Source: Chryseobacterium camelliae
GTDB lineage: Bacteria > Bacteroidota > Bacteroidia > Flavobacteriales > Weeksellaceae
Assembly: GCF_002770595.1 (NCBI RefSeq)
Contig: NZ_CP022986.1
Location: 4,216,001-4,280,000 of the forward strand
DNA length: 64,000 nucleotides
Direction of reading: 5' to 3'
Position numbers and translations under genes: made by a program. Below are positions 1-64,000 of the stretch, in pieces. The notes beneath the pieces were generated by a model. The model did not search any database and was not told the origin of the DNA. It worked only from the letters and a program-made list of their open reading frames with translations. Each line of letters begins with the position of its first letter. The first letter of the stretch is position 1.

Positions 1-1706
1 TTCATAGGATTCGCGTTAGGATTGGTTTTTTTATTGTTTTGCTTTGTATTTTCCAGCTTCTGGATCTGAGCTTCGATAACGTCGTCTTCAATTTTGGAAA
101 ACAGAAGAGAAGCTTCGTTGATCTGATGTCCGGTTTCTATTAGAACCTGCTTTGTTTCCACATCATTCCAGTCCATTTTTTCAACATTGAACATATTGAG
201 AAGTTTACCTGAACTGAAAGGCATGAATGGTTCACAAAGCTGAGCCAGTGCTACAGCAATCTGAGCTCCTACAAATAAGGAATGTGCAGCCTTTTCAGGG
301 TTATCCTTGATGGTCTTCCAGGGCTCTTCCGTCTGAAGATACTGGTTCCCGAAACGCGCAAGGTTCATCAGGGCAGACAATGCATTCCGGAACTCATAAC
401 GGTTCAGGAATTCTGAAATTTCTTTGGCTGATCTGTTGATTTCCTTTAGTTCAGGAGCATGGACATCACCCTGTGGAATAACACCATCATAATATTTGTG
501 CATCAGAACGGCAACCCGGTTGATGAAGTTCCCGAAAATTCCAACCAGCTCAGAATTATTCTTTGTCTGGAAATCCTTCCAGGTGAAATTATTGTCCTTG
601 GTCTCCGGAGCAGAAGACAGAAGCGCATATCTCAGCACATCCTGCTGTCCCGGAAAATCATCTACATATTCATGTGCCCACACCGCCCAGTTTCTGGAGG
701 TGGAAATCTTGTCGTTCTCAAGGTTCAGGAATTCGAAAGCCGGAACATTGTCGGGCATAATGAAATCACCGTGTGCCTTCATCATCGATGGGAAAATAAT
801 GCAGTGAAAAACAATATTATCCTTTCCGATGAAATGGACCAGGTCGCTTTCCTCGCTTTGCCAGTAGTCTTTCCAGTCTTTTCCGTTTTTCTCTGCCCAC
901 TCTTTGGTAAAGGAAATATACCCGATAGGAGCATCAAACCATACGTACAGCACTTTCCCTTCTGCACCCGGTAGCGGAACCGGAACGCCCCAGTTGAGGT
1001 CACGGGTCATAGCCCTAGGTTTCAGGCCGTCGTTCAGCCAGGACTTTACCTGTCCGTACACATTAGGCTTCCAGTCATCTTTATGGCCTTCGATGATCCA
1101 TTCATTTAAGAAGGTTTCGTATTCATTCAATGGCAGGTACCAGTTTTTCGTTTCCTTAAGGATGGGTACATTTCCGCTGAGCATGGATTTTGGGTTGATG
1201 AGCTCGGAAGGCGACAGGGTAGAACCGCATTTTTCGCACTGATCGCCATAGGCGTTCTCATTGCCGCAATTAGGGCAGGTCCCTACAATATAACGGTCGG
1301 CCAGGAATTCTCCGGCCTGCTCATCAAAATACTGCTCGGAAACTTCTTCTGTGAATTTCCCTTTTTCATACAATACCTTAAAGAATTCCTGGCTGGTTTC
1401 GTAATGTTTCTGAGATGTAGTCCTGGAATATTCATCAAATGAAATTCCTAAATCCGAAAATGATTTTTTAATGATTTCATGATACTTGTCCACGATATCC
1501 TGAGGCGTTACGCCCTCTTTTTTAGCTCTGATGGTGATGGGGATCCCATGCTCATCCGAACCGCATATAAAAGCGACTTCCTTTCCTGATCTTCTCTGAA
1601 ATCTTGCGTAAACATCTGCGGGAATATATACTCCTGCCAGGTGTCCTATATGAACCGGTCCGTTGGCATAAGGCAACGCAGCCGTAATCATTTTTCTGTT
1701 CGACAT
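1..1706 (-). CDS. metG: Methionyl-tRNA synthetase, 3' end outside window
   Basis: Class I aminoacyl-tRNA synthetase that charges tRNA-Met with methionine in the cytoplasm. Reading the minus strand from ATG at 1706 gives [16 protein letters not shown] followed by the HIGH signature ([10 protein letters not shown]). A CPNC...CEKC zinc knuckle lies around residues 145-160, and the KMSKS loop appears as DKISTS, a usual variant in this family. About 568 residues are visible; bacteroidete MetG proteins are near 680, so the missing part is the C-terminal anticodon-binding and tRNA-binding extension. The frame stays open to the window edge. The start is set by the conserved N-terminus and by a -7 promoter element about 23 bases upstream. 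Confidence 0.97.
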
Positions 1707-1728
1707 CTTATCGTATAGTTTTATCGGG

Positions 1729-1736
1729 CAAAGATA
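1729..1736 (-). promoter_or_regulatory. Candidate -7 promoter element of metG
   Basis: On the minus strand this reads TATCTTTG, a full match to the Bacteroidota -7 consensus TAnnTTTG. It lies 23 bases before the metG ATG. No clear TTG is present at the ideal -33 distance, so the upstream half is weak. Confidence 0.55.
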
Positions 1737-1805
1737 AGGAATATCCGCGGAAAATTTATTTCCGGTTTTTGGAGCGTCAGGATGTCCGAATGTTAACTGA
1801 ATGTT

Positions 1806-1837
1806 ACAAATAGTTAAACGACTGTTTAACTATTTGT
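1806..1837. promoter_or_regulatory. 14-bp perfect palindrome, candidate operator for the sus-like operon
   Basis: The left arm ACAAATAGTTAAAC (1806-1819) and right arm GTTTAACTATTTGT (1824-1837) are exact reverse complements around the spacer GACT. No T-run follows, so it does not look like a terminator. It lies about 200 bases before susC. A dimeric regulator site is the simplest reading, but no regulator gene is adjacent and its identity is unknown. Confidence 0.5.
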
Positions 1838-2032
1838 TAAAACAACTTAACTGTTATGTTGTGCATATTTAAATTGATTATTTTGAAAATCAATGTTTTA
1901 ATGTGCATAACTCGTTAAATATATACAAAATTAACTTAATTTAAAATAAAATTACCATCGTTAACTTTTTTTTATAAATTGCAAAAGCTTTAGCTTTTAT
2001 AAAAGAAGAATAAACTATATAAAAAAGATATT

Positions 2033-4756
2033 GTGAAAAAATTTACAACAGTATTAAAAATTGCGCCGGCATTTCTACTCGCCGGCACAATGGTCCATGC
2101 GCAAACAAAGGACTCAGCAACAAAAGAGAAAAAAATTGAAGAGGTGGTGCTAATTGGGTACGGGCGGCAGAAGAAGACGGATTTAACGGGATCCGTAACG
2201 GCAATTTCCGCAAAAGATTTTAATGAAGGAAGTATAAACTCTCCTGAGCAATTAATTCAAGGTAAGACTTCAGGAATTCAGATAACCACCAATGGAGGGG
2301 CTCCAGGTTCAGGATCTACTATCCGAATCAGAGGAGGTGCTTCTTTAAATGCGTCCAATGATCCTTTGATTGTTATTGATGGTGTTCCGGTAGATAATAA
2401 CGGAATCAGTGGAGCTGCGAATCCTCTTGCTTTAATTAACCCCAATGATATTGAAAGCTTCAGTATTCTTAAAGATGCTTCTGCAGCCGCTATTTATGGA
2501 AGCAGAGCTTCAAATGGAGTTATTATTATAACAACGAAAAGAGGAAGCTCCGGGAAATTACGGGCAAATTATAGTACCATTACTTCGGTATATACCAAAA
2601 TGGGAAATATAGATATGCTGTCTGCGGATGCTTTTCGTCAGGTAGTAAGAGACAAGGCAACAGCTCAATATCAAGGTTTGTTGGGAAGTTCAAATACAAA
2701 TTGGCAGGATCAGATTTATCAAACTGCATTAGGTGTTGATAATACGGTTTCTTTATCAGGAGGAATTAAAGCATTGCCATATAGATTGTCACTAGGCTAT
2801 TTCAACCAGGAAGGTATTATAAGGACAAACACTATTGAAAGATCTACGGCATCTTTAAACTTAAATCCAAAGTTTTTTGATAAACATCTTGAAATTAACT
2901 TTAATGTTAAAGGTACCTATGTAGAAAACAGATTTAAGGATGATGGTGCCATTGGTTCTGCTGTTGTATTCGATCCTACTCAATCCGTTTATGATCCCTC
3001 ATTTTCAAACTATGGCGGTTATTGGGAGTGGCTTGATCCTTCAACAGGAAAGCCTAACACCAATGCCACAAAGAATCCTTTATCAATGCTTAATCAGAGA
3101 TGGGATCTGTCTTACGTTAAAAGAGTATTAGGGAATATTCAGTTTGATTATAAATTTCATTTTCTGCCTGAATTGAGGGCTAACCTTAATGTAGGATATG
3201 ATTATAGTGATGCAAACGGAAATACAACGGTATTGCCAACAGCTGCAATTGCTTACTATAATCAGGGGAGCTACAGGAGATATTCTCAGGAAAAGAAAAA
3301 TAAATTACTTGATTTCTACTTTAATTATCTAAAAACTTTTGAGTCTATAAGGTCAACCGTTGATCTTACTGTTGGGTATTCTTATCAGGACTGGCAGAGA
3401 TCAGAGCCTTTTGCACCGACAGTATATGGTACTGGAGTATCAAATCCGGCAAGTGGAAACGATTTCTTCACTCAGAACACTATAATTTCTTATTTCGGGA
3501 GATTAAATTATACTTTCAATAATAAGTATCTTTTGACAGCTTCATTAAGAAGAGATGGATCTTCCCGTTTCAGCGAAGAAAACAGAATAGGTTATTTTCC
3601 TTCAGTGGCACTTGCCTGGAGAATTGATCAGGAAAATTTCCTGAAAGATTCCAAGACAATTTCTACTTTGAAGTTGAGAGCAGGATGGGGAGAGACAGGT
3701 CAACAGGAACTTAATTTAGGAGATTATCCGTATCTGGCTAGATATATACTATCTGATAGTGGAGCACAATACCAATTGGGAAATCAGTTCTACAATACTT
3801 ACAGAGCGCAGGGATATGACAAAAACCTTAAATGGGAAACTACTGTGACAAAAAATTTAGGTCTTGATTTTGGATTTCTGAATGACCGGATCAACGGTAC
3901 TATTGACGTTTATGAAAAAGAATCAAAGGATCTGATCAGTTTTATTCCCGTGCCTGCGTTATCTAACCTTACTAACTATTTGCTAACTAACGTTGGAGAC
4001 ATGCGGAACCGTGGTATCGAGGCTAATATCAATGTTAAGGCAGTTGATACAGAAAATTTTAAATGGGAGTTTAACGTAAATGCTACTCATTTCAGGTCGG
4101 AAATTACTAATCTGAACTCAAGCCAGACATTAGTTAATACCATAGGAGGAGCTACCGGTACTACAATACAGGTAAATACAGAAGGATATCAACCAAATTC
4201 ATTCTATGTTTACCAACAGGTATATGATAATAATGGTAAACCCATTGAAGGCGTATATGTTGACAGAAACGGTGACGGTATTATTAATACGGATGATCTA
4301 TACAGATATAAATCTCCTGCTCCTGATGTTTTATTAGGTTTCTCGTCTAAATTTAATTTTAAAAACTGGGATTTAGGATTTACTATGAGGGCAAGCATTG
4401 GAAATTATGTATATAATAATGTTGCATCTCAGTATGGTACAGAGCAGGCTATTACTTTGAATAACTATCTTCAGAATATTCACAGCAGTTACCTTGAAAC
4501 CGGTTTTAAGCGTACGCAGCTTTTATCAGACTATTATGTTGAGAATGCTTCTTTCGTAAGAATGGACAATATCAATTTAGGATATAATTTCCCAAGATTT
4601 ATAAAAGATTCAAAACTAAGAATTTTCGGTTCTGTTCAGAATGCATTTATCATTACAAAGTATAGTGGTTTAGATCCTGAAGTTTTCAACGGAATAGATA
4701 ATAATCTATATCAGAGACCTAGAGTGTATTCATTAGGATTTAACTTTCAATTTTAA
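2033..4756 (+). CDS. susC: SusC-like TonB-dependent outer-membrane receptor
   Basis: Outer-membrane channel that imports glycans with a SusD lid, powered by TonB. A signal peptide (about residues 1-24, ending VHAQ) is followed by KIEEVVLIGYGRQKKTDLTGSV, split here as the TonB box KIEEVVLIGYG and plug start. The plug continues with LIQGKTSGIQI, RIRGGASLN and DPLIVIDGVP, and the rest is a beta-barrel ending in FNFQF, a typical outer-membrane terminal aromatic. At 907 residues it is shorter than most SusC proteins because the N-terminal carboxypeptidase-regulatory-like domain is absent. The start is GTG at 2033, chosen because it gives a complete signal peptide. SusD follows after 12 bases. Starch as substrate is inferred from the GH97 and GH13 genes nearby. 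Confidence 0.93.
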   Translation: MKKFTTVLKIAPAFLLAGTMVHAQTKDSATKEKKIEEVVLIGYGRQKKTDLTGSVTAISAKDFNEGSINSPEQLIQGKTSGIQITTNGGAPGSGSTIRIRGGASLNASNDPLIVIDGVPVDNNGISGAANPLALINPNDIESFSILKDASAAAIYGSRASNGVIIITTKRGSSGKLRANYSTITSVYTKMGNIDMLSADAFRQVVRDKATAQYQGLLGSSNTNWQDQIYQTALGVDNTVSLSGGIKALPYRLSLGYFNQEGIIRTNTIERSTASLNLNPKFFDKHLEINFNVKGTYVENRFKDDGAIGSAVVFDPTQSVYDPSFSNYGGYWEWLDPSTGKPNTNATKNPLSMLNQRWDLSYVKRVLGNIQFDYKFHFLPELRANLNVGYDYSDANGNTTVLPTAAIAYYNQGSYRRYSQEKKNKLLDFYFNYLKTFESIRSTVDLTVGYSYQDWQRSEPFAPTVYGTGVSNPASGNDFFTQNTIISYFGRLNYTFNNKYLLTASLRRDGSSRFSEENRIGYFPSVALAWRIDQENFLKDSKTISTLKLRAGWGETGQQELNLGDYPYLARYILSDSGAQYQLGNQFYNTYRAQGYDKNLKWETTVTKNLGLDFGFLNDRINGTIDVYEKESKDLISFIPVPALSNLTNYLLTNVGDMRNRGIEANINVKAVDTENFKWEFNVNATHFRSEITNLNSSQTLVNTIGGATGTTIQVNTEGYQPNSFYVYQQVYDNNGKPIEGVYVDRNGDGIINTDDLYRYKSPAPDVLLGFSSKFNFKNWDLGFTMRASIGNYVYNNVASQYGTEQAITLNNYLQNIHSSYLETGFKRTQLLSDYYVENASFVRMDNINLGYNFPRFIKDSKLRIFGSVQNAFIITKYSGLDPEVFNGIDNNLYQRPRVYSLGFNFQF

Positions 4757-4768
4757 TTAAGAATTATC

Positions 4769-6361
4769 ATGACATTTAAATATATTAATAAGACAATTTT
4801 TGCAGCGGGTTTAACGGCCGTTTTATTTCTTACTTCTTGTGAGAATGACCTGGACAGAATGCCTCAGACAGAAGTTACTTCAGCATCAGTATATGCTGAT
4901 TTCAATAACTATAAAAATGTTCTGGCTAAAATATATGCAGGCCTTGCCATGAGTGGTCAGAACGGCGGAGATGGTAATCCTGATATCAGCGGTATTGACG
5001 GTGGTACATCAAATTATATACGACAGTATTTCCAATTACAGGAATTGCCTACTGACGAAGCAGTAATAGCATGGGGAGATGGATCGCTTCCTGATTTGCA
5101 TAATATGACCTGGTCTTCAAGCAATGAATTTATTGCCGCACTGTATTATCGAATCTATTATCAGGTTGGGCTTGCTAATGAGTTTATAAGAGAAACAACT
5201 GATGAAAAATTAGCTTCCAGAAATATTTCAGGTGCCAATGCGGAAGAAGCAAGAGCATTCAGAAATGAAGCTCGCTTTATGAGAGCACTTAGTTATTCAC
5301 ATGCCATAGATCTTTTTGGAAACGGACCTTTTTCTACCGAAGCTGACGAAGTGGGTATTAAACCCCCAAGAAGAATTGATCGCAAAGAATTATTTACTTA
5401 TGTAGAAACTGAACTAAAAGATCTTGAGGGCTTACTAAAAAATCCTAGAACAAATGAATATGGACGTGCAGACAAAGCTGCTGTCTGGATGCTGCTTGCT
5501 AAACTTTATCTGAATGCAGAAGTTTATACTGGGCAGTCAAGATATTCTGATGCAAGAATATATGCAGAAAAAGTTATTAATGCAGGATACTCTTTAAAAG
5601 CAAATTACGGCGAATTATTTTTAGCCGATAATAACCTGGATAACAATGAAACAATATTCGCCGTGAACTATGATGGGCTGAATACGAGAACATTCGGAGG
5701 AACTACGTATATCATACATGCCAGTACCGGAGGATCCATGAATCCTGCACAGTTTGGAATTAACAGCGGTTGGGGAGGATTACGAAGTACAAAAAATATT
5801 GCTGCTTTATTTCCTACTACAGATGGCTCTACCGATAAACGAGGAAACTTCTATACGAGTGGGCAGAATCTGGAAATTAATAATGTAGGTACTTTTACGG
5901 ATGGATATCCTATTATTAAGTTTAAAAACATTAAACGAAACGGGCAGCCTGGCTCAGATGCTGCAGGAGATTTCGTAGATACGGATTTTCCAATGTTTAG
6001 GCTTGCGGAAGCTTATCTTATTTATGCCGAAGCCGTTTTACGTGGGGGTGGTGGAAGTAATGCAACTGCTATTCAATACATTAATTTATTAAGACAGAGA
6101 GCCTATGGTAATGCATCAGGAAATGTGACATCGATTAATTTAGATTTTATTTTAGATGAGAGGGCTCGAGAATTATCTTGGGAAGCAGTGCGAAGAACAG
6201 ACCTTATTAGGTTTGGAAAATTCACAGCAGGAAGTTACTTATGGCCATTTAAAGGTGGTGTTAAAGATGGTAAGGGAGTTGAAGATTTCAGAAAGCTATA
6301 TCCTATTCCTGCAAGTGATCTTAATGCAAATCCAAACCTAGTTCAAAATCCTGGCTATTAA
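4769..6361 (+). CDS. susD: SusD-like surface glycan-binding lipoprotein
   Basis: Surface lipoprotein that caps the SusC channel and binds oligosaccharide. The lipobox is in LFLTSCEND (Cys about residue 24). SusD-family features include DRMPQTEVTSASVYADF near the N-terminus, the helical segment EARFMRALSYSHAIDLFG, and the C-terminal ELSWEAVRRTDLIRFGKF and LYPIPASDLNANPNLVQNPGY. The length of 530 residues is usual. It is translated in the same operon as susC and the SusE-like gene (19-base gap). The VEDFRKLYPIP ending is a common family hallmark. Substrate specificity cannot be read from sequence, but the neighbours suggest alpha-glucans. Confidence 0.95.
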   Translation: MTFKYINKTIFAAGLTAVLFLTSCENDLDRMPQTEVTSASVYADFNNYKNVLAKIYAGLAMSGQNGGDGNPDISGIDGGTSNYIRQYFQLQELPTDEAVIAWGDGSLPDLHNMTWSSSNEFIAALYYRIYYQVGLANEFIRETTDEKLASRNISGANAEEARAFRNEARFMRALSYSHAIDLFGNGPFSTEADEVGIKPPRRIDRKELFTYVETELKDLEGLLKNPRTNEYGRADKAAVWMLLAKLYLNAEVYTGQSRYSDARIYAEKVINAGYSLKANYGELFLADNNLDNNETIFAVNYDGLNTRTFGGTTYIIHASTGGSMNPAQFGINSGWGGLRSTKNIAALFPTTDGSTDKRGNFYTSGQNLEINNVGTFTDGYPIIKFKNIKRNGQPGSDAAGDFVDTDFPMFRLAEAYLIYAEAVLRGGGGSNATAIQYINLLRQRAYGNASGNVTSINLDFILDERARELSWEAVRRTDLIRFGKFTAGSYLWPFKGGVKDGKGVEDFRKLYPIPASDLNANPNLVQNPGY

Positions 6362-6380
6362 TTTTTAATATACCCTAAAA

Positions 6381-7460
6381 ATGAAACATTTACTTAAAAT
6401 ATTTACTCTTGCACTGATTGGCTTTCTAGTGATTTCATGTGAGAAAGACGAAGATCAGGCAGTTCTTGGGCAAGGTACAGACCCTGTGATTTCTGCAAAT
6501 AAAACAACTATAGTTCTTTCAAGCAGTACTACAGCTAGTGAAGCTGTAGCTTTTAGCTGGGCAAATTCGGACTACGGTGTCAGTGTTCAGTTGACCAACC
6601 AACTGGAAGTAGCTAAAAAAGGAACTAATTTTAACGGTGCTAAAACAATAGACGTCATTAATGGTGCAAAAGTCTATAGTATGATGGGTGCTGATCTAAA
6701 CAATCTTATCCTCTCTATGGGGGTAACTACAGCCACTGCTACTGCTATAGAAGTAAGATTGAAATCTTCAGTGGCCGGCAGGACCCGTTATTCTAATACG
6801 GTTTCATTAACAGTAACGCCATTCATTAACGGTCCGGTGTATACATTTACAGACCTATACCTCATCGGTGATGCTACCGCAGGAGCATGGGACAACCTGG
6901 CAACCAATACCAAAATCTATCCGCTTGTGAAAACTACGACGGCGGGTACCTATACTTATACCGGATATTTTGCACAGGGAGGATTCAAGATCATTAAAAC
7001 TCCTGGTAGCTGGACTACCCAATATGGTGCTGGAAGTTCGGCAGGAGTGCTGGATACCAGCGGAGGCTCAGGGAATATTTCAGTGGCTGCAGCAGGGTAT
7101 TATAAGCTTACTGTGAATACATCTGCTCTTACCTATACTTTTGTGCCGGTGGCAGCACCAACGGCTACTTATACTTCGATTTCCATGATCGGGCCTGCAG
7201 CAGGAGGATGGAGCACTGATCTTGACCTTCAGAAATCAACTTTTGATCCGCATGTATGGACCAAGAAAAACGTGATGCTGAGCTCAGGTGAATTTAAATT
7301 CAGGGCTAACCATGACTGGGGAACCAGCTGGGGCGTAGCACAGGAATTTTTCGGGACTGCTGCATTAGGCGGAGCCAATATCCCTTTAACCACAACATTC
7401 CATTATGATGTTTACTTTAATGATGCTACAGGGGATTATTCTCTGATTCCGGTGAATTAA
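6381..7460 (+). CDS. SusE/SusF-like starch-binding outer-membrane lipoprotein
   Basis: The lipobox is in LVISCEKDED (Cys about residue 20), so the mature protein is lipid-anchored. Residues about 35-145 resemble the SusE N-terminal domain. Two SusF-like carbohydrate-binding modules follow: one begins FTDLYLIGDATAGAWDN and one begins YTSISMIGPAAGGWSTD. Each carries the W/G-rich pattern and a FKIIKTPGSW or FKFRANHDWG strand typical of starch-binding repeats. It is the third gene of the susC operon and is followed by a strong terminator. The role inferred is holding starch at the cell surface for hydrolysis and import. Confidence 0.88.
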   Translation: MKHLLKIFTLALIGFLVISCEKDEDQAVLGQGTDPVISANKTTIVLSSSTTASEAVAFSWANSDYGVSVQLTNQLEVAKKGTNFNGAKTIDVINGAKVYSMMGADLNNLILSMGVTTATATAIEVRLKSSVAGRTRYSNTVSLTVTPFINGPVYTFTDLYLIGDATAGAWDNLATNTKIYPLVKTTTAGTYTYTGYFAQGGFKIIKTPGSWTTQYGAGSSAGVLDTSGGSGNISVAAAGYYKLTVNTSALTYTFVPVAAPTATYTSISMIGPAAGGWSTDLDLQKSTFDPHVWTKKNVMLSSGEFKFRANHDWGTSWGVAQEFFGTAALGGANIPLTTTFHYDVYFNDATGDYSLIPVN

Positions 7461-7500
7461 CAGTAAATATGAATAATAAATAACATAGAATACTTAGGGA

Positions 7501-7530
7501 AAAGTGTTGCTTTTCGGCAGCACTTTTTTT
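7501..7530 (+). terminator. Rho-independent terminator after the susCDE genes
   Basis: A 10-bp stem, AAAGTGTTGC / GCAGCACTTT with one G-T pair, has loop TTTTCG and runs into a T-tract. It separates the susCDE genes from the GH97 gene, which may therefore have its own promoter or depend on read-through. Confidence 0.85.
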
Positions 7531-7556
7531 ATTTTTAAAGCGTATAAATAGTCATT

Positions 7557-9713
7557 ATGAAGAAAATTACGATGGGAGCAGTATTGTTCTCGATGATGTT
7601 TGCAGGCGTTCATGCCCAGACCTTACAATCGCCGGACGGGAAGTTTGAAATGAACTTCCAGCTGAAGCAGGGAATCCCGTATTATAACCTGAAGTACAAT
7701 GGAGCAGTGGTCGTGGAAGACTCAAAGCTGGGGTTAAGGTTGTTTAAAGATACCGCTATTAAGTTTGCCTCTGAAATTGCGAAGCCGGAAGATGCAAAAT
7801 TCGATCTGAATAATGGGTTTACCAAAAAAGCTGAGAACCGGGATTCCAAAAATGAAACCTGGCAGCCGGTACTGGGTGAGAAGAAAAGCTACATCAACCA
7901 TTATAATGAACTGGCGGTTACCCTGCACCAGGATGCGACTGACCGGGATATAGTGGTTAAATTCAGGCTGTTCAATGACGGGTTGGGATTCAGGTATGAA
8001 TTTCCGGAGCAGAAGAACCTGAATTATTTTGTAATCCGTGAAGAAGATTCTGAAATCGATTTCCCAACCGATATGAAAGCCTGGTGGATTGCCGCCGATT
8101 ATGATTCCCAGGAATACCAGCCGCAGACCACTAAAATTTCTGAAATCCCGGCAAGATGGCCGAATTCTTTCGACAGTAATGCATCACAGCAAATGGTACA
8201 GAATGCGGTACAATCGCCTTTGATGTTGAAAAAAGAAGGTAAAGATCCATTATATGTGAATCTTGGAGAGGCTGCAGTTTTAGATTATCCGGCTTCCAAC
8301 CTTGAAGTGGATGCCGTGAATTTCAAATTCAAAACCCATTTGACGCCAGACAGACAGGGAGCTAAGGGGTACATGCAGACGTCAACCGTATCGCCGTGGA
8401 GAACGATTATCGTTTCCCCAAAAGCAGAAGAAGTGCTGGCCTCCAAAATGATGTTCAACCTGAACGAACCGACGAAATACAAGGATACTTCCTACATCCA
8501 TCCTACGAAATACATGGGTGTATGGTGGGAAATGATCATCGGGAAATCCCAATGGGCATATTCTACCGCAGAGAATGTCCATATCGGGGAAACCGATTTC
8601 AGCAAGCTGACGCCGAACGGAAAACATGCGGCCAACAATACGAAAGTGAAAGAATACATTGACTTCGCGGCGGCTAATGGTTTCGGCGGCCTTCTGATCG
8701 AAGGATGGAATGTAGGCTGGGAAGACTGGTTCGGCCACTCTAAAGAATTTGTTTTCGATTTCATCACCCCATATCCCGATTTCGATCTTACAATGCTTAA
8801 TGACTATGCCCATTCCAAAGGCATTAAGCTGATCATGCACCACGAAACTTCCGGTTCTGCAACCAATTATGAGCGGTGGGCGGATAAAGCATTCAAACTG
8901 ATGAACGATTATGGCTATGATGCTGTAAAAACCGGCTATGTAGGTGATATTATCCCGAGAGGAGAGCACCACTATTCCCAGTGGACCATCAATCATTTCT
9001 ACAGGATTGCCCAAAAGGCCAATGAATATAAAATCATGGTGAATTCCCATGAATCCGTTCGTCCGGGCGGGGAGAGCAGGACATATCCGAACTGGATCTC
9101 AGCCGAAGCTGCCAGAGGAACCGAATTTGAAGCCTTTGCCGGAAACAATCCGGATCATCAGACCATTCTTCCATTCACCAGATGGATGGGCGGACCGATG
9201 GATTATACACCTGGAATTTTCCAGACGAAGCTGGATTATTATTTCCCTGGAGACAAACGTTTTGTGAAGACTACTCTTGCCAAACAGCTGGCTCTGTATG
9301 TGGTGATGTACATGCCGCTCCAGATGGCTGCAGATTTACCGGAAAACTATCAGAAGCATATGGATGCTTTCCAGTTCATCAAAGATGTGGCTGCAGACTG
9401 GGATGATACAAAGATTTTATCCGCCGAACCGGGCGATTATATCATCACCGCCAGGAAGGCAAAAGGCACGGAGAACTGGTTTGTAGGCGGAATCACCGAT
9501 GAGAACAGGCGGGATTATACGGTTGATTTCTCATTCCTGGACAAAGGCAGGAAATATGAAGTAACGGTATATGAAGACGGTAAAGACGCAGACTACATCA
9601 ATAATCCGCAAAGCTACCATATTTATAAAAAGACGGTTACCAGCAAATCGAAAATTAAAATCAATATGGCAAGAAGCGGTGGTTTTGCTATATCGATTAA
9701 AGTGATAAAGTAA
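7557..9713 (+). CDS. susB: GH97 alpha-glucosidase, SusB-like
   Basis: Periplasmic glucoside hydrolase that releases glucose from maltodextrins. A signal peptide (residues about 1-20, ending HAQ) precedes the GH97 N-terminal beta-sandwich, TIM barrel and C-terminal domain; the length of 718 is typical. Glu430 (HHETSG), Glu499 (NSHES), Glu517 and Glu523 (EAARGTEFE) have the same mutual spacing as SusB Glu439, Glu508, Glu526 and Glu532, recalled from the SusB structure. Glu186 probably corresponds to SusB Glu194. This points to the calcium-dependent inverting subgroup, not the retaining alpha-galactosidase-like one. ATG at 7557 gives a complete signal peptide. It lies between the susCDE genes and the RiPP-like operon; a GH13 amylase follows further downstream. 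Confidence 0.94.
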   Translation: MKKITMGAVLFSMMFAGVHAQTLQSPDGKFEMNFQLKQGIPYYNLKYNGAVVVEDSKLGLRLFKDTAIKFASEIAKPEDAKFDLNNGFTKKAENRDSKNETWQPVLGEKKSYINHYNELAVTLHQDATDRDIVVKFRLFNDGLGFRYEFPEQKNLNYFVIREEDSEIDFPTDMKAWWIAADYDSQEYQPQTTKISEIPARWPNSFDSNASQQMVQNAVQSPLMLKKEGKDPLYVNLGEAAVLDYPASNLEVDAVNFKFKTHLTPDRQGAKGYMQTSTVSPWRTIIVSPKAEEVLASKMMFNLNEPTKYKDTSYIHPTKYMGVWWEMIIGKSQWAYSTAENVHIGETDFSKLTPNGKHAANNTKVKEYIDFAAANGFGGLLIEGWNVGWEDWFGHSKEFVFDFITPYPDFDLTMLNDYAHSKGIKLIMHHETSGSATNYERWADKAFKLMNDYGYDAVKTGYVGDIIPRGEHHYSQWTINHFYRIAQKANEYKIMVNSHESVRPGGESRTYPNWISAEAARGTEFEAFAGNNPDHQTILPFTRWMGGPMDYTPGIFQTKLDYYFPGDKRFVKTTLAKQLALYVVMYMPLQMAADLPENYQKHMDAFQFIKDVAADWDDTKILSAEPGDYIITARKAKGTENWFVGGITDENRRDYTVDFSFLDKGRKYEVTVYEDGKDADYINNPQSYHIYKKTVTSKSKIKINMARSGGFAISIKVIK

Positions 9714-9757
9714 ATAATTTTTAATAGAAAATATTTTTTCTTATGAATTTAATTTTC

Positions 9758-9765
9758 TATATTTG
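9758..9765 (+). promoter_or_regulatory. Candidate -7 promoter element of the RiPP-like operon
   Basis: TATATTTG is an exact match to TAnnTTTG and lies 39 bases before the precursor ATG. The region around it is strongly AT-rich. A T-rich stretch at 9733-9739 takes the place of a clear -33 TTG, so strength is uncertain. Confidence 0.55.
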
Positions 9766-9804
9766 GTGAGATAATTAAATTAATAACTCATTAAATTCAT
9801 TTTT

Positions 9805-10053
9805 ATGAAAAAGAAATTCAAAATTACAAGCAATCTTGAGCAAAAAGAAATTCTTAAAAAATCAATCCAGAATTCTGAGAATCAAAATGTAGATCTTTAC
9901 AAATCTATCTTTGGAGGATTGAATTCAGGTATTGCTCCGGGAAACGGAGGTGGTGGTAGTATTATTTTGCCTCCAGGAGGTAGCTGTGATGTGGTAGCAA
10001 TTTCTGGTGCATCTGCTGCTTACGATAGAGTGGATCAATTTTTAAGAGCTTAG
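9805..10053 (+). CDS. Probable RiPP precursor peptide, 82 aa
   Basis: I do not recognise this peptide, but its form and position fit a ribosomally made, modified peptide precursor. The charged leader (residues 1-36, many Lys, Glu and Asn) ends at Gly37-Gly38. A Gly/Pro-rich segment follows (GNGGGGSIILPPGG), then one Cys at 61, a small-residue stretch, and a C-terminal AAYDRVDQFLRA. The two aromatics near the end, Tyr73 and Phe79, are plausible targets for a cyclophane-forming radical SAM enzyme such as the one encoded next. There is no signal peptide. A perfect 12-bp hairpin lies between it and the next gene. Cleavage at Gly-Gly and the crosslink sites are inference. Confidence 0.72.
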   Translation: MKKKFKITSNLEQKEILKKSIQNSENQNVDLYKSIFGGLNSGIAPGNGGGGSIILPPGGSCDVVAISGASAAYDRVDQFLRA

Positions 10054-10076
10054 AACTTGCTGGTTTTTAAAACATT

Positions 10077-10106
10077 AGTTCTTCATCAGTCAAATGATGA
10101 AGAACT
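10077..10106 (+). terminator. Intra-operon hairpin after the precursor, likely partial terminator
   Basis: AGTTCTTCATCA and TGATGAAGAACT form a perfect 12-bp stem around a six-base loop, followed by TTATTTATTT. The downstream ATG begins only 18 bases later. The interrupted T-run suggests partial termination or mRNA stabilisation, which would make the precursor more abundant than the enzymes. Confidence 0.7.
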
Positions 10107-10124
10107 TTATTTATTTCATACAAC

Positions 10125-11366
10125 ATGGTTACTTCTTTTGTTCTGAAGGTTGCAAGCAGATGCAATCTCAATTGCTCATATTGTTACATGTATAATTTAG
10201 GGGATAAAACTTATCTGAAACAACCTAAATTTATGTCAATAAGCACTATACATACTTTCGCTGAAAAATTGGCCCATTATAGTAAAGAAAATGGTTTGAG
10301 ATCTTTTCAGATTGTCTTCCATGGAGGTGAGCCTTTATTACTTCCAAAAGAATTTTACAAGGAAAGTGTTAGGATATTTACTGAAACGCTAAGCGATGCT
10401 TATTTTGATTTTGTTATCCAGACTAATGGTGTTGGATTGGATGGGGACTGGTATGCACTATTTAATGAACTGAACATTCGTGTTGGCATCAGTATGGACG
10501 GACCTAAGGAATATCACGATAGGTACCGTGTATTTCATAATGGAAAAGGATCTTATGACGAGGTAAGGCACGCAATACAGATTGGATTGGAAAATGGGAT
10601 GCATGGGGTACTGTCTGTAGCTAATCTTAATATCTCCCCTAATGTATTATATGAGGAATTCAAAAGCCTGAATGTTCCGAGTTTTAATCTTCTTCTTCCG
10701 GATGGTCATTTCGATAAGTTACCGGATGACCTCATAAAAGATAGAGTCAATACCTATGATTATACGCCATATGCAGATTGGCTGATTGAATTGTTCACGA
10801 TCTGGAAAAGCGATCCTGATAGGCCGAATATGAGATTTTTCAAAACTCTTATTCAGCTGATTGCAGGAGAGGATGCTGGTGACCAGATGGTTGGGTTGAA
10901 AAAAAACGGCGTCGCTGTAGTGGAAACCAATGGAAACCTGGAAGTGGCAGATTCTATTAGAGCTTGTTATGAAGGCATTACCAGAAACAGCATCAATATC
11001 CATACTCACGAGATCAGCTCTATTTTAGAAGATCCGCTTTTTGATATCTATATCAATTCTCATCAGATGGTCAGTGAAAAGTGCATTAACTGTCCTATTT
11101 ATGAAATATGCGGAGGTGGTTTTCTGTTGAACAGATATTCTAATGAAAATGGGTTTGATAATCCTACCATTTATTGTCACGATATGATAAAATTGGTAAC
11201 TTACATCCAAAATGATCTTATTGACAGCTTGCCGGATGAGGTTTGTAAGGAAATGGAACTCAACAGAGTTTCCTATGATGAGATTTTGGAAGAGCTTGAG
11301 AATAAGGGTCCTGTTTCCATTCAGAAAAATATTAAAGATAAATTAGTAGCCTACAGTCTGACATGA
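10125..11366 (+). CDS. Radical SAM/SPASM peptide-modifying enzyme, FxsB-like
   Basis: The protein opens with FVLKVASRCNLNCSYCYMY, which holds the CxxxCxxC cluster motif (Cys13, 17, 20) that binds the SAM-cleaving 4Fe-4S cluster. The C-terminal SPASM region has Cys281, 320, 323, 329 and 351, including CINCPIYEICGGG and GFDNPTIYC. Both ends closely resemble the FxsB family, and relatives in this superfamily make three-residue cyclophanes (triceptides). At 413 residues it is shorter than FxsB forms with the inactivated metallohydrolase extension. Its stop overlaps the next start (ATGA), so the two are translationally coupled. The most likely substrate is the 82-aa peptide directly upstream. Family assignment is strong; the bond formed is inferred. 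Confidence 0.9.
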   Translation: MVTSFVLKVASRCNLNCSYCYMYNLGDKTYLKQPKFMSISTIHTFAEKLAHYSKENGLRSFQIVFHGGEPLLLPKEFYKESVRIFTETLSDAYFDFVIQTNGVGLDGDWYALFNELNIRVGISMDGPKEYHDRYRVFHNGKGSYDEVRHAIQIGLENGMHGVLSVANLNISPNVLYEEFKSLNVPSFNLLLPDGHFDKLPDDLIKDRVNTYDYTPYADWLIELFTIWKSDPDRPNMRFFKTLIQLIAGEDAGDQMVGLKKNGVAVVETNGNLEVADSIRACYEGITRNSINIHTHEISSILEDPLFDIYINSHQMVSEKCINCPIYEICGGGFLLNRYSNENGFDNPTIYCHDMIKLVTYIQNDLIDSLPDEVCKEMELNRVSYDEILEELENKGPVSIQKNIKDKLVAYSLT

Positions 11367-12193
11367 GTTTAAAAAAAGGTATCAAAGTCGATGATCGTCA
11401 TCTTAACAGTATGAGAGATCAGATCAGCATTAATACAGGAGTTGTTGCTGTTAAAAGCATGCATCCTGAAATAGACTATTACGATAATGCCTATTTACCT
11501 GATGCAAACTGGCGGTCCCTAACAGATGTTGAATATAAAACTATTTCAACTGCAGATGCTGACAGAAAAATATTCAATACTCTTGGAGTAGGCACAATTC
11601 CTGCTCATCTGAAAACGTTATTTCAAAAACTAAGTTTAGAAACCTGTACATCGCTCTTTGATGTTCCGGGGAAGTTTCAGGAAAATGAAATGCTCACAAA
11701 AGAGATTAACAAAGCAATCAATACGTTTCTGGATGAAAAATCTCTAAGTCGTAATTATAAATTTCACAGAATTGCACGTTCTCTTCCCGGTATGCAGAGT
11801 ACGACGTTTCATCATATCGGGCAGAATGTTTTTAAATATACGGGCCTGCATATTGATAAAAGTATTCATTTTACTCCTCATACTGCATATAAATCGGGAA
11901 ACAGGATTTCTATCAACATCAGTGAGGAATCACGTTACCTCTATTTTATCAATTTAACATTAAGGCAGATTTACGCTGAAATAAAGAAAAAATATCCTGA
12001 AAAGATCACATCTGAAAATATTGTTGAACAATTTTTCAAACTTTATCCCAGTTATCCTGTTCTAAAGCTTGAAATCAAACCTTATCAATATTATATAGCA
12101 CCTACAGATAATTTTATTCATGACGGCACAACTCTAGGAAATAAAGGGTTCGATATTACGATGGTATATACTGGTGTATTTGATAAATATTAA
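11363..12193 (+). CDS. Uncharacterised HxD...H protein, possible oxygenase (copy 1)
   Basis: I do not recognise the family with confidence. The protein is 276 residues, without signal peptide or membrane segment, and is paralogous to the next gene. Shared landmarks are YLPDANWRSLTDVEY near residue 45, an HxD pair (His163, Asp165 in GLHIDKS), SGNRISINISEESRYL, and YYIAPTDNFIHDGTT with His253. An HxD plus distal His after a strand-rich stretch recalls Fe(II)/2-oxoglutarate dioxygenases, although the usual Arg after the distal His is not evident. It is coupled to the radical SAM gene by a 4-base overlap, so a second modification of the same peptide is a fair guess. A non-enzymatic binding role is the alternative. 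Confidence 0.6.
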   Translation: MSLKKGIKVDDRHLNSMRDQISINTGVVAVKSMHPEIDYYDNAYLPDANWRSLTDVEYKTISTADADRKIFNTLGVGTIPAHLKTLFQKLSLETCTSLFDVPGKFQENEMLTKEINKAINTFLDEKSLSRNYKFHRIARSLPGMQSTTFHHIGQNVFKYTGLHIDKSIHFTPHTAYKSGNRISINISEESRYLYFINLTLRQIYAEIKKKYPEKITSENIVEQFFKLYPSYPVLKLEIKPYQYYIAPTDNFIHDGTTLGNKGFDITMVYTGVFDKY

Positions 12194-12196
12194 TCT

Positions 12197-13072
12197 ATGA
12201 AAAAACTAAAACCTGGAATTAAAATATACTCAGATAAGCAAAATGGGAATCTCCAGATCAATTCAGGAGTCATCCATCATTCAAAGCAAGCTCCGAATGA
12301 ACTTGTTTTTAAAAGTCAGAAGTTTATACAGCAGTATGAACCGGAAGCATATTTGCCTAAAAGAGATTGGCGGCCATTAAAGGCAGAAGAATACAATATA
12401 TTAAAAGGAGATCATTTAAATAAAAAAGACTTTAATTCGGTTTTTATCGGTGAACTTCCCGATCCTCTGAAGATTCTTTTTGATAAATTAAATTTAGAGA
12501 CTGCTCAATCTCAGGATGAAGTTTTTGACAAATTTAAAAACAATCATGAATTGGTCAATGACATTAATCTTAAGTTAAATGAATTTATCGAGCCTGTTTC
12601 ATTAGGGCCCTATAAGTTCATGAGTCTCGCTACAAATTATGCGAACAGTGAGATTGTATCTTTAGATAAAAGAAAATTACCTGCAGGGTATACAATCAAT
12701 GATTTACGTTTTATAGGAGTCCATAAGGACAGTTCCCAAAACATGACATTGCATACAGCGCATCGGTTTGGTAATAGAATAACATTTAACCTTGGAAAGG
12801 AATCCAGATATTTGTTGCTGATCAATTTAACCATGCTGCAGGTTTATCATATGATTAAAAAAGAAATAGATATAAAAGAACATAATATCAATAACAAAAA
12901 TATAACGTCTTATTTCATGCAGCTGTTTCCTGATTATCCTATGTTGAAAATAGAACAGAAGCCTTATCATTATTATATTGCTCCTACAGACAACTGTTTT
13001 CACGACGGATCTACCTTTGGGAGTATGTCTCTTGATATTGTAATGACGTATCTCGGTAGATTTTTAATATAA
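12197..13072 (+). CDS. Uncharacterised HxD...H protein, possible oxygenase (copy 2)
   Basis: Paralogue of the preceding gene and only three bases downstream of it. It keeps EAYLPKRDWRPLKAEEY, the HxD pair (His176, Asp178 in GVHKDSS), FGNRITFNLGKESRYLLLINL and YYIAPTDNCFHDGST with His269. The His-to-His spacing is 93 residues against 90 in copy 1. Conservation of just these short blocks, with otherwise divergent sequence, suggests they form the active or ligand site. The two copies may act on different positions of the peptide or form a heterodimer. It is cytoplasmic by sequence (291 residues, no signal). Identification as an Fe(II)/2OG-type enzyme is tentative. Confidence 0.6.
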   Translation: MKKLKPGIKIYSDKQNGNLQINSGVIHHSKQAPNELVFKSQKFIQQYEPEAYLPKRDWRPLKAEEYNILKGDHLNKKDFNSVFIGELPDPLKILFDKLNLETAQSQDEVFDKFKNNHELVNDINLKLNEFIEPVSLGPYKFMSLATNYANSEIVSLDKRKLPAGYTINDLRFIGVHKDSSQNMTLHTAHRFGNRITFNLGKESRYLLLINLTMLQVYHMIKKEIDIKEHNINNKNITSYFMQLFPDYPMLKIEQKPYHYYIAPTDNCFHDGSTFGSMSLDIVMTYLGRFLI

Positions 13073-13087
13073 AAATAACCTGTTTAT

Positions 13088-14242
13088 ATGAAATATGCTT
13101 TAACTTTTTTACTATTATGTATTTCGCTTATGCATATGGCTCAGAAAAAACTTCCCGTAATCAGGGCTAATTCATCTAAAGCGGTCATCCTTGAAGAAGA
13201 TAACGGACTGAAGACGGACTGGAATATTGATCCGTCAGTAAAACCTGATATCTACATCGTATCCAAAATAAGCAGAGGTTCTAAGACGGTTAAGATAAAA
13301 ACAGATATTGATTCGATTAGGATAAAAATAAAGCAGGGTGAAAAAAAAGACTTTGTAATTCTTCTGAAAGGCAAAGATTCCTGCCTGACAAGAATTGAGA
13401 GCCAGGTTCCTAAGAATTTCAGTACCGTGCAGCCAGCTTTTCATGACAGCATCCGTTTAGGAATTAACGGGCAGAATACGATGTTTGTCAAGGCGGCACT
13501 TAATAAAACAGATTCGTTAGTGCTGAATTTCGATACGGGAACCAGCAACCTTTCCCTTACTGCAGAAGCTTTGAAAGATAAGATCAAACAATCCCTGAAG
13601 GCAGGAGTCAACGTACTTTCCATTGGGAACAAGAAATACGACGGCTTTAAAATTTATAAGGTGGAGCTGTCGGGACACGGAACAGACGGCAGGTTCGGCT
13701 GGGACCTTTTCGACGGAATGGTGGTTGAGCTGAATTATGACCATGGAATCATGGTCGTTCATTCCCAACTTCCGGAATATGTAAAAAAAGACAAGGCTTA
13801 CGAAAAGCTGGAGGTGAAATATCTTGACAAGCTTTTTTTTGTGGAGACTACAATCAACCAGGGTTCAAGATCATATAAGGATTGGTTTCTTTTTGACACC
13901 GGATACCAGCGTACGGCGATGCTTGACGGTCCTTTGTTGAGAGAACATCATTTCCCGACCACACAAATGAAAGAGATTAAAAAAGTCATCATGAGGGGAG
14001 GCCAGGGAAATGAAATTCCGGTCATTACGGCCAATCTCGAATCATTAAGCCTGGGTAAATATAAACTTAAGAATATTCCGGCTCAGCTTCTCTCTGAAAG
14101 CAGGCTGGTCATCAACAAAAGGATGAATATCCTGGGCAATGAAATCCTGAAACGTTTCAACGTTTTCCTGGATTTTCAGAATAACGCAGTTTACCTGAAA
14201 CCCAACAGATTATTCAATGACAGCTACATTGAAAAAGAATAA
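13088..14242 (+). CDS. Secreted pepsin/retropepsin-like aspartic protease
   Basis: A signal peptide (residues about 1-18, ending HMAQ) directs it to the periplasm or beyond. Two catalytic-type motifs are present: NFDTGTSNLSL (Asp149-Thr-Gly) and LFDTGYQRTAM (Asp270-Thr-Gly), each followed by the hydrophobic stretch usual for one lobe of an aspartic protease. Two DTG motifs in one chain imply an internal pseudo-dimer. Residues about 85-130 precede the first lobe and may be a propeptide or beta domain. It begins 15 bases after copy 2 of the HxD protein and is followed by a terminator, so it is the last gene of the operon. Leader removal from an exported modified peptide is an attractive but unproven role. 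Confidence 0.72.
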   Translation: MKYALTFLLLCISLMHMAQKKLPVIRANSSKAVILEEDNGLKTDWNIDPSVKPDIYIVSKISRGSKTVKIKTDIDSIRIKIKQGEKKDFVILLKGKDSCLTRIESQVPKNFSTVQPAFHDSIRLGINGQNTMFVKAALNKTDSLVLNFDTGTSNLSLTAEALKDKIKQSLKAGVNVLSIGNKKYDGFKIYKVELSGHGTDGRFGWDLFDGMVVELNYDHGIMVVHSQLPEYVKKDKAYEKLEVKYLDKLFFVETTINQGSRSYKDWFLFDTGYQRTAMLDGPLLREHHFPTTQMKEIKKVIMRGGQGNEIPVITANLESLSLGKYKLKNIPAQLLSESRLVINKRMNILGNEILKRFNVFLDFQNNAVYLKPNRLFNDSYIEKE

Positions 14243-14278
14243 AAATAGGCTGTAGAATAATATTTTCATAACTTTATG

Positions 14279-14313
14279 ATCCTTGAAGGTTGTTTTGCCT
14301 TTAAGGATTTTTT
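14279..14313 (+). terminator. Terminator closing the RiPP-like operon
   Basis: The arms ATCCTTGAAGG and CCTTTAAGGAT pair over 11 bp with one G-T pair around an eight-base loop, and a T-run follows. It marks the 3' boundary of the operon that starts at the precursor peptide. Confidence 0.85.
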
Positions 14314-14345
14314 ATGATCATGATTTTATCCTTGATATACTGAAG

Positions 14346-15347
14346 ATGATGAAGCAACTTTTTAACAAGCAGAATACATTTCTGTTCCTGCTGATTATGA
14401 TGGTTATACTGGCAAGGTTTTTTCCCTTTCTGGAGTCGTACAGTACCTACTTTAACCTCCCGGGATTCATAGACTGGGGAATTGCCGCAATATTCCTGTT
14501 ATACGGTCTTAAGCTGAACCTGAAAGAAGTGATGAAAGATGTGGCCAACTGGAAGCTGCACCTTTTGATTCAGTCCGGTACTTTTATCCTGTTTCCGTTA
14601 CTGGTACTCCTGTTTTATCCGCTGGTGAAAGATTCTCAATACACTACGGTCTGGCTGTCCGTATTTTTTATGGCCTGCCTTCCGTCTACAGTCTCTTCAT
14701 CCGTAGTGATGGTCTCCATTGCCAGGGGAAATGTGACATCCGCTATTTTCAATGCATCCGTTTCGGGGCTGATAGGTATATTGATGACCCCTTTGCTCAT
14801 GAGTTTCTTTCTTGTGCCGGCAGAAGGTTCCGGCGATCAGGGAGAAATTATTCAGCAGTTGCTTATTAAGGTCTTGCTGCCCATTGTGCTGGGAATCCTG
14901 CTGAATCCTGTCCTTAAAAAATGGGTGACCAAATATTCTTCAGCCATTGCTGAATTTGACCGGCTGATCATCCTGCTGATCGTTTATGAAAGTTTTTCTA
15001 CAGCGTTCTCACAACATATCTTTGCATCGGTTCCTGCCGTAACGTTCCTGATATTGGCCTGCAGTGTGGTATTCCTGTTTTTTGCCGTATACCATATCCT
15101 GCAATATGCCGCACGGAAAATGAAATTTAAACGGGAAGACGTCATTACCGCAACCTTTTGCGGATCCAAGAAATCTCTGGTCCACGGAAGCCTTTTCCTG
15201 CTGGTACTCGGGATTCCGGATGACCAGAAAGTCCTGTTTCTGCTTCCGGTCATGATTTACCATAGCTTCCAGCTCTTTTATGTAAGCTGGCTGGCCAGCA
15301 AGATAGCAAAAAGAACAGAAGGATTACAGCCTGAAAAAATTATTTAA
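14346..15347 (+). CDS. SBF-like (bile acid:sodium symporter-like) membrane transporter
   Basis: Integral inner-membrane protein with about ten hydrophobic segments. It resembles the SBF-like/YfeH group of the bile acid:Na+ symporter superfamily: LPGFIDWGIAAIFLLYGLKL in the first third, FFMACLPSTVSSSVVM with the conserved PSTVSSS, and ATFCGSKKSLVHG near the end. An in-frame start exists 63 bases upstream, but that lies within the terminator tail, so ATG 14346 (MMKQLF) is preferred. The family moves organic anions or other solutes; the substrate here is unknown. It is followed after 15 bases by the aspartoacylase-like gene, suggesting joint transcription. Confidence 0.82.
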   Translation: MMKQLFNKQNTFLFLLIMMVILARFFPFLESYSTYFNLPGFIDWGIAAIFLLYGLKLNLKEVMKDVANWKLHLLIQSGTFILFPLLVLLFYPLVKDSQYTTVWLSVFFMACLPSTVSSSVVMVSIARGNVTSAIFNASVSGLIGILMTPLLMSFFLVPAEGSGDQGEIIQQLLIKVLLPIVLGILLNPVLKKWVTKYSSAIAEFDRLIILLIVYESFSTAFSQHIFASVPAVTFLILACSVVFLFFAVYHILQYAARKMKFKREDVITATFCGSKKSLVHGSLFLLVLGIPDDQKVLFLLPVMIYHSFQLFYVSWLASKIAKRTEGLQPEKII

Positions 15348-15362
15348 CTATCTTTAAACAGT

Positions 15363-16406
15363 ATGAAAGTAAGTAAGGCAGCTGTATTGTCTCTGTTGGC
15401 TATGGCTTCATCCCTCTCTTCACAGCAGGTGAAATCCGTGATGAATAATGAAGGAAGGTTCAGGAAAGACATCATTCTGCCAGTAAAAAGCGGACAGAGT
15501 GATACCTATATTCCCGTTACCATTATCAAAGGAAAAGAAAAAGGACCGGTTTTCAGTATTGTTGCGGGAATCCATGGCTATGAATATCCGCCTGTTATTG
15601 CGGTTCAGGAACTCCTGAGAGAAATCAGTCCCGAGTCTGTTAGAGGCACCCTTATCATCATTCCTATAGCCAATATCGAAGCATTTAAGAAAAGAACGCC
15701 GTTCATCAGTCCGCTGGACCAAAAGAATCTGAATAATGTCTTTCCGGGTTCTCCTGACGGCTCACCAACCGAACAGATTGCCCATCTGATCACAAAAGAA
15801 GTTATTTCAAATTCCGATATATTCCTGGATATCCACGGAGGTGATGCCAGTGAAGACCTGATGCCTTTCGTGTGTTATTACAACAGGTCGGATGCCCCTG
15901 AGCAGACCGCTTCAGCATACGAGCTGTCCGTACAGTCGCAAATACCTTATGTTGTTTCTTATCCTTACACTATTACAGGAAAAGAACCGGCAAAATACGC
16001 TTTTAAACAGGCTGTGCAGCAGGGCATCACTGCGCTGAGCATAGAAGCCGGAAAACTGGGAAATGTTCAGGAGGACCAGGTAGCATTGATTAAAAATGCC
16101 GTTTACCGTATGCTTGAGCACTCAGGAATTTATACATTTAAAAAATATACAGATAAAGAAACTTCAAAAGTTACGCTGCTGAACCGACAGGAGTATATCC
16201 GTGTTCCGCAATCCGGGATATTCTACAGTCGCTTTAAAAGCGGCGATACGGTAAAAAAGAACCAGACGCTTGGCTTTATCACGGATGAATTCGGTACCAG
16301 AAAACAGGATATCATTGCTCCTGCAGACGGAATCATCCTTTACAAAATAGGCACTCCGCCGGTCAATCAGGGAGAAACCCTGTTCTGTATCGGCTATAAC
16401 CAATAA
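15363..16406 (+). CDS. Succinylglutamate desuccinylase/aspartoacylase-like zinc hydrolase
   Basis: M14-type zinc hydrolase of the AstE/AspA group, which cleaves N-acyl amino acids or similar amides. The metal-binding region reads AGIHGYEYPP (His and Glu of HxxE), and the later histidine is in FLDIHGGDASEDL. A probable signal peptide (about 1-20, SSLSSQQ) places it in the periplasm, unlike cytoplasmic AstE. The C-terminal 80 residues form a beta-rich lipoyl-like region (SGIFYSRFKSGDTVKKNQTL split here as GIFYSRFKSGD and KNQTLGFI), as in other members. Neighbours are a transporter and a GH13 amylase, and the 9-base gap to the amylase implies an operon. The real substrate is unknown. Confidence 0.82.
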   Translation: MKVSKAAVLSLLAMASSLSSQQVKSVMNNEGRFRKDIILPVKSGQSDTYIPVTIIKGKEKGPVFSIVAGIHGYEYPPVIAVQELLREISPESVRGTLIIIPIANIEAFKKRTPFISPLDQKNLNNVFPGSPDGSPTEQIAHLITKEVISNSDIFLDIHGGDASEDLMPFVCYYNRSDAPEQTASAYELSVQSQIPYVVSYPYTITGKEPAKYAFKQAVQQGITALSIEAGKLGNVQEDQVALIKNAVYRMLEHSGIYTFKKYTDKETSKVTLLNRQEYIRVPQSGIFYSRFKSGDTVKKNQTLGFITDEFGTRKQDIIAPADGIILYKIGTPPVNQGETLFCIGYNQ

Positions 16407-16415
16407 ATAAGTATT

Positions 16416-18275
16416 ATGAAAAAGATATATGCATTCTGTGCGCTTTCTGCTGCTGCCTTTGCTTTTTCCCAGACCAAACCCCTGGAAAAAGTAGAGCCTG
16501 CATTCTGGTGGAAAGGCATGAAAAATCCTGAGCTTCAGATTCTGGTGTACGGTAAAGATATTGCCAGCCGGCAGATTGAGCTTTCAGACGGCATTCAGAT
16601 CAAAGACATTCAGAAAGTTGATAATCCTAACTACGTCTTTGTGACCGTCAATACCAATGAAATCAATGTCCCGAAATTTAAAATCAGCCTTAAAAACGGC
16701 AGGAAAAATGTAGGTTCCTATACTTATGAGCTGAAAACAAGAAATCAGGGTTCCGCGGACCGGGAATCTTTTTCTTCCAAAGATGTTATGTACCTCATCA
16801 TGCCGGACCGTTTTGCCAACGGGGACGAGAAAAACGACTCTGTTCCGGGCCTGACGGAAAAAGCCAACAGGAGCCTGCCTAACGGAAGGCATGGCGGGGA
16901 CCTGCGCGGAATCATCAATCATCTGGATTATCTTCAGGATTTGGGAGCTACCGCAGTATGGCTTACTCCGGTAAATGAAGACAACGAAAAGGTATATTCC
17001 TATCACGGATATGCGCAGACCGATCTGTATAAAATAGACGCACGGTACGGCACCAATGAAGAATACCGTGATCTTTCCCGCGAACTTAACAAGAGAAATA
17101 TGAAGCTGGTGATGGACTATGTGACCAATCACTGGGGAATTTCCCACTGGATGATCAAAGATCTGCCTTCAAAAGACTGGATCCACTGGTTTAACGATGG
17201 TGACAACGGGTTTAAGCGTTCCAATTATAAGATCACCACACAGTTCGATACGAATGCTGCGGAAGCAGATAAAAAAAATGCATTGGACGGATGGTTTGAT
17301 ACCACCATGCCGGATATCAACCAGAAGAATCCGCTGGTCCTGAAATACCTTACCCAGAATGCCATCTGGTGGATTGAATATGCCGAATTAGGCGGCTTCC
17401 GCGTGGATACCTATCCTTACAACGATAAAGAAGCGATGGCGAAATGGGCAAAAGCCATTACGGATGAATACCCGAAATTCAATATCGTCGGGGAAACCTG
17501 GCTCAGCAGTCCCGCTTATATTTCAGCCTGGCAGAAGGATTCCAAAACCGGTGAGGCGGCCCATTACAATTCCAACCTGCCTTCAGTAATGGATTTTATT
17601 CTGTACGGGAATATTCCGGGTGCCCTGATGGAAAAACAGGGATGGGACACCGGAATGATGAAACTGTACGACGGGTTTACCAGCGATTTCCTGTATCCTG
17701 ATATCAACAACGTCCTGGTTTTTATCGAAAACCATGATACCGCACGATGGAATGAAATCTTCAATGCAGATCCAAAAGCCTACAAGATGGCCATGACCAT
17801 TTTATTAACCGTCCGCGGAATACCGCAGCTTTATTACGGAACGGAAATAGGAATGAGAGGCGATAAAAATAAAGGCGGCGATGCCGATATCCGTAGGGAT
17901 TTCCCGGGCGGCTGGAAATCAGATCCTCAGAACGCCTTCAATGCTTCCGGACAGACCCCTGAGCAGAAAGAATTCCATGATTTTACCCGGAAACTGCTGA
18001 ACTGGAGAAAAAATAAGGCTGTAATCCATACCGGTAAAACCAAAAACTTCCTTCCGCAGGACAATGTATTTGTGTATTTCAGGTATGACGGCCGGGAAAG
18101 CGTGATGGTGGTCCTGAACAATAATGAGACAGAACAGAAACTGGATCTGAAGCGGTTTGCTGAATCACTGGACGGTTTTTCAGGCGGTAAAGATATTATT
18201 TCCGGCAAAGATATTTCCTTTCAGGGCAGCCTTTCAGTTCCTGCAAAAAGTTCCACGATCATAGAATTGAAATAA
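16416..18275 (+). CDS. susA: GH13 alpha-amylase / neopullulanase, SusA-like
   Basis: Periplasmic alpha-glucan hydrolase that cuts starch or cyclodextrin-type substrates to maltodextrins. A signal peptide (1-18, AFAFSQ) is followed by an N-terminal immunoglobulin-like cyclomaltodextrinase domain (about 25-115) and the catalytic barrel. The GH13 triad is visible: Asp331 in GGFRVDTYPY as nucleophile, Glu360 in IVGETWL as acid/base, and Asp441 in ENHDTAR as transition-state stabiliser. MDYVTNHWG is the first conserved region. The length of 619 matches SusA-type enzymes. With the GH97 enzyme, susCD genes and sugar transporter it completes a starch pathway. Confidence 0.94.
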   Translation: MKKIYAFCALSAAAFAFSQTKPLEKVEPAFWWKGMKNPELQILVYGKDIASRQIELSDGIQIKDIQKVDNPNYVFVTVNTNEINVPKFKISLKNGRKNVGSYTYELKTRNQGSADRESFSSKDVMYLIMPDRFANGDEKNDSVPGLTEKANRSLPNGRHGGDLRGIINHLDYLQDLGATAVWLTPVNEDNEKVYSYHGYAQTDLYKIDARYGTNEEYRDLSRELNKRNMKLVMDYVTNHWGISHWMIKDLPSKDWIHWFNDGDNGFKRSNYKITTQFDTNAAEADKKNALDGWFDTTMPDINQKNPLVLKYLTQNAIWWIEYAELGGFRVDTYPYNDKEAMAKWAKAITDEYPKFNIVGETWLSSPAYISAWQKDSKTGEAAHYNSNLPSVMDFILYGNIPGALMEKQGWDTGMMKLYDGFTSDFLYPDINNVLVFIENHDTARWNEIFNADPKAYKMAMTILLTVRGIPQLYYGTEIGMRGDKNKGGDADIRRDFPGGWKSDPQNAFNASGQTPEQKEFHDFTRKLLNWRKNKAVIHTGKTKNFLPQDNVFVYFRYDGRESVMVVLNNNETEQKLDLKRFAESLDGFSGGKDIISGKDISFQGSLSVPAKSSTIIELK

Positions 18276-18332
18276 TCACTAATTTACGCAGGTCAAATTA
18301 AAATTGAATACAGATACTTTATTATAGTAAAC

Positions 18333-18848
18333 ATGAAAAAACCAACCTTACTGTTTGCCTTCATCCTGATGGTGCTTAACCTCTCAACAGTTTCCGCACA
18401 GGCAAAATATGAAAATGAAAAAACAGCGATCAATAGGATGCTTGACGGATTCAATACTGCCGCAGCAAAAGCGGATTTCAATACCTATTTCGGCTACTTT
18501 GCCGATGAATCTACCTTCATAGGCACCGATGCTACGGAAGTCTGGGACAAAAAAGCATTTATGGTCTGGGCAAAGCCGTATTTCGATAAAAAACAGACCT
18601 GGAACTTCACCTCCCTGAAACGGAATATCTATTTCGGCAAAGACGGCAGGCTGGCCTGGTTCGATGAGCTGCTGGATACCCAGATGAAAATCTGCCGCGG
18701 TTCCGGAGTCGTGGAAAAAATCAACGGGCAGTGGAAAGTTAGACAGTATGTCCTTTCCATGACGGTTCCTAATGAGATCGTGGATAAGGTAGTGCCGGAA
18801 AAAGCACCTATTGAAGATATATTAATTCAAAAACTGAAAACTAAATAA
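18333..18848 (+). CDS. Secreted SnoaL-like/NTF2-fold protein
   Basis: 171-residue protein with a signal peptide (1-22, VSAQA) and an NTF2-like cone fold of the SnoaL_3 type: INRMLDGFNTAAAKADFNTY, FADESTFIGTDATEVWDKK and RLAWFDELLDTQ. The Asp and Trp positions match family members of unknown function. Its TAA stop shares a base with the ATG of the sugar transporter, so translation is coupled. A small-molecule-binding role linked to sugar uptake is possible, but nothing in the sequence fixes it. Confidence 0.82.
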   Translation: MKKPTLLFAFILMVLNLSTVSAQAKYENEKTAINRMLDGFNTAAAKADFNTYFGYFADESTFIGTDATEVWDKKAFMVWAKPYFDKKQTWNFTSLKRNIYFGKDGRLAWFDELLDTQMKICRGSGVVEKINGQWKVRQYVLSMTVPNEIVDKVVPEKAPIEDILIQKLKTK

Positions 18849-20257
18849 TGCAACCAACCTCTTTACCAAGCCAGCGTTCAGCAAAGAAAAAGCCTGATCT
18901 GTCTATGCTGCAGATCATCAATATGAGCATGGGATTTCTGGGGATCCAGATGGCTTTCGGTCTCCAGAACGGAAACGCCAGCCGCATACTGGCCAACTTC
19001 GGGGCAGACGTCCATGAACTGTCATGGTTCTGGCTGGTCGCACCGGTTACCGGGCTCATCGTTCAGCCCATTATCGGTCATATGGGAGATAATACCTGGA
19101 GCCCGCTGGGGAGGCGTAAACCGTATTTCCTGATTGGGGCCGTTCTCTGTGCCATCGGTCTCGTCATGCTCCCGAATGCTGCTTCCGCTACCCAGATGAT
19201 GGCTGCCAATGTTTTGCTACTGGCTGTTATTTTCCTGGCCATGATGGATGCTTCCATCAATGTCGCTATGGAACCCTTCCGGGCCCTGGTGGGCGATATG
19301 CTCCCAAAGCATCAGGGAACTCTTGGCTTTTCCGTACAGACCATTCTGATCGGTATTGGTGCGGTCATTGGATCTTATATGCCGGACTGGCTGACGAAAC
19401 TGGGTGTTTCCAACACGGCACCGGCGGGATTTGTCGCGGATAATGTGATCTATTCATTTTATGCGGGAGCAGTATTGCTGTTACTTACCATCCTGTATAC
19501 TATTTTCACCACCAAAGAATATTCGCCTCAGCAGTTTGCTGAATTTGCCAATGAGAGTCCCGACACCATTCATACGTCCAAGTTCTCGGATATCTTCAAA
19601 GATTTCTCCAATATTCCTTCCCAGATGAAAAAACTGGGAACAGTGCAGTTCTTTTCCTGGTTTGCCCTGTTTACCATGTGGGTATTTACCACCAGTGCCC
19701 TGGCAACGCATCACTTCGGGCTGTCGCCGCAGGATACGCATTCCAAAGCCTTCAATGATGCAGGTGACCTTACCGGAAAGCTGTTCGGAATGTATAACCT
19801 TTGGGCTATTCCCTTTGCTTTCCTGCTGACGCCGCTCGCTAAAGCGATAGGGAAAAAACAGACCCATGCACTGGCATTGCTGTGTGGTGGACTGGGGCTT
19901 ATCTCCATGTTCTTTATCAGGGATACCGGGCTGCTCTGGATTTCCATGATCGGACTGGGATTCGCCTGGGCAAGTATCCTGGCCATGCCATATGCCATGC
20001 TGATTGAAGTGATCCCGCAGAAAAAGATGGGTGTTTATATGGGCATATTTAACTTTTTCATCGTTATTCCGCAGATCATCAACGGGATTTTCGGAGGTCC
20101 TATTGTCAGCCGTTTCTTTGGGAATTATGCCATAGATTATATCGTTGTGGGAGGCATATGCATGATCATCGGAGCGGTGATGACCATGTTCTTTATTAAA
20201 TCTGATCATGAAACCCCGGAAGAAATTAAAGAAGAAATTCAGCAGATCCATTTCTGA
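18848..20257 (+). CDS. MFS sugar transporter, SLC45/GPH-like
   Basis: Inner-membrane permease of 469 residues with about twelve membrane segments. The block MGFLGIQMAFGLQNGNASRI and the motif DNTWSPLGRRKPYFLIGA (the RxGRRRP-like signature) identify the SLC45/GPH-type sugar:cation symporter group that carries maltose, sucrose or similar. EPFRALVGDMLP is another family block. It is the last gene of the amylase cluster and ends in a strong terminator. Import of maltose or maltodextrin from the periplasm is the natural role given SusA/SusB-like enzymes upstream. Confidence 0.88.
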   Translation: MQPTSLPSQRSAKKKPDLSMLQIINMSMGFLGIQMAFGLQNGNASRILANFGADVHELSWFWLVAPVTGLIVQPIIGHMGDNTWSPLGRRKPYFLIGAVLCAIGLVMLPNAASATQMMAANVLLLAVIFLAMMDASINVAMEPFRALVGDMLPKHQGTLGFSVQTILIGIGAVIGSYMPDWLTKLGVSNTAPAGFVADNVIYSFYAGAVLLLLTILYTIFTTKEYSPQQFAEFANESPDTIHTSKFSDIFKDFSNIPSQMKKLGTVQFFSWFALFTMWVFTTSALATHHFGLSPQDTHSKAFNDAGDLTGKLFGMYNLWAIPFAFLLTPLAKAIGKKQTHALALLCGGLGLISMFFIRDTGLLWISMIGLGFAWASILAMPYAMLIEVIPQKKMGVYMGIFNFFIVIPQIINGIFGGPIVSRFFGNYAIDYIVVGGICMIIGAVMTMFFIKSDHETPEEIKEEIQQIHF

Positions 20258-20283
20258 TTTTTGGAGACTGTATCAAACATTAC

Positions 20284-20313
20284 AAAGAGAGCTTGAAAAA
20301 GTTCTCTTTTTTT
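20284..20313 (+). terminator. Rho-independent terminator after the sugar transporter
   Basis: The 11-bp stem AAAGAGAGCTT / AAGTTCTCTTT with one G-T pair closes a GAAA tetraloop, and a T-run follows. The remaining 135 bases before the next gene show no clear feature. Confidence 0.88.
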
Positions 20314-20449
20314 GTGCAGAAAAACATCAGTTCTGGCCTGCTTTTAGATTCTCAGATGGCAGGAATGCTTTTTACAATTAGGGATGTAGTTCTTAATAAA
20401 AGATCAGGTTCCAACATAAATCTTAATGACAAATACCAAATTTTAAGAA

Positions 20450-21985
20450 ATGTATGACATCATCATTATAGGAAGTGGGGCAGGAGGAGCCACCATGGCC
20501 TATGCACTTGCAGACAGCGGAAAAAAGATCCTGATTGTAGAACGGGGAGGTTATGTTCCCGTAGAAAAAGAAAACTGGGATTCCACGGAAGTGTTCCAGA
20601 AGAACAGGTATACGACTACCGACCTATGGCTGGATAAACATGGAAAAGAATTCAGGCCGGGCATGCATTACAATGTAGGAGGAAATACCAAATTTTACGG
20701 TGCGGCCCTGTTCAGGTTAAGAGAGGATGACTTTAAAGAAATCCGGCATTACGGCGGAACTTCACCGGCCTGGCCTATCGGGTATGAAGACCTGAAAGAC
20801 TATTACTTGGAAGCTGAAAAATTATTTTATGTCCATGGTAAAAGAGGATCAGACCCTACCGAGCCTTACGACTCCGAACCCTATCCTTACGAAGCCCTAC
20901 CGCATGAACCACGGATCCAGGAAATATTTGATGAGCTAAAGCAGTACGGACTGAAGCCTTTTGAGCTGCCAATCGGAGTTAATTTCACGCCGCATGCTGT
21001 TATCAATGCCCCCTATACGTTAGACCGTTTCGACGGATTTCCGGATGCTGCAGAACGCAAAGGGGATGCCCATCTCTGTTCGCTTTCCAAGGCCCTCGAA
21101 CATCCGAATGTAGAACTGATGATCAATACCAAAGTGTTGAAACTGGTCACTGATGAGGATGGCAAAAAGATTTCCGAAATCATCGTGGAACAGGACGGCG
21201 AAACCAAAACCCTGAAAGCCGGTTATGTAGTGCTTTCTGCGGGTGCCATCAATTCTGCCGCTTTGCTTTTACAGAGCCGTAGCGAAAAATTTCCTGCCGG
21301 CCTGGCGAATTCTTCCGACCAGGTGGGAAGGAATTATATGTTCCATCAGAATTCCGCGCTGGTCGCCTTATATACCGAGCCAAATTATACCAAATTTGGA
21401 AAAACGTTCGGCATCAATGATTTTTACCATGCGGCAAGAGGCTATGAATTCCCATTGGGACACATTCAGATGCTCGGTAAGTCGGATGAGCATCAGATCA
21501 AGGCAGACAGCCCAGTTCCGGCACCCGGTTTCACATTCGAGCTGATGGCTAAGCATGCGGTAGATTTCTGGCTCACGTCAGAAGACCTTCCGGATCCTGA
21601 AAACAGAGTTACCGTTGAAGAGAACGGGCAGATCAGGATTACCTATACCCCAAACAATACTGAAGGCCATAAACTGCTTAAAGATGAGCTGATCAAAGCC
21701 CTGAAAGCTTCCGGGAAATTTGATTCCTTTTTCTTTAAAGGCATCTATTTCAGCAAAGGAATGGACATCGGTTCCCCGGCACACCAGAACGGGACAACGA
21801 AAATGGGCACTGATCCGGAGAATTCCGTAGTGGATCCCTATTGTAAAGCCCACGATCTGGATAATCTTTATATTGTGGACGGAGGATTTTTCGTATCCAG
21901 CGGAGCTGTGAATCCTGCGCTTACGATTATTGCCATGGCATTGCGAGTAGGGCAGCATATCAAAAATAATGTTTTAGCATCATGA
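20450..21985 (+). CDS. GMC family FAD-dependent oxidoreductase
   Basis: Flavoprotein of 511 residues that oxidises an alcohol or sugar hydroxyl. The N-terminal dinucleotide fold reads DIIIIGSGAGGATMAYALA with the acidic end at IVERG. GMC hallmarks are VGGNTKFYGAALFRLRE, and the C-terminal active-site region HQNGTTKMGTDP...DGGFFVSSGAVNPALTI (split) with the catalytic His before NG. No signal peptide is present. Its end overlaps the next MFS gene by four bases (ATGA), suggesting a substrate-uptake and oxidation pair. The substrate is unknown; choline/glucose dehydrogenase-like and gluconate-type functions are both possible. Confidence 0.88.
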   Translation: MYDIIIIGSGAGGATMAYALADSGKKILIVERGGYVPVEKENWDSTEVFQKNRYTTTDLWLDKHGKEFRPGMHYNVGGNTKFYGAALFRLREDDFKEIRHYGGTSPAWPIGYEDLKDYYLEAEKLFYVHGKRGSDPTEPYDSEPYPYEALPHEPRIQEIFDELKQYGLKPFELPIGVNFTPHAVINAPYTLDRFDGFPDAAERKGDAHLCSLSKALEHPNVELMINTKVLKLVTDEDGKKISEIIVEQDGETKTLKAGYVVLSAGAINSAALLLQSRSEKFPAGLANSSDQVGRNYMFHQNSALVALYTEPNYTKFGKTFGINDFYHAARGYEFPLGHIQMLGKSDEHQIKADSPVPAPGFTFELMAKHAVDFWLTSEDLPDPENRVTVEENGQIRITYTPNNTEGHKLLKDELIKALKASGKFDSFFFKGIYFSKGMDIGSPAHQNGTTKMGTDPENSVVDPYCKAHDLDNLYIVDGGFFVSSGAVNPALTIIAMALRVGQHIKNNVLAS

Positions 21986-23148
21986 AACCTGAATTGGTGA
22001 AAACCGGACTGGTCTTTTTGATCGCTTTCCTTACCGGAGTTAATTTTGTCGTATTTCCGGCATTGGGAACGGCATTCACGGATCCTTCGGTTTTTGCACT
22101 TTCGTCTTCACAGTTCGGTAGCCTGTTTCTTCCGCAGGTGGTTTGTATCATCATTTCATGCCTGTCAGCACCATTTCTTGTCAACAGATTCGGGCCTAAG
22201 ATCATCCTGGCATCCGGTATTCTTCTTATGATCATTTCCACAGGAGTTTTATGGTCTTTACAGTTTTTCATGCATGATAAAAGCCTGCTCTTTCCTGTTC
22301 TTATGGTGCTGGTGGCCTTCACAGGTTCCGGGTTCGGGCTTTCCATTACAACCCTGAATCCCCTGGCGGCAAGCCTGTTTAAAGACAATCCTTCATCAGC
22401 CATTCTCATTCTGCAGTTTCTGGTGGGGTTGGGAACGTCTGCCTCACCCCTTATGATGAGTGTTGCCGGTGATGTGCACCGCTGGATGTATGTCCCCGGA
22501 ATTATTGTTCTCGCAGTAGGTTTTTCTCTTATTGCTTTTCTGTTTATCAGTCTCCCTAAAGAGCAATTTTTTGAACTTCCGGCAAAGCTTCGGATTCCGG
22601 TTAAATTATGGCTGTTTTTCGGAGTTATTGTCTTGTATGGATTTATTGAAGGGACTTTTGGCAGTTTCGGGACAATTATATTAAAAGGCCGCGGGCTGAG
22701 CAATTCAGAAGCCAGCCTCGGACTGTCGCTTTTCTGGGGTGGGATTGCCGTTAACCGTTTGCTATTCGGTATTTTTGCGAGGAAACATGACCTGTCGTTG
22801 ATTTATCTGCTTTCACCACTTGGTGTAGGGACAGCCATTGTGTTGCTGCTGATATTTTCCGGAGCCGGATGGATCCTGTCGCTGATGTTCGTTACAGGAT
22901 TTTTCATGGGAAGCATATTTCCCGGAACGATAGGATGGGGTACCGTGGAATTTCCTACGCTGACGGTCATGGTGTCTGGGTTTCTTATGGCGGCGAATCA
23001 GGTGGGCACCGGTATTGTAACCAATGTCTTAGGTCACTTTACCAGCCGGACTTCCTTTATTCTTGAAGCATTGGTCATTCTGGCTGCACTGATCTGCATG
23101 TGCCTTTTCCTGCTGAAGAACCACTCGAAAATAAAGGAAGCATTTTAA
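21982..23148 (+). CDS. MFS transporter
   Basis: Inner-membrane protein of 388 residues with about twelve hydrophobic segments. It starts with a membrane helix (TGLVFLIAFLTGVNFVVFPA) and carries an inter-domain loop with basic residues (ARKHDLS). Its shape fits a small sugar or organic acid permease of the major facilitator superfamily, but no signature points to a substrate. It is translationally coupled to the GMC oxidoreductase by ATGA overlap. No convincing terminator follows before the pirin promoter. Confidence 0.82.
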   Translation: MKPELVKTGLVFLIAFLTGVNFVVFPALGTAFTDPSVFALSSSQFGSLFLPQVVCIIISCLSAPFLVNRFGPKIILASGILLMIISTGVLWSLQFFMHDKSLLFPVLMVLVAFTGSGFGLSITTLNPLAASLFKDNPSSAILILQFLVGLGTSASPLMMSVAGDVHRWMYVPGIIVLAVGFSLIAFLFISLPKEQFFELPAKLRIPVKLWLFFGVIVLYGFIEGTFGSFGTIILKGRGLSNSEASLGLSLFWGGIAVNRLLFGIFARKHDLSLIYLLSPLGVGTAIVLLLIFSGAGWILSLMFVTGFFMGSIFPGTIGWGTVEFPTLTVMVSGFLMAANQVGTGIVTNVLGHFTSRTSFILEALVILAALICMCLFLLKNHSKIKEAF

Positions 23149-23230
23149 AACGGGACAGTATTAAAACCATATCGGTATCAGACCTGGATCTTTCTTATCC
23201 TACGTCAACAGCACGTCCCGGCGCCTGATG

Positions 23231-23238
23231 TACCTTTG
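23231..23238 (+). promoter_or_regulatory. -7 promoter element of the pirin gene
   Basis: TACCTTTG matches TAnnTTTG exactly and lies 18 bases before the ATG at 23257. The -33 position lacks a clear TTG. Its position argues against the longer in-frame start at 23236, which would fall inside the element. Confidence 0.6.
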
Positions 23239-23256
23239 TACCATATAATAAAAGAT

Positions 23257-23985
23257 ATGAAAACAGTTTATCATAAAGCAGATTCAAGAGGCCATGCCGA
23301 TCACGGATGGCTGAACAGTTACCACACCTTCAGTTTTGCCGGATACCAGAACAGGGACAGGATGAACTTTGGTGTACTGAGAGTATTGAATGATGATACC
23401 GTTACCCAGGGAATGGGATTCGGTACACACCCGCACCGTGATATGGAAATCATTTCCATTCCGCTGGAAGGTGACCTGGAGCATAAAGATTCTATGGGCA
23501 CAACGGCCGTGATCAGAAAAGGTGAAATACAGGTGATGAGTGCCGGAACGGGTTTGATGCACAGTGAATATAACAAAAACAAGGATGTACCCGTAAAGTT
23601 TTTGCAGATTTGGGTTTTTCCGCGTGAAACAGGCGTTCAGCCAAGATATGACCAGAAAAGCATTAAAGAAGGTGAGAAGATCAACGGTTTCCAGCAGATC
23701 TTATCACCGGATAAAAATGATGACGGAGTATGGATCCATCAGGATGCCTGGTTCAATCTGGCTCATTTTACGAAAGGAAACGGCAAAAATTATATGCTGA
23801 ACAAAAAAGGGAATGGTGTTTATGTTTTTGTATTGAAAGGCAGTGCCAGGATCGGCGACAGAGTCCTGAATGAAAGGGATGGATTAGGAATCTGGGACAC
23901 CCAGAGTTTCAATATTGAAGCTGTGGAAGACGCAGAAATCCTGTTAATGGAAGTTCCGATGGAATTACCCGAGTACCTGAAATAG
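23257..23985 (+). CDS. Pirin family bicupin protein
   Basis: Cytoplasmic bicupin of 242 residues. The N-terminal cupin has GFGTHPHRDMEIISIPLEG with the metal-binding His pair and the later Glu, and HKDSMGTTAVIRKGEIQVMSAG (split) as usual in pirins and YhhW-type quercetinases. Pirins have quercetin 2,3-dioxygenase activity in several species and act as redox regulators in others; neither role can be chosen here. ATG 23257 is used because the upstream promoter element excludes 23236. The gene seems to stand alone, followed by the ilv promoter region. Confidence 0.9.
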   Translation: MKTVYHKADSRGHADHGWLNSYHTFSFAGYQNRDRMNFGVLRVLNDDTVTQGMGFGTHPHRDMEIISIPLEGDLEHKDSMGTTAVIRKGEIQVMSAGTGLMHSEYNKNKDVPVKFLQIWVFPRETGVQPRYDQKSIKEGEKINGFQQILSPDKNDDGVWIHQDAWFNLAHFTKGNGKNYMLNKKGNGVYVFVLKGSARIGDRVLNERDGLGIWDTQSFNIEAVEDAEILLMEVPMELPEYLK

Positions 23986-24051
23986 CAATATGGTGTATTC
24001 CTAACGAATGTTCGGGAAATTAAAATAAATGATAATTTATGCAAATCTATA

Positions 24052-24081
24052 TTGTGTATTTGGATATACTTCCTATATTTG
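24052..24081 (+). promoter_or_regulatory. Promoter of the ilv operon
   Basis: TTG at 24052-24054, 19 bases of spacer, then TATATTTG at 24074-24081. Both elements and the spacing fit the Bacteroidota -33/-7 consensus. Transcription would begin around 24085-24088, just before the leader peptide ATG at 24100. Confidence 0.8.
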
Positions 24082-24099
24082 CATTGAATTATACATAAA

Positions 24100-24153
24100 A
24101 TGAACACGTTTTTCAACCTTATTATTGTCATTATCATTATTGGATCCCAATAA
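24100..24153 (+). CDS. ilvL: ilv leader peptide, 17 aa, rich in Ile and Val
   Basis: MNTFFNLIIVIIIIGSQ, then TAA. Eight consecutive codons (Leu-Ile-Ile-Val-Ile-Ile-Ile-Ile) specify products of the operon that follows. The peptide lies between a good promoter and a terminator/antiterminator pair upstream of ilvE. This is the classic arrangement of ribosome-mediated attenuation: low charged tRNA-Ile, tRNA-Val or tRNA-Leu stalls the ribosome in the run. The stop codon directly abuts the 5' arm of the antiterminator, so a ribosome finishing the peptide would cover that arm. Confidence 0.9.
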   Translation: MNTFFNLIIVIIIIGSQ

Positions 24154-24222
24154 TGCGAGGTGGCGTATAAATAATAATGTATAAAATATTTTCAACCATC
24201 CTCGCATGAGGGTGGTTTTTTT
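24154..24222 (+). promoter_or_regulatory. ilv transcription attenuator: antiterminator and terminator
   Basis: Two mutually exclusive hairpins can be drawn. Terminator: AACCATCCTC (24194-24203) pairs over 10 bp with GAGGGTGGTT (24208-24217) around loop GCAT, with a T-tract to 24222. Antiterminator: TGCGAGGTGG (24154-24163) pairs with CCATCCTCGCA (24196-24206) with one bulged T, which uses up the 5' arm of the terminator. Stalling in the leader run leaves 24154-24163 free and allows read-through into ilvE. Confidence 0.88.
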
Positions 24223-24253
24223 ATGGTCAGAATTTAAATTAAAACAGCAATAC

Positions 24254-25162
24254 ATGTATTACAATGAGAACAGCGTCCTCTATTTTAACGGGGAATATGT
24301 AAAGGCAGCAGAAGCAAAGACAGACTTGTACAGCCAGTCCCTGCACTATGGCTATGCCGTTTTTGAAGGCATAAAATCTTATGGGACGGCTCAGGGAACA
24401 AAGATCTTTAAAGCAAAAGAACATTATGAAAGGCTGAAAAGATCAGCAGAACTGATGCTGATGCCTTTTGACTATACAGCCAAAGAAATGGTGCAGATCA
24501 CGTATGAACTGCTTGAAAAAAACGGGCTTTCCAATGCGTATATCCGTCCTATTGTAGTTTGTTCACCCAATATGTCCCTCTCAAAAGGTAGAGAAAGCTA
24601 TCTCGCTATTGAAGTATGGAATTGGGATAACGGCTACTTGGCTAATCAGATGAATGTAATGACTTCCTCCTTTGAGAGGCCGAATCCAAAAGCGTTTAAA
24701 GTAGAGGCAAAGGTCAGCGGCCATTATGTAAACTCTATCCTGGCCTGTCAGGAAGCCAAGGACAAAGGCTTTGATGAAGCGGTGGTTCTGGATCATGAGG
24801 GATTCGTTGCAGAAAGCTCCGGCGCCAATGTATTTTACGAAAAGGACGGAGTGCTCTTTACACCGCCGAAAGGAAGTATCCTGCCTGGAATTACCCGTGC
24901 AACCGTATTTGAAATCTGTGATGCACTGGGCATTCCTTATACAGAAAAACACTTCACACCTGAAGAAATGAGAGGCTCCGATGCCGCTTTTTTCTGTGGG
25001 ACCGCAGCTGAAATTGTTGCGCTGGGTTCAATGGACAGCGTACCTTTTTCTTTATCCTGGGAAGATACCCTTTCGTCAACAGTTCAGAAAGCATACAGGC
25101 ATCTGGTAATGGAAGAGGACTATTCGTATTTAAAATCACAATTAAAATTGAAGTATGCCTGA
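24254..25162 (+). CDS. ilvE: Branched-chain amino acid aminotransferase
   Basis: PLP enzyme of fold type IV that makes valine, leucine and isoleucine from their keto acids. It contains [17 protein letters not shown], the PLP lysine in [14 protein letters not shown], and [24 protein letters not shown] is near the C-terminus. At 302 residues it has the normal length. A longer in-frame start at 24206 would begin inside the terminator stem, so ATG 24254 ([11 protein letters not shown]) is chosen. First structural gene of the attenuated operon; its end overlaps ilvD by eight bases. Confidence 0.96.
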
Positions 25163-26840
25163 TTCAGTATTAAATAAATATTCGAGGACCCTTACCCAGG
25201 ATCCTACCCAGCCTGCAACCCAGGCACAGTATTACGCGATAGGATTTACCGAGCAGGATTTTGGTAAAGCTCAGGTAGGGATTGCGAGTATGGGTTACGA
25301 CGGAAATCCGTGCAATATGCATCTCAACAGTTTGGCGGAACTGGTAAAACAGGGGGTAAAAAAAGAAGATCTGATGGGCCTCATGTTCCACACCATCGGG
25401 ATCAGTGACGGAATGACCAATGGCACGGATGGCATGCGGTATTCGCTGGTCAGCAGGGATATTATTGCTGACAGTATTGAAACGGTGTGTGCAGGGCAGT
25501 ATTACGATGCACTGATCACCGTCCCGGGATGCGACAAGAATATGCCGGGATCCCTGATTGCTATGGCGCGCCTTAACCGGCCTTCCATCATGGTATACGG
25601 CGGAAGCATAGAAGCCGGTCACTATAAAGGCGAAGACCTGAACATAGTCTCTGCTTTTGAAGCTTTGGGCAATAAGCTGGCCGGCAAGCTTTCGGATACG
25701 GATTATAAAGGAATCATCCAGCATGCCTGTCCCGGTGCAGGGGCCTGTGGCGGAATGTATACGGCCAATACCATGGCTTCTGCTATCGAAGCACTAGGGA
25801 TGAGCCTTCCGTATTCTTCTTCCTATCCTGCACTCAGCAGGGAAAAAAAAGAAGAATGTGCGTATGCCGGGCATTACATTAAAAACCTGCTGGAAAAAGA
25901 TATCAAACCTTCGGACATCATGACCCCGAAAGCTTTTGAAAATGCAGTAAGGCTCATCATGGTTCTTGGTGGAAGCACCAATGCGGTGCTGCACTTTCTG
26001 GCGATTGCCAAAAGCATTGGGGTGGAACTGACGATTGACGACTTCCAGAAGATCAGTGATGAAACACCCCTCCTGGCCGACCTGAAGCCAAGCGGCAGGT
26101 ACCTGATGCCGGACCTGCATCTGGTGGGCGGCGTCCCGGCAGTGATGAAATACATGCTGGATCTCGGAATGCTTCACGGAGACTGTATGACCGTTACCGG
26201 AAAAACCATTGCCGAAAACCTGGAACTGGTGACTTCAGTCATCGAGAGGGACCAGGACATCATCAGGGATATCAGGAACCCGATAAAGGATACCGGCCAT
26301 ATCAGGATCATGTACGGAAACCTGGCTGAAAAAGGCTGTGTAGCCAAAATTACCGGTAAGGAAGGCCGTTTTTTCAGAGGTCCGGCGGTTGTTTTTGACG
26401 GCGAAAAGCAATTTATCAAAGGCATTGAAGAAAAGAAAGTGAAAGAAGGCAATGTGGTAGTCATTAAAAATGAAGGACCTAAAGGAGCACCGGGCATGCC
26501 GGAAATGCTGAAGCCGACCTCCGCCTTAATGGGATCCGGATTAGGAAAGAATGTAGCCCTGATTACGGACGGAAGATTTTCCGGAGGTACGCATGGCTTT
26601 GTCGTTGGCCACATTACACCCGAATCTTTTGACGGAGGCCTCATTGGTCTGGTCAAAGAAGGGGACATCATAGAAATTGATGCCGAGAAGAATACCATCA
26701 ACCTGATGGTTTCTGAGGAAGAAATTGCAGAAAGAAAAGCCGCTTTTGTACAGCCCGACTATAAAGTGAAATACGGCGTGCTTTATAAATACGCAAAATC
26801 CGTAGCCGATGCTTCACAGGGATGTGTAACCGATCTTTAA
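25155..26840 (+). CDS. ilvD: Dihydroxy-acid dehydratase
   Basis: Iron-sulfur enzyme that dehydrates 2,3-dihydroxy-isovalerate and 2,3-dihydroxy-3-methylvalerate. Cluster cysteines are seen in [19 protein letters not shown] and [16 protein letters not shown]. The C-terminal half has [20 protein letters not shown]. The 561-residue length fits the IlvD family. The start overlaps ilvE by eight bases, and ilvB follows after 22 bases, so it sits inside the ilvE-D-B-N-C-A unit. Confidence 0.97.
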
Positions 26841-26862
26841 GTAACAAATAAACAGAATATAT

Positions 26863-28608
26863 ATGAACACCATTCAGAAAACAGGCTATGAGCCACAGGT
26901 GGAGGAACATGGGAAAGCCGTAGAGATTTCAGGATCCAAGGCCGTACTGGAAGCGTTGCTGGAAGAAGGCGTGGATACCGTTTTCGGATATCCGGGAGGG
27001 GCCATTATGCCCATTTATGATGCTTTATATGATTATAACAGCCAGCTGAAACATATTTTGGTTCGTCATGAGCAGGGAGCCATCCATGCTGCCCAGGGTT
27101 TTGCAAGAAGCTCCGGGAAAACAGGAGTGGTTTTTGCCACCAGCGGTCCGGGCGCGACCAATCTGGTGACCGGACTGGCAGACGCCATGATAGACAGCAA
27201 CCCCATTGTATGTATTACAGGACAGGTTTTTGCCTCGCTTTTGGGAACCGATGCTTTTCAGGAGACGGATGTGATCAACATCACAACGCCCATTACCAAA
27301 TGGAACTATCAGGTGACGGATGCTTCGGAGATTCCTGAAGCCATTGCCAGGGCATTTCATATTGCATCAACCGGCCGCCCCGGTCCTGTATTGATTGATA
27401 TCACCAAAAATGCACAGCTGCAGTTGTTTGATTATATGGGATATAAGAAATGCAGCCATATCAGGAGTTACCGTCCTGAACCTGAAATCAGGAAGGAGTA
27501 CATTGAAAAAGCAGCAGCACTGATCAATCTGGCTCAGAAACCGTTGGTCCTGTTTGGCCAGGGGGTCATTCTCGGTAAGGCTGAAGCTGAATTCAGGGCA
27601 TTTATTGAAAAGGCAGGCATTCCCTCAGCAGCAACCCTGTTAGGCCTGAGTGCTTTACCTTCCGATCATGAACTCCATGTAGGCATGCTCGGGATGCACG
27701 GCAATTACGCTCCGAATGTGATGACCAATGAGTGCGATGTCCTCATTGCAGTGGGAATGCGTTTCGATGACCGGGTGACCGGGCGGCTGGACCAGTATGC
27801 AAAACAGGCAAAGATCATCCATCTGGATATTGATCCCGCGGAAATCGATAAAAATGTGAAAACGACAGTGCCTGTCTGGGGGAACTGTAAAAAAACACTT
27901 CCCATGCTGACAGAATTGATCCATCCGGGAAACCATGGTGACTGGCTTCAGCAATTCCGTGAACTGGAGAAAGAAGAAGTGAAAGAAGTCATTCACAATG
28001 AGCTGAACCCTTCCGGTGAAGTCATGACCATGGGGGAAGTGATCAAAGTTTTGAATGAACTCACCAACGGTGATGCCATTATTACGACCGATGTCGGGCA
28101 GCATCAGATGGTAGCCAGCCGGTATGCGAAATTCAACCATTCAAAATCCAGTGTAACGTCCGGAGGCCTCGGAACGATGGGGTTTGGTCTTCCCGCCGCC
28201 ATCGGGGCCTGGTACGGAGCACCGGAAAAAACCGTGATGGCCATTGTAGGGGATGGGGGCTTCCAGATGACGCTTCAGGAACTGGGAACGATAATGCAGT
28301 TCGGCGCCAAAGTGAAGATTATCATCCTGAACAATGAATTTTTAGGCATGGTGCGCCAGTGGCAACAGCTGTTTAATGAGCGGCGTTATTCTTTTGTAGA
28401 TATAACGAGCCCTAATTTCGTTGCCCTTGCCAAAGCCTACCACATTGACGGGCAGAAAGTTTCCAAAAGGAAAGACCTTAAAGAAGCTCTTAAAACAGCC
28501 CTGGATCATGACGGAGCCTACCTTCTGGAAGTGATGGTAGGTAAGGAAAACAATGTTTTCCCGATGGTTACCCAGGGTTCATCCGTTTCAGATATCCGTT
28601 TAAAATAA
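26863..28608 (+). CDS. ilvB: Acetolactate synthase large (catalytic) subunit
   Basis: ThDP- and FAD-dependent enzyme that condenses pyruvate to acetolactate or, with 2-ketobutyrate, to acetohydroxybutyrate. The catalytic Glu lies in VRHEQGAIHAAQGFARSSG, the FAD region follows (VGMRFDDRVTGRL), and the ThDP motif is GDGGFQMTLQELGT...ILNNEFLGMVRQW (split). The length of 581 residues is usual. It is followed after seven bases by its regulatory subunit gene ilvN. Confidence 0.97.
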   Translation: MNTIQKTGYEPQVEEHGKAVEISGSKAVLEALLEEGVDTVFGYPGGAIMPIYDALYDYNSQLKHILVRHEQGAIHAAQGFARSSGKTGVVFATSGPGATNLVTGLADAMIDSNPIVCITGQVFASLLGTDAFQETDVINITTPITKWNYQVTDASEIPEAIARAFHIASTGRPGPVLIDITKNAQLQLFDYMGYKKCSHIRSYRPEPEIRKEYIEKAAALINLAQKPLVLFGQGVILGKAEAEFRAFIEKAGIPSAATLLGLSALPSDHELHVGMLGMHGNYAPNVMTNECDVLIAVGMRFDDRVTGRLDQYAKQAKIIHLDIDPAEIDKNVKTTVPVWGNCKKTLPMLTELIHPGNHGDWLQQFRELEKEEVKEVIHNELNPSGEVMTMGEVIKVLNELTNGDAIITTDVGQHQMVASRYAKFNHSKSSVTSGGLGTMGFGLPAAIGAWYGAPEKTVMAIVGDGGFQMTLQELGTIMQFGAKVKIIILNNEFLGMVRQWQQLFNERRYSFVDITSPNFVALAKAYHIDGQKVSKRKDLKEALKTALDHDGAYLLEVMVGKENNVFPMVTQGSSVSDIRLK

Positions 28609-28615
28609 TACGATC

Positions 28616-29206
28616 ATGGAAAAAAAAGAATATACCATCACCCTGTACACAGAAAATTCAATCGGTCTGATAGGACGGATCTCAGGGATTTTCTCACGGA
28701 GGAAAATTAATATAGAAAGTTTAAACACCTCACCGTCTGAGGCAGAGGGGATCCACCGCTTTACCATTGTCATTCAGGAGTCGGAGGAAGTGCTTAAAAA
28801 ACTTTGCCGGCAGCTTGAAAAACAGATAGATGTACTGAAAGCTTATTACAATACGGATGAAGAAATTGTCTGGCAGGAGCAGGCACTCTATAAGGTTCCC
28901 GCAGATGTGGTTACTGAAAAATTATATGTGGAACGCCTTCTCCGGCAGTACGGAGCGAGTACTGTAGTCATCCGCCAGGATTATATTGTGTTTGAAACTG
29001 CAGGACACCGGGAAGAAATAGACCGGCTTACCGAAGAGCTGAACAAATACGGACTCATAGAATTCGTGCGCGGGGCCAGGATTGCCATCATTAAAGACAG
29101 TGCAGGGTTCCATGAAAAGCTGATGGAATTTGACCATCGTGAGCCGTCTCCAAATCTGGTTGAAAACGAATACCTGGACCAGAGGGGAAGCGTTTTCACG
29201 ATGTAA
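28616..29206 (+). CDS. ilvN: Acetolactate synthase small (regulatory) subunit
   Basis: 196 residues: an N-terminal ACT domain (TLYTENSIGLIGRISGIF, then KINIESLNTSPSE) that binds the feedback inhibitor valine, and a C-terminal ALS regulatory domain (YGLIEFVRGARIAI). The longer-than-E. coli length matches the IlvH-like type with two domains. It is placed directly after ilvB, so subunits are made together. Confidence 0.95.
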   Translation: MEKKEYTITLYTENSIGLIGRISGIFSRRKINIESLNTSPSEAEGIHRFTIVIQESEEVLKKLCRQLEKQIDVLKAYYNTDEEIVWQEQALYKVPADVVTEKLYVERLLRQYGASTVVIRQDYIVFETAGHREEIDRLTEELNKYGLIEFVRGARIAIIKDSAGFHEKLMEFDHREPSPNLVENEYLDQRGSVFTM

Positions 29207-29251
29207 CCTTCACCATCTCATTTATTATCATCATCATCAATATTCATCATG

Positions 29252-29278
29252 AAGTCAGTGATAAAAACACTCTGACTT
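29252..29278 (+). other. Hairpin between ilvN and ilvC
   Basis: AAGTCAGTG (29252-29260) can pair with CAC-TCTGACTT (29268-29278) with a two-base bulge. No T-tract follows, so it is not a normal terminator. It may be an mRNA processing or stability element inside the operon. Confidence 0.4.
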
Positions 29279-29297
29279 GCAACTTAAAATTAAAAAA

Positions 29298-30779
29298 ATG
29301 ACAAATTATTTCAATACACTTTCACTTCGTGAACAATTATTACAATTAGGACAGGCAGAATTTTTAGATTCTTCAGAATTTTCAGAGGGTGTGGAAGCGC
29401 TTAAAGGAAAGAAAATCGTAATTGTAGGATGCGGTGCGCAGGGCCTTAATCAGGGCCTTAACCTGAGGGACAGCGGCCTGGATGTATCGTATGCCTTACG
29501 CAAGGAAGCTATTGACGGTCAAAGGGCATCATGGAAAAATGCCACCGAAAATAATTTTCAGGTAGGGACTTATGAAGAGCTGATCCCGACGGCAGATCTC
29601 GTTATCAATCTTACGCCGGACAAACAGCATACTTCCGTTATCAATGCCGTGCAGCCTCTGATGAAGCAGGGAGCTACATTGTCATATTCCCATGGATTCA
29701 ATATTGTAGAAGAAGGTATGCAGATCCGTAAAGATGTAACGGTGATCATGGTCGCCCCGAAATCACCGGGTTCCGAAGTGAGGGCAGAATTCGTAAGGGG
29801 ATTCGGAGTGCCTACGCTGATTGCCGTGCATCCTGAAAATGACCCTCAGGGAAAAGGCTGGGCAGAAGCAAAAGCCTATTGTGCAGGAACAGGCGGGCAT
29901 AAAGCCGGTGTCCTCAAATCTTCTTTCGTGGCGGAAGTAAAATCTGATTTAATGGGTGAGCAGACTATTCTTTGCGGCCTTTTGCAGACCGGCTCTATCC
30001 TTTCATTCGATAAAATGGTGGAAAAAGGAATTGATCCGGGGTATGCTTCGCAGCTTGTACAATATGGTGTTGAAGTGATCACTGAAGCTTTGAAGCACGG
30101 CGGAGTAAGCGGGATGTTCGACCGGTTGAGCAACCCTGCGAAACTGAAAGCTTTTGAGGTTTCAGAAGAACTTAAAGAGATCATGCGTCCACTGTTTCAG
30201 AAACACCAGGATGATATCATGTCAGGACAGTTTTCCAAAACCATGATGGAAGACTGGGCGAATGACGATGCCCAGCTGTTGAAATGGAGGGCGGAAACAG
30301 GAGAAACAGCTTTTGAAAAAACACCGGCAGCCAATGCCGATATTCCGGAGCAGGAATATTTTGACCATTATACCCTGATGGCAGCTTTCATAAGAGCCGG
30401 AGTGGAACTGGCGTTCGAAACCATGGTAGATGCAGGGATCAAAGCAGAATCCGCTTATTACGAATCATTACACGAAACTCCTTTGATTGCCAATACCATT
30501 GCCAGGAAAAAACTGTTTGAGATGAACCGTGTTATCTCCGATACCGCAGAATACGGATGTTATCTTTTTGATCAGGCATGTAAACCTTTGCTGGCAGACT
30601 TTATGAAAACAGTAGAGGTGGATCTGGCCGGTAAAAACTTCAATGAAGGTAAAGACGGCTCCGTAGACAATGCAACGCTTGTGAAGGTTAATGAAGTACT
30701 CAGGAACCATCCGGTGGAAGTCGTGGGAAGAAAGCTAAGGAAAGCCATGACGGCCATGAAATCCATCAAAACGGCATAG
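29298..30779 (+). CDS. ilvC: Ketol-acid reductoisomerase, class II
   Basis: Mg2+- and NADPH-dependent enzyme that isomerises and reduces acetolactate in valine and isoleucine synthesis. The nucleotide fold reads [20 protein letters not shown], and the long C-terminal knotted domain is duplicated, giving 493 residues, as in E. coli IlvC, not the short class I. Conserved acidic metal-binding parts lie in [22 protein letters not shown] 29298 ([14 protein letters not shown]) matches the family N-terminus; an upstream TTG at 29277 falls in the preceding hairpin. Confidence 0.96.
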
Positions 30780-30823
30780 CATCTGCCTGTGCAGACGTGC
30801 TCCGGTTAAACCATTAAAAAAGA

Positions 30824-32101
30824 ATGGAAAAAATGAAGACGAAAGAAAATCAGCATCGTTTAACGATCGATGCCATCAACAAAGCCAAGGAAAATATTGC
30901 CGGTGTTGTAGTCACCACACCGCTGCAGGAAAACTTCCGGCTTTCCAGAAACCTGAAAGCAAAAATCCTTTTGAAAAGAGAAGACCTGCAGCCGGTACGT
31001 TCTTACAAGCTGAGGGGTGCGTACCACAAGATTAAAACTCTTTTCGACCAGGGGAAAACGGATGGCGGAGTCGTGTGCGCCAGTGCCGGCAATCATGCGC
31101 AGGGTGTAGCGTTAGCCTGCTATGAGCTGAAGATCAGTGGTGTCATTTTCATGCCGGTAACCACTCCCAAGCAAAAACTGGAGCAGGTCAAAATGTTCGG
31201 GGGCGAATACGTTAGCTTACAGCTGACAGGGGATACGTTTGACGAATCCAAACAGGCAGCAATAGAGTACAGCAGGCAAAATGACACCATGTTTATCCAT
31301 CCCTTTGATGATCCTCAGATCATCGAAGGGCAGGCTACCCTGGCCATGGAAATCCTCGAGCAGTCCGACACGAAAATAGACTACCTTTTTGCGCCGGTTG
31401 GCGGCGGAGGCCTGATTTCAGGAATTGTCAGTGTATTTTCGCTGCTGTCTCCCCATACCAAAATTATCGCGGTGGAGCCTAAGGGTGCCGCCTCGATGAA
31501 AGCGGCTCTTGAAGCAGGTGAAAATATAGAGTTGCCATCCATTGATAAATTTGTGGACGGTGCCGCGGTTCAGAAAGTCGGGAACCTGCCTTTTCATATC
31601 TGTAAAGATTACCTCAGCGGCTGCATCACAGTAGACGAAGGAAAAGTCTGCGATACCATCCTGGAAATGTACAATAAAGATGCGGTGGTCCTGGAACCGG
31701 CCGGTGCTTTGTCGCTTTCAGCACTGGAACAGTACGCCGCGGAACTGGAAGGGAAAACAGCCGTCTGCATCATTAGTGGCAGCAACAATGACATTACCAG
31801 GATGGAAGAGATCAAAGAACGGGCGATGCTGTATAAGGGCATTAAGCATTATTTCCTCGTGAAATTTCCGCAACGTCCGGGATCCCTCAAAGAATTTGTC
31901 CTGAATGTCCTTGGAGCCGACGATGATATTGCTTTTTTTGAATACACCAAAAGAAATTCAAGGGAAACCGCTCTGGCTACCGTAGGCATCGAGCTGGCCC
32001 GTTCCTCCGATTTTGAAGGGCTGAAACAGAGGATGCAGGATCGGGGATACTTTGAAGCCTATCTCAATAGGAGCCCACAGGTGCTGAACCTGCTGATCTG
32101 A
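30824..32101 (+). CDS. ilvA: Threonine dehydratase, biosynthetic
   Basis: PLP enzyme that deaminates threonine to 2-ketobutyrate, the first step of isoleucine synthesis. PLP lysine is in VRSYKLRGAYHK; the phosphate loop is GGGGLISG. The C-terminal part (from about residue 335, HYFLVKFPQRPGSLKEFV) is one ACT-like regulatory domain, so it is the shorter 425-residue form. Being last in the ilv operon, it is subject to the upstream leader attenuator unless an internal promoter exists. Another start a few codons later (MKTKENQ) is possible. Confidence 0.95.
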   Translation: MEKMKTKENQHRLTIDAINKAKENIAGVVVTTPLQENFRLSRNLKAKILLKREDLQPVRSYKLRGAYHKIKTLFDQGKTDGGVVCASAGNHAQGVALACYELKISGVIFMPVTTPKQKLEQVKMFGGEYVSLQLTGDTFDESKQAAIEYSRQNDTMFIHPFDDPQIIEGQATLAMEILEQSDTKIDYLFAPVGGGGLISGIVSVFSLLSPHTKIIAVEPKGAASMKAALEAGENIELPSIDKFVDGAAVQKVGNLPFHICKDYLSGCITVDEGKVCDTILEMYNKDAVVLEPAGALSLSALEQYAAELEGKTAVCIISGSNNDITRMEEIKERAMLYKGIKHYFLVKFPQRPGSLKEFVLNVLGADDDIAFFEYTKRNSRETALATVGIELARSSDFEGLKQRMQDRGYFEAYLNRSPQVLNLLI

Positions 32102-32234
32102 TTAAAATTTTCAGATAATTATCCTACATCAAGAATATAATGCCCGTCTTTGCGTAATTTTGCCGGAATGACCCGCAATAATTTGCCGGATAATACTCAT
32201 TTAAAGGATAATTTATTTTAAACCAAAATATACA

Positions 32235-32786
32235 ATGAAAATTTTAGCTATAGCAGGAAGCAATTCAGACACCTCGATCAATAAGCAGCTGGTAACATAC
32301 GCCGCTTCATTATTTGAACATGCAGAAATCGAAACGGTAGACATGAACGATTTCGAAATGCCGCTGTACAAGCATCAGCGCGAAGTGGAAAGCGGAGTGC
32401 CGCAGCAGGCCGTGGATCTAGCATCCAAAATCGATGGAGCCCATGTGCTTCTGGTGGCCCTTTCCGAACACAACGGAACCTATTCCGCAGCGTTTAAGAA
32501 TGTGTTCGACTGGACCTCAAGAATCAAAAATCGCGCAGTATGGAATGAAGTGCCGATGCTTTTGATGGCTACCGCTCCCGGCGGAAGAGGCGGTCTCGGC
32601 GTTCTGGAAGCTGCAGAAAAACGTTTCCCGCTTCACGGAGGCAATATTGTAGGTACTTTTTCACTTCCGTTCTTTAACGATAATTTTGATAAAGAAAATC
32701 AGAAAATATCAAACGAGGAGAAAGACAATGAATTAAAGGAATTGGTACAGAAGATTTCTGCAATTGAGTCGATCCTTGAAAAATAG
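32235..32786 (+). CDS. NADPH-dependent FMN reductase family protein
   Basis: 183-residue flavodoxin-like protein. ILAIAGSNSDTSINKQL is the FMN phosphate-binding start, and LVALSEHNGTYSAAFKNVFDW is the usual flavin/dimer region; TAPGGRGGLGVLEAAE follows. Members reduce FMN, quinones or azo dyes with NAD(P)H. It lies alone between the ilv and purine genes. A TAATTTTG element (32155-32162) is a possible -7 box, although 70 bases separate it from the ATG. Confidence 0.87.
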   Translation: MKILAIAGSNSDTSINKQLVTYAASLFEHAEIETVDMNDFEMPLYKHQREVESGVPQQAVDLASKIDGAHVLLVALSEHNGTYSAAFKNVFDWTSRIKNRAVWNEVPMLLMATAPGGRGGLGVLEAAEKRFPLHGGNIVGTFSLPFFNDNFDKENQKISNEEKDNELKELVQKISAIESILEK

Positions 32787-32789
32787 AAT

Positions 32790-32819
32790 TTGAATATTCA
32801 TTTTAAATTACTATTTTTG
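32790..32819 (+). promoter_or_regulatory. Promoter of the short purM-upstream transcript
   Basis: TTG at 32790-32792, exactly 19 bases of spacer, then TATTTTTG at 32812-32819 (TAnnTTTG). It overlaps no gene and points at the 24-codon ORF and terminator that follow. Confidence 0.75.
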
Positions 32820-32833
32820 CAAAAAGAAAAGAG

Positions 32834-32908
32834 ATGAAAATTCAGACCTACTACAAGCAATGTTTTTCCGGAAAAGGCAAAACTGTGGGCTCTGAAATTC
32901 TGAGATAA
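32834..32908 (+). CDS. 24-aa leader-like peptide upstream of purM
   Basis: ATG to TAA gives a 24-residue peptide beginning MKIQTYYKQCFSGKG and ending SEILR. It is preceded by AAAAGAG, a plausible ribosome site, and by a near-perfect promoter. A strong terminator starts eight bases after the stop. I do not recognise it. The arrangement is that of a leader peptide or a tiny independent gene. No repeated codon run marks it as a classic amino-acid attenuator, and I could not draw an antiterminator. Confidence 0.55.
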   Translation: MKIQTYYKQCFSGKGKTVGSEILR

Positions 32909-32915
32909 AACAACG

Positions 32916-32947
32916 GCCGATAATCTACCAAGATTGTCGGCTTTTTT
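32916..32947 (+). terminator. Terminator between the 24-aa ORF and purM
   Basis: GCCGATAATCT (32916-32926) pairs over 11 bp, one T-G included, with AGATTGTCGGC (32931-32941) around loop ACCA, followed by six T. Transcription that starts at 32826 would stop here after roughly 120 bases unless the hairpin is regulated. Confidence 0.88.
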
Positions 32948-33058
32948 GTTTCCGAAATTTAAAATTGAAACGTAAATAATAGTAGAGATACAAGATCGGA
33001 AACCAGGCCCGGACCATGCACCCGGAATCTGGAATCTGATATCAAAAATCCGAATACA

Positions 33059-34051
33059 ATGAGCAATACTTACAAATCTGCAGGTGTAGACAAAGAAGAA
33101 GGATATAAAACGGTTGATAAAATCAAAAAAGCAGTTGGGGAAACCCATAATTCCCGGGTGCTGAACCAATTGGGAAGCTTCGGTGCCTTTTATGAAATCG
33201 GAGGGTACAAAAACCCGGTATTGGTTTCCGGAACAGACGGGGTAGGAACAAAACTTAAAATTGCTTTGGATACGAAACAGTATGACTCTATCGGGATCGA
33301 CTGTTTTGCCATGTGTGCCAATGACATCCTTTGCCATGGTGCAAAGCCGCTCTTCTTTTTAGATTACCTGGCTTGCGGAAAGCTGGATTCCGAAGTAGCC
33401 GCTGAAATTGTCCTGGGGATGGTGAAAGCCTGCAAAGACAACCAGTGCGCGCTTATTGGTGGTGAAACGGCTGAAATGCCGGGCATGTACCAGCCGGGAG
33501 ATTACGATGTCGCAGGATTCTGTGTAGGGATTGTAGAAAAAGATCAGATCATTGACGGTTCGGCCATCAAAGCAGGAAATAAAATTATTGCATTGCCAAG
33601 TTCCGGGTTCCATTCCAACGGATTCTCCCTGGTAAGAAAAATATTCCCGGATTTTGAGGAAGAATTTGAAGGTAAACCGCTGTATGAAACCCTTCTGGTT
33701 CCTACAAGGCTGTACTTCAAAGACATTCATAAGGTCCTTGAGGAAGTCAATGTGGCTGGAATTGCCCATATTACCGGAGGAGGATTATACGAAAATGTTC
33801 CGAGGATTATTCCTCAGGGATTATGTGCTTCTATTGATGCTTCAAAAATCAGGATCCCGAATATCATGCTTGAACTGGAAAAGAGAGGCGGAATCGCCCG
33901 CGAAGAAATGTTTGGTACTTTCAATATGGGAATCGGAATGACCCTGGTCGTAGATGCAGAACATGCTGAAAAAATCCTTCACCTTCTGGATGATGCCTAC
34001 GAGATCGGAGAAATCACAGAGGGGAGCGAAAAAATAGATTTAAAATTTTAA
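33059..34051 (+). CDS. purM: Phosphoribosylformylglycinamidine cyclo-ligase (AIR synthetase)
   Basis: ATP-dependent fifth step of purine synthesis, closing the imidazole ring. Family blocks are VSGTDGVGTKLKIAL, DCFAMCANDILCHGAKPLFFLDYLACG (split) and GGETAEMPGMY. The 330-residue length is normal. It is the first gene of a purine run (purM, purN, purH, purD, guaA). The 111 bases between the upstream terminator and the ATG show no obvious second promoter. Confidence 0.96.
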   Translation: MSNTYKSAGVDKEEGYKTVDKIKKAVGETHNSRVLNQLGSFGAFYEIGGYKNPVLVSGTDGVGTKLKIALDTKQYDSIGIDCFAMCANDILCHGAKPLFFLDYLACGKLDSEVAAEIVLGMVKACKDNQCALIGGETAEMPGMYQPGDYDVAGFCVGIVEKDQIIDGSAIKAGNKIIALPSSGFHSNGFSLVRKIFPDFEEEFEGKPLYETLLVPTRLYFKDIHKVLEEVNVAGIAHITGGGLYENVPRIIPQGLCASIDASKIRIPNIMLELEKRGGIAREEMFGTFNMGIGMTLVVDAEHAEKILHLLDDAYEIGEITEGSEKIDLKF

Positions 34052-34058
34052 GATACCA

Positions 34059-34109
34059 GATATGAGACATCAGGCATCAGATTGTACCTAACACCTGATG
34101 TCTGATATC
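34059..34109. repeat. Long inverted repeat between purM and purN
   Basis: GATATGAGACATCAGG (34059-34074) and CCTGATGTCTGATATC (34094-34109) are complementary at 15 of 16 positions around a 19-base loop. The loop itself repeats CATCAG. No T-tract follows. It resembles a dispersed palindromic repeat more than a terminator. Confidence 0.6.
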
Positions 34110-34122
34110 CGTCATCTCAATT

Positions 34123-34686
34123 ATGAAAAACATTGTTGTACTTGTTTCCGGTTCGGGGACTAACCTGCAAAGGATTATCGATACCATTGATGAGGGAGCG
34201 ATCCGCAATGCCAGAATATCTCTGGTGGTGGCAGACAGGGATTGTTACGGACTGGAAAGGGCAAAGAAACATACTATTCGCCATGTGCTGATCCCGAGAG
34301 GGAAAGATTTCAGCAATGAATTGGATAAAGTTATTCCTGAGCATACGGATTTAATCGTCCTGGCAGGATTTTTATCTATTCTGAAGCCTGAATTCTGTGA
34401 AAAATGGAGCGGTAAAATAATCAATGTCCACCCGGCACTGCTTCCGAAATACGGAGGTAAAGGCATGTGGGGACACCATGTTCATCATGCCGTGATTGAA
34501 GCCGGGGAAAAAGAAAGCGGCGTAAGCGTTCATTTTGTAACGCCCGGTATTGACGAAGGGGAAATCATCATGCAGAAATCATTTCCGCTGAATGAAGGTG
34601 AAACACCGGAAACCCTGGCCGAAAAAATTCATGAAGTTGAATATGAAATCTTTCCGGAAGCCATTGACAGGGTGCTTAACCCATAA
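34123..34686 (+). CDS. purN: Phosphoribosylglycinamide formyltransferase
   Basis: Third step of purine synthesis, using 10-formyl-tetrahydrofolate. The N-terminal phosphate loop is VLVSGSGTNLQRII. The catalytic Asn-His-Asp set is seen in INVHPALLPKYGGKG and TPGIDEGEIIMQ. The length of 187 residues fits. A GMWGHHVHHAVIEAG block is characteristic. Placed between purM and a dehydrogenase gene, with the palindromic repeat upstream. Confidence 0.95.
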   Translation: MKNIVVLVSGSGTNLQRIIDTIDEGAIRNARISLVVADRDCYGLERAKKHTIRHVLIPRGKDFSNELDKVIPEHTDLIVLAGFLSILKPEFCEKWSGKIINVHPALLPKYGGKGMWGHHVHHAVIEAGEKESGVSVHFVTPGIDEGEIIMQKSFPLNEGETPETLAEKIHEVEYEIFPEAIDRVLNP

Positions 34687-34714
34687 AAGATAGAGGCAAA
34701 CATCAGTAAGAGAT

Positions 34715-35710
34715 ATGAAAACAGACAGCCCTTCATTGATTGCTATTTTGGATGACTATCAGAACTCCGTAAAAACTTTACGCTGTTTTGACATCATCAA
34801 AGATCAGAACGTGCTGGTGCTTACTGAAACCTATAAAGATCCTGAGGTTTTAGCAGAGAAACTGAAGGATGCGGAAGTTTTGGTACTGACCAGGGAACGG
34901 ACTGAGATTAATGAAAATCTCCTTTCACGTTTGCCTAATCTGAAACTGATCAGCCAGACCGGGAAAATATCCAATCACCTGAACCTGGCCGACTGCACGA
35001 AGTTCGGGGTAGCTGTTGCGGAAGGCGTAGGCTCTCCCACTGCTCCGGCAGAACTTACCTGGGCTTTGATGATGAATACGGTACGGAGGATTCCTCAGTC
35101 CATACAATCCATGAAGGAAGGAAAATGGCAGGGTGAAATAGGGGAAACCATTTACGGTAAAACCATTGGGATTTGGGGTTACGGTAAAATAGGAAAGAAA
35201 ATTGCGCAATATGCGAAAGCTTTCGGCGCCAATGTCTTGGTCTGGGGAAGCGAAAACTCCCGGGAAGCAGCAGTACATGACGGCTTTGAGCGCGCAGAAA
35301 GCAAGGAGTACTTTTTTAAAAATGCTGATGTGGTTACCCTTCACCTGAGGCTGAATGGCACCACGTCAGGGATTGTAAAGGAAACGGATCTTATGATGAT
35401 GAAGCCTGGTGCCGCACTGATCAATACCGCAAGGGCCGAACTGATCGAAAAGAATGCCCTGGTCAATGCGCTGAAAAACGGAACACCCGGATTTGCCGGG
35501 ATTGATGTTTACGAGGAAGAGCCCGTGTACAATCCGGACTTTGATCTGCTGAACATGCCGAACGTAGTCTGTACGCCGCACCTGGGATATGTGGAAAGGA
35601 ATGGATATGAGCTGTATTTCGGGAAAGCATTTGAAAATGTTATGGCATTCCTGAACGGCCATCCGGAAAATATTGCCAATCCGGAAGTGATCAATAAGAA
35701 ATCTAAGTAA
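34715..35710 (+). CDS. D-2-hydroxyacid dehydrogenase family protein
   Basis: NAD-binding dehydrogenase of 331 residues in the PGDH/glycerate dehydrogenase group. The Rossmann motif is [19 protein letters not shown]; catalytic Arg is in [10 protein letters not shown], Glu in IDVYEEEPV, and His in [14 protein letters not shown]. It does not carry an ACT domain, so it is not a full-length SerA. It sits inside the purine cluster (28 bases after purN), perhaps supplying serine/glycine-type precursors, but its substrate is unknown. Confidence 0.88.
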
Positions 35711-35716
35711 AAATAA

Positions 35717-35741
35717 AGACCGGAGGTGAAAGAACCGGTCT
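35717..35741 (+). other. Hairpin between the dehydrogenase gene and purH
   Basis: AGACCGG (35717-35723) and CCGGTCT (35735-35741) form a perfect 7-bp stem with an 11-base loop. No T-tract follows, so complete termination is unlikely; an mRNA stability or weak attenuation role is possible. Confidence 0.45.
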
Positions 35742-35784
35742 ACAGTTTGAAATAGCTGTAAAAAGTAAAAAATTGAAAGAAAAG

Positions 35785-37302
35785 ATGAGCAAAAAGAGAG
35801 TTTTAATCAGCGTATCGGACAAAAGCGGACTCACGGAATTCGCACAGTTTCTCGAAGCCCAGGGCTATGAGCTGATTTCTACCGGAGGGACATTCAAACA
35901 CCTGAAAGAAGCAGGATTGAATCCGATCCAGATTGATGAGGTAACGGATTTTCCGGAAATGCTGGACGGAAGAGTTAAAACTTTACATCCCAAAGTTCAC
36001 GGAGGGCTTCTGGCCGTACGTTCCAACGAGGAGCACATGAATACGGTTAAAGAACATGGCATCGGTTTGATCGACATGGTGATCGTTAACCTGTATCCGT
36101 TCTTTGAAAATGTGAACAAAGACATTTCCCTGCATGAAAAAGTGGAGTTTATTGACATCGGCGGACCTTCCATGCTGCGCTCCGCAGCCAAGAATTTTGA
36201 TTCTGTAACCGTAATCACCGATGTGGCCGATTACGCAACAGTGAAAATTGAAATGGAGCAGAATGGCGATACCTACATTGAGACCCGTAAAAAGCTGGCC
36301 GGGAAAGTATTTAACCTGACCTCTGCCTATGATGCAGCGATCTCAAGAATGCTTCTGGACGAAGCGTATCCTGCTTATCTTAATGCCTCTTACAAAAAAG
36401 TTTCCGACTTACGTTACGGTGAAAATCCGCATCAGACAGCAGCCTATTATGTTTCCACTTTTGAAAACGGAGCGATGAAGGATTTTGAGCAGCTGGGCGG
36501 AAAAGAACTGTCTTTCAATAACCTGAGGGATATGGATCTGTGCTGGAAGGTAGTCACTGAATTTAAAGAAGAAATGGCATGCTGCGCTGTAAAGCACTCC
36601 ACACCGTGCGGAGTAGCGATCGGAACATCCGCGCTGGAAACCTACCAGAAAACGTTCGAATGTGATCCGGTTTCCATCTTTGGCGGAATTGTTGCCATGA
36701 ACTATAAGATTGATGCAGCAACAGCAGAAGAACTCAACAAAACATTCCTTGAAATCGTAATGGCTCCTGAATTTGACGAGGATGCTCTGGAAGTTTTAAG
36801 GAAGAAAAAAAATCTGAGGATCATCAAAATCATTAACCCGGTTTCAGATCAGCAGACCTGGGTGAAGATCGACGGAGGAATCCTGGTTCAGGATAATGAT
36901 TCCGTATTCTCGGATGATATTAAAGTAGTAACAGATATTCAGCCTAATGAGGAGCAGAGAAAAGCATTGCTGTTTTCCCAGAGGGTGGTAAAATATGTAA
37001 AGTCCAATGCTATTGTGGTTTCCAACGGGATCCAGGCTTTCGGGATCGGAGGCGGACAGGTGAACAGGATCTGGGCAACACAGCAGGCGGTGGAAAGAGC
37101 GAAAGAGAAATTCTCAGGAGATCTGGTTCTGGCTTCAGATGCTTTCTTTCCGTTCCGTGATGTGGTGGATTTCTGCCATCAGGAAGGTATCAAAGCCATC
37201 ATACAGCCGGGCGGAAGCGTGAAAGACCAAGACAGCATTGATGCAGCCAATGAGCACGGCATCCCGATGATGTTTACCGGTATCAGGCATTTTTTACATT
37301 GA
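35785..37302 (+). CDS. purH: Bifunctional AICAR formyltransferase/IMP cyclohydrolase
   Basis: Last two steps of IMP synthesis. The N-terminal MGS-like cyclohydrolase domain runs from [18 protein letters not shown] to about residue 190, with [12 protein letters not shown] and [15 protein letters not shown]. The transformylase domain includes [29 protein letters not shown] and [23 protein letters not shown] 35785 (MSKKRVLIS) is chosen; an upstream TTG would add four residues. The length of 505 residues is usual. Confidence 0.97.
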
Positions 37303-37324
37303 TAAATCAATCAGAACACTGAGG

Positions 37325-37374
37325 GATTCAGAAGGCAGAAATTTGGAATTTTCCGGTTTTCCGGCTTCTGAATC
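37325..37374. repeat. Inverted repeat between purH and purD
   Basis: GATTCAGAAG (37325-37334) and CTTCTGAATC (37365-37374) are perfect 10-bp complements with a 30-base centre that contains a smaller TTTTCCGG repeat. It has no T-run and may be a dispersed palindrome or processing site. Confidence 0.45.
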
Positions 37375-37398
37375 GCTTCATATTTTAATTCAAAATTA

Positions 37399-37406
37399 TA
37401 TATTTG
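37399..37406 (+). promoter_or_regulatory. -7 promoter element of purD
   Basis: TATATTTG matches TAnnTTTG and lies 29 bases before the purD ATG. The -33 position shows TTC in place of TTG at 19-base spacing. Confidence 0.6.
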
Positions 37407-37435
37407 TAAATTATAGACTAGATAATAAATAAAGT

Positions 37436-38674
37436 ATGAGAATATTAATCATAGGTGAAGGTGGTAGGGAATCTGCGCTGGCTGCAAAGCTTCAGAACGA
37501 TTCCAGAGTGACCAAAATGTTTTTTGCCAACGGAAATGCTAGTACGGATGTCATTGGAAAAAATGTTCATTTGTCAGAAATTAAGGAACTTAGGGATTTT
37601 GCCATCAAAGAAAAAGTGGACCTGACGATCGTGGGTCCGGAAGCACCACTGGTAGCAGGCCTTAAAGATGAATTTAAAAAGCATGACCTGAAAGTTTTCG
37701 GACCGAATCAGAAAGTGGCAAGCCTGGAAGGCAGTAAGGCGTTTTCTAAAAAATTCATGCAGACCTATGATATCAAAACAGCAAAAGCTGTGGTATTTGA
37801 TTCCTATAACGATGCTAAAGACTATGTTCAGGACCATGAATACCCATTGGTAATCAAGGCAAGCGGACTGGCAGGCGGAAAAGGAGTGGTGATCTGTGAT
37901 AATGTGGAAGAAGCGGAAGCCACCATCCACGACTTTATGATCAGAAGAATTTACGGTGATGCCGGGATCCGTCTGGTTATCGAGGAATACTTACAGGGGT
38001 TTGAAGCTTCAATCATTGCATTTTCCAATGGAGAAAAGCTGTTCCCATGCATCGCTGCCAAAGATTATAAAAAAGCAGGAAACGGAGATACAGGACCGAA
38101 TACGGGCGGAATGGGCTGCGTGGCGCCAAGCCCGGAGTTTACCCAGGAACATTATGCCGATTTTGAAAAAAATATTTTAGAGCCGACAATCAACGGACTG
38201 AAAGGCGAAGGATTCAGCTTCAAAGGAATTATTTTCTTCGGGCTGATGGTCACCAAGAACGGAACATACCTGCTGGAATACAATATGAGATTCGGGGATC
38301 CTGAAACCCAGGTATTGATGGCATTGATGGAAAACGACCTTCTGGACGTTATCAACGACTGTATGAGCGGAAAAGACCTGAACCTTACCTTCAAGGACGA
38401 AAAGGCAGTTTGCCTGGTGATGTGTTCGGGCGGATATCCCAGAAACATTGAAACAGGGTTTGAGATTGTAGGTGAAGATAAAGTTAAACACAGTAAGCTG
38501 TTGTATGCCGGAGCTGTAAGAAGAGGGGATAAAGTGGTTTCCAATGGCGGAAGGGTGTTAAACATCGTGGCTACCGGAGCTACCTTTGAGGATGCCCGTA
38601 AAAAGGTATACGAAGATGCCGGCCATGTACATTTCGACTACTGTTTCTACAGAGAAGACATCGGAAAGTTCTGA
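37436..38674 (+). CDS. purD: Phosphoribosylamine--glycine ligase (GAR synthetase)
   Basis: Second step of purine synthesis, ATP-grasp fold. MRILIIGEGGRESALAAKL is the nucleotide-like N-terminus, VIKASGLAGGKGVVICD the ATP-grasp lid, and NTGGMGCVAPSP and YNMRFGDPETQVLM the active-site blocks. The length of 412 residues fits. It has its own likely promoter and ends with a strong terminator, so it is a separate unit within the purine cluster. Confidence 0.97.
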   Translation: MRILIIGEGGRESALAAKLQNDSRVTKMFFANGNASTDVIGKNVHLSEIKELRDFAIKEKVDLTIVGPEAPLVAGLKDEFKKHDLKVFGPNQKVASLEGSKAFSKKFMQTYDIKTAKAVVFDSYNDAKDYVQDHEYPLVIKASGLAGGKGVVICDNVEEAEATIHDFMIRRIYGDAGIRLVIEEYLQGFEASIIAFSNGEKLFPCIAAKDYKKAGNGDTGPNTGGMGCVAPSPEFTQEHYADFEKNILEPTINGLKGEGFSFKGIIFFGLMVTKNGTYLLEYNMRFGDPETQVLMALMENDLLDVINDCMSGKDLNLTFKDEKAVCLVMCSGGYPRNIETGFEIVGEDKVKHSKLLYAGAVRRGDKVVSNGGRVLNIVATGATFEDARKKVYEDAGHVHFDYCFYREDIGKF

Positions 38675-38684
38675 TAGAAAATAC

Positions 38685-38719
38685 AAAAAAAGATTTGGAA
38701 CACTTCCAGGTCTTTTTTT
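38685..38719 (+). terminator. Terminator after purD
   Basis: A 16-bp stem with two G-T pairs, built from A-run-GATTTGGAA and TTCCAGGTC-T-run around loop CAC. The T-run is part of the right arm. It cleanly separates purD from guaA. Confidence 0.88.
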
Positions 38720-38814
38720 GTACCATATACCATATATAAGTACACATTTGCAGCTGAACAGCAATGGTATTTATTATTCATAATTCATCATTCAAAAAAA
38801 TCATCATTTAAAAA

Positions 38815-40344
38815 ATGAACAACGGTATTATCATATTGGATTTCGGATCACAGTACAACCAGCTTATCGGAAGGAGAATCCGTGAGATGGGGGTTTACTC
38901 TGAAATCTTACCATTCAACACGCCTTTACAGGCCATCCTGGAAAAACAGCCGAGAGGGATCATCCTTTCCGGCGGGCCAAGTTCCGTTAATGCGGAAAAT
39001 GCCCACCTGGTTGAAAAGGAATTATACGAGCAGGGAATTCCCGTCCTGGGCATCTGTTACGGAATGCAGCTTACCGCACACCTTATGGGAGGTACAGTGC
39101 ATAAGGGCGTAAAAGGAGAATACGGGAAAGCCCGTCTGGATATTGTAAAAGAAAGCTCTCTGCTGAAAGGAGTGGCACAGGACTCTGTCGTATGGATGAG
39201 CCATTTCGATGAAGTAGGCATGCTGCCTCCCGGATTTGAGCTGAATGCCAGATCCGGTGTTATTGCTTCCATTTCCAATGAAGAGAAAAAGATTTACTGT
39301 GTACAGTTCCACCCGGAAGTTTCCCATACTGAAGAGGGAGGGAAAATGCTGGAAAACTTTGTCTTTGCCATCTGTGATGCAGAGAAAAACTGGAAGCTGA
39401 CCAATTATATTGAAAAAACCGTAGCGGAAATCCGTGAGAAAGTAGGGGATAACCAGGTAATTCTGGGGCTTTCCGGCGGTGTGGATTCTTCCGTAGCGGC
39501 AGTACTGATCCATAAAGCCATCGGTGATCAGCTAACCTGTATCTTTGTGGATACCGGATTGCTGAGAAAAGATGAAGGGAAAAAAGTAATGGACAATTAT
39601 GGCGAGCATTTCCATATGAATATCAAGCTCGTAGATGCTTCCGAAAGGTTCCTTACCAAACTGGAAGGCATTGATGATCCTGAACAGAAAAGAAAGATCA
39701 TCGGAAATGAATTCATTCATGTTTTCGATGAAGAATCCCATACAATTGAAGGGGCGAAGTTCCTGGCACAGGGAACCATCTATCCGGACGTGATTGAAAG
39801 CCAGTCGGTGAACGGCCCTTCTGCGGTAATCAAATCCCACCACAACGTAGGCGGGTTGCCTGAGGAAATGGAATTCGAGCTGCTGGAACCTTTAAGAGAA
39901 CTGTTTAAAGACGAGGTAAGGAAAGTAGGCGAGGAATTGGGAATCCCTCATCACCTGGTGCACAGGCATCCTTTCCCGGGTCCGGGATTAGGAATCCGTA
40001 TCTTGGGTGCTGTAGATCACGAAAAAGTAAGGATCCTTCAGGAAGCTGATGATATCTTTATTGAAGAGCTGTATAAAAATGACCTGTATGAAAAAGTTTC
40101 ACAGGCATTTGTGGTCCTTCTTCCGGTAAAATCGGTAGGCGTTATGGGTGACGAAAGAACGTATGAATACACTGCTGTGGTACGTTCAGCCAACACCATC
40201 GACTTTATGACGGCCACCTGGAGCAAGCTTCCATACGAATTCCTGGAAACGGTTTCCAACAGGATTATCAATGAAGTAAGAGGGATCAACAGAGTAGCCT
40301 ATGACATCTCCAGCAAGCCACCAGCGACCATAGAATGGGAATAA
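38815..40344 (+). CDS. guaA: GMP synthase (glutamine-hydrolysing)
   Basis: Makes GMP from XMP. The N-terminal class I glutamine amidotransferase has the nucleophile Cys in GICYGMQL and the His/Glu pair in QFHPEVSHTEEG. The ATP pyrophosphatase domain has the PP-loop GLSGGVDSSVAAVL. The C-terminal dimerisation domain ends IEWE, as in the family. The length of 509 residues is usual. Confidence 0.97.
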   Translation: MNNGIIILDFGSQYNQLIGRRIREMGVYSEILPFNTPLQAILEKQPRGIILSGGPSSVNAENAHLVEKELYEQGIPVLGICYGMQLTAHLMGGTVHKGVKGEYGKARLDIVKESSLLKGVAQDSVVWMSHFDEVGMLPPGFELNARSGVIASISNEEKKIYCVQFHPEVSHTEEGGKMLENFVFAICDAEKNWKLTNYIEKTVAEIREKVGDNQVILGLSGGVDSSVAAVLIHKAIGDQLTCIFVDTGLLRKDEGKKVMDNYGEHFHMNIKLVDASERFLTKLEGIDDPEQKRKIIGNEFIHVFDEESHTIEGAKFLAQGTIYPDVIESQSVNGPSAVIKSHHNVGGLPEEMEFELLEPLRELFKDEVRKVGEELGIPHHLVHRHPFPGPGLGIRILGAVDHEKVRILQEADDIFIEELYKNDLYEKVSQAFVVLLPVKSVGVMGDERTYEYTAVVRSANTIDFMTATWSKLPYEFLETVSNRIINEVRGINRVAYDISSKPPATIEWE

Positions 40345-40360
40345 TATAAAAAAGGTGGTG

Positions 40361-40382
40361 TTTTATGACCACGCTCATAAAA
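40361..40382 (+). other. Hairpin just after guaA
   Basis: TTTTATGA and TCATAAAA form a perfect 8-bp stem with loop CCACGC. The arms are weak in G+C and no T-run follows directly, so it may be a processing stem at the guaA mRNA end. Confidence 0.4.
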
Positions 40383-40400
40383 TTTCGTTGTTATAGCTGT

Positions 40401-40481
40401 TATCTTTGTAACAGAAATTCAATCCGAAATAATTTTTTTTTCATCATTTGTGTTTTTGCCTCCCGCAAGGGAGGTTTTTTT
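40401..40481 (+). ncRNA. Candidate small RNA (about 65-70 nt) with own terminator
   Basis: TATCTTTG (40401-40408) is a perfect -7 element, and 50 bases later comes CCTCCC-GCAA-GGGAGG (40459-40474) followed by seven T. A transcript from about 40413 to 40481 would contain no ATG. The -33 half of the promoter is poor. The simpler alternative is that the hairpin is only the guaA terminator. Confidence 0.35.
40459..40481 (+). terminator. Strong terminator downstream of guaA
   Basis: A 6-bp all-strong stem, CCTCCC / GGGAGG, with a GCAA tetraloop and seven T. It ends either guaA transcription or a short independent RNA. Confidence 0.9.
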
Positions 40482-40854
40482 ATGCATGAAAATTAAGGTA
40501 TCTTTTAAATTTTATAAATCTTTTTATTTGCAGGTCTTTTGATCCTATGTACTGACTTCTTTAATATAGTTTCCAGCTTAAGCCTGAGCCAGCAGTTTTT
40601 TTAATTTCTGTTCTAAAAATCTTCAATCTTACCATTCCATTTTATACATCAAGAATTCCGCAAATCTCGTAGGAAATTGATCTGATGTGTCCTGCATGTT
40701 TTCAAAGTTGTATCTGAATTTCTTATGTGTTAATCATCATTAAGATAAAGGCTTGGTAGTACGAGTATTCTGTTCCGGAAATTTTATAATTTTTTTGACA
40801 TTATCAGTGTATAATCGTAATCATTTATTTCCTAATTTTAATATTTATTCTGCT

Positions 40855-41499
40855 ATGAAATTATTGGGAACATTCACATTGGGCAATGATTTTTCACTGA
40901 TCTTTATTTCTGTGCTGATCGGCCTTCTGATTGGGGCAGAAAGGGAATACCGCAATAAATCAGCCGGACTCAGGACGTTCATCCTGGTGAGTTTCGGCTC
41001 CTGTCTGTTCACCATTCTCTCGCTGAAGATCGGGATAGCCAACCCGGACCGACTCGCGGCCAATATCATTACGGGAATCGGATTCCTTGGAGCGGGAGTG
41101 ATCTTCAAAGACGACAACAAAATAGGAGGGATCACCACAGCGACTACCATCTGGGCTACCGCTTCTTTAGGCATGTGCCTCGGTTCGGGGCATATCTATC
41201 TTTCTTTACTCGGGATGGTATTGGTGCTACTGGTGCTTACTTTACTGACATACCTGCAGGATTACATCGACAGCCGTCATAAGATCCGGGAATACCATAT
41301 TACCATTGATGTCCAGGATGGCCTGGAATATTGTGAAAATATGTTCATCCGGCACCACCTGAAGTTTTTTGTACTCAGGCAGCAGTACAGTTCGGACAGT
41401 CTTTCCACGACATGGAAAATCACAGGCAATCTGCAAGATCATGAGGGATTGGTGAATCAGATGATGAAGGACAGCCACATTCGTTCCTATCAGTTTTAA
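40855..41499 (+). CDS. MgtC/SapB family membrane protein
   Basis: Inner-membrane protein of 214 residues. LIGLLIGAEREYRNKSAG and LRTFILVSFGSCLFTILS are the MgtC signature; IGFLGAGVIFKDDNKIGG and TTATTIWATASLGMC follow. Four to five membrane helices precede a soluble ACT-like C-terminal tail. Members influence Mg2+ or acid stress responses in other bacteria; the role here is unproven. The longer frame from 40753 adds 34 low-complexity residues without homology character, so ATG 40855 is used. Confidence 0.87.
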   Translation: MKLLGTFTLGNDFSLIFISVLIGLLIGAEREYRNKSAGLRTFILVSFGSCLFTILSLKIGIANPDRLAANIITGIGFLGAGVIFKDDNKIGGITTATTIWATASLGMCLGSGHIYLSLLGMVLVLLVLTLLTYLQDYIDSRHKIREYHITIDVQDGLEYCENMFIRHHLKFFVLRQQYSSDSLSTTWKITGNLQDHEGLVNQMMKDSHIRSYQF

Positions 41500-41516
41500 T
41501 TTCAAAAATACATTTT

Positions 41517-41897
41517 ATGGATCGTAAAGAAAAAAGCATCCGATATGCTGATTTGTGGCTTAAAGAGCCTGAAGAGCATGACTTTCCCGCTGCTTTGGAT
41601 TATCTGGAACTTCTTTTTGAACCCGAAGCTGCTGCCGGTCTGGTCACACAGCTGAGGCAGGCTAAAACCATACAGAAAAAAGCGAAGGACCTCTTCAGGG
41701 CCAGCAGGCTCCCGCTGCTTCCCAGGGATAACATCCATGTGAAAGAAAACCTTAAAAAAGTAAAGAACAAGAAAAAGCTTTCCCCCATTCTGCTTGTCAG
41801 AGGCAAGGAAAGGCTGATTATAGCAGACGGATATCACAGGCTTTGTTGCAGCTATTACCTGACGGAAGACCTTGAAGTGCCCTGCCGGCTGGTTTAA
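41517..41897 (+). CDS. Small protein with a ParB-like nuclease fold segment
   Basis: 126-residue cytoplasmic protein. The C-terminal third, KKLSPILLVRGKERLIIADG followed by YHRLCCSYYL, resembles the N-terminal ParB/sulfiredoxin fold with its DGxHR box. The N-terminal part is helical and Lys-rich. It begins 17 bases after the mgtC-like gene and is probably co-transcribed. No DNA-binding HTH is present, so it is not a partition protein. The function is unknown. Confidence 0.7.
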   Translation: MDRKEKSIRYADLWLKEPEEHDFPAALDYLELLFEPEAAAGLVTQLRQAKTIQKKAKDLFRASRLPLLPRDNIHVKENLKKVKNKKKLSPILLVRGKERLIIADGYHRLCCSYYLTEDLEVPCRLV

Positions 41898-42082
41898 GTT
41901 CAGGAATAATCAGTAATATATTGGTTGCATTCTGTTCTTAAAGGAAGCCGATCTACCATAGCAATCGGAAATGCCTCATGGTTTATATTTTATGGAAGCA
42001 AAATAGGGTAGATCGTGAACCCGGTAAAAAACTTCGGCTGAATTTTTTTACTTATATTTAATGTAAATTTATATGATATCAG

Positions 42083-43588
42083 ATGCAAATAGAAACAAGA
42101 ACCCTCAATGTCGGGGATTATGAAGAACTGGTAGAGACCATGAGGCGTGCTTATCCTAATATGTCAGAGTACGTCTGGTCTAAAAAAAGTATTGAGAAGC
42201 TGACTAAAATGTTTCCTGAAGGGCAGATCTGTATTACCGTGGACGGAAAACTGGCCGCAGTAGCCCTTTCCATCATCGTCAACTATGATGAGTTTGGAGA
42301 CGATCACACATATGCCGATATCACGGGGAATTATACGTTTAATACCCATACGTTCAGCGGGAACGTCCTGTACGGGATCGAAGTGTTTGTAGATCCTCAA
42401 TACCGTGAGCTCAGGCTGGCCAGAAGGCTTTACGATACCCGAAAAGAACTGTGTGAGCAACTGAACCTGAAATCCATTATCCTGGGCGGAAGAATCCCGG
42501 ATTACCATAAATACAGCCATGAGCTGTCGGCAAGGGAGTACATCCGTAAGGTTCGGGATAAGGAAATTTATGATTCTGTGCTATCTTTCCAGCTATCCAA
42601 TAACTTTTTACCGATCCGTGTCCTGAAAAAATACCTTCCCGAAGACGAATCTTCAAGAGAAAATGCCGTATTGCTTCAATGGAACAATATCTATTACAGC
42701 AAAAAACCGAATACGATGCAGGACAGCATCATCCGCCTCGGATTGGTCCAGTGGCAGATGAGGCATTTCAAAGACATCCATGCTTTTTATGAACAGGTGG
42801 AGTTCTTTGTGAATGTGATGGGGGATTACAAATCTGATTTCGTGCTGTTTCCGGAGCTCTTCAATACACCGCTGCTGGCTCCGTTCAACAACCTTTCAGA
42901 ACGCGACAGCATGATTGAGCTTGCGAAAATGACGAATGAAATCAAACGGAAGATCTCTGAATTCGCGATCAGCTATAATGTCAATATCATTTCCGGCAGC
43001 ATGCCCGTATTTGAAAATAATGATTTGTACAATGTGAGCTACCTTCTTCACCGCGACGGAAGAATTGATGAATACCGCAAAGTGCATATCACACCGAACG
43101 AAAGAAAATACTATGGGATGAAAGGCGGAAATGAAATCAAAGTATTCGATACGGATTGCGGAAAAATAGGCCTGGTAATCTGCTACGACGTAGAATTTCC
43201 GGAGCTGCCGAGGATTTTAGCGGATCAGGGCATGAAGATATTATTTGTGCCGTACCTCACCGATACCCAGAATGCCTACATGAGGGTCCGCCACTGCGCC
43301 GCAGCGAGGGCCATTGAAAACGAATGTTACGTAGCCATTGCAGGCTGTGTCGGAAACCTTCCTGGGGTCAATAATATGGACATCCAGTTCGGTCAGGCTG
43401 CCGTGTTTACGCCATCCGATTTCGCTTTTCCATCCAATGCCGTTAAAGGAGAAGCGACTCCTAATACAGAAATGACGCTGATTGTAGATGTAGACCTGAA
43501 CCTTCTGAAAGACCTCCACCACCATGGCTCCGTACAGGTGATGAAAGACCGGAGAAAGGACCTGTATGAAACTTATCTCAGATCATAA
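42083..43588 (+). CDS. GNAT acetyltransferase fused to a carbon-nitrogen hydrolase
   Basis: Two-domain protein of 501 residues. The first 190 are a GNAT fold (GIEVFVDPQYRELRLARRLYD, split as GIEVFVDPQYREL and RLARRLYD, is the acetyl-CoA loop). The rest is a nitrilase-type amidase with the Glu in FPELFNTPLL, the Lys in YRKVHITPNER and the Cys in LVICYDVEFPELP. This fused architecture is known in several bacterial phyla, but its substrate is not established. The start at 42083 fits the GNAT beginning MQIETRTLNVGDYEEL. A bidirectional terminator follows. Confidence 0.92.
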   Translation: MQIETRTLNVGDYEELVETMRRAYPNMSEYVWSKKSIEKLTKMFPEGQICITVDGKLAAVALSIIVNYDEFGDDHTYADITGNYTFNTHTFSGNVLYGIEVFVDPQYRELRLARRLYDTRKELCEQLNLKSIILGGRIPDYHKYSHELSAREYIRKVRDKEIYDSVLSFQLSNNFLPIRVLKKYLPEDESSRENAVLLQWNNIYYSKKPNTMQDSIIRLGLVQWQMRHFKDIHAFYEQVEFFVNVMGDYKSDFVLFPELFNTPLLAPFNNLSERDSMIELAKMTNEIKRKISEFAISYNVNIISGSMPVFENNDLYNVSYLLHRDGRIDEYRKVHITPNERKYYGMKGGNEIKVFDTDCGKIGLVICYDVEFPELPRILADQGMKILFVPYLTDTQNAYMRVRHCAAARAIENECYVAIAGCVGNLPGVNNMDIQFGQAAVFTPSDFAFPSNAVKGEATPNTEMTLIVDVDLNLLKDLHHHGSVQVMKDRRKDLYETYLRS

Positions 43589-43590
43589 TA

Positions 43591-43622
43591 AAAAAAAAGA
43601 ATGCCATCGGCATTCTTTTTTT
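43591..43622. terminator. Bidirectional terminator between convergent genes
   Basis: GAATGCC and GGCATTC pair around loop ATC, flanked by an A-run on one side and a T-run on the other. It can stop the hydrolase transcript on plus and the small peptide transcript on minus. Confidence 0.9.
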
Positions 43623-43636
43623 ATTTTTTACAAAGC

Positions 43637-43804
43637 TTATAAAGCCTGCGGGCAGACTACAGCCGGACAGATCAGTCTCGGGCATCTTGGTCTCCCATCA
43701 TCAGGACAGCATTTGTTTGAACAGTTGGTGTAAATAGGTCCTACAGTTCCTGCTCCTGTAACATCCTTCAGTTCAGTTCTTGAAAGTTTCTTTAAATTTT
43801 TCAT
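43637..43804 (-). CDS. Bacteriocin-like Cys-rich peptide, 55 aa
   Basis: Minus-strand ATG at 43804 to TAA at 43637. It begins MKNLKKLSRTELKDVTGAG, the leader type seen in many Chryseobacterium bacteriocin-like peptides, which usually end in Gly-Gly; here the doublet is interrupted as Gly-Ala-Gly. The C-terminal part has six Cys (28, 32, 33, 41, 46, 51). The last three are each followed by Pro and spaced five apart (CPRLICPAVVCP). No maturation or export gene lies next to it. A TATATTTA stretch upstream is one base off the -7 consensus. Antimicrobial function is inference from the leader only. Confidence 0.75.
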   Translation of the reverse strand: MKNLKKLSRTELKDVTGAGTVGPIYTNCSNKCCPDDGRPRCPRLICPAVVCPQAL

Positions 43805-44336
43805 AAGACAAATATTTTGTGATTAATTTCTGTAAATATAATAAAATTTTGATAATATTTAGCTTTATAGAGAATAACTGAGAATTATTCTGAAATGCTT
43901 GGGTTAATATTTAATAAGAAACAGTGCATATTATTCTTGGAAAATATTTGCTATCTGGTGAATGATCACAAAATTTAAATCTGAAAGAAGCTGTATGAAT
44001 CCTTTCTATTTCAGTCTGAATTTGAAAAGTTCGTTTATTTGGTTTGGTACTGGAATTTCCTCTTTGCTTATCACTTACTTTACTTCTGTTCATTATAAAA
44101 TTGTTTTATGTTGAAAGAATGTTTTTAATTGATGGTTTTGGAAATACATTTCAAATGTGTTCGAAAATATATTATTTAAAAATTTTAATTATTTCATAAA
44201 CTATGATAAAAATTTTAGTGATATCTATAAAAATGAAATAGGCTGCTTATTTAAGGCAGCCTGTAAATTATTATATAATTAAAAATTACGTTTGAATAAT
44301 CTTAAGTAATTTTCTGGTATTTGCACAATCGAACCT
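43805..44336. other. 532-base AT-rich gap between the peptide and the toxin island
   Basis: Very AT-rich, with no gene-like ORF on either strand. It holds the terminator of the minus-strand toxin island at 44240-44262 and, near 43840-43870, the likely control region of the Cys-rich peptide. No repeat, tRNA or mobile-element end was seen. Confidence 0.5.
44240..44262 (-). terminator. Terminator ending the toxin island on minus
   Basis: AGGCTGC and GCAGCCT form a 7-bp stem around a nine-base AT-rich loop. On the minus strand it is followed by TATTTCATTTTTAT. It lies about 75 bases after the last gene of the island. Confidence 0.65.
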
Positions 44337-44726
44337 CTAATTTTTTAAGTATTTTTTATAAAAGAAAATGGTTAATACTGCAAAACTAATTATTGCTTTT
44401 ACTAATCCATCTAAACTTAATGTTTTTTGAGATGTAAAATAAGCATAAAGGAAATACTCAATAGATAGAATACCAAATATAATAATAAAAAAAAGATATT
44501 TATTTTCTATTTTGAAAGAATAATACAAAGGAGCAGAGAATATTATGACATCCAAAACAGGAAAAAATAGCATAATCCATAGGAAGTAAAATAAGTCTTC
44601 TCCACTTCTAATATTGCTAAAATTCAATACTCCATAACTACTGTTTGCAATCATCAGAAAGATGTAAAATATTATATATTTTATAAATGTACATATACAT
44701 ATATTTAAAAAAGTAGGTTTAAACAT
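44337..44726 (-). CDS. Small four-helix membrane protein, candidate immunity protein
   Basis: 129 residues from ATG 44726 (MFKPTFLNICIC), with about four hydrophobic segments (for example FIKYIIFYIFLMIA, FYFLWIMLFFPVLDVIIF, YLFFIIIFGILSIEYFLYA). A longer frame from 44771 exists, but the start at 44726 lies one base after the stop of the preceding small ORF, so it is preferred. I do not recognise a family. Position directly behind a displaced RHS toxin tip suggests an immunity protein against a membrane- or periplasm-acting toxin; this is inference from context. Confidence 0.6.
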   Translation of the reverse strand: MFKPTFLNICICTFIKYIIFYIFLMIANSSYGVLNFSNIRSGEDLFYFLWIMLFFPVLDVIIFSAPLYYSFKIENKYLFFIIIFGILSIEYFLYAYFTSQKTLSLDGLVKAIISFAVLTIFFYKKYLKN

Positions 44727-44727
44727 A

Positions 44728-44877
44728 TTACTTTCTTTTATAAAATTTTGATGGATAATAAGAGTAATCATATACGGCCTGTTTTGTAGCTATGGTTCCG
44801 GAGCCTGTAAATGTGGATAAATATCCTTTTAATGGTGCTGTATGAGTTCCGACAAAAGAAGGCTGTTTATAGTTCAT
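44728..44877 (-). CDS. 49-aa ORF between the RHS tip and the membrane protein
   Basis: ATG at 44877 overlaps the stop of the RHS-tip reading frame (TAATG), and its own stop lies one base before the next start. The product begins MNYKQPSFVGTHTAPLKG and ends YYPSKFYKRK, with a Ser/Thr/Gly-rich centre and a basic end. It could be the last part of a toxin, cut off by a stop, or a small gene in its own right. No family is recognised. Confidence 0.45.
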   Translation of the reverse strand: MNYKQPSFVGTHTAPLKGYLSTFTGSGTIATKQAVYDYSYYPSKFYKRK

Positions 44878-45973
44878 TAATGTTGTTCCTGTATTGTTAG
44901 CTTTAAAGTTGCAGAAGGAAATATATTGGTATATGCATTTAGAGATAAATTACCGCTTTCTCTATCAAAACTGATGTTTAGCTTTTGAGCTACATCTACA
45001 ATTTTGAAGCCCATTGCGTTTAATTCAGATTCTTCAAATTTAGGAATACTTGCGTGCTGTTCATATTCAAATCCTGCACCTTTAGTTATGAAATGATTAT
45101 TATCACCTCCTTTTCCATGATAAAAATCTCTACCTTCAAATAATCCAAAGGTTCTGCCTATTTTTGGACTACCTTTTTCTAATTCTCCTGATAAACCTAC
45201 TAATTCACCTTCATTATTTTCCTGAGCGGAAATATTTATGGTAGTATTTAGTTTATCACCTTCTGGCAAACTTCCCATTGGACCATCATAGTTATTGGCT
45301 ATGTAACTATTGAAAGTAAAGAATAGTTCTTTTCCTAAATAAGTTTCTCCATTTTTTGTCGTAGCTTGAGAGTTTGCATTTTTATCCCAATAAATACTTC
45401 CATCTTCTCTTTTAACAAAATCATTTACTCCTCGTCCATCCGGATCTATAAAACGAATAGGATTTTCATTGCATAATTATAAGTAGAGTATCTACGATAT
45501 TGTTCCGCCAGCGGATCCACTACACCCCATCTTCCAATATCCGGCATATAGAACCTCGCTCCATAATCATACATTCCCGTCTCTGTTTGCAGCTCCTTTC
45601 CATTATACTTATACTGGTAAGCATTCTGTGTCGGGCCTGGATAATTATGAAGTAACCCAAAAGGATAATAAGTATTCACTTCCGTAATCTCTCCTGATTT
45701 CCATACTGTATAACAAACATTTCCGGCCGGAGAAATCGTACAGGTTCTCCCCTGATAGCTTCTTGGCTGTATTGATCCATCTCTATTGGTATCAGTATAG
45801 CTCAATCGTATGTTTCCTAAATGATCTGTATAATTATAAACATACTGGCTCAGCAAATCATTATAATACCCTTCTGACGTCGGAATAATCCTCAATTTTA
45901 TCACAGGGATTTCATCCGGGTCATCAATAACAAATCCTCCGTCATCTGGCTTCTCATAGGATTTTTGAATTTC
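44877..45973 (-). pseudogene. Displaced RHS tip with frameshift (orphan toxin cassette)
   Basis: Minus-strand reading shows an RHS fragment that lacks its N-terminal bulk. The frame opens after a stop at 45974-45976 with no ATG, passes [58 protein letters not shown] and [19 protein letters not shown], then stops as YNYAMKILFVL. Adding one base in the AAAA run at 45463-45466 restores NPIRFIDPDGRGVND and a tip of about 175 residues, ending TLKLTIQEQH. The segment from 45278 is also open as an ORF by itself. The tip function is unknown. A sequencing error in the run cannot be excluded. Confidence 0.78.
45504..45621. repeat. 118-bp direct repeat, copy in the displaced RHS tip
   Basis: Aligns without gaps to 47162-47279, with about nine differences by eye (roughly 92 % identity). 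It encodes the conserved RHS block [20 protein letters not shown] through VDPLAE just before the variable toxin tip. Such repeats can serve as homology for tip exchange. Confidence 0.9.
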
Positions 45974-46069
45974 TTACATATGGTTAACAGATAGATAATT
46001 CTTCACTATAGAAATAAAATTTAAATCAAGAATGAATTTCGCCTAAAACTTCAGATACTTTACCAACGA

Positions 46070-46465
46070 TTAATCAATTAATCTAATCAGTTCTCCCAAA
46101 TATAATTTTTTATTATTCAGATTATAATTTTGTGGAATATTTATGATATATTCTTTTTTGTTTTTTAAATCACTTTTTTGCAACGATATAGCTGTATTTT
46201 GCAAACCGTTATAATTTCTGATAAAATCAGATACAGGAAGATCATCTTTATCAATGACATATAAAGTATCACTGGTATGAATATTTCTTACCAAATAGAA
46301 ATTCGACTGGCTTTTTTCCTCTGCGGGGTAATAAGATAATAATTCGACGTAAATGTTTTTTTGTGGTTCGATTAAATCAGAAAAAACTACTTTCTTTTCA
46401 GCTAAAATTTCTTTTTTCTTGCATGAAAGAAAAGCTAAGAATACAACTAAAATTATACTTTTCAT
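46070..46465 (-). CDS. Lipoprotein, candidate immunity protein for the RHS protease tip
   Basis: 131-residue protein with a lipoprotein signal ([13 protein letters not shown], Cys about residue 15). The rest is beta-rich and shows no family I recognise ([20 protein letters not shown] is in the middle). Its ATG overlaps the TGA of the RHS gene (ATGA), so it is translationally coupled to it. Immediate 3' position after a variable RHS tip is where immunity genes are found in polymorphic toxin systems, and a periplasmic lipoprotein suits a toxin that acts outside the cytoplasm. Function is inferred from context. Confidence 0.68.
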
Positions 46466-49400
46466 TTTGTATTTACTGGATTTATATTTTTATTATTTAG
46501 TTTGCCTGCTTTGTACAATCTATACATCCTATTAATCTGTTTAACAGTAAAACCTGTAGGTTTGGCAATAGCTCCTTGTATCATAAAATTACTTTTGGAT
46601 GTTTCAAAAGTTTCAGAAAGCCCAAATATTGAATCATTGGTTGACATAGCAGGATGTTGTAATCCACCTGTATGACCAATTTCATGCGGCAATGTTTTAC
46701 TATTTGTACCATCTATTATATCATCCACATAATTTTCATTGATAGAAACTTCCTTGCCATTCATTGCAATCCCCACAACATTGGATTTGCCATCTTTATA
46801 AACATCAAATTCTTTAGAATTAGAATCTTTGATTTCAAGTAGGGTATCTGTATTTTTCAGATCCTTCTTATCGTTTATAGATCTAATATTGACACTTGTT
46901 GTGACAGTATAATTTGGGTTTTTATCTATGTTATTAAAGATAGCTTTAGTTTGTGATTGAACTGTTGCTGCAAACTTTTTCATATCAATTTTTTTATTTG
47001 AAGAACTGTTGAGTACAGCTCCAGTAAATGTTATTTGATAATGAGTTGTATTTGTTTTTTTATCATAACTCTGTGTTATAACCCAATCCTTTCCATCTGG
47101 ATCAATCATCATAATTGGATTGTTTGCAGCATACATCATTGGATTTGAGTCTGGATGTTTCTCCGCCAACGGATCCACCACACCCCATCTACCGATGTCC
47201 GGCATATAGAACCTCGCTCCATAATCATACATTCCCGTTTCTGTTTGCAGCTCCTTTCCATTGTACTTGTATTGGTAAGAAGGATTTCCCGTTAACCCAT
47301 TGTATCCTTCATGCTTTAATCCAAATGGATAATAATTGTTTTCTTCAAGAACCTCTGCGCCATTTCCATTATTGAAATAACTTAACCGTACATTTCCTAA
47401 ATGGTCAACATAATTGTAAATATACTTATTATTTTCAAAATTATAATATCCTTCTGGTGTGGGTACGAATTGTAACACATACCCTGAGTCGTATGGATTC
47501 TGTGCTGTACTGGATTTGTTATATTTCCTTTTATACTGAAAACCATCCAGGTAATTGATGTACGTATAATCCGTAGTGTATGGATTGACATAATTTATAG
47601 TTTTTTCAACCTTAACGCCATCTGCCCGATATTTATAATCAATTTTGTTTCCTTCGCCCGGCATTCCGAATCCACCTCCTTGTACCATATTGACGTTTGA
47701 AGGAAGATTCAGATAATTATAGGTAATGGCTTTTATGTTTTTATCCGGGTGGCTTGTCATATTGCCATTCAGATTATAACTTATCGTATTTCCACCTATA
47801 GGATATCCCAAATTATTACCAGAGTTATCAATTACCCTATCTAACTTATTTCCAGTATAGCCATAGTCTAATTCATCAATCATTTGAGCCTGATTAGTAT
47901 CCATCAATCCGTACCTGTCTATATGGGTAATATTTCCATTTAAATCATACGAAAGCCATTCATCGTATGCCATGGTACTCACTACTGTATTATTGGGCTT
48001 AGAGTACATGGCATAAAACATCCTGTTTAAACTATCGTATTGATAAGTATACCTTCTTAAAACATGATCATTTGTCGTTTTCCAGTCAATCTGTGAAATA
48101 TTCCCGTTATATCTGATCAGTGAGCTAGAAACATTGGTGGGATTTTGATACTTTATTTCGTATCCAAAGAGCTTTCCGCCTGTAAGGGTCGCAGAAGGAT
48201 CATTGATCTTAGTCATCCATCCGCGGATGTTATACGCATAGTCTATGCTCTGTAACGGATTTGAAGCAGATACGCCGCCTACTTTCTTATTGGTTAGCTG
48301 TGAAAGTTCGTTATAGGTATTCTGCGCCAGGATTTCCTCAGGATTATTATCCACTTTATGCTTATGGACCAGAAGCCTGTTCTGGCTGTCATACTGGAAG
48401 GTCTCGGTAATGACCCGCTCCGTATCCGTAGATAACCTTTTATGTTTGGTAATGGTTTGCTGAGGAATCCCTGCAAAATCAAGCAGGGATTCCGTGTGGG
48501 TATAACCGCCTAAATGATTAATGGAATACGTAATGACCGGCCTTCCTTTCATATCGTAACCGGTATAATTCTTCGTCCAGTTGTCGTCCTCTATATTCTT
48601 AAGGTAAGATGCTAAAGGAAGGCTTTTGGTACTTACTGCTACGCCCGGTCCTGCCTGGGGAAGTAGAGCCTGGCCCAGCACCTGGGAAGTCGTTATAGGA
48701 GAACCCGGTGGATAGGTGTCGTAATAATTAACGGAAAAAGCCTTATCAAAGTAAGGAAAGTGTCCGTTGGTGTAATAGATCTGCATCCCGTCACTTTTGG
48801 CAAAACCTGTATTATCACGGTTTTCCGTAACCACACCCACGATCATATCCTGCATCTCCAGCCTGCTTCCTCCCTGAACAATCCCGGTGATAATAGCTCT
48901 CCCGAAAGTATCATATTTGGTGAACAGCCATTTGGCCGTAGGACGCATCACAGCATCCTGAGTGAAAATAAGCCGGTCTGCTTTATCATAGACCAGATAT
49001 TCCCAGCCTTTTCCCGGAACTTTCTTTTCCACCAGACGGTTCCTGCCGTCATAACGGTATTGGTAACATAAGTTATCCAGAGTGCTTTGATCTAAGGCCG
49101 AACTCACAGAAGCCAGGGGAGGTATAACAAATGCCAGCTGATTATATTCATTGTACACATAATATGTATCAGCATTTTCTGTGGCACTCAATACTTTCCT
49201 GACCAGTACGGTCTGGCCCTGTCCGTTTTTAAACTCTATGGTTATATTACCATCCTCATCGGTTACGGTATTTTTATACAGCTGGCTGGCTCCATAAGTA
49301 CCGGAAGAACTCAAGGAAGAAGAAGTGGCATTATTTACCGTAGTGGTGGTGGTTGCATATTTTTTTACTTCTCCTGCTGCATTGGCATCATACCGGAAGC

Positions 49401-49845
49401 TGACCGGATGATTCTGCCAGTCCGATCCGGGCTGGACCTGGGAGAGTACCCGGTCCAATGGGGAGTTCTCCAGGTTTTTATGGGTGAAGGGAAAGCTATC
49501 GTTATGGTAGCTTTGGGCCGAGGCTTCCACTCCTGACTGGATGCCTCCGTTCTGGGTAGCCATGGGAACAGGAAGAAAGGAGTCTGCCTGCCTTCCAAAC
49601 CCGTCATAAGGAATGGGGGTAACTAAGTCTTTCCCTGAAGGGGAGGCTTTGACATTCACGACCTGTTTTGGCCTTCCAAGCCCGTCAAAGTACTGGACGG
49701 TCTCTGAGGTCTTAGGCAATAAAGCCGAAGGGTCTGATAAATAGGTTTTGCTGTATACATAGTTTTCGGTTGTGCTCGGGGAGGCCTGTCCATAGGACAT
49801 ACCTGATATCAGTAAGCAGCTGGCCGGGATAAGTATTTTTTTCAT
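46462..49845 (-). CDS. RHS-repeat (DUF6443-type) protein with zinc-protease-like toxin tip
   Basis: 1127 residues with a signal peptide (1-19, GMSYGQ). The N-terminal DUF6443-type region includes [20 protein letters not shown] and [17 protein letters not shown] repeats follow ([38 protein letters not shown]), and then the RHS core end [17 protein letters not shown] to [10 protein letters not shown] (ending at residue 918). The last 209 residues are a distinct, AT-rich tip with [11 protein letters not shown] at about 1054, which fits the HExxHxxGxxH metzincin zinc-binding pattern. No T9SS signal is visible at its C-terminus. The neighbouring lipoprotein gene overlaps by ATGA. A secreted polymorphic toxin with peptidase activity is the likely reading. 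Confidence 0.85.
47162..47279. repeat. 118-bp direct repeat, copy in the intact RHS gene
   Basis: Partner of 45504-45621, same strand and gap-free, offset 1658 bases. It lies inside the full RHS gene immediately upstream (in coding sense) of its toxin tip. Recombination between the copies would delete the present tip and its lipoprotein and fuse the displaced tip to the core. Confidence 0.9.
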
Positions 49846-49855
49846 GATTTGCTTT

Positions 49856-52800
49856 TTAGTTTTTGTAGTTGTACTTAAATTCTTTCAGCACCTTCTTATC
49901 GGAATCAATAACTTTCTCAAGCCTGTTGGCAGCGTCGTACCTGTAGTATTCCCGGATCCCGGAAGGCGGGGTAATGCTCCTGACGCCGATCAGCGGGTCA
50001 TAGGTATAGGTGGAGATCTGGTAACCGGAAAGGGAAGCATCACTCCTGAAAGTATCCAAAGCTGAGATAAGGTTTTGTTCAGAGGTTTCGGTTCCATTCT
50101 GGGCATCGGTATTGGAGGCGTTCACAATGGTATCAATCAGCGACTGGGAAATACCGGAAAGCTGCGCACCCTCTATTTTAGCGATCGGGTGGGTATGGTC
50201 ATAGCCCCAGATTATCACTGTGGAGATGCCGTCTTTGGTTGTATACTGCTGCAAATTGCCTTTGGAATCGTATTTGTCATATGTAACTTCAGTATAAGAG
50301 TTATTATTGTTTAAAAGATCATAAGTAAGTATGGAAGTCGGATTATAGTGGCTAGTATCATTGTAATTTGTAGTCTGATAAAGAATTTGTCTACCATTCT
50401 TGTAAACCCTTTTTTCAGTATTTTCGGATAATATATTTGCCTGTGACAATCTTGGAATCAGTGACGAATATGAAAAGCTTTCAGATATTTGAGTAGATGC
50501 CGGTGTTAGTGTGGACTTTTGGCTCAGAAGATTGTTATCATTGTAATAATTTGTTATTACCGTCTGCAGTTCTTGTCCATTGATATAGTCAATAATCGTG
50601 CTGCTTGACAACAAACTCTCTTTTGAAAAAATTGAAAACTGGCCGATAATTGATATAGGGACATTCATTCTTCCTCCATCAACTGTACAATAATTAAGAT
50701 ACCTACTTGTTTTCTGAAAAGATGTGCCATAATATATATTGGAATACACTGTATTGTAACTATTTATAGTTTCTTTTATTTTTAAGTTACTACTATTATA
50801 AGTGTACTGACTTAATATATTACCATTATCTGTTCCATTTGCTTTAATTGAAGGCATAACTACAGGCAATTGTTCCTCATAAAAAAGGTAATATTTATCT
50901 GGATTATTGCTATAATAAGTTTCTATTTTATATGAAGTTTGATCTAATACATTTTTAATTATTTTAGTAACTTTTGAATACCCCAAAATATCTCCCGAAG
51001 ATAAGGATGAAGCTGTATTGTCATTAGCCCCTTTCATAGTTACAACAGAATAACTTTTTATACCCCCTTTACATCCTCCAAGAGAAGGCATTGATTCATA
51101 AGTAGTATAAGTAGCATTTTTTATCAATGATAATGGGTTCATTGATATTCCTCCTTCATATAAAAAATCCGTCTCATTTACTTTATTATTATTACTATTA
51201 TAATCAAACTGTGATTTTAGTCTTAATCCTCCACCAACATTTAATTTGCTAGTCCAATTTGTCGGAAAAAATAAATTATTTGCAGTATTAAGTTCATAAT
51301 CAAATATTGAATACCCTTTAGTAGGATAAATTACTTTTTCTAAAATTCCAGCTTTTGCAAATAAAATGTCTGCATTTTTCTTATTATTATTTAAGTCTGT
51401 TATGGGGATGTTAATTGAAATATTAAAGTCATTTGGGTTAGGATATAGTGTTTTGTTAGTATTACCGCCATTATATAATCCCCAATAATCTGTTGAATTT
51501 GATACTTTTGAAGGTAATTCGATTGTATTATATTCAAATAAATATTTTTCATCATTTCCATTTAATATTAATGAATTAAGCTTGAGCCTTTTATATTTCC
51601 TATTATTATCAAAATCATTTAAAGTTGGATCATTAGAATTTGATAATGAAGTAAAATAATCATAATCGAATATAATATTTCTAACAGTGGACTCTGAATA
51701 GTTTTTTAAAACAATATTATCTAACTTTTTTGTTGGATAATCAAGCCTATTTGAATAATTAAAAACTATACGACCAAAATTACCAGTAATTGTTTTTATT
51801 AAAGATTGATTATATATTTTAGACTTTATAATCAATGACGGCACTTCATAAAGATTAACTACTGTTGTACCAAAATAAGGTGGTGGTGATCCTGGTGTCA
51901 TATAATCATATTGACCATCGGCTCCCCAACCATCATTAGTTGGTATGTTCGAACCATTTCCTCCTATAGTTTGGGTATAATTATATGTATAATTAAGATT
52001 CCTAGAAGTAGGAGGAAGTATATCTACATCATAATGCTCATATTCTAATTGAATAATATTATTATTTATATCCGTAATTTTAGTCAAATGATAATTTCTT
52101 TGATCTTTTTCCATACTAAAAATCCCTATCTCTTCCTTATCTGCAAATTCATAGGTATTTCCATTAGGAGCAATTATCTTAAATATATCATTGATATAAG
52201 TTATTTTGTAGCCTTTGTTATCTAAAGTCTTAAAATTGAAGTTATGAGAAGCTCCATATTGTGATGTTTCATAATTTTCATCTATAAATAATATTTTTTC
52301 CCCAAATAAATTTAATGTAAAGACATCAGGAGATGTGTCATAGTTAATATTATTGTTAATGTCTTTAAAGATCCCATTTATTGGAAGAATAATATCTTGT
52401 GACCAAAAATAAGAGTATTTTCCTTTTTCAGGTTGCTTTATAAAATCAGTTGGCACTGGATAACCTGCTTTCTTCAAATAATATTTTTGATTATAATTAA
52501 GTATGGGAAATGGTGGCCCGTCTGGATTATATGATAGATCTACCTTTAAACTTGCAATTCCTGACAAGTCATTATAGCCTAAAACACTTTGAGTAATTGT
52601 TGGCAACGGTATGTCCCATCCTAATCCTACACTAGTGGCTTCATCCCGAGCTTTAATTCCATTTCCTGATATATACTGTAAAACTAATCCGAATTTTATA
52701 TTTCCCGATTTAACATCGAATAAAGGGATCCCTAAAGAATTAGTGCCTGTATATTCATTATTCTGTATATCTCCATATCTTAAGAAAGATGACGTTGTTG

Positions 52801-52927
52801 GAGCATTAGGAGTATTATTAAAATAATAATTCTTATATCTTTCATCAATTTGAGCCTTGATATTATATATTATAAATATCAAAAAAAGCATAAATATCTT
52901 GTTAGTAATTCTTTTTAATAATATCAT
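49856..52927 (-). CDS. YD-repeat/RHS-like secreted protein
   Basis: 1023-residue protein with a long hydrophobic signal ([15 protein letters not shown]). Early features are [19 protein letters not shown] and [20 protein letters not shown], typical of bacteroidete YD-repeat proteins. The last 60 residues carry [20 protein letters not shown] and [14 protein letters not shown]. The gene lies two bases after the T9SS-cargo gene and ten before the RHS gene. Codons are strongly AT-rich from about 50330 to 52900, then switch to a GC-richer 3' part. Its role may be a shell or carrier for the neighbouring RHS toxin; this is inference from the operon. Confidence 0.78.
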
Positions 52928-52929
52928 AG

Positions 52930-54603
52930 TTATTTTTTAATCAGTTTAGCACTTGCTGTTTTGTTATCACTGGTTTTTACGCTCACCAGGTAAGCCCCCT
53001 GCACCAAAGCCTGGGTATTAATCTTAGTTATTGTGTTCTTCGTCTTCATGCTCTGAAGCTGCCTTCCGCCCATATCATACACGCTGATCTCAGCTTCAAA
53101 CGCTCCCGCTCTCTGGCCCTCAAACCCTATTTCTACATACGCATAATCTGAGACCGGGTTCGGGTAGATCCTGATATCCTGCTTCTCGATCAGCTGGTCG
53201 ATCTGGCTGTCGTCAAGCTTCACGATCTTCCAGTTTTCTTTACCCAACTCCTCTGCGCTGGTTCCGGCCAGGATAATGGAACCGTCACGGTTCAGCTTAA
53301 TATCTGATAGTCTTTCCTCTTTCTTGCCGGATTCTCCCTTCACGTGCTTCCGCCACTGCTCATTGCCATTCTGGTCCAGGTACAGCATCCAGAACTTCTC
53401 ATCATCAGATTCGATCCTTCCTTCTGCCTGCGTATAACCACCTAATAGAATCCCTTTAGTAGTATCCTGTCCATCTTGGCTCTTGGTTCCTGATTCTTGG
53501 TTCTTGGTTCCCAGCTCCTGGCTCTTAACCTTACTCACCACACTCATCCCCATCAAAACATCCCGGTTCTTAAAGCTATAGGATTTCTGCCAGCTTTCTT
53601 CTCCTCTCTCATTTAACGCGATAAGCCAGATATCAGTCCCTTCTTCTATGCCCACGGTTTTATTCCCTGATCTTTCCGATCTGGATTCACCTCCAATCAG
53701 GTAGCCGGTAGAAGTGAGAGCCAATGTTCTCAAATGATCATCACCTTTGCCGCCGAAATTCTTTTCCCACTCGACCTTGCCTTCTTTCGACAGCTTGACA
53801 ATCCAATAGTCGCCTTCCCCGTAGTTTTCGACCGATTTAGCATAATTGATAAGTGATGATTGATGAGTGATTTTATCATTTATCAATGATCGATCATCAT
53901 TTATACTAACGCTTCCGCTCCTGGAATACATCCCTAATAAGGCACCGCCGTCTTTCGTCGGGATCATCTTTTCCACTTCGTCCAGGCCTCTGCCGCCTAA
54001 GATCAATTGGGAGATCTCCTTGCCGTTTTTATCCAGCCTGATGATCCAGGCATCTTTGGAACCGTAGCCTTTCGCTGAGTTTTGGACATTCCCGGCCACA
54101 AAGAATCCTAAATCCGTGGTCTGGATCACCGACCTCGCTTCTTCATCCGAAGCAGTGCCTAAAGTCTTCTGCCACAACTCATCTCCAAACTCATTGATCC
54201 GAACCAACCAGATGTCTGATCCACCTTTAGAATCCTCCTTCTTATCTAACCCCTTTCCGCTGAACGAAGTTCCTGCCAGAAGGGATCCTCCTTCCTGGGT
54301 ATTCACCGTAGCGGAAAGAAAATCATGGTTTTGCCCTGAGAAATATTTTTCCCAAACCTGTTCTCCTGACTGGTTAAATTTTATCAGGTGATAGTCGTAG
54401 CCCAGGTTTTGATTGCTTTCCCCAGAAAGCTTTTTGGATTGGATTGAGCTTCCGGTAATTAAGTACTGCTGGTCAATGGTGGTGGTTACCTGGGACAGGA
54501 AATCCTGTGAGGAAGACTCAATGTCTTTCTGCCAGAGGACATTCTGGGCAGACATACTCAGAACTGCGCATAAGAAATAAGCGCCGGTGTAGAATTTCTT
54601 CAT
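52930..54603 (-). CDS. T9SS type A sorting domain protein with repeat propeller
   Basis: 557 residues, signal peptide (1-19, LSMSAQ). About eight repeats of roughly 50 residues follow, of the form DIWLVRINEFGDELWQKTLG and GSIILAGTSAEELGKENWKIV, suggesting a delta-60-type beta-propeller. The C-terminal 75 residues are a T9SS type A sorting domain: IYPNPVSDYAYVEI, ISVYDMGGRQLQ, LVQGAYLVSVKT, ending KLIKK. It is exported through Sec and T9SS and would be surface-attached or released. First gene of the toxin operon. Two in-frame low-complexity insertions interrupt the repeats near 53475-53535 and 53845-53910. Confidence 0.88.
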   Translation of the reverse strand: MKKFYTGAYFLCAVLSMSAQNVLWQKDIESSSQDFLSQVTTTIDQQYLITGSSIQSKKLSGESNQNLGYDYHLIKFNQSGEQVWEKYFSGQNHDFLSATVNTQEGGSLLAGTSFSGKGLDKKEDSKGGSDIWLVRINEFGDELWQKTLGTASDEEARSVIQTTDLGFFVAGNVQNSAKGYGSKDAWIIRLDKNGKEISQLILGGRGLDEVEKMIPTKDGGALLGMYSRSGSVSINDDRSLINDKITHQSSLINYAKSVENYGEGDYWIVKLSKEGKVEWEKNFGGKGDDHLRTLALTSTGYLIGGESRSERSGNKTVGIEEGTDIWLIALNERGEESWQKSYSFKNRDVLMGMSVVSKVKSQELGTKNQESGTKSQDGQDTTKGILLGGYTQAEGRIESDDEKFWMLYLDQNGNEQWRKHVKGESGKKEERLSDIKLNRDGSIILAGTSAEELGKENWKIVKLDDSQIDQLIEKQDIRIYPNPVSDYAYVEIGFEGQRAGAFEAEISVYDMGGRQLQSMKTKNTITKINTQALVQGAYLVSVKTSDNKTASAKLIKK

Positions 54604-54738
54604 ATCTGTGTTTGTATTAAGGTTATTGTTCTTATTTTGATAAAAATTTCGCGGCTAAAATACTCTTTTTACTTCACCGGTAAAAGAGGCAAAATGATAA
54701 TTTAACAGGATGCTGATCATTATTTAATCATCCTGTAA

Positions 54739-54746
54739 CAAAGATA
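54739..54746 (-). promoter_or_regulatory. Candidate -7 element of the T9SS/RHS toxin operon
   Basis: On minus it reads TATCTTTG (TAnnTTTG), 136 bases before the ATG at 54603. A TTTTG lies upstream, but with only about 14 bases of spacing, so the promoter is imperfect. Confidence 0.45.
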
Positions 54747-54757
54747 CATGCGCAAAG

Positions 54758-54772
54758 CGACAAAACTTGTCG
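54758..54772. promoter_or_regulatory. Palindrome next to the toxin operon promoter
   Basis: CGACAA-AAC-TTGTCG is a perfect 6-bp inverted repeat with a three-base centre. It sits where the -33 part of the minus promoter is expected and could be an operator. The regulator is unknown. Confidence 0.35.
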
Positions 54773-54865
54773 TATTAAAATAAAAAATCAATTTCATGCA
54801 GTAGCTAATATAATCCAGCTCTTGGGAACAATTTTTGGAGTACATTGCAGCCATTAATAACACAT

Positions 54866-56515
54866 ATGTTTGATAAGCAACAAAGAAAGCTGAAACGGTC
54901 AGCGCGGCTGATCTCGGTACTCAGCAAATACGGATTCAGGGATCTGCTGGCCAGGATGAACGGCGGCAATAAACAGGAATATGCGGGCGGCGATGTTGAT
55001 CAGGATGCTCCAAAAGGAACGGTGTACGAGAGGATCAGGATGGTTCTGGAAGAACTCGGGCCTACCTTTGTTAAGCTTGGACAGTCATTCAGCAACCGGG
55101 AAGACCTGCTGCCGGTTGAGCTGATCCGCGAACTGGAAAAACTTCAGGATAAGGTGGAAACCGTAGCCATGAATGTAGAGGAAATCCTTGAGAATGAACT
55201 TAACATTTCCGTTACGGAACATTTTATTGAAATCAATGAAAAGCCTCTGGCTACGGCATCTATTGCACAGGTGTACCGTGCTGTACTGAAAGACGGAAGT
55301 CCGGTTATTCTTAAGATTAAAAAACCGAACGTGCAGGCTGTTATCGAAGATGACCTGCTGCTGATCAAAGACCTCGAAAAACTCGTTTCTTCCTATTCTG
55401 AAATAGGGGAGCGCCTTAACCTGAAGCAGGCGATTTCCACCTTTGAAAAATCGCTCCTGGAAGAAATCTCCCTGATCAACGAGAAAGAAAATATCCTGCA
55501 GTTTGCAAGGAATTTTAAAAATGACCCTGAGACCTATGTCCCCAAAGTATATGAGGAACTTTCCAATAATAATGTGCTGTGCATGGAATTCATTGACGGG
55601 ATTAAAGTGACAGACCTGTCAGGGTTGCAGAACCATGGGATTGACCCGGTGAAAATCTCCGAAGTAGGATTAAGGCTTTTTGTTTCACAAATCCTTGATT
55701 ACGGCTTTTTCCATGCCGATCCGCATGCCGGCAATATCCTGGTAAAAAAAGACGGAAGAGTCGTGTTCATCGATTTTGGGGCGGTAGGAAAGATTCAGCC
55801 GAATGATAAGGAGATTCTTGAAGAGCTTATTGTAAGTTTTGTAGCTAAAAATGCACGCAAAATCGTACGTTCCCTTAAAAAAATGGCGATCAAATATGAA
55901 ATCCCGGATGAAAGAAAGTTTGAGGCAGATGTACAGGAAATCATCAATTATATCCATAGTTCTTCCTTGCAGGACATTGATGTGCAGGATATCATCAATA
56001 CCATGAAAGATGTGCTGCAGGAAAACCGCCTGTATATGCCGGGCTATTTTTACCTTCTGTTCAAAGGCATCAGCCTGATAGAAGGGGTAGGACGGAATAT
56101 CAATCCGGACCTTGATGTGGTGAAAAGCCTGCATCCGTACACCAAAAAAATCCTTGCCCGGAAAATAAACCCTAAGAACTTGCTCAAAAGCGGCATGGAC
56201 CGTATGATGGATTTTACAGACAGTGTGGATGAAATCCCAAGAGAACTCAGGTCTGTCCTCCAGAAACTGGATGAAAATAAATTCACGGTTTCCAGCGAAA
56301 TTAAAAATATGGATGCCATAGGCAAGCTGATCAAATCCAGTGTCACCAATATCATTTTAGCCATTGTGCTGGGAGCTAATATCATTGCAACAGCGGTGAT
56401 TATGGTTTCTGAAAAAGGACCGAAGGTAGGAGAAATGTCCGTGATTGCCATATTAGGGTTTATTTTTTCCGTTTTTCTGGTGTTGGTGCTTTTGCTGAGG
56501 GTGAACAGGAAATGA
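54866..56515 (+). CDS. ABC1/UbiB-family atypical kinase
   Basis: 549-residue member of the UbiB/ADCK protein-kinase-like family, which supports quinone or lipid metabolism in other organisms. Signature parts are FVKLGQSFSNRED (KxGQ), PLATASIAQVYRA, FFHADPHAGNILV and VVFIDFGAVG (DFG). Two C-terminal hydrophobic helices (SSVTNIILAIVLGANIIATA and IAILGFIFSVFLVLVLLL) anchor it in the membrane. Start 54866 (MFDKQQRKLKRS) is chosen over a TTG at 54845. It is divergent from the toxin operon. Confidence 0.92.
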   Translation: MFDKQQRKLKRSARLISVLSKYGFRDLLARMNGGNKQEYAGGDVDQDAPKGTVYERIRMVLEELGPTFVKLGQSFSNREDLLPVELIRELEKLQDKVETVAMNVEEILENELNISVTEHFIEINEKPLATASIAQVYRAVLKDGSPVILKIKKPNVQAVIEDDLLLIKDLEKLVSSYSEIGERLNLKQAISTFEKSLLEEISLINEKENILQFARNFKNDPETYVPKVYEELSNNNVLCMEFIDGIKVTDLSGLQNHGIDPVKISEVGLRLFVSQILDYGFFHADPHAGNILVKKDGRVVFIDFGAVGKIQPNDKEILEELIVSFVAKNARKIVRSLKKMAIKYEIPDERKFEADVQEIINYIHSSSLQDIDVQDIINTMKDVLQENRLYMPGYFYLLFKGISLIEGVGRNINPDLDVVKSLHPYTKKILARKINPKNLLKSGMDRMMDFTDSVDEIPRELRSVLQKLDENKFTVSSEIKNMDAIGKLIKSSVTNIILAIVLGANIIATAVIMVSEKGPKVGEMSVIAILGFIFSVFLVLVLLLRVNRK

Positions 56516-56635
56516 ATATATGAGTAATGAGCAATGGTTAATGGGTAATTTGAAGTGTACGGGTTAAGATTTTTTTATGAATGAGTGGTTGAAACAGAAA
56601 ATGTAGGGGCTGACTGTACAGTGTATATCAGGGTT

Positions 56636-56668
56636 TTGAGAATGACAAATAATTAATACCTATCTTTG
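56636..56668 (+). promoter_or_regulatory. Promoter of the DEAD-box helicase gene, leaderless type
   Basis: TTG at 56636-56638, 22 bases of spacer, TATCTTTG at 56661-56668. The ATG is only five bases after the -7 element, so the transcript would start at or next to the initiation codon. Confidence 0.7.
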
Positions 56669-56672
56669 CACC

Positions 56673-58025
56673 ATGGAAAAACTCACTTTTGCAGATTTCG
56701 ACCTTCCGGTTAAGATCCTTGATGTTTTGGCAGATATGGAATTGTTTGAGCCTACGCCTATCCAGGAGAAAAGCTTAAAGCCTATACTTTCCGGCAGGGA
56801 TGTTATGGGAATTGCCCAGACCGGAACCGGAAAAACATTGGCTTACCTGTTGCCGGTGCTCAAAACCTGGAAATATAACAAAAACGGCAATCCTACTGTT
56901 GTCATCCTGGTTCCTACACGAGAACTGGTTGTTCAGGTAACGGAAATTCTGGAAAAACTGACTGAAAATATTACGGCTAGAGTAATCGGCATCTATGGCG
57001 GAAAAAACATCAATACCCAAAAACTGCTGTTCAACGATGGCTGTGATATCCTGGTGGGAACACCGGGAAGGGTTATGGATTTAGCGATTGATAATGCCAT
57101 TTCACTTAAGGAAGTTCAGAAACTGATTATTGATGAGTTTGATGAAATGCTGAATTTAGGATTCAGGCCACAGCTGACCCATATTTTTGAAATGATGAAG
57201 GGGAAGAGGCAGAACATTCTTTTCTCCGCTACCATGACGGAAGCCGTGGATGAAATGCTGGATCAGTATTTTGCCAGTCCGGTAGAGATTTCCCTGGCCA
57301 AATCCGGGACTCCGCTGGAAAAAATAGACCAGTCTGCCTATAAAGTGGAAAACTTCAATACCAAGATCAATCTCCTGGAGCATCTGTTGAAAAACGATTC
57401 GGAAATGTCCAAAGTTTTGATTTTCAATAATAATAAAAGGCATGCAGATCTTTTATTCAACAAAATAGAAGAGCTATTCCCGGAACAGTTTGATGTGATC
57501 CATTCCAACAAATCTCAGAATTACAGGCTGAAAGCCATGAAAAGATTTGAACATGAAGAAATCCGCGGACTTATTACGACAGATGTTATGGCAAGGGGAC
57601 TTGATATTTCAAATATTACCCATGTGATCAATTTCGAAGTTCCGGATGTTCCTGAACAGTATATTCACCGGATCGGTAGGACCGGTAGGGCAGATAAGGA
57701 TGGTAAAGCCATCACTTTTGTAACTAAAAAAGAGGAAACACTCGTCCTGGACATCGAATTGCTGATGGATAAGGAATTAAAATACCTTGATTTTCCGGAG
57801 GCTGTTAAAATCAACCCTAAAAAGATCGCTGCAGAGGAAGAGAATATTGTGATGAAAAACCCTGCCCAGGTAAAGCTGAATGAGGGCGGCGGCGCATTCC
57901 ATGATAAGATAGACAAAAACAAAAAAGAGAACTGGGGTGGCCCTTCAAAAAGGAAAGCGCCTAAGAAGTTCGGTGCCAACCGTGCCCAGCAGAAAGCAAA
58001 ATCGAAATCCAAAAGAAAGAAATAA
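56673..58025 (+). CDS. DEAD-box family RNA helicase with DEFD motif II
   Basis: ATP-dependent RNA helicase of 450 residues. Visible motifs in order: Q motif PTPIQEKS, motif I AQTGTGKT, Ia PTRELV, GG, Ib TPGRV, motif II written DEFD (IIDEFDEMLNLGF) where most members have DEAD, III SAT, V TTDVMARGLDI, and VI HRIGRTGRADKDG. The C-terminal 60 residues are Lys/Arg-rich (KRKAPKKFGANRAQQ, KSKSKRKK) and likely bind RNA. Start and promoter suggest leaderless mRNA. It is followed by a very long stem terminator. Confidence 0.93.
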   Translation: MEKLTFADFDLPVKILDVLADMELFEPTPIQEKSLKPILSGRDVMGIAQTGTGKTLAYLLPVLKTWKYNKNGNPTVVILVPTRELVVQVTEILEKLTENITARVIGIYGGKNINTQKLLFNDGCDILVGTPGRVMDLAIDNAISLKEVQKLIIDEFDEMLNLGFRPQLTHIFEMMKGKRQNILFSATMTEAVDEMLDQYFASPVEISLAKSGTPLEKIDQSAYKVENFNTKINLLEHLLKNDSEMSKVLIFNNNKRHADLLFNKIEELFPEQFDVIHSNKSQNYRLKAMKRFEHEEIRGLITTDVMARGLDISNITHVINFEVPDVPEQYIHRIGRTGRADKDGKAITFVTKKEETLVLDIELLMDKELKYLDFPEAVKINPKKIAAEEENIVMKNPAQVKLNEGGGAFHDKIDKNKKENWGGPSKRKAPKKFGANRAQQKAKSKSKRKK

Positions 58026-58066
58026 TAAAAATTCCCGGAAAACAATTTTCCGGGAATTTTTATTAT
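58022..58066. terminator. 21-bp perfect bidirectional terminator
   Basis: Arms 58022-58042 and 58046-58066 are perfect complements over 21 bp around loop CAA; the core is ATTCCCGGAAAA / TTTTCCGGGAAT with AT-rich ends giving T-runs on both strands. It separates the convergent helicase and SGNH hydrolase genes. The left arm overlaps the helicase stop codon. Confidence 0.93.
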
Positions 58067-58086
58067 GGATTGACTTAAAGCTATAT

Positions 58087-58743
58087 TTATTTCATATAAG
58101 GTTTCATGACAGAGGTCCAGAGGCGGTAGCCTTCAGGCGTCATGTGGAGCATATCTTCCACAAAAAGGTCCTTCCTTACATTTCCGGAAGCATCCTGCAT
58201 CACTTTGGTGATATCAATAAACTCAGCATTCAGTTCCTTTTTCATAAAAGCCGCAATTTTTTTGTTGGCTTCCTTCATCTGCGGCCATAGGTTTTCGCGG
58301 CTTGGCGAATACTTTATGGAGATATAATCGACTTCAATTTTTGGAAACCGTGCCCGGATCTTTTTATAAAAAGTCTTGAAGCGGTCAACCACCACCTGGG
58401 CTTTCAGATCTTTATTGTCTGCAAAATCATTTTCACCGCAGTAGACAATAATCTGTTTGGGCTGGTAAGGATTGAGGAGATCATCGGCATAATCATTCAG
58501 GTCTGTTAGCCTGGATCCTCCAAAACCCCTGTTGATAATCGTCTTATCCGGGAAATAGCTTGCAACATCGGTCCATTTGGTAAAGGATGAGCTCCCGATC
58601 AGGAGGATCGCATCTTTGGGCGGCGGGTTTTCCTGATCCAGTTTTTTGAAATTCTGGATGTCCTGCCAGTACATCGGCTTCTTTTCCTGTGAAAAGAAAA
58701 GGGCAAAAGTCAGCAGTAGAAATGCTGATAACGTCTTCTTCAT
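58087..58743 (-). CDS. Secreted SGNH/GDSL hydrolase
   Basis: 218-residue esterase-type hydrolase with signal peptide (1-19, FALFFSQ). Block I reads LLIGSSSFTKW with the nucleophile Ser, block II INRGFGGSRL (Gly), block III IVYCGENDFADN (Asn), and block V DMLHMTPEGYRLW with the catalytic Asp-x-x-His. All four SGNH residues are present, so it should be active. Typical substrates are acetylated sugars or lipids, not resolved here. It is monocistronic between terminators. Confidence 0.92.
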   Translation of the reverse strand: MKKTLSAFLLLTFALFFSQEKKPMYWQDIQNFKKLDQENPPPKDAILLIGSSSFTKWTDVASYFPDKTIINRGFGGSRLTDLNDYADDLLNPYQPKQIIVYCGENDFADNKDLKAQVVVDRFKTFYKKIRARFPKIEVDYISIKYSPSRENLWPQMKEANKKIAAFMKKELNAEFIDITKVMQDASGNVRKDLFVEDMLHMTPEGYRLWTSVMKPYMK

Positions 58744-58779
58744 TGTTTACTGTTTTAATACATTAATTCTTCGTTTCAT

Positions 58780-58803
58780 AAAAAACTCCCGATATTTCGG
58801 GAG
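58780..58803 (-). terminator. Terminator of the lipocalin-like gene
   Basis: CTCCCGA / TCGGGAG stem of 7 bp with loop TATT; on the minus strand six T follow. It lies ten bases after the stop of the upstream minus gene. Confidence 0.88.
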
Positions 58804-58812
58804 CCTTCTTTT

Positions 58813-59274
58813 TTATCTTTTGTAAGAGATATAGGTGACATCCACCACCTGATCTCCGTTTTCGTCTATATTATCAAATAATTTCATCAGCTTCAGTTCC
58901 GTACTGGTCAGGATAACCACTTTATATTTCCTTTCGCTGTCATTCAGGTATTTGATGTTCAGGTTTTTGGTATCGGTATCATAAGTATATGTTCCCTCAG
59001 TTTTCCCGTTGACCTGGCAGTTGGTTCCGCTTCCTGAATAATACGTATAAGAGGTAGAGTAATCAATACTGAAATAATAAGTGTCTTTTACAGCACACCC
59101 GGTAGGGGTGGAAGTTGACAGTACTGTTTTATTATCTTTTCCGGAAATAACTTCTTTTTTGACTTCTTTCCAATCTCCTTTCATCATGTCTAATTCATAT
59201 CCCTGAATGTCATCATCATTACATGAAGTAAGAGCCAATGCGGAAAAGGCAAATAAAAGTAGCTGTTTTTTCAT
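58813..59274 (-). CDS. Lipocalin-like lipoprotein
   Basis: 153-residue lipoprotein (lipobox LALTSCNDDD, Cys about residue 18) with an Asp-rich start. The body matches the lipocalin-like family common in Bacteroidota: MMKGDWKEVKKEV, then a YYFSIDYSTSYTYY strand and GTYTYDTDTKNLNIKYL. Probably periplasmic or surface-exposed, and ligand unknown. The -7 element five bases before the ATG suggests a leaderless mRNA. Confidence 0.8.
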   Translation of the reverse strand: MKKQLLLFAFSALALTSCNDDDIQGYELDMMKGDWKEVKKEVISGKDNKTVLSTSTPTGCAVKDTYYFSIDYSTSYTYYSGSGTNCQVNGKTEGTYTYDTDTKNLNIKYLNDSERKYKVVILTSTELKLMKLFDNIDENGDQVVDVTYISYKR

Positions 59275-59279
59275 TTTTA

Positions 59280-59287
59280 CAAATTTA
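59280..59287 (-). promoter_or_regulatory. -7 element of the lipocalin-like gene, leaderless type
   Basis: On minus TAAATTTG (TAnnTTTG), ending five bases before the ATG at 59274. No clear -33 TTG at the best spacing. Confidence 0.55.
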
Positions 59288-59466
59288 GAATATGCTAAAA
59301 TATAAATAAATTTGAAATATCCGTAATGAAATCACGGTTTTTTAAATGAATGTATACAGATAAAAGATTTATAAAAGAAGTGCAGATGGGAATTTCAGGT
59401 CATACAGATCAGAATTCCAAAAATAAAGGTTCTTATTTCCAAATCCTGATCTGAATTCCTGGTATC

Positions 59467-60630
59467 TTAATAACTCATTTCTACAATCTGATAAGCATCT
59501 TCCGGACTTAAGGCTTTATATTCTCCCAATCCGAGCCAGTTTCTTTCCGTAAACGCTTTTTGCACACGCTCAGCGGTATTCTGATAATCCGCTACATAGT
59601 CTGAAAGCCTGGTACGGATGTTCAGGCTGTGGAAAAATGCTTCCATTTTCCTGATTCCGGCTTCTGCTTTTTCTTCCAGGCTGCCTTCAGTTATATTCCA
59701 TACCCTTTCCGCATATTGAGCCAGTTTTTCTTTTTTCGTCTCAAAATTATACCGGTAATGTGAAGGCGCAATGATCGCGAGCGTTCTTGCATGATCGATA
59801 CCGTAATAGGCGGTCAGCTCGTGGCCCATGGCATGTACTGCCCAGTCGGTAATTACCCCTTTCTGAATCAGCCCGTTCAGGGCCATGGTACAGCACCACA
59901 TGAAATTTCCGGCTGCATCATAATCAAAATCTTCGGCCATTACTTTAGGGGCAGTCTGCTGCAGGCTGACCAGGATACTTTCTGCGATCCTTTCCTGCAG
60001 GTCTGCTGATGAAGGCGCTGTCATGTACTGCTCCAAAACATGGGTGTAGGCATCGGCAATTCCGTTAGCAATCTGGTTTTTCGGAATTGACCGTACAACT
60101 TCAGGATCCAGTACGGAAAACTGTGGGAATAATCCGGGACCGCCGGAGGACAGTTTTTCATTGGTCTCCCTTCTGGAAATCACATATCCTGAATTCATTT
60201 CCGAACCGGTTGCCGGTAACGTAAGGATGGTTCCGAACGGCATTCCCTGGCCTTCGAAGGTCCGTACCGGTTTCTTCAGGATTTCCCATGGTTCGCCTTC
60301 ATATTCAGCTGCGGCAGATAAAAATTTAGTTCCGTCGATCACAGAACCGCCACCAACGGCTAACAGATAATTGATATTCTTTTCTTTGATGAAGTTAAGG
60401 GCATTGATCAGTACTTCATATTCAGGATTGGCCGGCACACCACCGAATTCATAGAATTCAAAGCCGGCCAGGGCCTTTCTTACCTGGTCGTACACCCCGT
60501 TGTTTTTAATGCTTCCGCCTCCGTAAATCATTAATATTTTAGCTCCCTCAGGAATCTCTTTTTCAATTTTGGCAATTTCACCTTTGCCGAAAAATATTTT
60601 GGTTGGATTTTTAAACTCGAAATTAAGCAT
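59467..60630 (-). CDS. Iron-containing alcohol dehydrogenase (YqhD/BdhA-like)
   Basis: 387-residue NAD(P)-dependent alcohol dehydrogenase of family III. MIYGGGSIKNNGVYDQV and AVGGGSVIDGTKFLSAA form the nucleotide site, and the metal ligands lie in ADAYTHVLEQYM and HAMGHELTAYYGIDHARTLA. GSEMNSGYVIS is a further family block. The fit is best to YqhD/butanol dehydrogenases that reduce aldehydes. A longer frame begins at 60654 but falls inside the -7 promoter element, so ATG 60630 (MLNFEFKNPTK) is used. Confidence 0.94.
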   Translation of the reverse strand: MLNFEFKNPTKIFFGKGEIAKIEKEIPEGAKILMIYGGGSIKNNGVYDQVRKALAGFEFYEFGGVPANPEYEVLINALNFIKEKNINYLLAVGGGSVIDGTKFLSAAAEYEGEPWEILKKPVRTFEGQGMPFGTILTLPATGSEMNSGYVISRRETNEKLSSGGPGLFPQFSVLDPEVVRSIPKNQIANGIADAYTHVLEQYMTAPSSADLQERIAESILVSLQQTAPKVMAEDFDYDAAGNFMWCCTMALNGLIQKGVITDWAVHAMGHELTAYYGIDHARTLAIIAPSHYRYNFETKKEKLAQYAERVWNITEGSLEEKAEAGIRKMEAFFHSLNIRTRLSDYVADYQNTAERVQKAFTERNWLGLGEYKALSPEDAYQIVEMSY

Positions 60631-60651
60631 TGTTCTAAATTTATGGTAGAC

Positions 60652-60659
60652 CAAATTTA
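60652..60659 (-). promoter_or_regulatory. -7 promoter element of the alcohol dehydrogenase gene
   Basis: On minus TAAATTTG, matching TAnnTTTG and 21 bases before the ATG at 60630. The -33 half is weak. It decides against the longer start at 60654. Confidence 0.55.
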
Positions 60660-60771
60660 CGGATTGCCCGGTGAAAACTGAGTTAATAAAGTTTTAAAAT
60701 TGATATGATGCATTTTTATGAAAGCTATTGCATCGATTAGGAAATGTAAAATATACTATTATTAAATCTAT

Positions 60772-60808
60772 TAAACCTTGTCAGGGTTCTGAACCCTGAC
60801 AAGGTTTA
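60772..60808. repeat. 17-bp perfect palindrome, REP-like
   Basis: TAAACCTTGTCAGGGTT and its exact complement surround the loop CTG. It lies between the ends or starts of flanking genes, with no T-run. From memory, very similar CAGGGTT-type palindromes are scattered through flavobacterial genomes; within this window I see only one. Confidence 0.75.
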
Positions 60809-60829
60809 GCAATGTCTGACATCTCGTTA

Positions 60830-61435
60830 TTAATCCTTGATGCAGTCTTTCCCTTTAAAATAGATCCCGTTGCTTTTGCTTTTCAAATGGCCGGTCTTCC
60901 TGTTGATGGTAATGAAGAACGATTCTTTCGTCGACGGGCATTTCTTTATTTTCGAAAGGTAAAGGAATACAGACTGGTCATCCATTGCATAGGAACTTCC
61001 CATAGTTGCGGACATATCAACAATAAATCCATAGGTATTGGCGATCAGGACGGCTTCCGGCAGGTTATCTACCGAGCCGATGAAATCCCTGAGCTGCCGC
61101 TCGGTAAAAAAGTATTGTGCCTTTCCGCTCTCGCAGGCCAACAGGTAGGAGAAGCAGTTTTCGCCGATGCACTGCTGGAAGAATCCTTTTTCCGGAGCCG
61201 GGTCATTGATCGTCATATAGGGAGGCATCTGGCTTTCATAGATCACAGCTTTGTCAGGATCCGTATTGTTGCGGAGGACAGACCAGTAATCATATTTTTT
61301 ATCGGGAATAATAAAGGGATAAAGCAGTTCCGTATTATCAAGGATTTCCGGGATTCTTTTAAAGTCGGAGGGAATTGATTTCTGAGCGCATGCTGAAACA
61401 AAACATAAAAAAAGAGCCGGGAAAAGTAATTTCAT
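60830..61435 (-). CDS. Hypothetical lipoprotein
   Basis: 201 residues from ATG 61435 (MKLLFPALFLCFVSACAQK; lipobox SAC). Several Cys in the mature part (for example CIGENCFSYLLACESG) may form disulfides. I recognise no family. A longer frame begins at 61468, but it would place a charged stretch before the signal peptide, so 61435 is used. It is 36 bases after the next lipoprotein gene upstream and perhaps co-transcribed with it. Confidence 0.68.
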   Translation of the reverse strand: MKLLFPALFLCFVSACAQKSIPSDFKRIPEILDNTELLYPFIIPDKKYDYWSVLRNNTDPDKAVIYESQMPPYMTINDPAPEKGFFQQCIGENCFSYLLACESGKAQYFFTERQLRDFIGSVDNLPEAVLIANTYGFIVDMSATMGSSYAMDDQSVFLYLSKIKKCPSTKESFFITINRKTGHLKSKSNGIYFKGKDCIKD

Positions 61436-61471
61436 TGGAAATGCATTTTTGCAGGGATAAAGAAGCATATA

Positions 61472-61876
61472 CTATTCCAATATGATCTTATAATACCCAT
61501 TTTCGTCCTTTACATCAATGCCAATTCCCGTAAATGTCAGCTTATTGATCTGATAACCGTCACAGCCGCCTTTGAATTCTGAAGACTGAATGGTAAAAGT
61601 GAAGTTCCTGAGATTGGAAGTGAAGGCATAGTTTTTTGTCCCGTTGTAAGCGCCTACATTTTCCAGAATCAGCATGTCTTCGCTGGTTTTGGTAAGTTGT
61701 ATGGTATTCTGGCTTTCCTCTTTCACGGAATAGTTCGTCAGCATCCCGTTGGTAATCAGGTTTTCATTGTTGGCATTCACCAGTTTAAAAGCGATCGGCT
61801 GAGGGGCGTTATAGCAGGTTTCGCCACAGGCCGTGAGCATAAAAGATGCTGAAAGAAATAGTAAGAGTTGCTTCAT
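61472..61876 (-). CDS. Hypothetical lipoprotein
   Basis: 134 residues with a lipoprotein signal (SASFMLTACGETC, Cys about residue 17) and a beta-rich body (IAFKLVNANNENLI, YNGTKNYAFTSNLRNFTFTI) ending YYKIILE. Paired Cys CGETC and GGCDGY may be bridged. No family recognised; it is the first gene of a two-gene minus-strand group. Confidence 0.68.
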   Translation of the reverse strand: MKQLLLFLSASFMLTACGETCYNAPQPIAFKLVNANNENLITNGMLTNYSVKEESQNTIQLTKTSEDMLILENVGAYNGTKNYAFTSNLRNFTFTIQSSEFKGGCDGYQINKLTFTGIGIDVKDENGYYKIILE

Positions 61877-62009
61877 AGGTTACGCTGATTTCTGTGCAAT
61901 TAAAAGTAATGATTAAAAACGTAGCTTTAAAATTATTTTTCCCGAGGATATTAATTCCGGATGATCAAAGAAATTAATCAAAATTTAACTGGATTTCAGC
62001 GGTACACGA

Positions 62010-62040
62010 TTTGAATTCACTGCAAAATCCATTACATTTG
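62010..62040 (+). promoter_or_regulatory. Promoter of ppc, leaderless type
   Basis: TTTG at 62010-62013, exactly 19 bases of spacer, TACATTTG at 62033-62040. The ATG at 62045 is only five bases further, so the mRNA likely begins at or one base before it. Confidence 0.78.
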
Positions 62041-62044
62041 TTAT

Positions 62045-64000
62045 ATGATACACGACCAGCGCGCAGAAAAATTCAGGCAGATCGTTGAAAATAAATACCA
62101 GATCTATAACTCACTCTTCATGAGTTTGCCTTATGATAAAATGACCAATATCGGGATGCTATTGCCTTTCCTCAGCGAAGAAAGCAAGGCAGGCTATGAA
62201 GCCGGAAAAACCCCCGAGGAAATTGTTGAAGAATTTTTTAAAAACCATACCGACCTGCAGACGGAAGAGCAGAAGCTTGAACTGCTGTTCAAGATCATTC
62301 AGTACATCGAACGCCAGGTTGTGCTGTTCGACAGTATAGAAGATGCTGCGTTTCCGAATCTCCATTCGGAAAGCGACAGCGGTACCATAACACATTTGTA
62401 TGAACGCTCCGTCCAGGACCATAAGCTGGATAAAGTGCGGGAAAAGCTGGAAGATTTCTCGGTAAAAATTGTTTTTACCGCGCATCCTACCCAGTTTTAT
62501 CCAAGTTCGGTACAGCGGATCATCCAGGACCTGAGAAAAGCTATTGCATCAGACTCTGTCACCAACATCGATATGCTGTTGCAGCAACTCGGGAAAACCC
62601 CGTTTGTGAATAAAGAAAAACCTACGCCTGTGGATGAGGCTATGAGCATTATTTCATACCTGAGATATGTGTATTACGATACCATCGGCGAACTATTTAC
62701 CAAGATCCGGAAAATGTTCGGAAACGGTAATTTCCATTTGCCCGAAGACATTATCCAGCTGGGATTCTGGCCGGGCGGTGACCGGGACGGAAATCCTTTT
62801 GTAACGGCTGAAGTAACAAAAACAGTAGCCTGCGAACTGCATTCTGCTATCCTGAAATCTTATTACAGCCATCTGAAGTACATCAGACGAAGGTTGAGCT
62901 TCAGGGGAGTTTCTGAGGTTCTGCAGCAGCTGAACGATGAGCTGTATGCCGCTATTTTCAACGGCGGGGACATCAGTGCGGAAGATATCCTGAAAAGAGC
63001 AGCTGAGGCGGAAGATATCCTGATCAGCCAGCATAACGGTCTGTTTCTGGACCTGCTCATCAACTTCAGGGACCGGGTGAAGATTTTCGGGACGCATTTT
63101 GCCACCCTGGATGTCCGTCAGGACAGCAGAATCCATCAGAAAGTCATTGATGAAGTCTTTGCAAAGCTGCATGGTAACCAGGAAGCTGGTTTTGAAGAAA
63201 AATTCAGCCTGTTGATCCAGCAGTCCGGACAGGTGAATCCCGATGACTTTGAAGATATTGTTAAAGATACCTTGCTTACCGTGTCACAGGTTGAAGAAAT
63301 CCAGCAACTGAACGGGATGAGAGGCATGAACCGGTATATCATTTCCAATTCCGATGCCGTGAAAGATGTGATGAACGTCTATGCCTTTTTTAAGGTTTGC
63401 GGATACCGGGATGAAGATATCAAAATGGATATCGTTCCGCTTTTTGAAACGATGGAAGGCTTAGCCAATGCCGAAAAAGTAATGCGTGACCTGTATCATC
63501 ATCCTGTATACCAGAAGCATCTGGAAAGGAGAGGACGTCATCAGACCATCATGCTCGGATTTTCAGACGGGACAAAAGACGGCGGATATCTGAAGGCCAA
63601 CTGGGAAATCTACAAAGCAAAAGAAGTGCTGACGAAGCTTTCGGAAGAAAACGGAATCAAGGTCGTGTTCTTTGACGGAAGGGGAGGACCGCCGGCAAGA
63701 GGCGGCGGAAAAACCCATGATTTCTATGCTTCTCAGGGAAAAACCATTGCAAACCACAAGATTGAGCTGACCATACAGGGGCAGACCATTACCAGTATTT
63801 TCGGCAATAAGGAACAGGCTACCTTTAATTTTGAACAACTGCTGACCGCAGGGATCGAAAATGATGTGTTCAAAAATTCCAAAAAAGATCTTACGGATGA
63901 AGAGAGAGCACTGATCAGAGAACTCGCAGAAATCAGCTATCAGAAATATTCAGACCTGAAAGCGCATCCGATGTTTGTGCCTTACCTCCAGGAAATGAGT
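62045..64000 (+). CDS. ppc: Phosphoenolpyruvate carboxylase, 3' end outside window
   Basis: Anaplerotic enzyme that fixes bicarbonate onto PEP to give oxaloacetate. About 652 residues are visible of a usual 850-900. Motifs: IVFTAHPTQFYPSS (the catalytic HPT loop), FWPGGDRDGNPFVT, HFATLDVRQDSR, MLGFSDGTKDGGYLKAN, and the PEP-binding glycine loop FFDGRGGPPARGGGKTH. Classic GYSDSGKDAG is replaced by GFSDGTKDGG, as in the flavobacterial subgroup from memory. The start follows a near-perfect promoter directly. Confidence 0.96.
   Translation, partial: MIHDQRAEKFRQIVENKYQIYNSLFMSLPYDKMTNIGMLLPFLSEESKAGYEAGKTPEEIVEEFFKNHTDLQTEEQKLELLFKIIQYIERQVVLFDSIEDAAFPNLHSESDSGTITHLYERSVQDHKLDKVREKLEDFSVKIVFTAHPTQFYPSSVQRIIQDLRKAIASDSVTNIDMLLQQLGKTPFVNKEKPTPVDEAMSIISYLRYVYYDTIGELFTKIRKMFGNGNFHLPEDIIQLGFWPGGDRDGNPFVTAEVTKTVACELHSAILKSYYSHLKYIRRRLSFRGVSEVLQQLNDELYAAIFNGGDISAEDILKRAAEAEDILISQHNGLFLDLLINFRDRVKIFGTHFATLDVRQDSRIHQKVIDEVFAKLHGNQEAGFEEKFSLLIQQSGQVNPDDFEDIVKDTLLTVSQVEEIQQLNGMRGMNRYIISNSDAVKDVMNVYAFFKVCGYRDEDIKMDIVPLFETMEGLANAEKVMRDLYHHPVYQKHLERRGRHQTIMLGFSDGTKDGGYLKANWEIYKAKEVLTKLSEENGIKVVFFDGRGGPPARGGGKTHDFYASQGKTIANHKIELTIQGQTITSIFGNKEQATFNFEQLLTAGIENDVFKNSKKDLTDEERALIRELAEISYQKYSDLKAHPMFVPYLQEMS

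Follow-up and report, generated by a model that had tools for sequence, protein, structure and literature searches.

YhhB-type triceptides (NF041707) were described by Sugiyama et al. 2022, as cited in PMC11002830, and the portion of this review that deals with YhhB states that the enzyme joins C3 of tyrosine to the C-beta of arginine. Triceptides are also mentioned, in general terms only, in the part of PMC12257519 considered here. In the PMC literature, outside which most subscription papers fall, no description was found of the five-gene set reported below, and searches on YhhB and on PDB entry 9gm3 likewise yielded no description of it in that literature.

The window analysed here is the whole 64,000-nucleotide stretch of Chryseobacterium camelliae DNA. 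In it, the initial annotation had proposed a RiPP operon of five closely spaced ORFs, preceded by a promoter-like element and closed by a terminator. All five were found in an ORF check with the spacing claimed (intergenic gaps, in order, of 71, -4, 3 and 15 bases), and the closing terminator was recovered as well. The features are as follows, with coordinates given as positions within the window on its forward strand:

9758..9765, +, promoter motif TATATTTG, matching the Bacteroidota -7 consensus
9805..10053, +, precursor peptide of 82 aa, with a leader ending in IFGG (residues 35-38) and a 44-residue core
9985-9987, +, Cys61, the single Cys of the core, upstream of the core-end motifs
10021..10050, +, core end Y73-D-R-V-D-Q-F-L-R-A82, with the predicted cyclophane motifs Y-D-R and F-L-R
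10077..10106, +, terminator-like hairpin of 12 perfect pairs between precursor and enzymes, possible attenuator
10125..11366, +, radical SAM/SPASM peptide maturase of 413 aa, YhhB/FxsB-related, predicted cyclophane former from family and curated-model matches and conserved cysteines
11363..12193, +, oxA, 276 aa, predicted MicC-like Fe(II)/2-oxoglutarate oxygenase (H163, D165, H253)
12197..13072, +, oxB, 291 aa, predicted second, paralogous MicC-like oxygenase (H176, D178, H269)
13088..14242, +, aspartic protease of 384 aa with two DTG motifs and, by eye, a signal-peptide-like start; co-directional with, and separable from, the RiPP genes
14278..14309, +, terminator-like hairpin with a T run, closing the operon (terminator scan)

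Conservation of the gene set and its expression signals

The precursor gene, the radical SAM gene, oxA and oxB occur together in 24 of the 173 genomes of the genus Chryseobacterium, a recurrence which indicates that the operon is more than a chance arrangement; the radical SAM gene is interrupted in one of these loci (L041). Similar clusters are present in Chitinophaga, Niastella, Mucilaginibacter, Kordia, Aquimarina, Tenacibaculum and Flavobacterium. The nearest 15 loci outside Chryseobacterium carry three or four tandem oxygenase copies, clusters with four occurring in Kordia and Chitinophaga, and the four genes lie together in 14 of these loci, the contig of the fifteenth (L122) stopping just before oxygenase 1. 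The genes for the precursor, the radical SAM/SPASM enzyme and both HxD...H proteins thus form a conserved unit. The initial annotation had made its reading depend on the precursor being retained beside the enzyme in relatives, which it is, both in the 24 genomes and in the other genera, and the conserved gene set supports the prediction that this is a RiPP operon encoding a YhhB/FxsB-like radical SAM/SPASM enzyme together with a pair of tailoring oxygenases.

A single chromosomal site, behind a GH97 gene, holds 22 of the 24 Chryseobacterium copies. Loss at this site happens, as indicated by genome G012, which has a GH97 gene of 98 percent identity, lacks the RiPP genes and retains a remnant of the protease. 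A viral or plasmid origin was rejected in view of this common location, of a scan of a viral collection that found no relative, and of a scan of a plasmid collection that found four distant ones (25-29 percent). Among the GH97-site loci, the median pairwise dN/dS (pairs with dS 0.05-1.5) of the precursor was 0.16; the three enzymes had values of 0.055-0.072 and the protease one of 0.079.

The Bacteroidota -7 promoter consensus is TAnnTTTG, and the promoter-like element of the initial annotation fits it; CTATATTTGGTGA is likewise found 5' of the precursor gene in both other GH97-site loci inspected, L113 and L116. A sigma-70 scan gave no site at this motif, the sites across the region being fewer (10) than in shuffled sequences (mean 18). 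The hairpin inside the 71-base gap, which the initial annotation had overlooked, occurs at the same place, with altered sequence, in most of the relatives folded. Being a second terminator-like structure, it is a possible attenuator, which would lower expression of the enzymes relative to that of the precursor.

The radical SAM/SPASM enzyme and its predicted substrate

The sequences CNLNCSYCYMY and GFDNPTIYC, on which an FxsB-like assignment had been based, are both present in the radical SAM protein. Its best curated match is the 'cyclophane-forming' YhhB model (NF041707; 343.4 bits, E 1.3e-102, against a cut-off of 445), followed by the FxsB model (TIGR04269; 317 bits against a cut-off of 370); for the window and four relatives together, the scores range over 310-356 and 280-319, respectively. 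A YhhB/FxsB-like radical SAM/SPASM enzyme is therefore upheld and FxsB itself is not, since YhhB scores higher and neither cut-off is reached. Because both NCBI cut-offs are missed, the enzyme is best placed as a putative sister group to YhhB and FxsB, and its bond type is one that we infer. The CX3CX2C motif is present in all 46 radical SAM sequences, as are the SPASM cysteines C320, C323, C329 and C351, C281 being found in 42 of the 46; as in triceptide systems, a maturase with CX3CX2C and auxiliary-cluster cysteines adjoins a short precursor.

The precursor matched no Pfam or NCBIfam family. All 39 aligned precursors carry the motifs Y-[DNS]-[RK] and FL[RQKL], that is, the aromatic-x-x core motifs of a triceptide, and each of their cores contains exactly one Cys. 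Judged by these alignments, the conserved Tyr-x-Arg/Lys and Phe-Leu-x would correspond to the i/i+2 pattern of triceptides. The Y-D-R motif agrees with the Tyr-Arg bond attributed to YhhB in the relevant portion of PMC11002830. The second motif reads F-L-L in 11 of the 24 Chryseobacterium precursors, and leucine is not named as a partner residue in that portion of the review.

We consider it likely that a cyclophane-containing, triceptide-like RiPP is the joint product of the precursor, the radical SAM enzyme and the two oxygenases. Gene order, conservation, protein families, active-site residues and the conserved core were observed directly, and from them we infer the steps proposed here and below. 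The 38-residue leader would direct the precursor to the radical SAM/SPASM enzyme, and this enzyme would join the C-beta of residue i+2 to the ring of aromatic residue i, giving a Tyr73-Arg75 cyclophane and probably also a Phe79-Arg81 one. Alternatively, the same RiPP may contain another bond, Cys61 being engaged in a sulfur link, such as a thioether, with Tyr and Phe serving only for recognition. The single Cys in 39 of 39 cores would be consistent with such a link, and the radical SAM enzyme also matches thioether-type maturases from the wider family, although more weakly. However, the best matches are by far those to cyclophane formers (343 and 317 bits, as compared with 104 bits for PapB, a ranthipeptide maturase), and the Tyr-x-Arg/Lys and Phe-Leu-x motifs are invariant to the same degree as the Cys, which makes the sulfur link very improbable.

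The tandem oxygenases and the adjacent protease

The PDB chain of MicC (9vkm) matches residues 5-273 of oxA (E 1.2e-17) and residues 82-282 of oxB (E 4.6e-18). The H, D and H of the HxD...H metal triad of Fe(II)/2-oxoglutarate oxygenases are invariant in 26 of 26 oxA and 26 of 26 oxB sequences, as well as in 50 of 50 sequences in a second count, and two further Arg residues are invariant in oxA and oxB alike. For the structure model of oxA (pLDDT 93.4), Foldseek returned nothing below E 0.001 (best E 2.0e-03). A second structural comparison gave KdoO as the best match (rmsd 4.4, 197 aligned), with a Z of 9.6 that is only modestly above the 7-8 typical of the tool's best hits for unmatched models; further matches were PrhA, ALKBH7 and WelO5, all the named ones being Fe/2OG enzymes. 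The modelled oxA thus resembles Fe/2OG oxygenases by a modest margin. MicC was not among the Foldseek and VIA matches listed, which excludes nothing.

In a tree, oxA is placed with copy 1 of the other genera, and copies 2-4 fall with oxB. The tandem copies belong to old clades whose origin precedes that of the genera; the copy-3 type does not form a single clade. A recent duplication giving oxA and oxB was accordingly rejected, and, as their clades are old, the tandem oxygenases look specialised. The loci of other genera in this tree all lie on the + strand. According to the proposed mechanism, oxA and oxB would act on the same core, each by hydroxylating, or oxidising in another way, a position of its own. 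Non-haem oxygenase pairs with one structural partner are known in other systems, and one of the two proteins, whose genes lie in tandem only 3 bases apart, might be catalytically idle and serve the other as its chaperone or recognition subunit. Such a division of roles appears unlikely, given that the triad and the two further Arg residues are kept in both copies and that clusters with one, two, three and four oxygenase copies all exist.

The protease belongs to clan AA by its match to Asp_protease_2 (25.9 bits against a cut-off of 24.3), and both DTG motifs are kept in 20 of 20 full-length copies. Its structure model is mediocre (pLDDT 67.4, falling below 50 in two stretches, one around the first DTG at residues 130-203 and one behind the second at residues 272-280), so that its pepsin-like matches are only suggestive. 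The initial annotation had made the protease an integral part of the pathway, and it might indeed trim or cut the modified peptide after export. It lies directly 3' in 22 of 24 operons, either overlapping oxB or starting at most 20 bases after it; an orthologue of at least 60 percent identity is found at the site in only 4 of 149 genomes lacking the four-gene set, an association test that ignores shared ancestry; and in Aquimarina a 36 percent relative lies about 1 kb from the precursor gene, on the other strand. However, those four genomes keep the protease beside GH97 without the RiPP genes, and its pairwise dN/dS of 0.08-0.18 there indicates that it has a use of its own. Conversely, G092 and G158 have the RiPP genes and lack the protease, which is moreover interrupted in 3 of 22 loci (L041, L047 and L051), two of them with intact RiPP enzymes. 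In the window, the G+C of the protease gene (40.5 percent) lies between that of the RiPP genes (32-37 percent) and that of the flanking genes (44-45 percent); third-position G+C over all loci hardly differs (protease 0.325, RiPP genes 0.26-0.32, GH97 0.354). A term search of PMC10885120, a 2023 review of RiPP leader proteases, found no occurrence of the word 'aspartic'. An integral role is therefore not supported and appears doubtful to us; the protease, whose association with the RiPP genes is strong at this one site, is at most an optional helper.

Export, leader RNA and comparison with known systems

The leader ends in FGG in 39 of 41 precursors (the exceptions being IFGK in L128 and IFAG in L129), and the IFGG of the window conforms to a Gly-Gly leader of the kind used with C39 transporters. 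In 7 of the 15 three- or four-oxygenase loci outside Chryseobacterium (L122-L127 and L130), the gene for such a leader-cleaving transporter stands behind the oxygenase genes, and L129 has a similar C39 ORF further upstream. None of the 24 Chryseobacterium loci has a cluster-encoded C39 transporter within about 7-8 kb on either side. Two C39 proteins are encoded outside the operon in G000, and C39 proteins are common, being present in 8 of 14 control genomes. Cleavage of the leader would follow Gly-Gly, and a C39 peptidase transporter whose gene lies elsewhere in the genome would export the core. Neither an immunity gene nor a target of the peptide emerged from the analysis.

A pseudoknot-like leader RNA, overlooked by the initial annotation, is present in relatives only, clusters of Kordia and of Chryseobacterium rhizosphaerae among them. 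Among the genomes sampled it is found solely beside this class, with one doubtful exception, and at the element itself Rfam gave no match in L124, L131 and L120, sub-threshold matches falling elsewhere. As a tentative and rather speculative extension, the locus may represent a Bacteroidota RiPP class in which a radical SAM enzyme first staples a short, near-invariant core. Old 2OG oxygenases, each specific for one position, would afterwards oxidise this core at as many as four positions. Gain and loss of copies (two, three or four) would diversify the product, and ancestral, class-specific control by an H-type pseudoknot leader would have been lost in the lineage of the window. That the copy-3 type does not form one clade lowers the odds of this extension.

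As a compact system, the locus lends itself to studying how one small crosslinked peptide is shared among several 2OG oxygenases. It also draws attention to triceptide-type clusters of Bacteroidota whose maturases fall below curated cut-offs. Since two, three or four old paralogues accompany a near-identical core, comparison of the natural products of this copy series could assign each enzyme its position. As a candidate regulatory RNA, the pseudoknot-like leader found in the relatives would tie the peptide to a signal.

With YhhB-type triceptides the operon shares a radical SAM/SPASM enzyme, for which YhhB is the best curated match, and a Tyr-x-Arg motif that fits the Tyr-Arg bond; it differs in scoring below the cut-off, in the window and in four relatives, in its two to four tandem oxygenases, in its Phe-Leu-x motif and in its Gly-Gly-type leader. 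The FxsB family maturases are the second-best curated match, and the enzymes of the window and four relatives fall short of their cut-off; to our knowledge, the definition of the FxsB family includes no oxygenase. MicC, an alpha-ketoglutarate-dependent non-heme iron oxygenase, is related in sequence and shares HxD...H, whereas oxA and oxB are only distant relatives of it; searches of the PMC literature, where most subscription papers are not included, did not reveal its reaction, its source organism or its cluster. The initial annotation went too far in stating that no described system adds HxD...H proteins, as the structure of MicC has been solved and a further relative stands next after GrrM/OscB in Nostoc. 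In that locus (L154, the grrM locus of Nostoc plasmid pTCL26-01_E), an annotated triceptide maturase, GrrM/OscB, is followed by one relative of oxA (28.8 percent), as the maturase is followed by oxygenases here; unlike the present operon, it has a single oxygenase, and the motifs in its upstream 68-aa ORF are Trp-based.

The four-gene unit and its relatives

Comparison across genomes lends good support to the initial annotation's reading of the locus as a RiPP operon. The five open reading frames described as a compact unit are all present in the window (G000:C1:4216001-4280000; genome of 4.38 Mb), separated by gaps of 71, -4, 3 and 15 bases. With the protease set aside, the operon is read as a triceptide-type RiPP unit with tandem 2OG oxygenases, its chemistry being predicted. 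A search of 173 Chryseobacterium genomes with the first HxD...H protein, oxA, gave a match in 27, and all of these were fetched, yielding 28 loci. The precursor, radical SAM gene, oxA and oxB occur in the same order in 24 loci; the other four contain a radical SAM gene and a single, more distant oxygenase, with no recognisable relative of the window's precursor.

In a phylum sample, two of 395 genomes matched oxA (the window's genome, G000, and G309). A scan of a named genome collection returned 33 loci, many being the same Chryseobacterium records; it used a single pattern around YIAPT, and relatives without this motif were missed. Outside Chryseobacterium, 15 loci (L122-L132 and L134-L137) each carry three or four tandem oxygenases:

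Three tandem oxygenases: L123, L125, L127, L129, L130
Four tandem oxygenases: the remaining ten of the 15 loci

The Chryseobacterium precursor profile recognises the precursor in 14 of these 15; the contig of L122 ends just before oxygenase 1, and no precursor was recognised there. Paraflavitalea L139 is a sixteenth non-Chryseobacterium locus, with a single distant oxygenase and a different small ORF.

Single-oxygenase clusters are also found at L138 (G156) and L057 (G051), the former with another small ORF ahead of the radical SAM gene and a prolyl-oligopeptidase-like gene after the oxygenase. Another Chryseobacterium cluster, at L058 and L059 (L140, L141), combines a radical SAM gene, one MicC-like oxygenase, a C39 transporter, a barrel-like protein and a gene of glycosyltransferase family 9 (assigned by Pfam on L140); its small ORF contains Gly-Gly but has an unrelated core.

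The RiPP genes of the window are A+T-rich (32-37 percent G+C), as compared with 40.5 percent for the protease and 44-45 percent for the flanking genes; the third-position contrast is small when all loci are taken together. One intergenic feature recurs:

10077-10106, between precursor and enzyme genes: perfect 12-pair hairpin, then a T-rich stretch

A hairpin lies at the same position in most relatives folded, but its sequence differs wholly, for example when the GH97-site loci, L054/L055 and the Kordia loci are compared with one another. Predicted folds were weak in L123 and L125; for L045 and L124 an alternative start codon shortened the stretch folded. A hairpin between precursor and enzyme genes is the usual arrangement giving more precursor than enzyme.

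Precursor peptide and modifying enzymes

In 39 of 41 precursors the leader closes with D-L-Y-x-[AS]-[IV]-F-G-G, the exceptions reading IFGK (L128) and IFAG (L129). All 39 aligned cores have a single Cys, a Tyr-[Asp/Asn/Ser]-[Arg/Lys] motif and a Phe-Leu-[Arg/Gln/Lys/Leu] motif, and an acidic residue lies between these motifs; L054 and L055, which the leader pattern missed, lie outside this alignment, and their cores agree with it on inspection by eye. According to PMC11002830, YhhB links C3 of Tyr to C-beta of Arg, in agreement with the Y-D-R of the window's core. The second predicted crosslink (F-L-x) is less certain than the first, because 11 of the 24 Chryseobacterium precursors have F-L-L as their last motif. 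Of the nine four-copy loci with a readable precursor, eight have F-L-Q here and one (L136) has F-L-L; where there are fewer than four oxygenases the motif is F-L-R, F-L-K or F-L-L. This is a hint at most, and common ancestry could explain it. Two precursor genes with slightly different cores are found in Niastella (L123:4160-4622, in tandem) and in Mucilaginibacter flavus (L130, 1468-1674 and 4424-4627, 2.7 kb apart).

The radical SAM protein matches Radical_SAM in Pfam, and among solved structures its best match is to a chain entitled ChlB radical SAM domain (E 2.3e-56). The best NCBI model is YhhB (343.4 bits, cut-off 445), ahead of the FxsB to which the initial annotation likened it (317 bits, cut-off 370), and neither cut-off is reached. 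Since four relatives score alike (YhhB 310-356, FxsB 280-319), the enzyme is best placed, by these scores, in a sister group of the known cyclophane formers, belonging formally to neither family. All 46 radical SAM proteins compared keep CX3CX2C and four SPASM cysteines, and 42 of them keep a fifth cysteine; duplicates (L120, L121, L133) and proteins of up to 330 residues were omitted.

Neither oxA nor oxB matched a Pfam or NCBIfam family above cut-off. Residues 5-273 of oxA match a PDB chain named alpha-ketoglutarate-dependent non-heme iron oxygenase MicC (E 1.2e-17), as do residues 82-282 of oxB (E 4.6e-18). With an AlphaFold2 model of oxA (pLDDT 93.4), Foldseek ranked Fe/2OG oxygenases first, although weakly (best E 2.0e-03); a second structural comparison placed KdoO on top at a modest Z of 9.6 (rmsd 4.4 over 197 residues), followed by PrhA, ALKBH7, WelO5, AsqJ and others. 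The metal triad H, D, H is invariant in oxA (26/26), oxB (26/26) and relatives (50/50), as are Arg181 and Arg191 (oxA numbering), which are candidates for 2-oxoglutarate binding.

In a tree of 110 oxygenases, oxA groups with copy 1 (the first in tandem order) of the 15 loci from other genera (support 93/94). The oxB sequences form their own clade (85/76) inside one with copies 2, 3 and 4 of those genera (joint support 100/96). The copy 2 type (99/96) and the copy 4 type (100/95) each form one clade; the copy 3 type splits in two, and L130's middle copy, on a long branch, has no firm place. On this basis the copy 4 type is absent from Niastella, Longitalea and Flavobacterium, and the copy 2 type from Mucilaginibacter L127. 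By this tree the copies are old and have been kept apart, as would be expected if each copy serves its own position or reaction.

Protease, export and the leader element of relatives

The initial annotation counted the aspartic protease among the five genes of the operon; the wider sample does not support it as a defining part. It follows oxB in 22 of the 24 loci, always downstream of the same GH97 gene. In G092 and G158 the RiPP genes lie at a different site without it, and in four other Chryseobacterium genomes (G099, G132, G151, G171) it lies directly behind GH97 with the RiPP genes absent, these copies being under purifying selection (dN/dS 0.08-0.18, six pairs). It is interrupted in three of the 22 loci (L041, L047, L051), in two of which the RiPP enzymes are intact. 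Across the genus, 22 genomes have both, two the RiPP genes only, four the protease only and 145 neither, a strong association, albeit all at one site and uncorrected for ancestry. The protease is therefore better counted as a neighbour than as a defining part of the RiPP unit, although it may help the pathway. All 20 full-length copies keep both DTG motifs, and the start resembles a signal peptide by eye; the Pfam match is barely above cut-off (25.9 vs 24.3 bits), and the fold matches, from a mediocre model, are weak and pepsin-like. In G012 (L107), whose GH97 is the closest outside RiPP carriers (98 percent), the RiPP genes behind GH97 are lost and a short protease remnant keeps its start and end, the middle missing.

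In L122-L127 and L130 the oxygenases are followed by a C39 peptidase/ABC transporter, assigned by Pfam for the L124 protein, and L129 has a similar ORF upstream of its barrel gene. Thirteen of the 15 loci have a gene for an outer-membrane beta-barrel protein (PF14905, assigned for that of L124) ahead of the precursor. No transporter was found within the stretch examined in the other seven Flavobacteriaceae loci, and neither gene within about 7-8 kb of the 24 Chryseobacterium loci. All 24 Chryseobacterium carriers encode C39 proteins elsewhere (two in G000), and G309 has two on the cluster's contig, about 6 and 20 kb off; since such proteins are widespread (8 of 14 control genomes have them too), precursor cleavage in trans by one of them is no more than a possibility.

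Away from the GH97 site, 16 aligned loci share a conserved stretch upstream of the precursor (consensus GAAGGGCAATTGCCATGTCCTTACTGATGGCA):

L124:4409-4440: 32-base leader element; same place in L120, L121, L123, L125-L132 and L134-L137

On prediction, it can fold into two interleaved helices as an H-type pseudoknot. In 14 sequences, omitting L125 (which needs an extra loop base) and L137 (a repeat of L131), 94.6 percent of cells pair and four pairs are changed on both sides; none of 500 shuffles reaches the observed covariation score, and schemes shifted by one to three columns pair in only 30-54 percent. Against the pseudoknot, 119 of 500 shuffles match the count of further pair types, and the structure was drawn from the same, related sequences on which it was tested. 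L123 alone supplies both two-sided changes in the first helix; those in the second come from L123 and three Kordia/Aquimarina loci. Because the pattern, at up to two mismatches, occurs in two of 173 genus genomes (G092 and G158, each before this precursor), the window's genome lacks the element, as do the other genomes with the GH97-site locus, an L123-like variant aside. At up to three mismatches it occurs in two genomes out of 390 from the phylum, as an exact match next to the G309 cluster and with three mismatches in G511, a doubtful exception; the reversed control also gave one match, in G220. A search of three loci against Rfam gave no match at the element. Directly before it, an inverted repeat is visible by eye in L120 (CTCATTT...AAATGAG), L124, L129, L131 (TTCATTTTA...TAAAATGAA) and others, a candidate further stem or operator site.

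Comparison with known systems

In the literature searched, we found no description of the Bacteroidota clusters in which two to four specialised oxygenases accompany a conserved core. The initial annotation knew of no described system adding two paralogous HxD...H proteins and such a protease; as a general statement about HxD...H proteins this is too strong. Relatives on Streptomyces and Methylocystis plasmids have no annotated radical SAM gene adjoining, the gene table being incomplete. On a Nostoc plasmid, however, an annotated GrrM/OscB maturase is followed by an oxA relative, that is, a radical SAM cyclophane former with one such oxygenase, and this relative matches MicC better (E 1.3e-28) than do the window's oxA and oxB. 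The existing structure of MicC shows that an enzyme of the oxA/oxB kind has already been studied.
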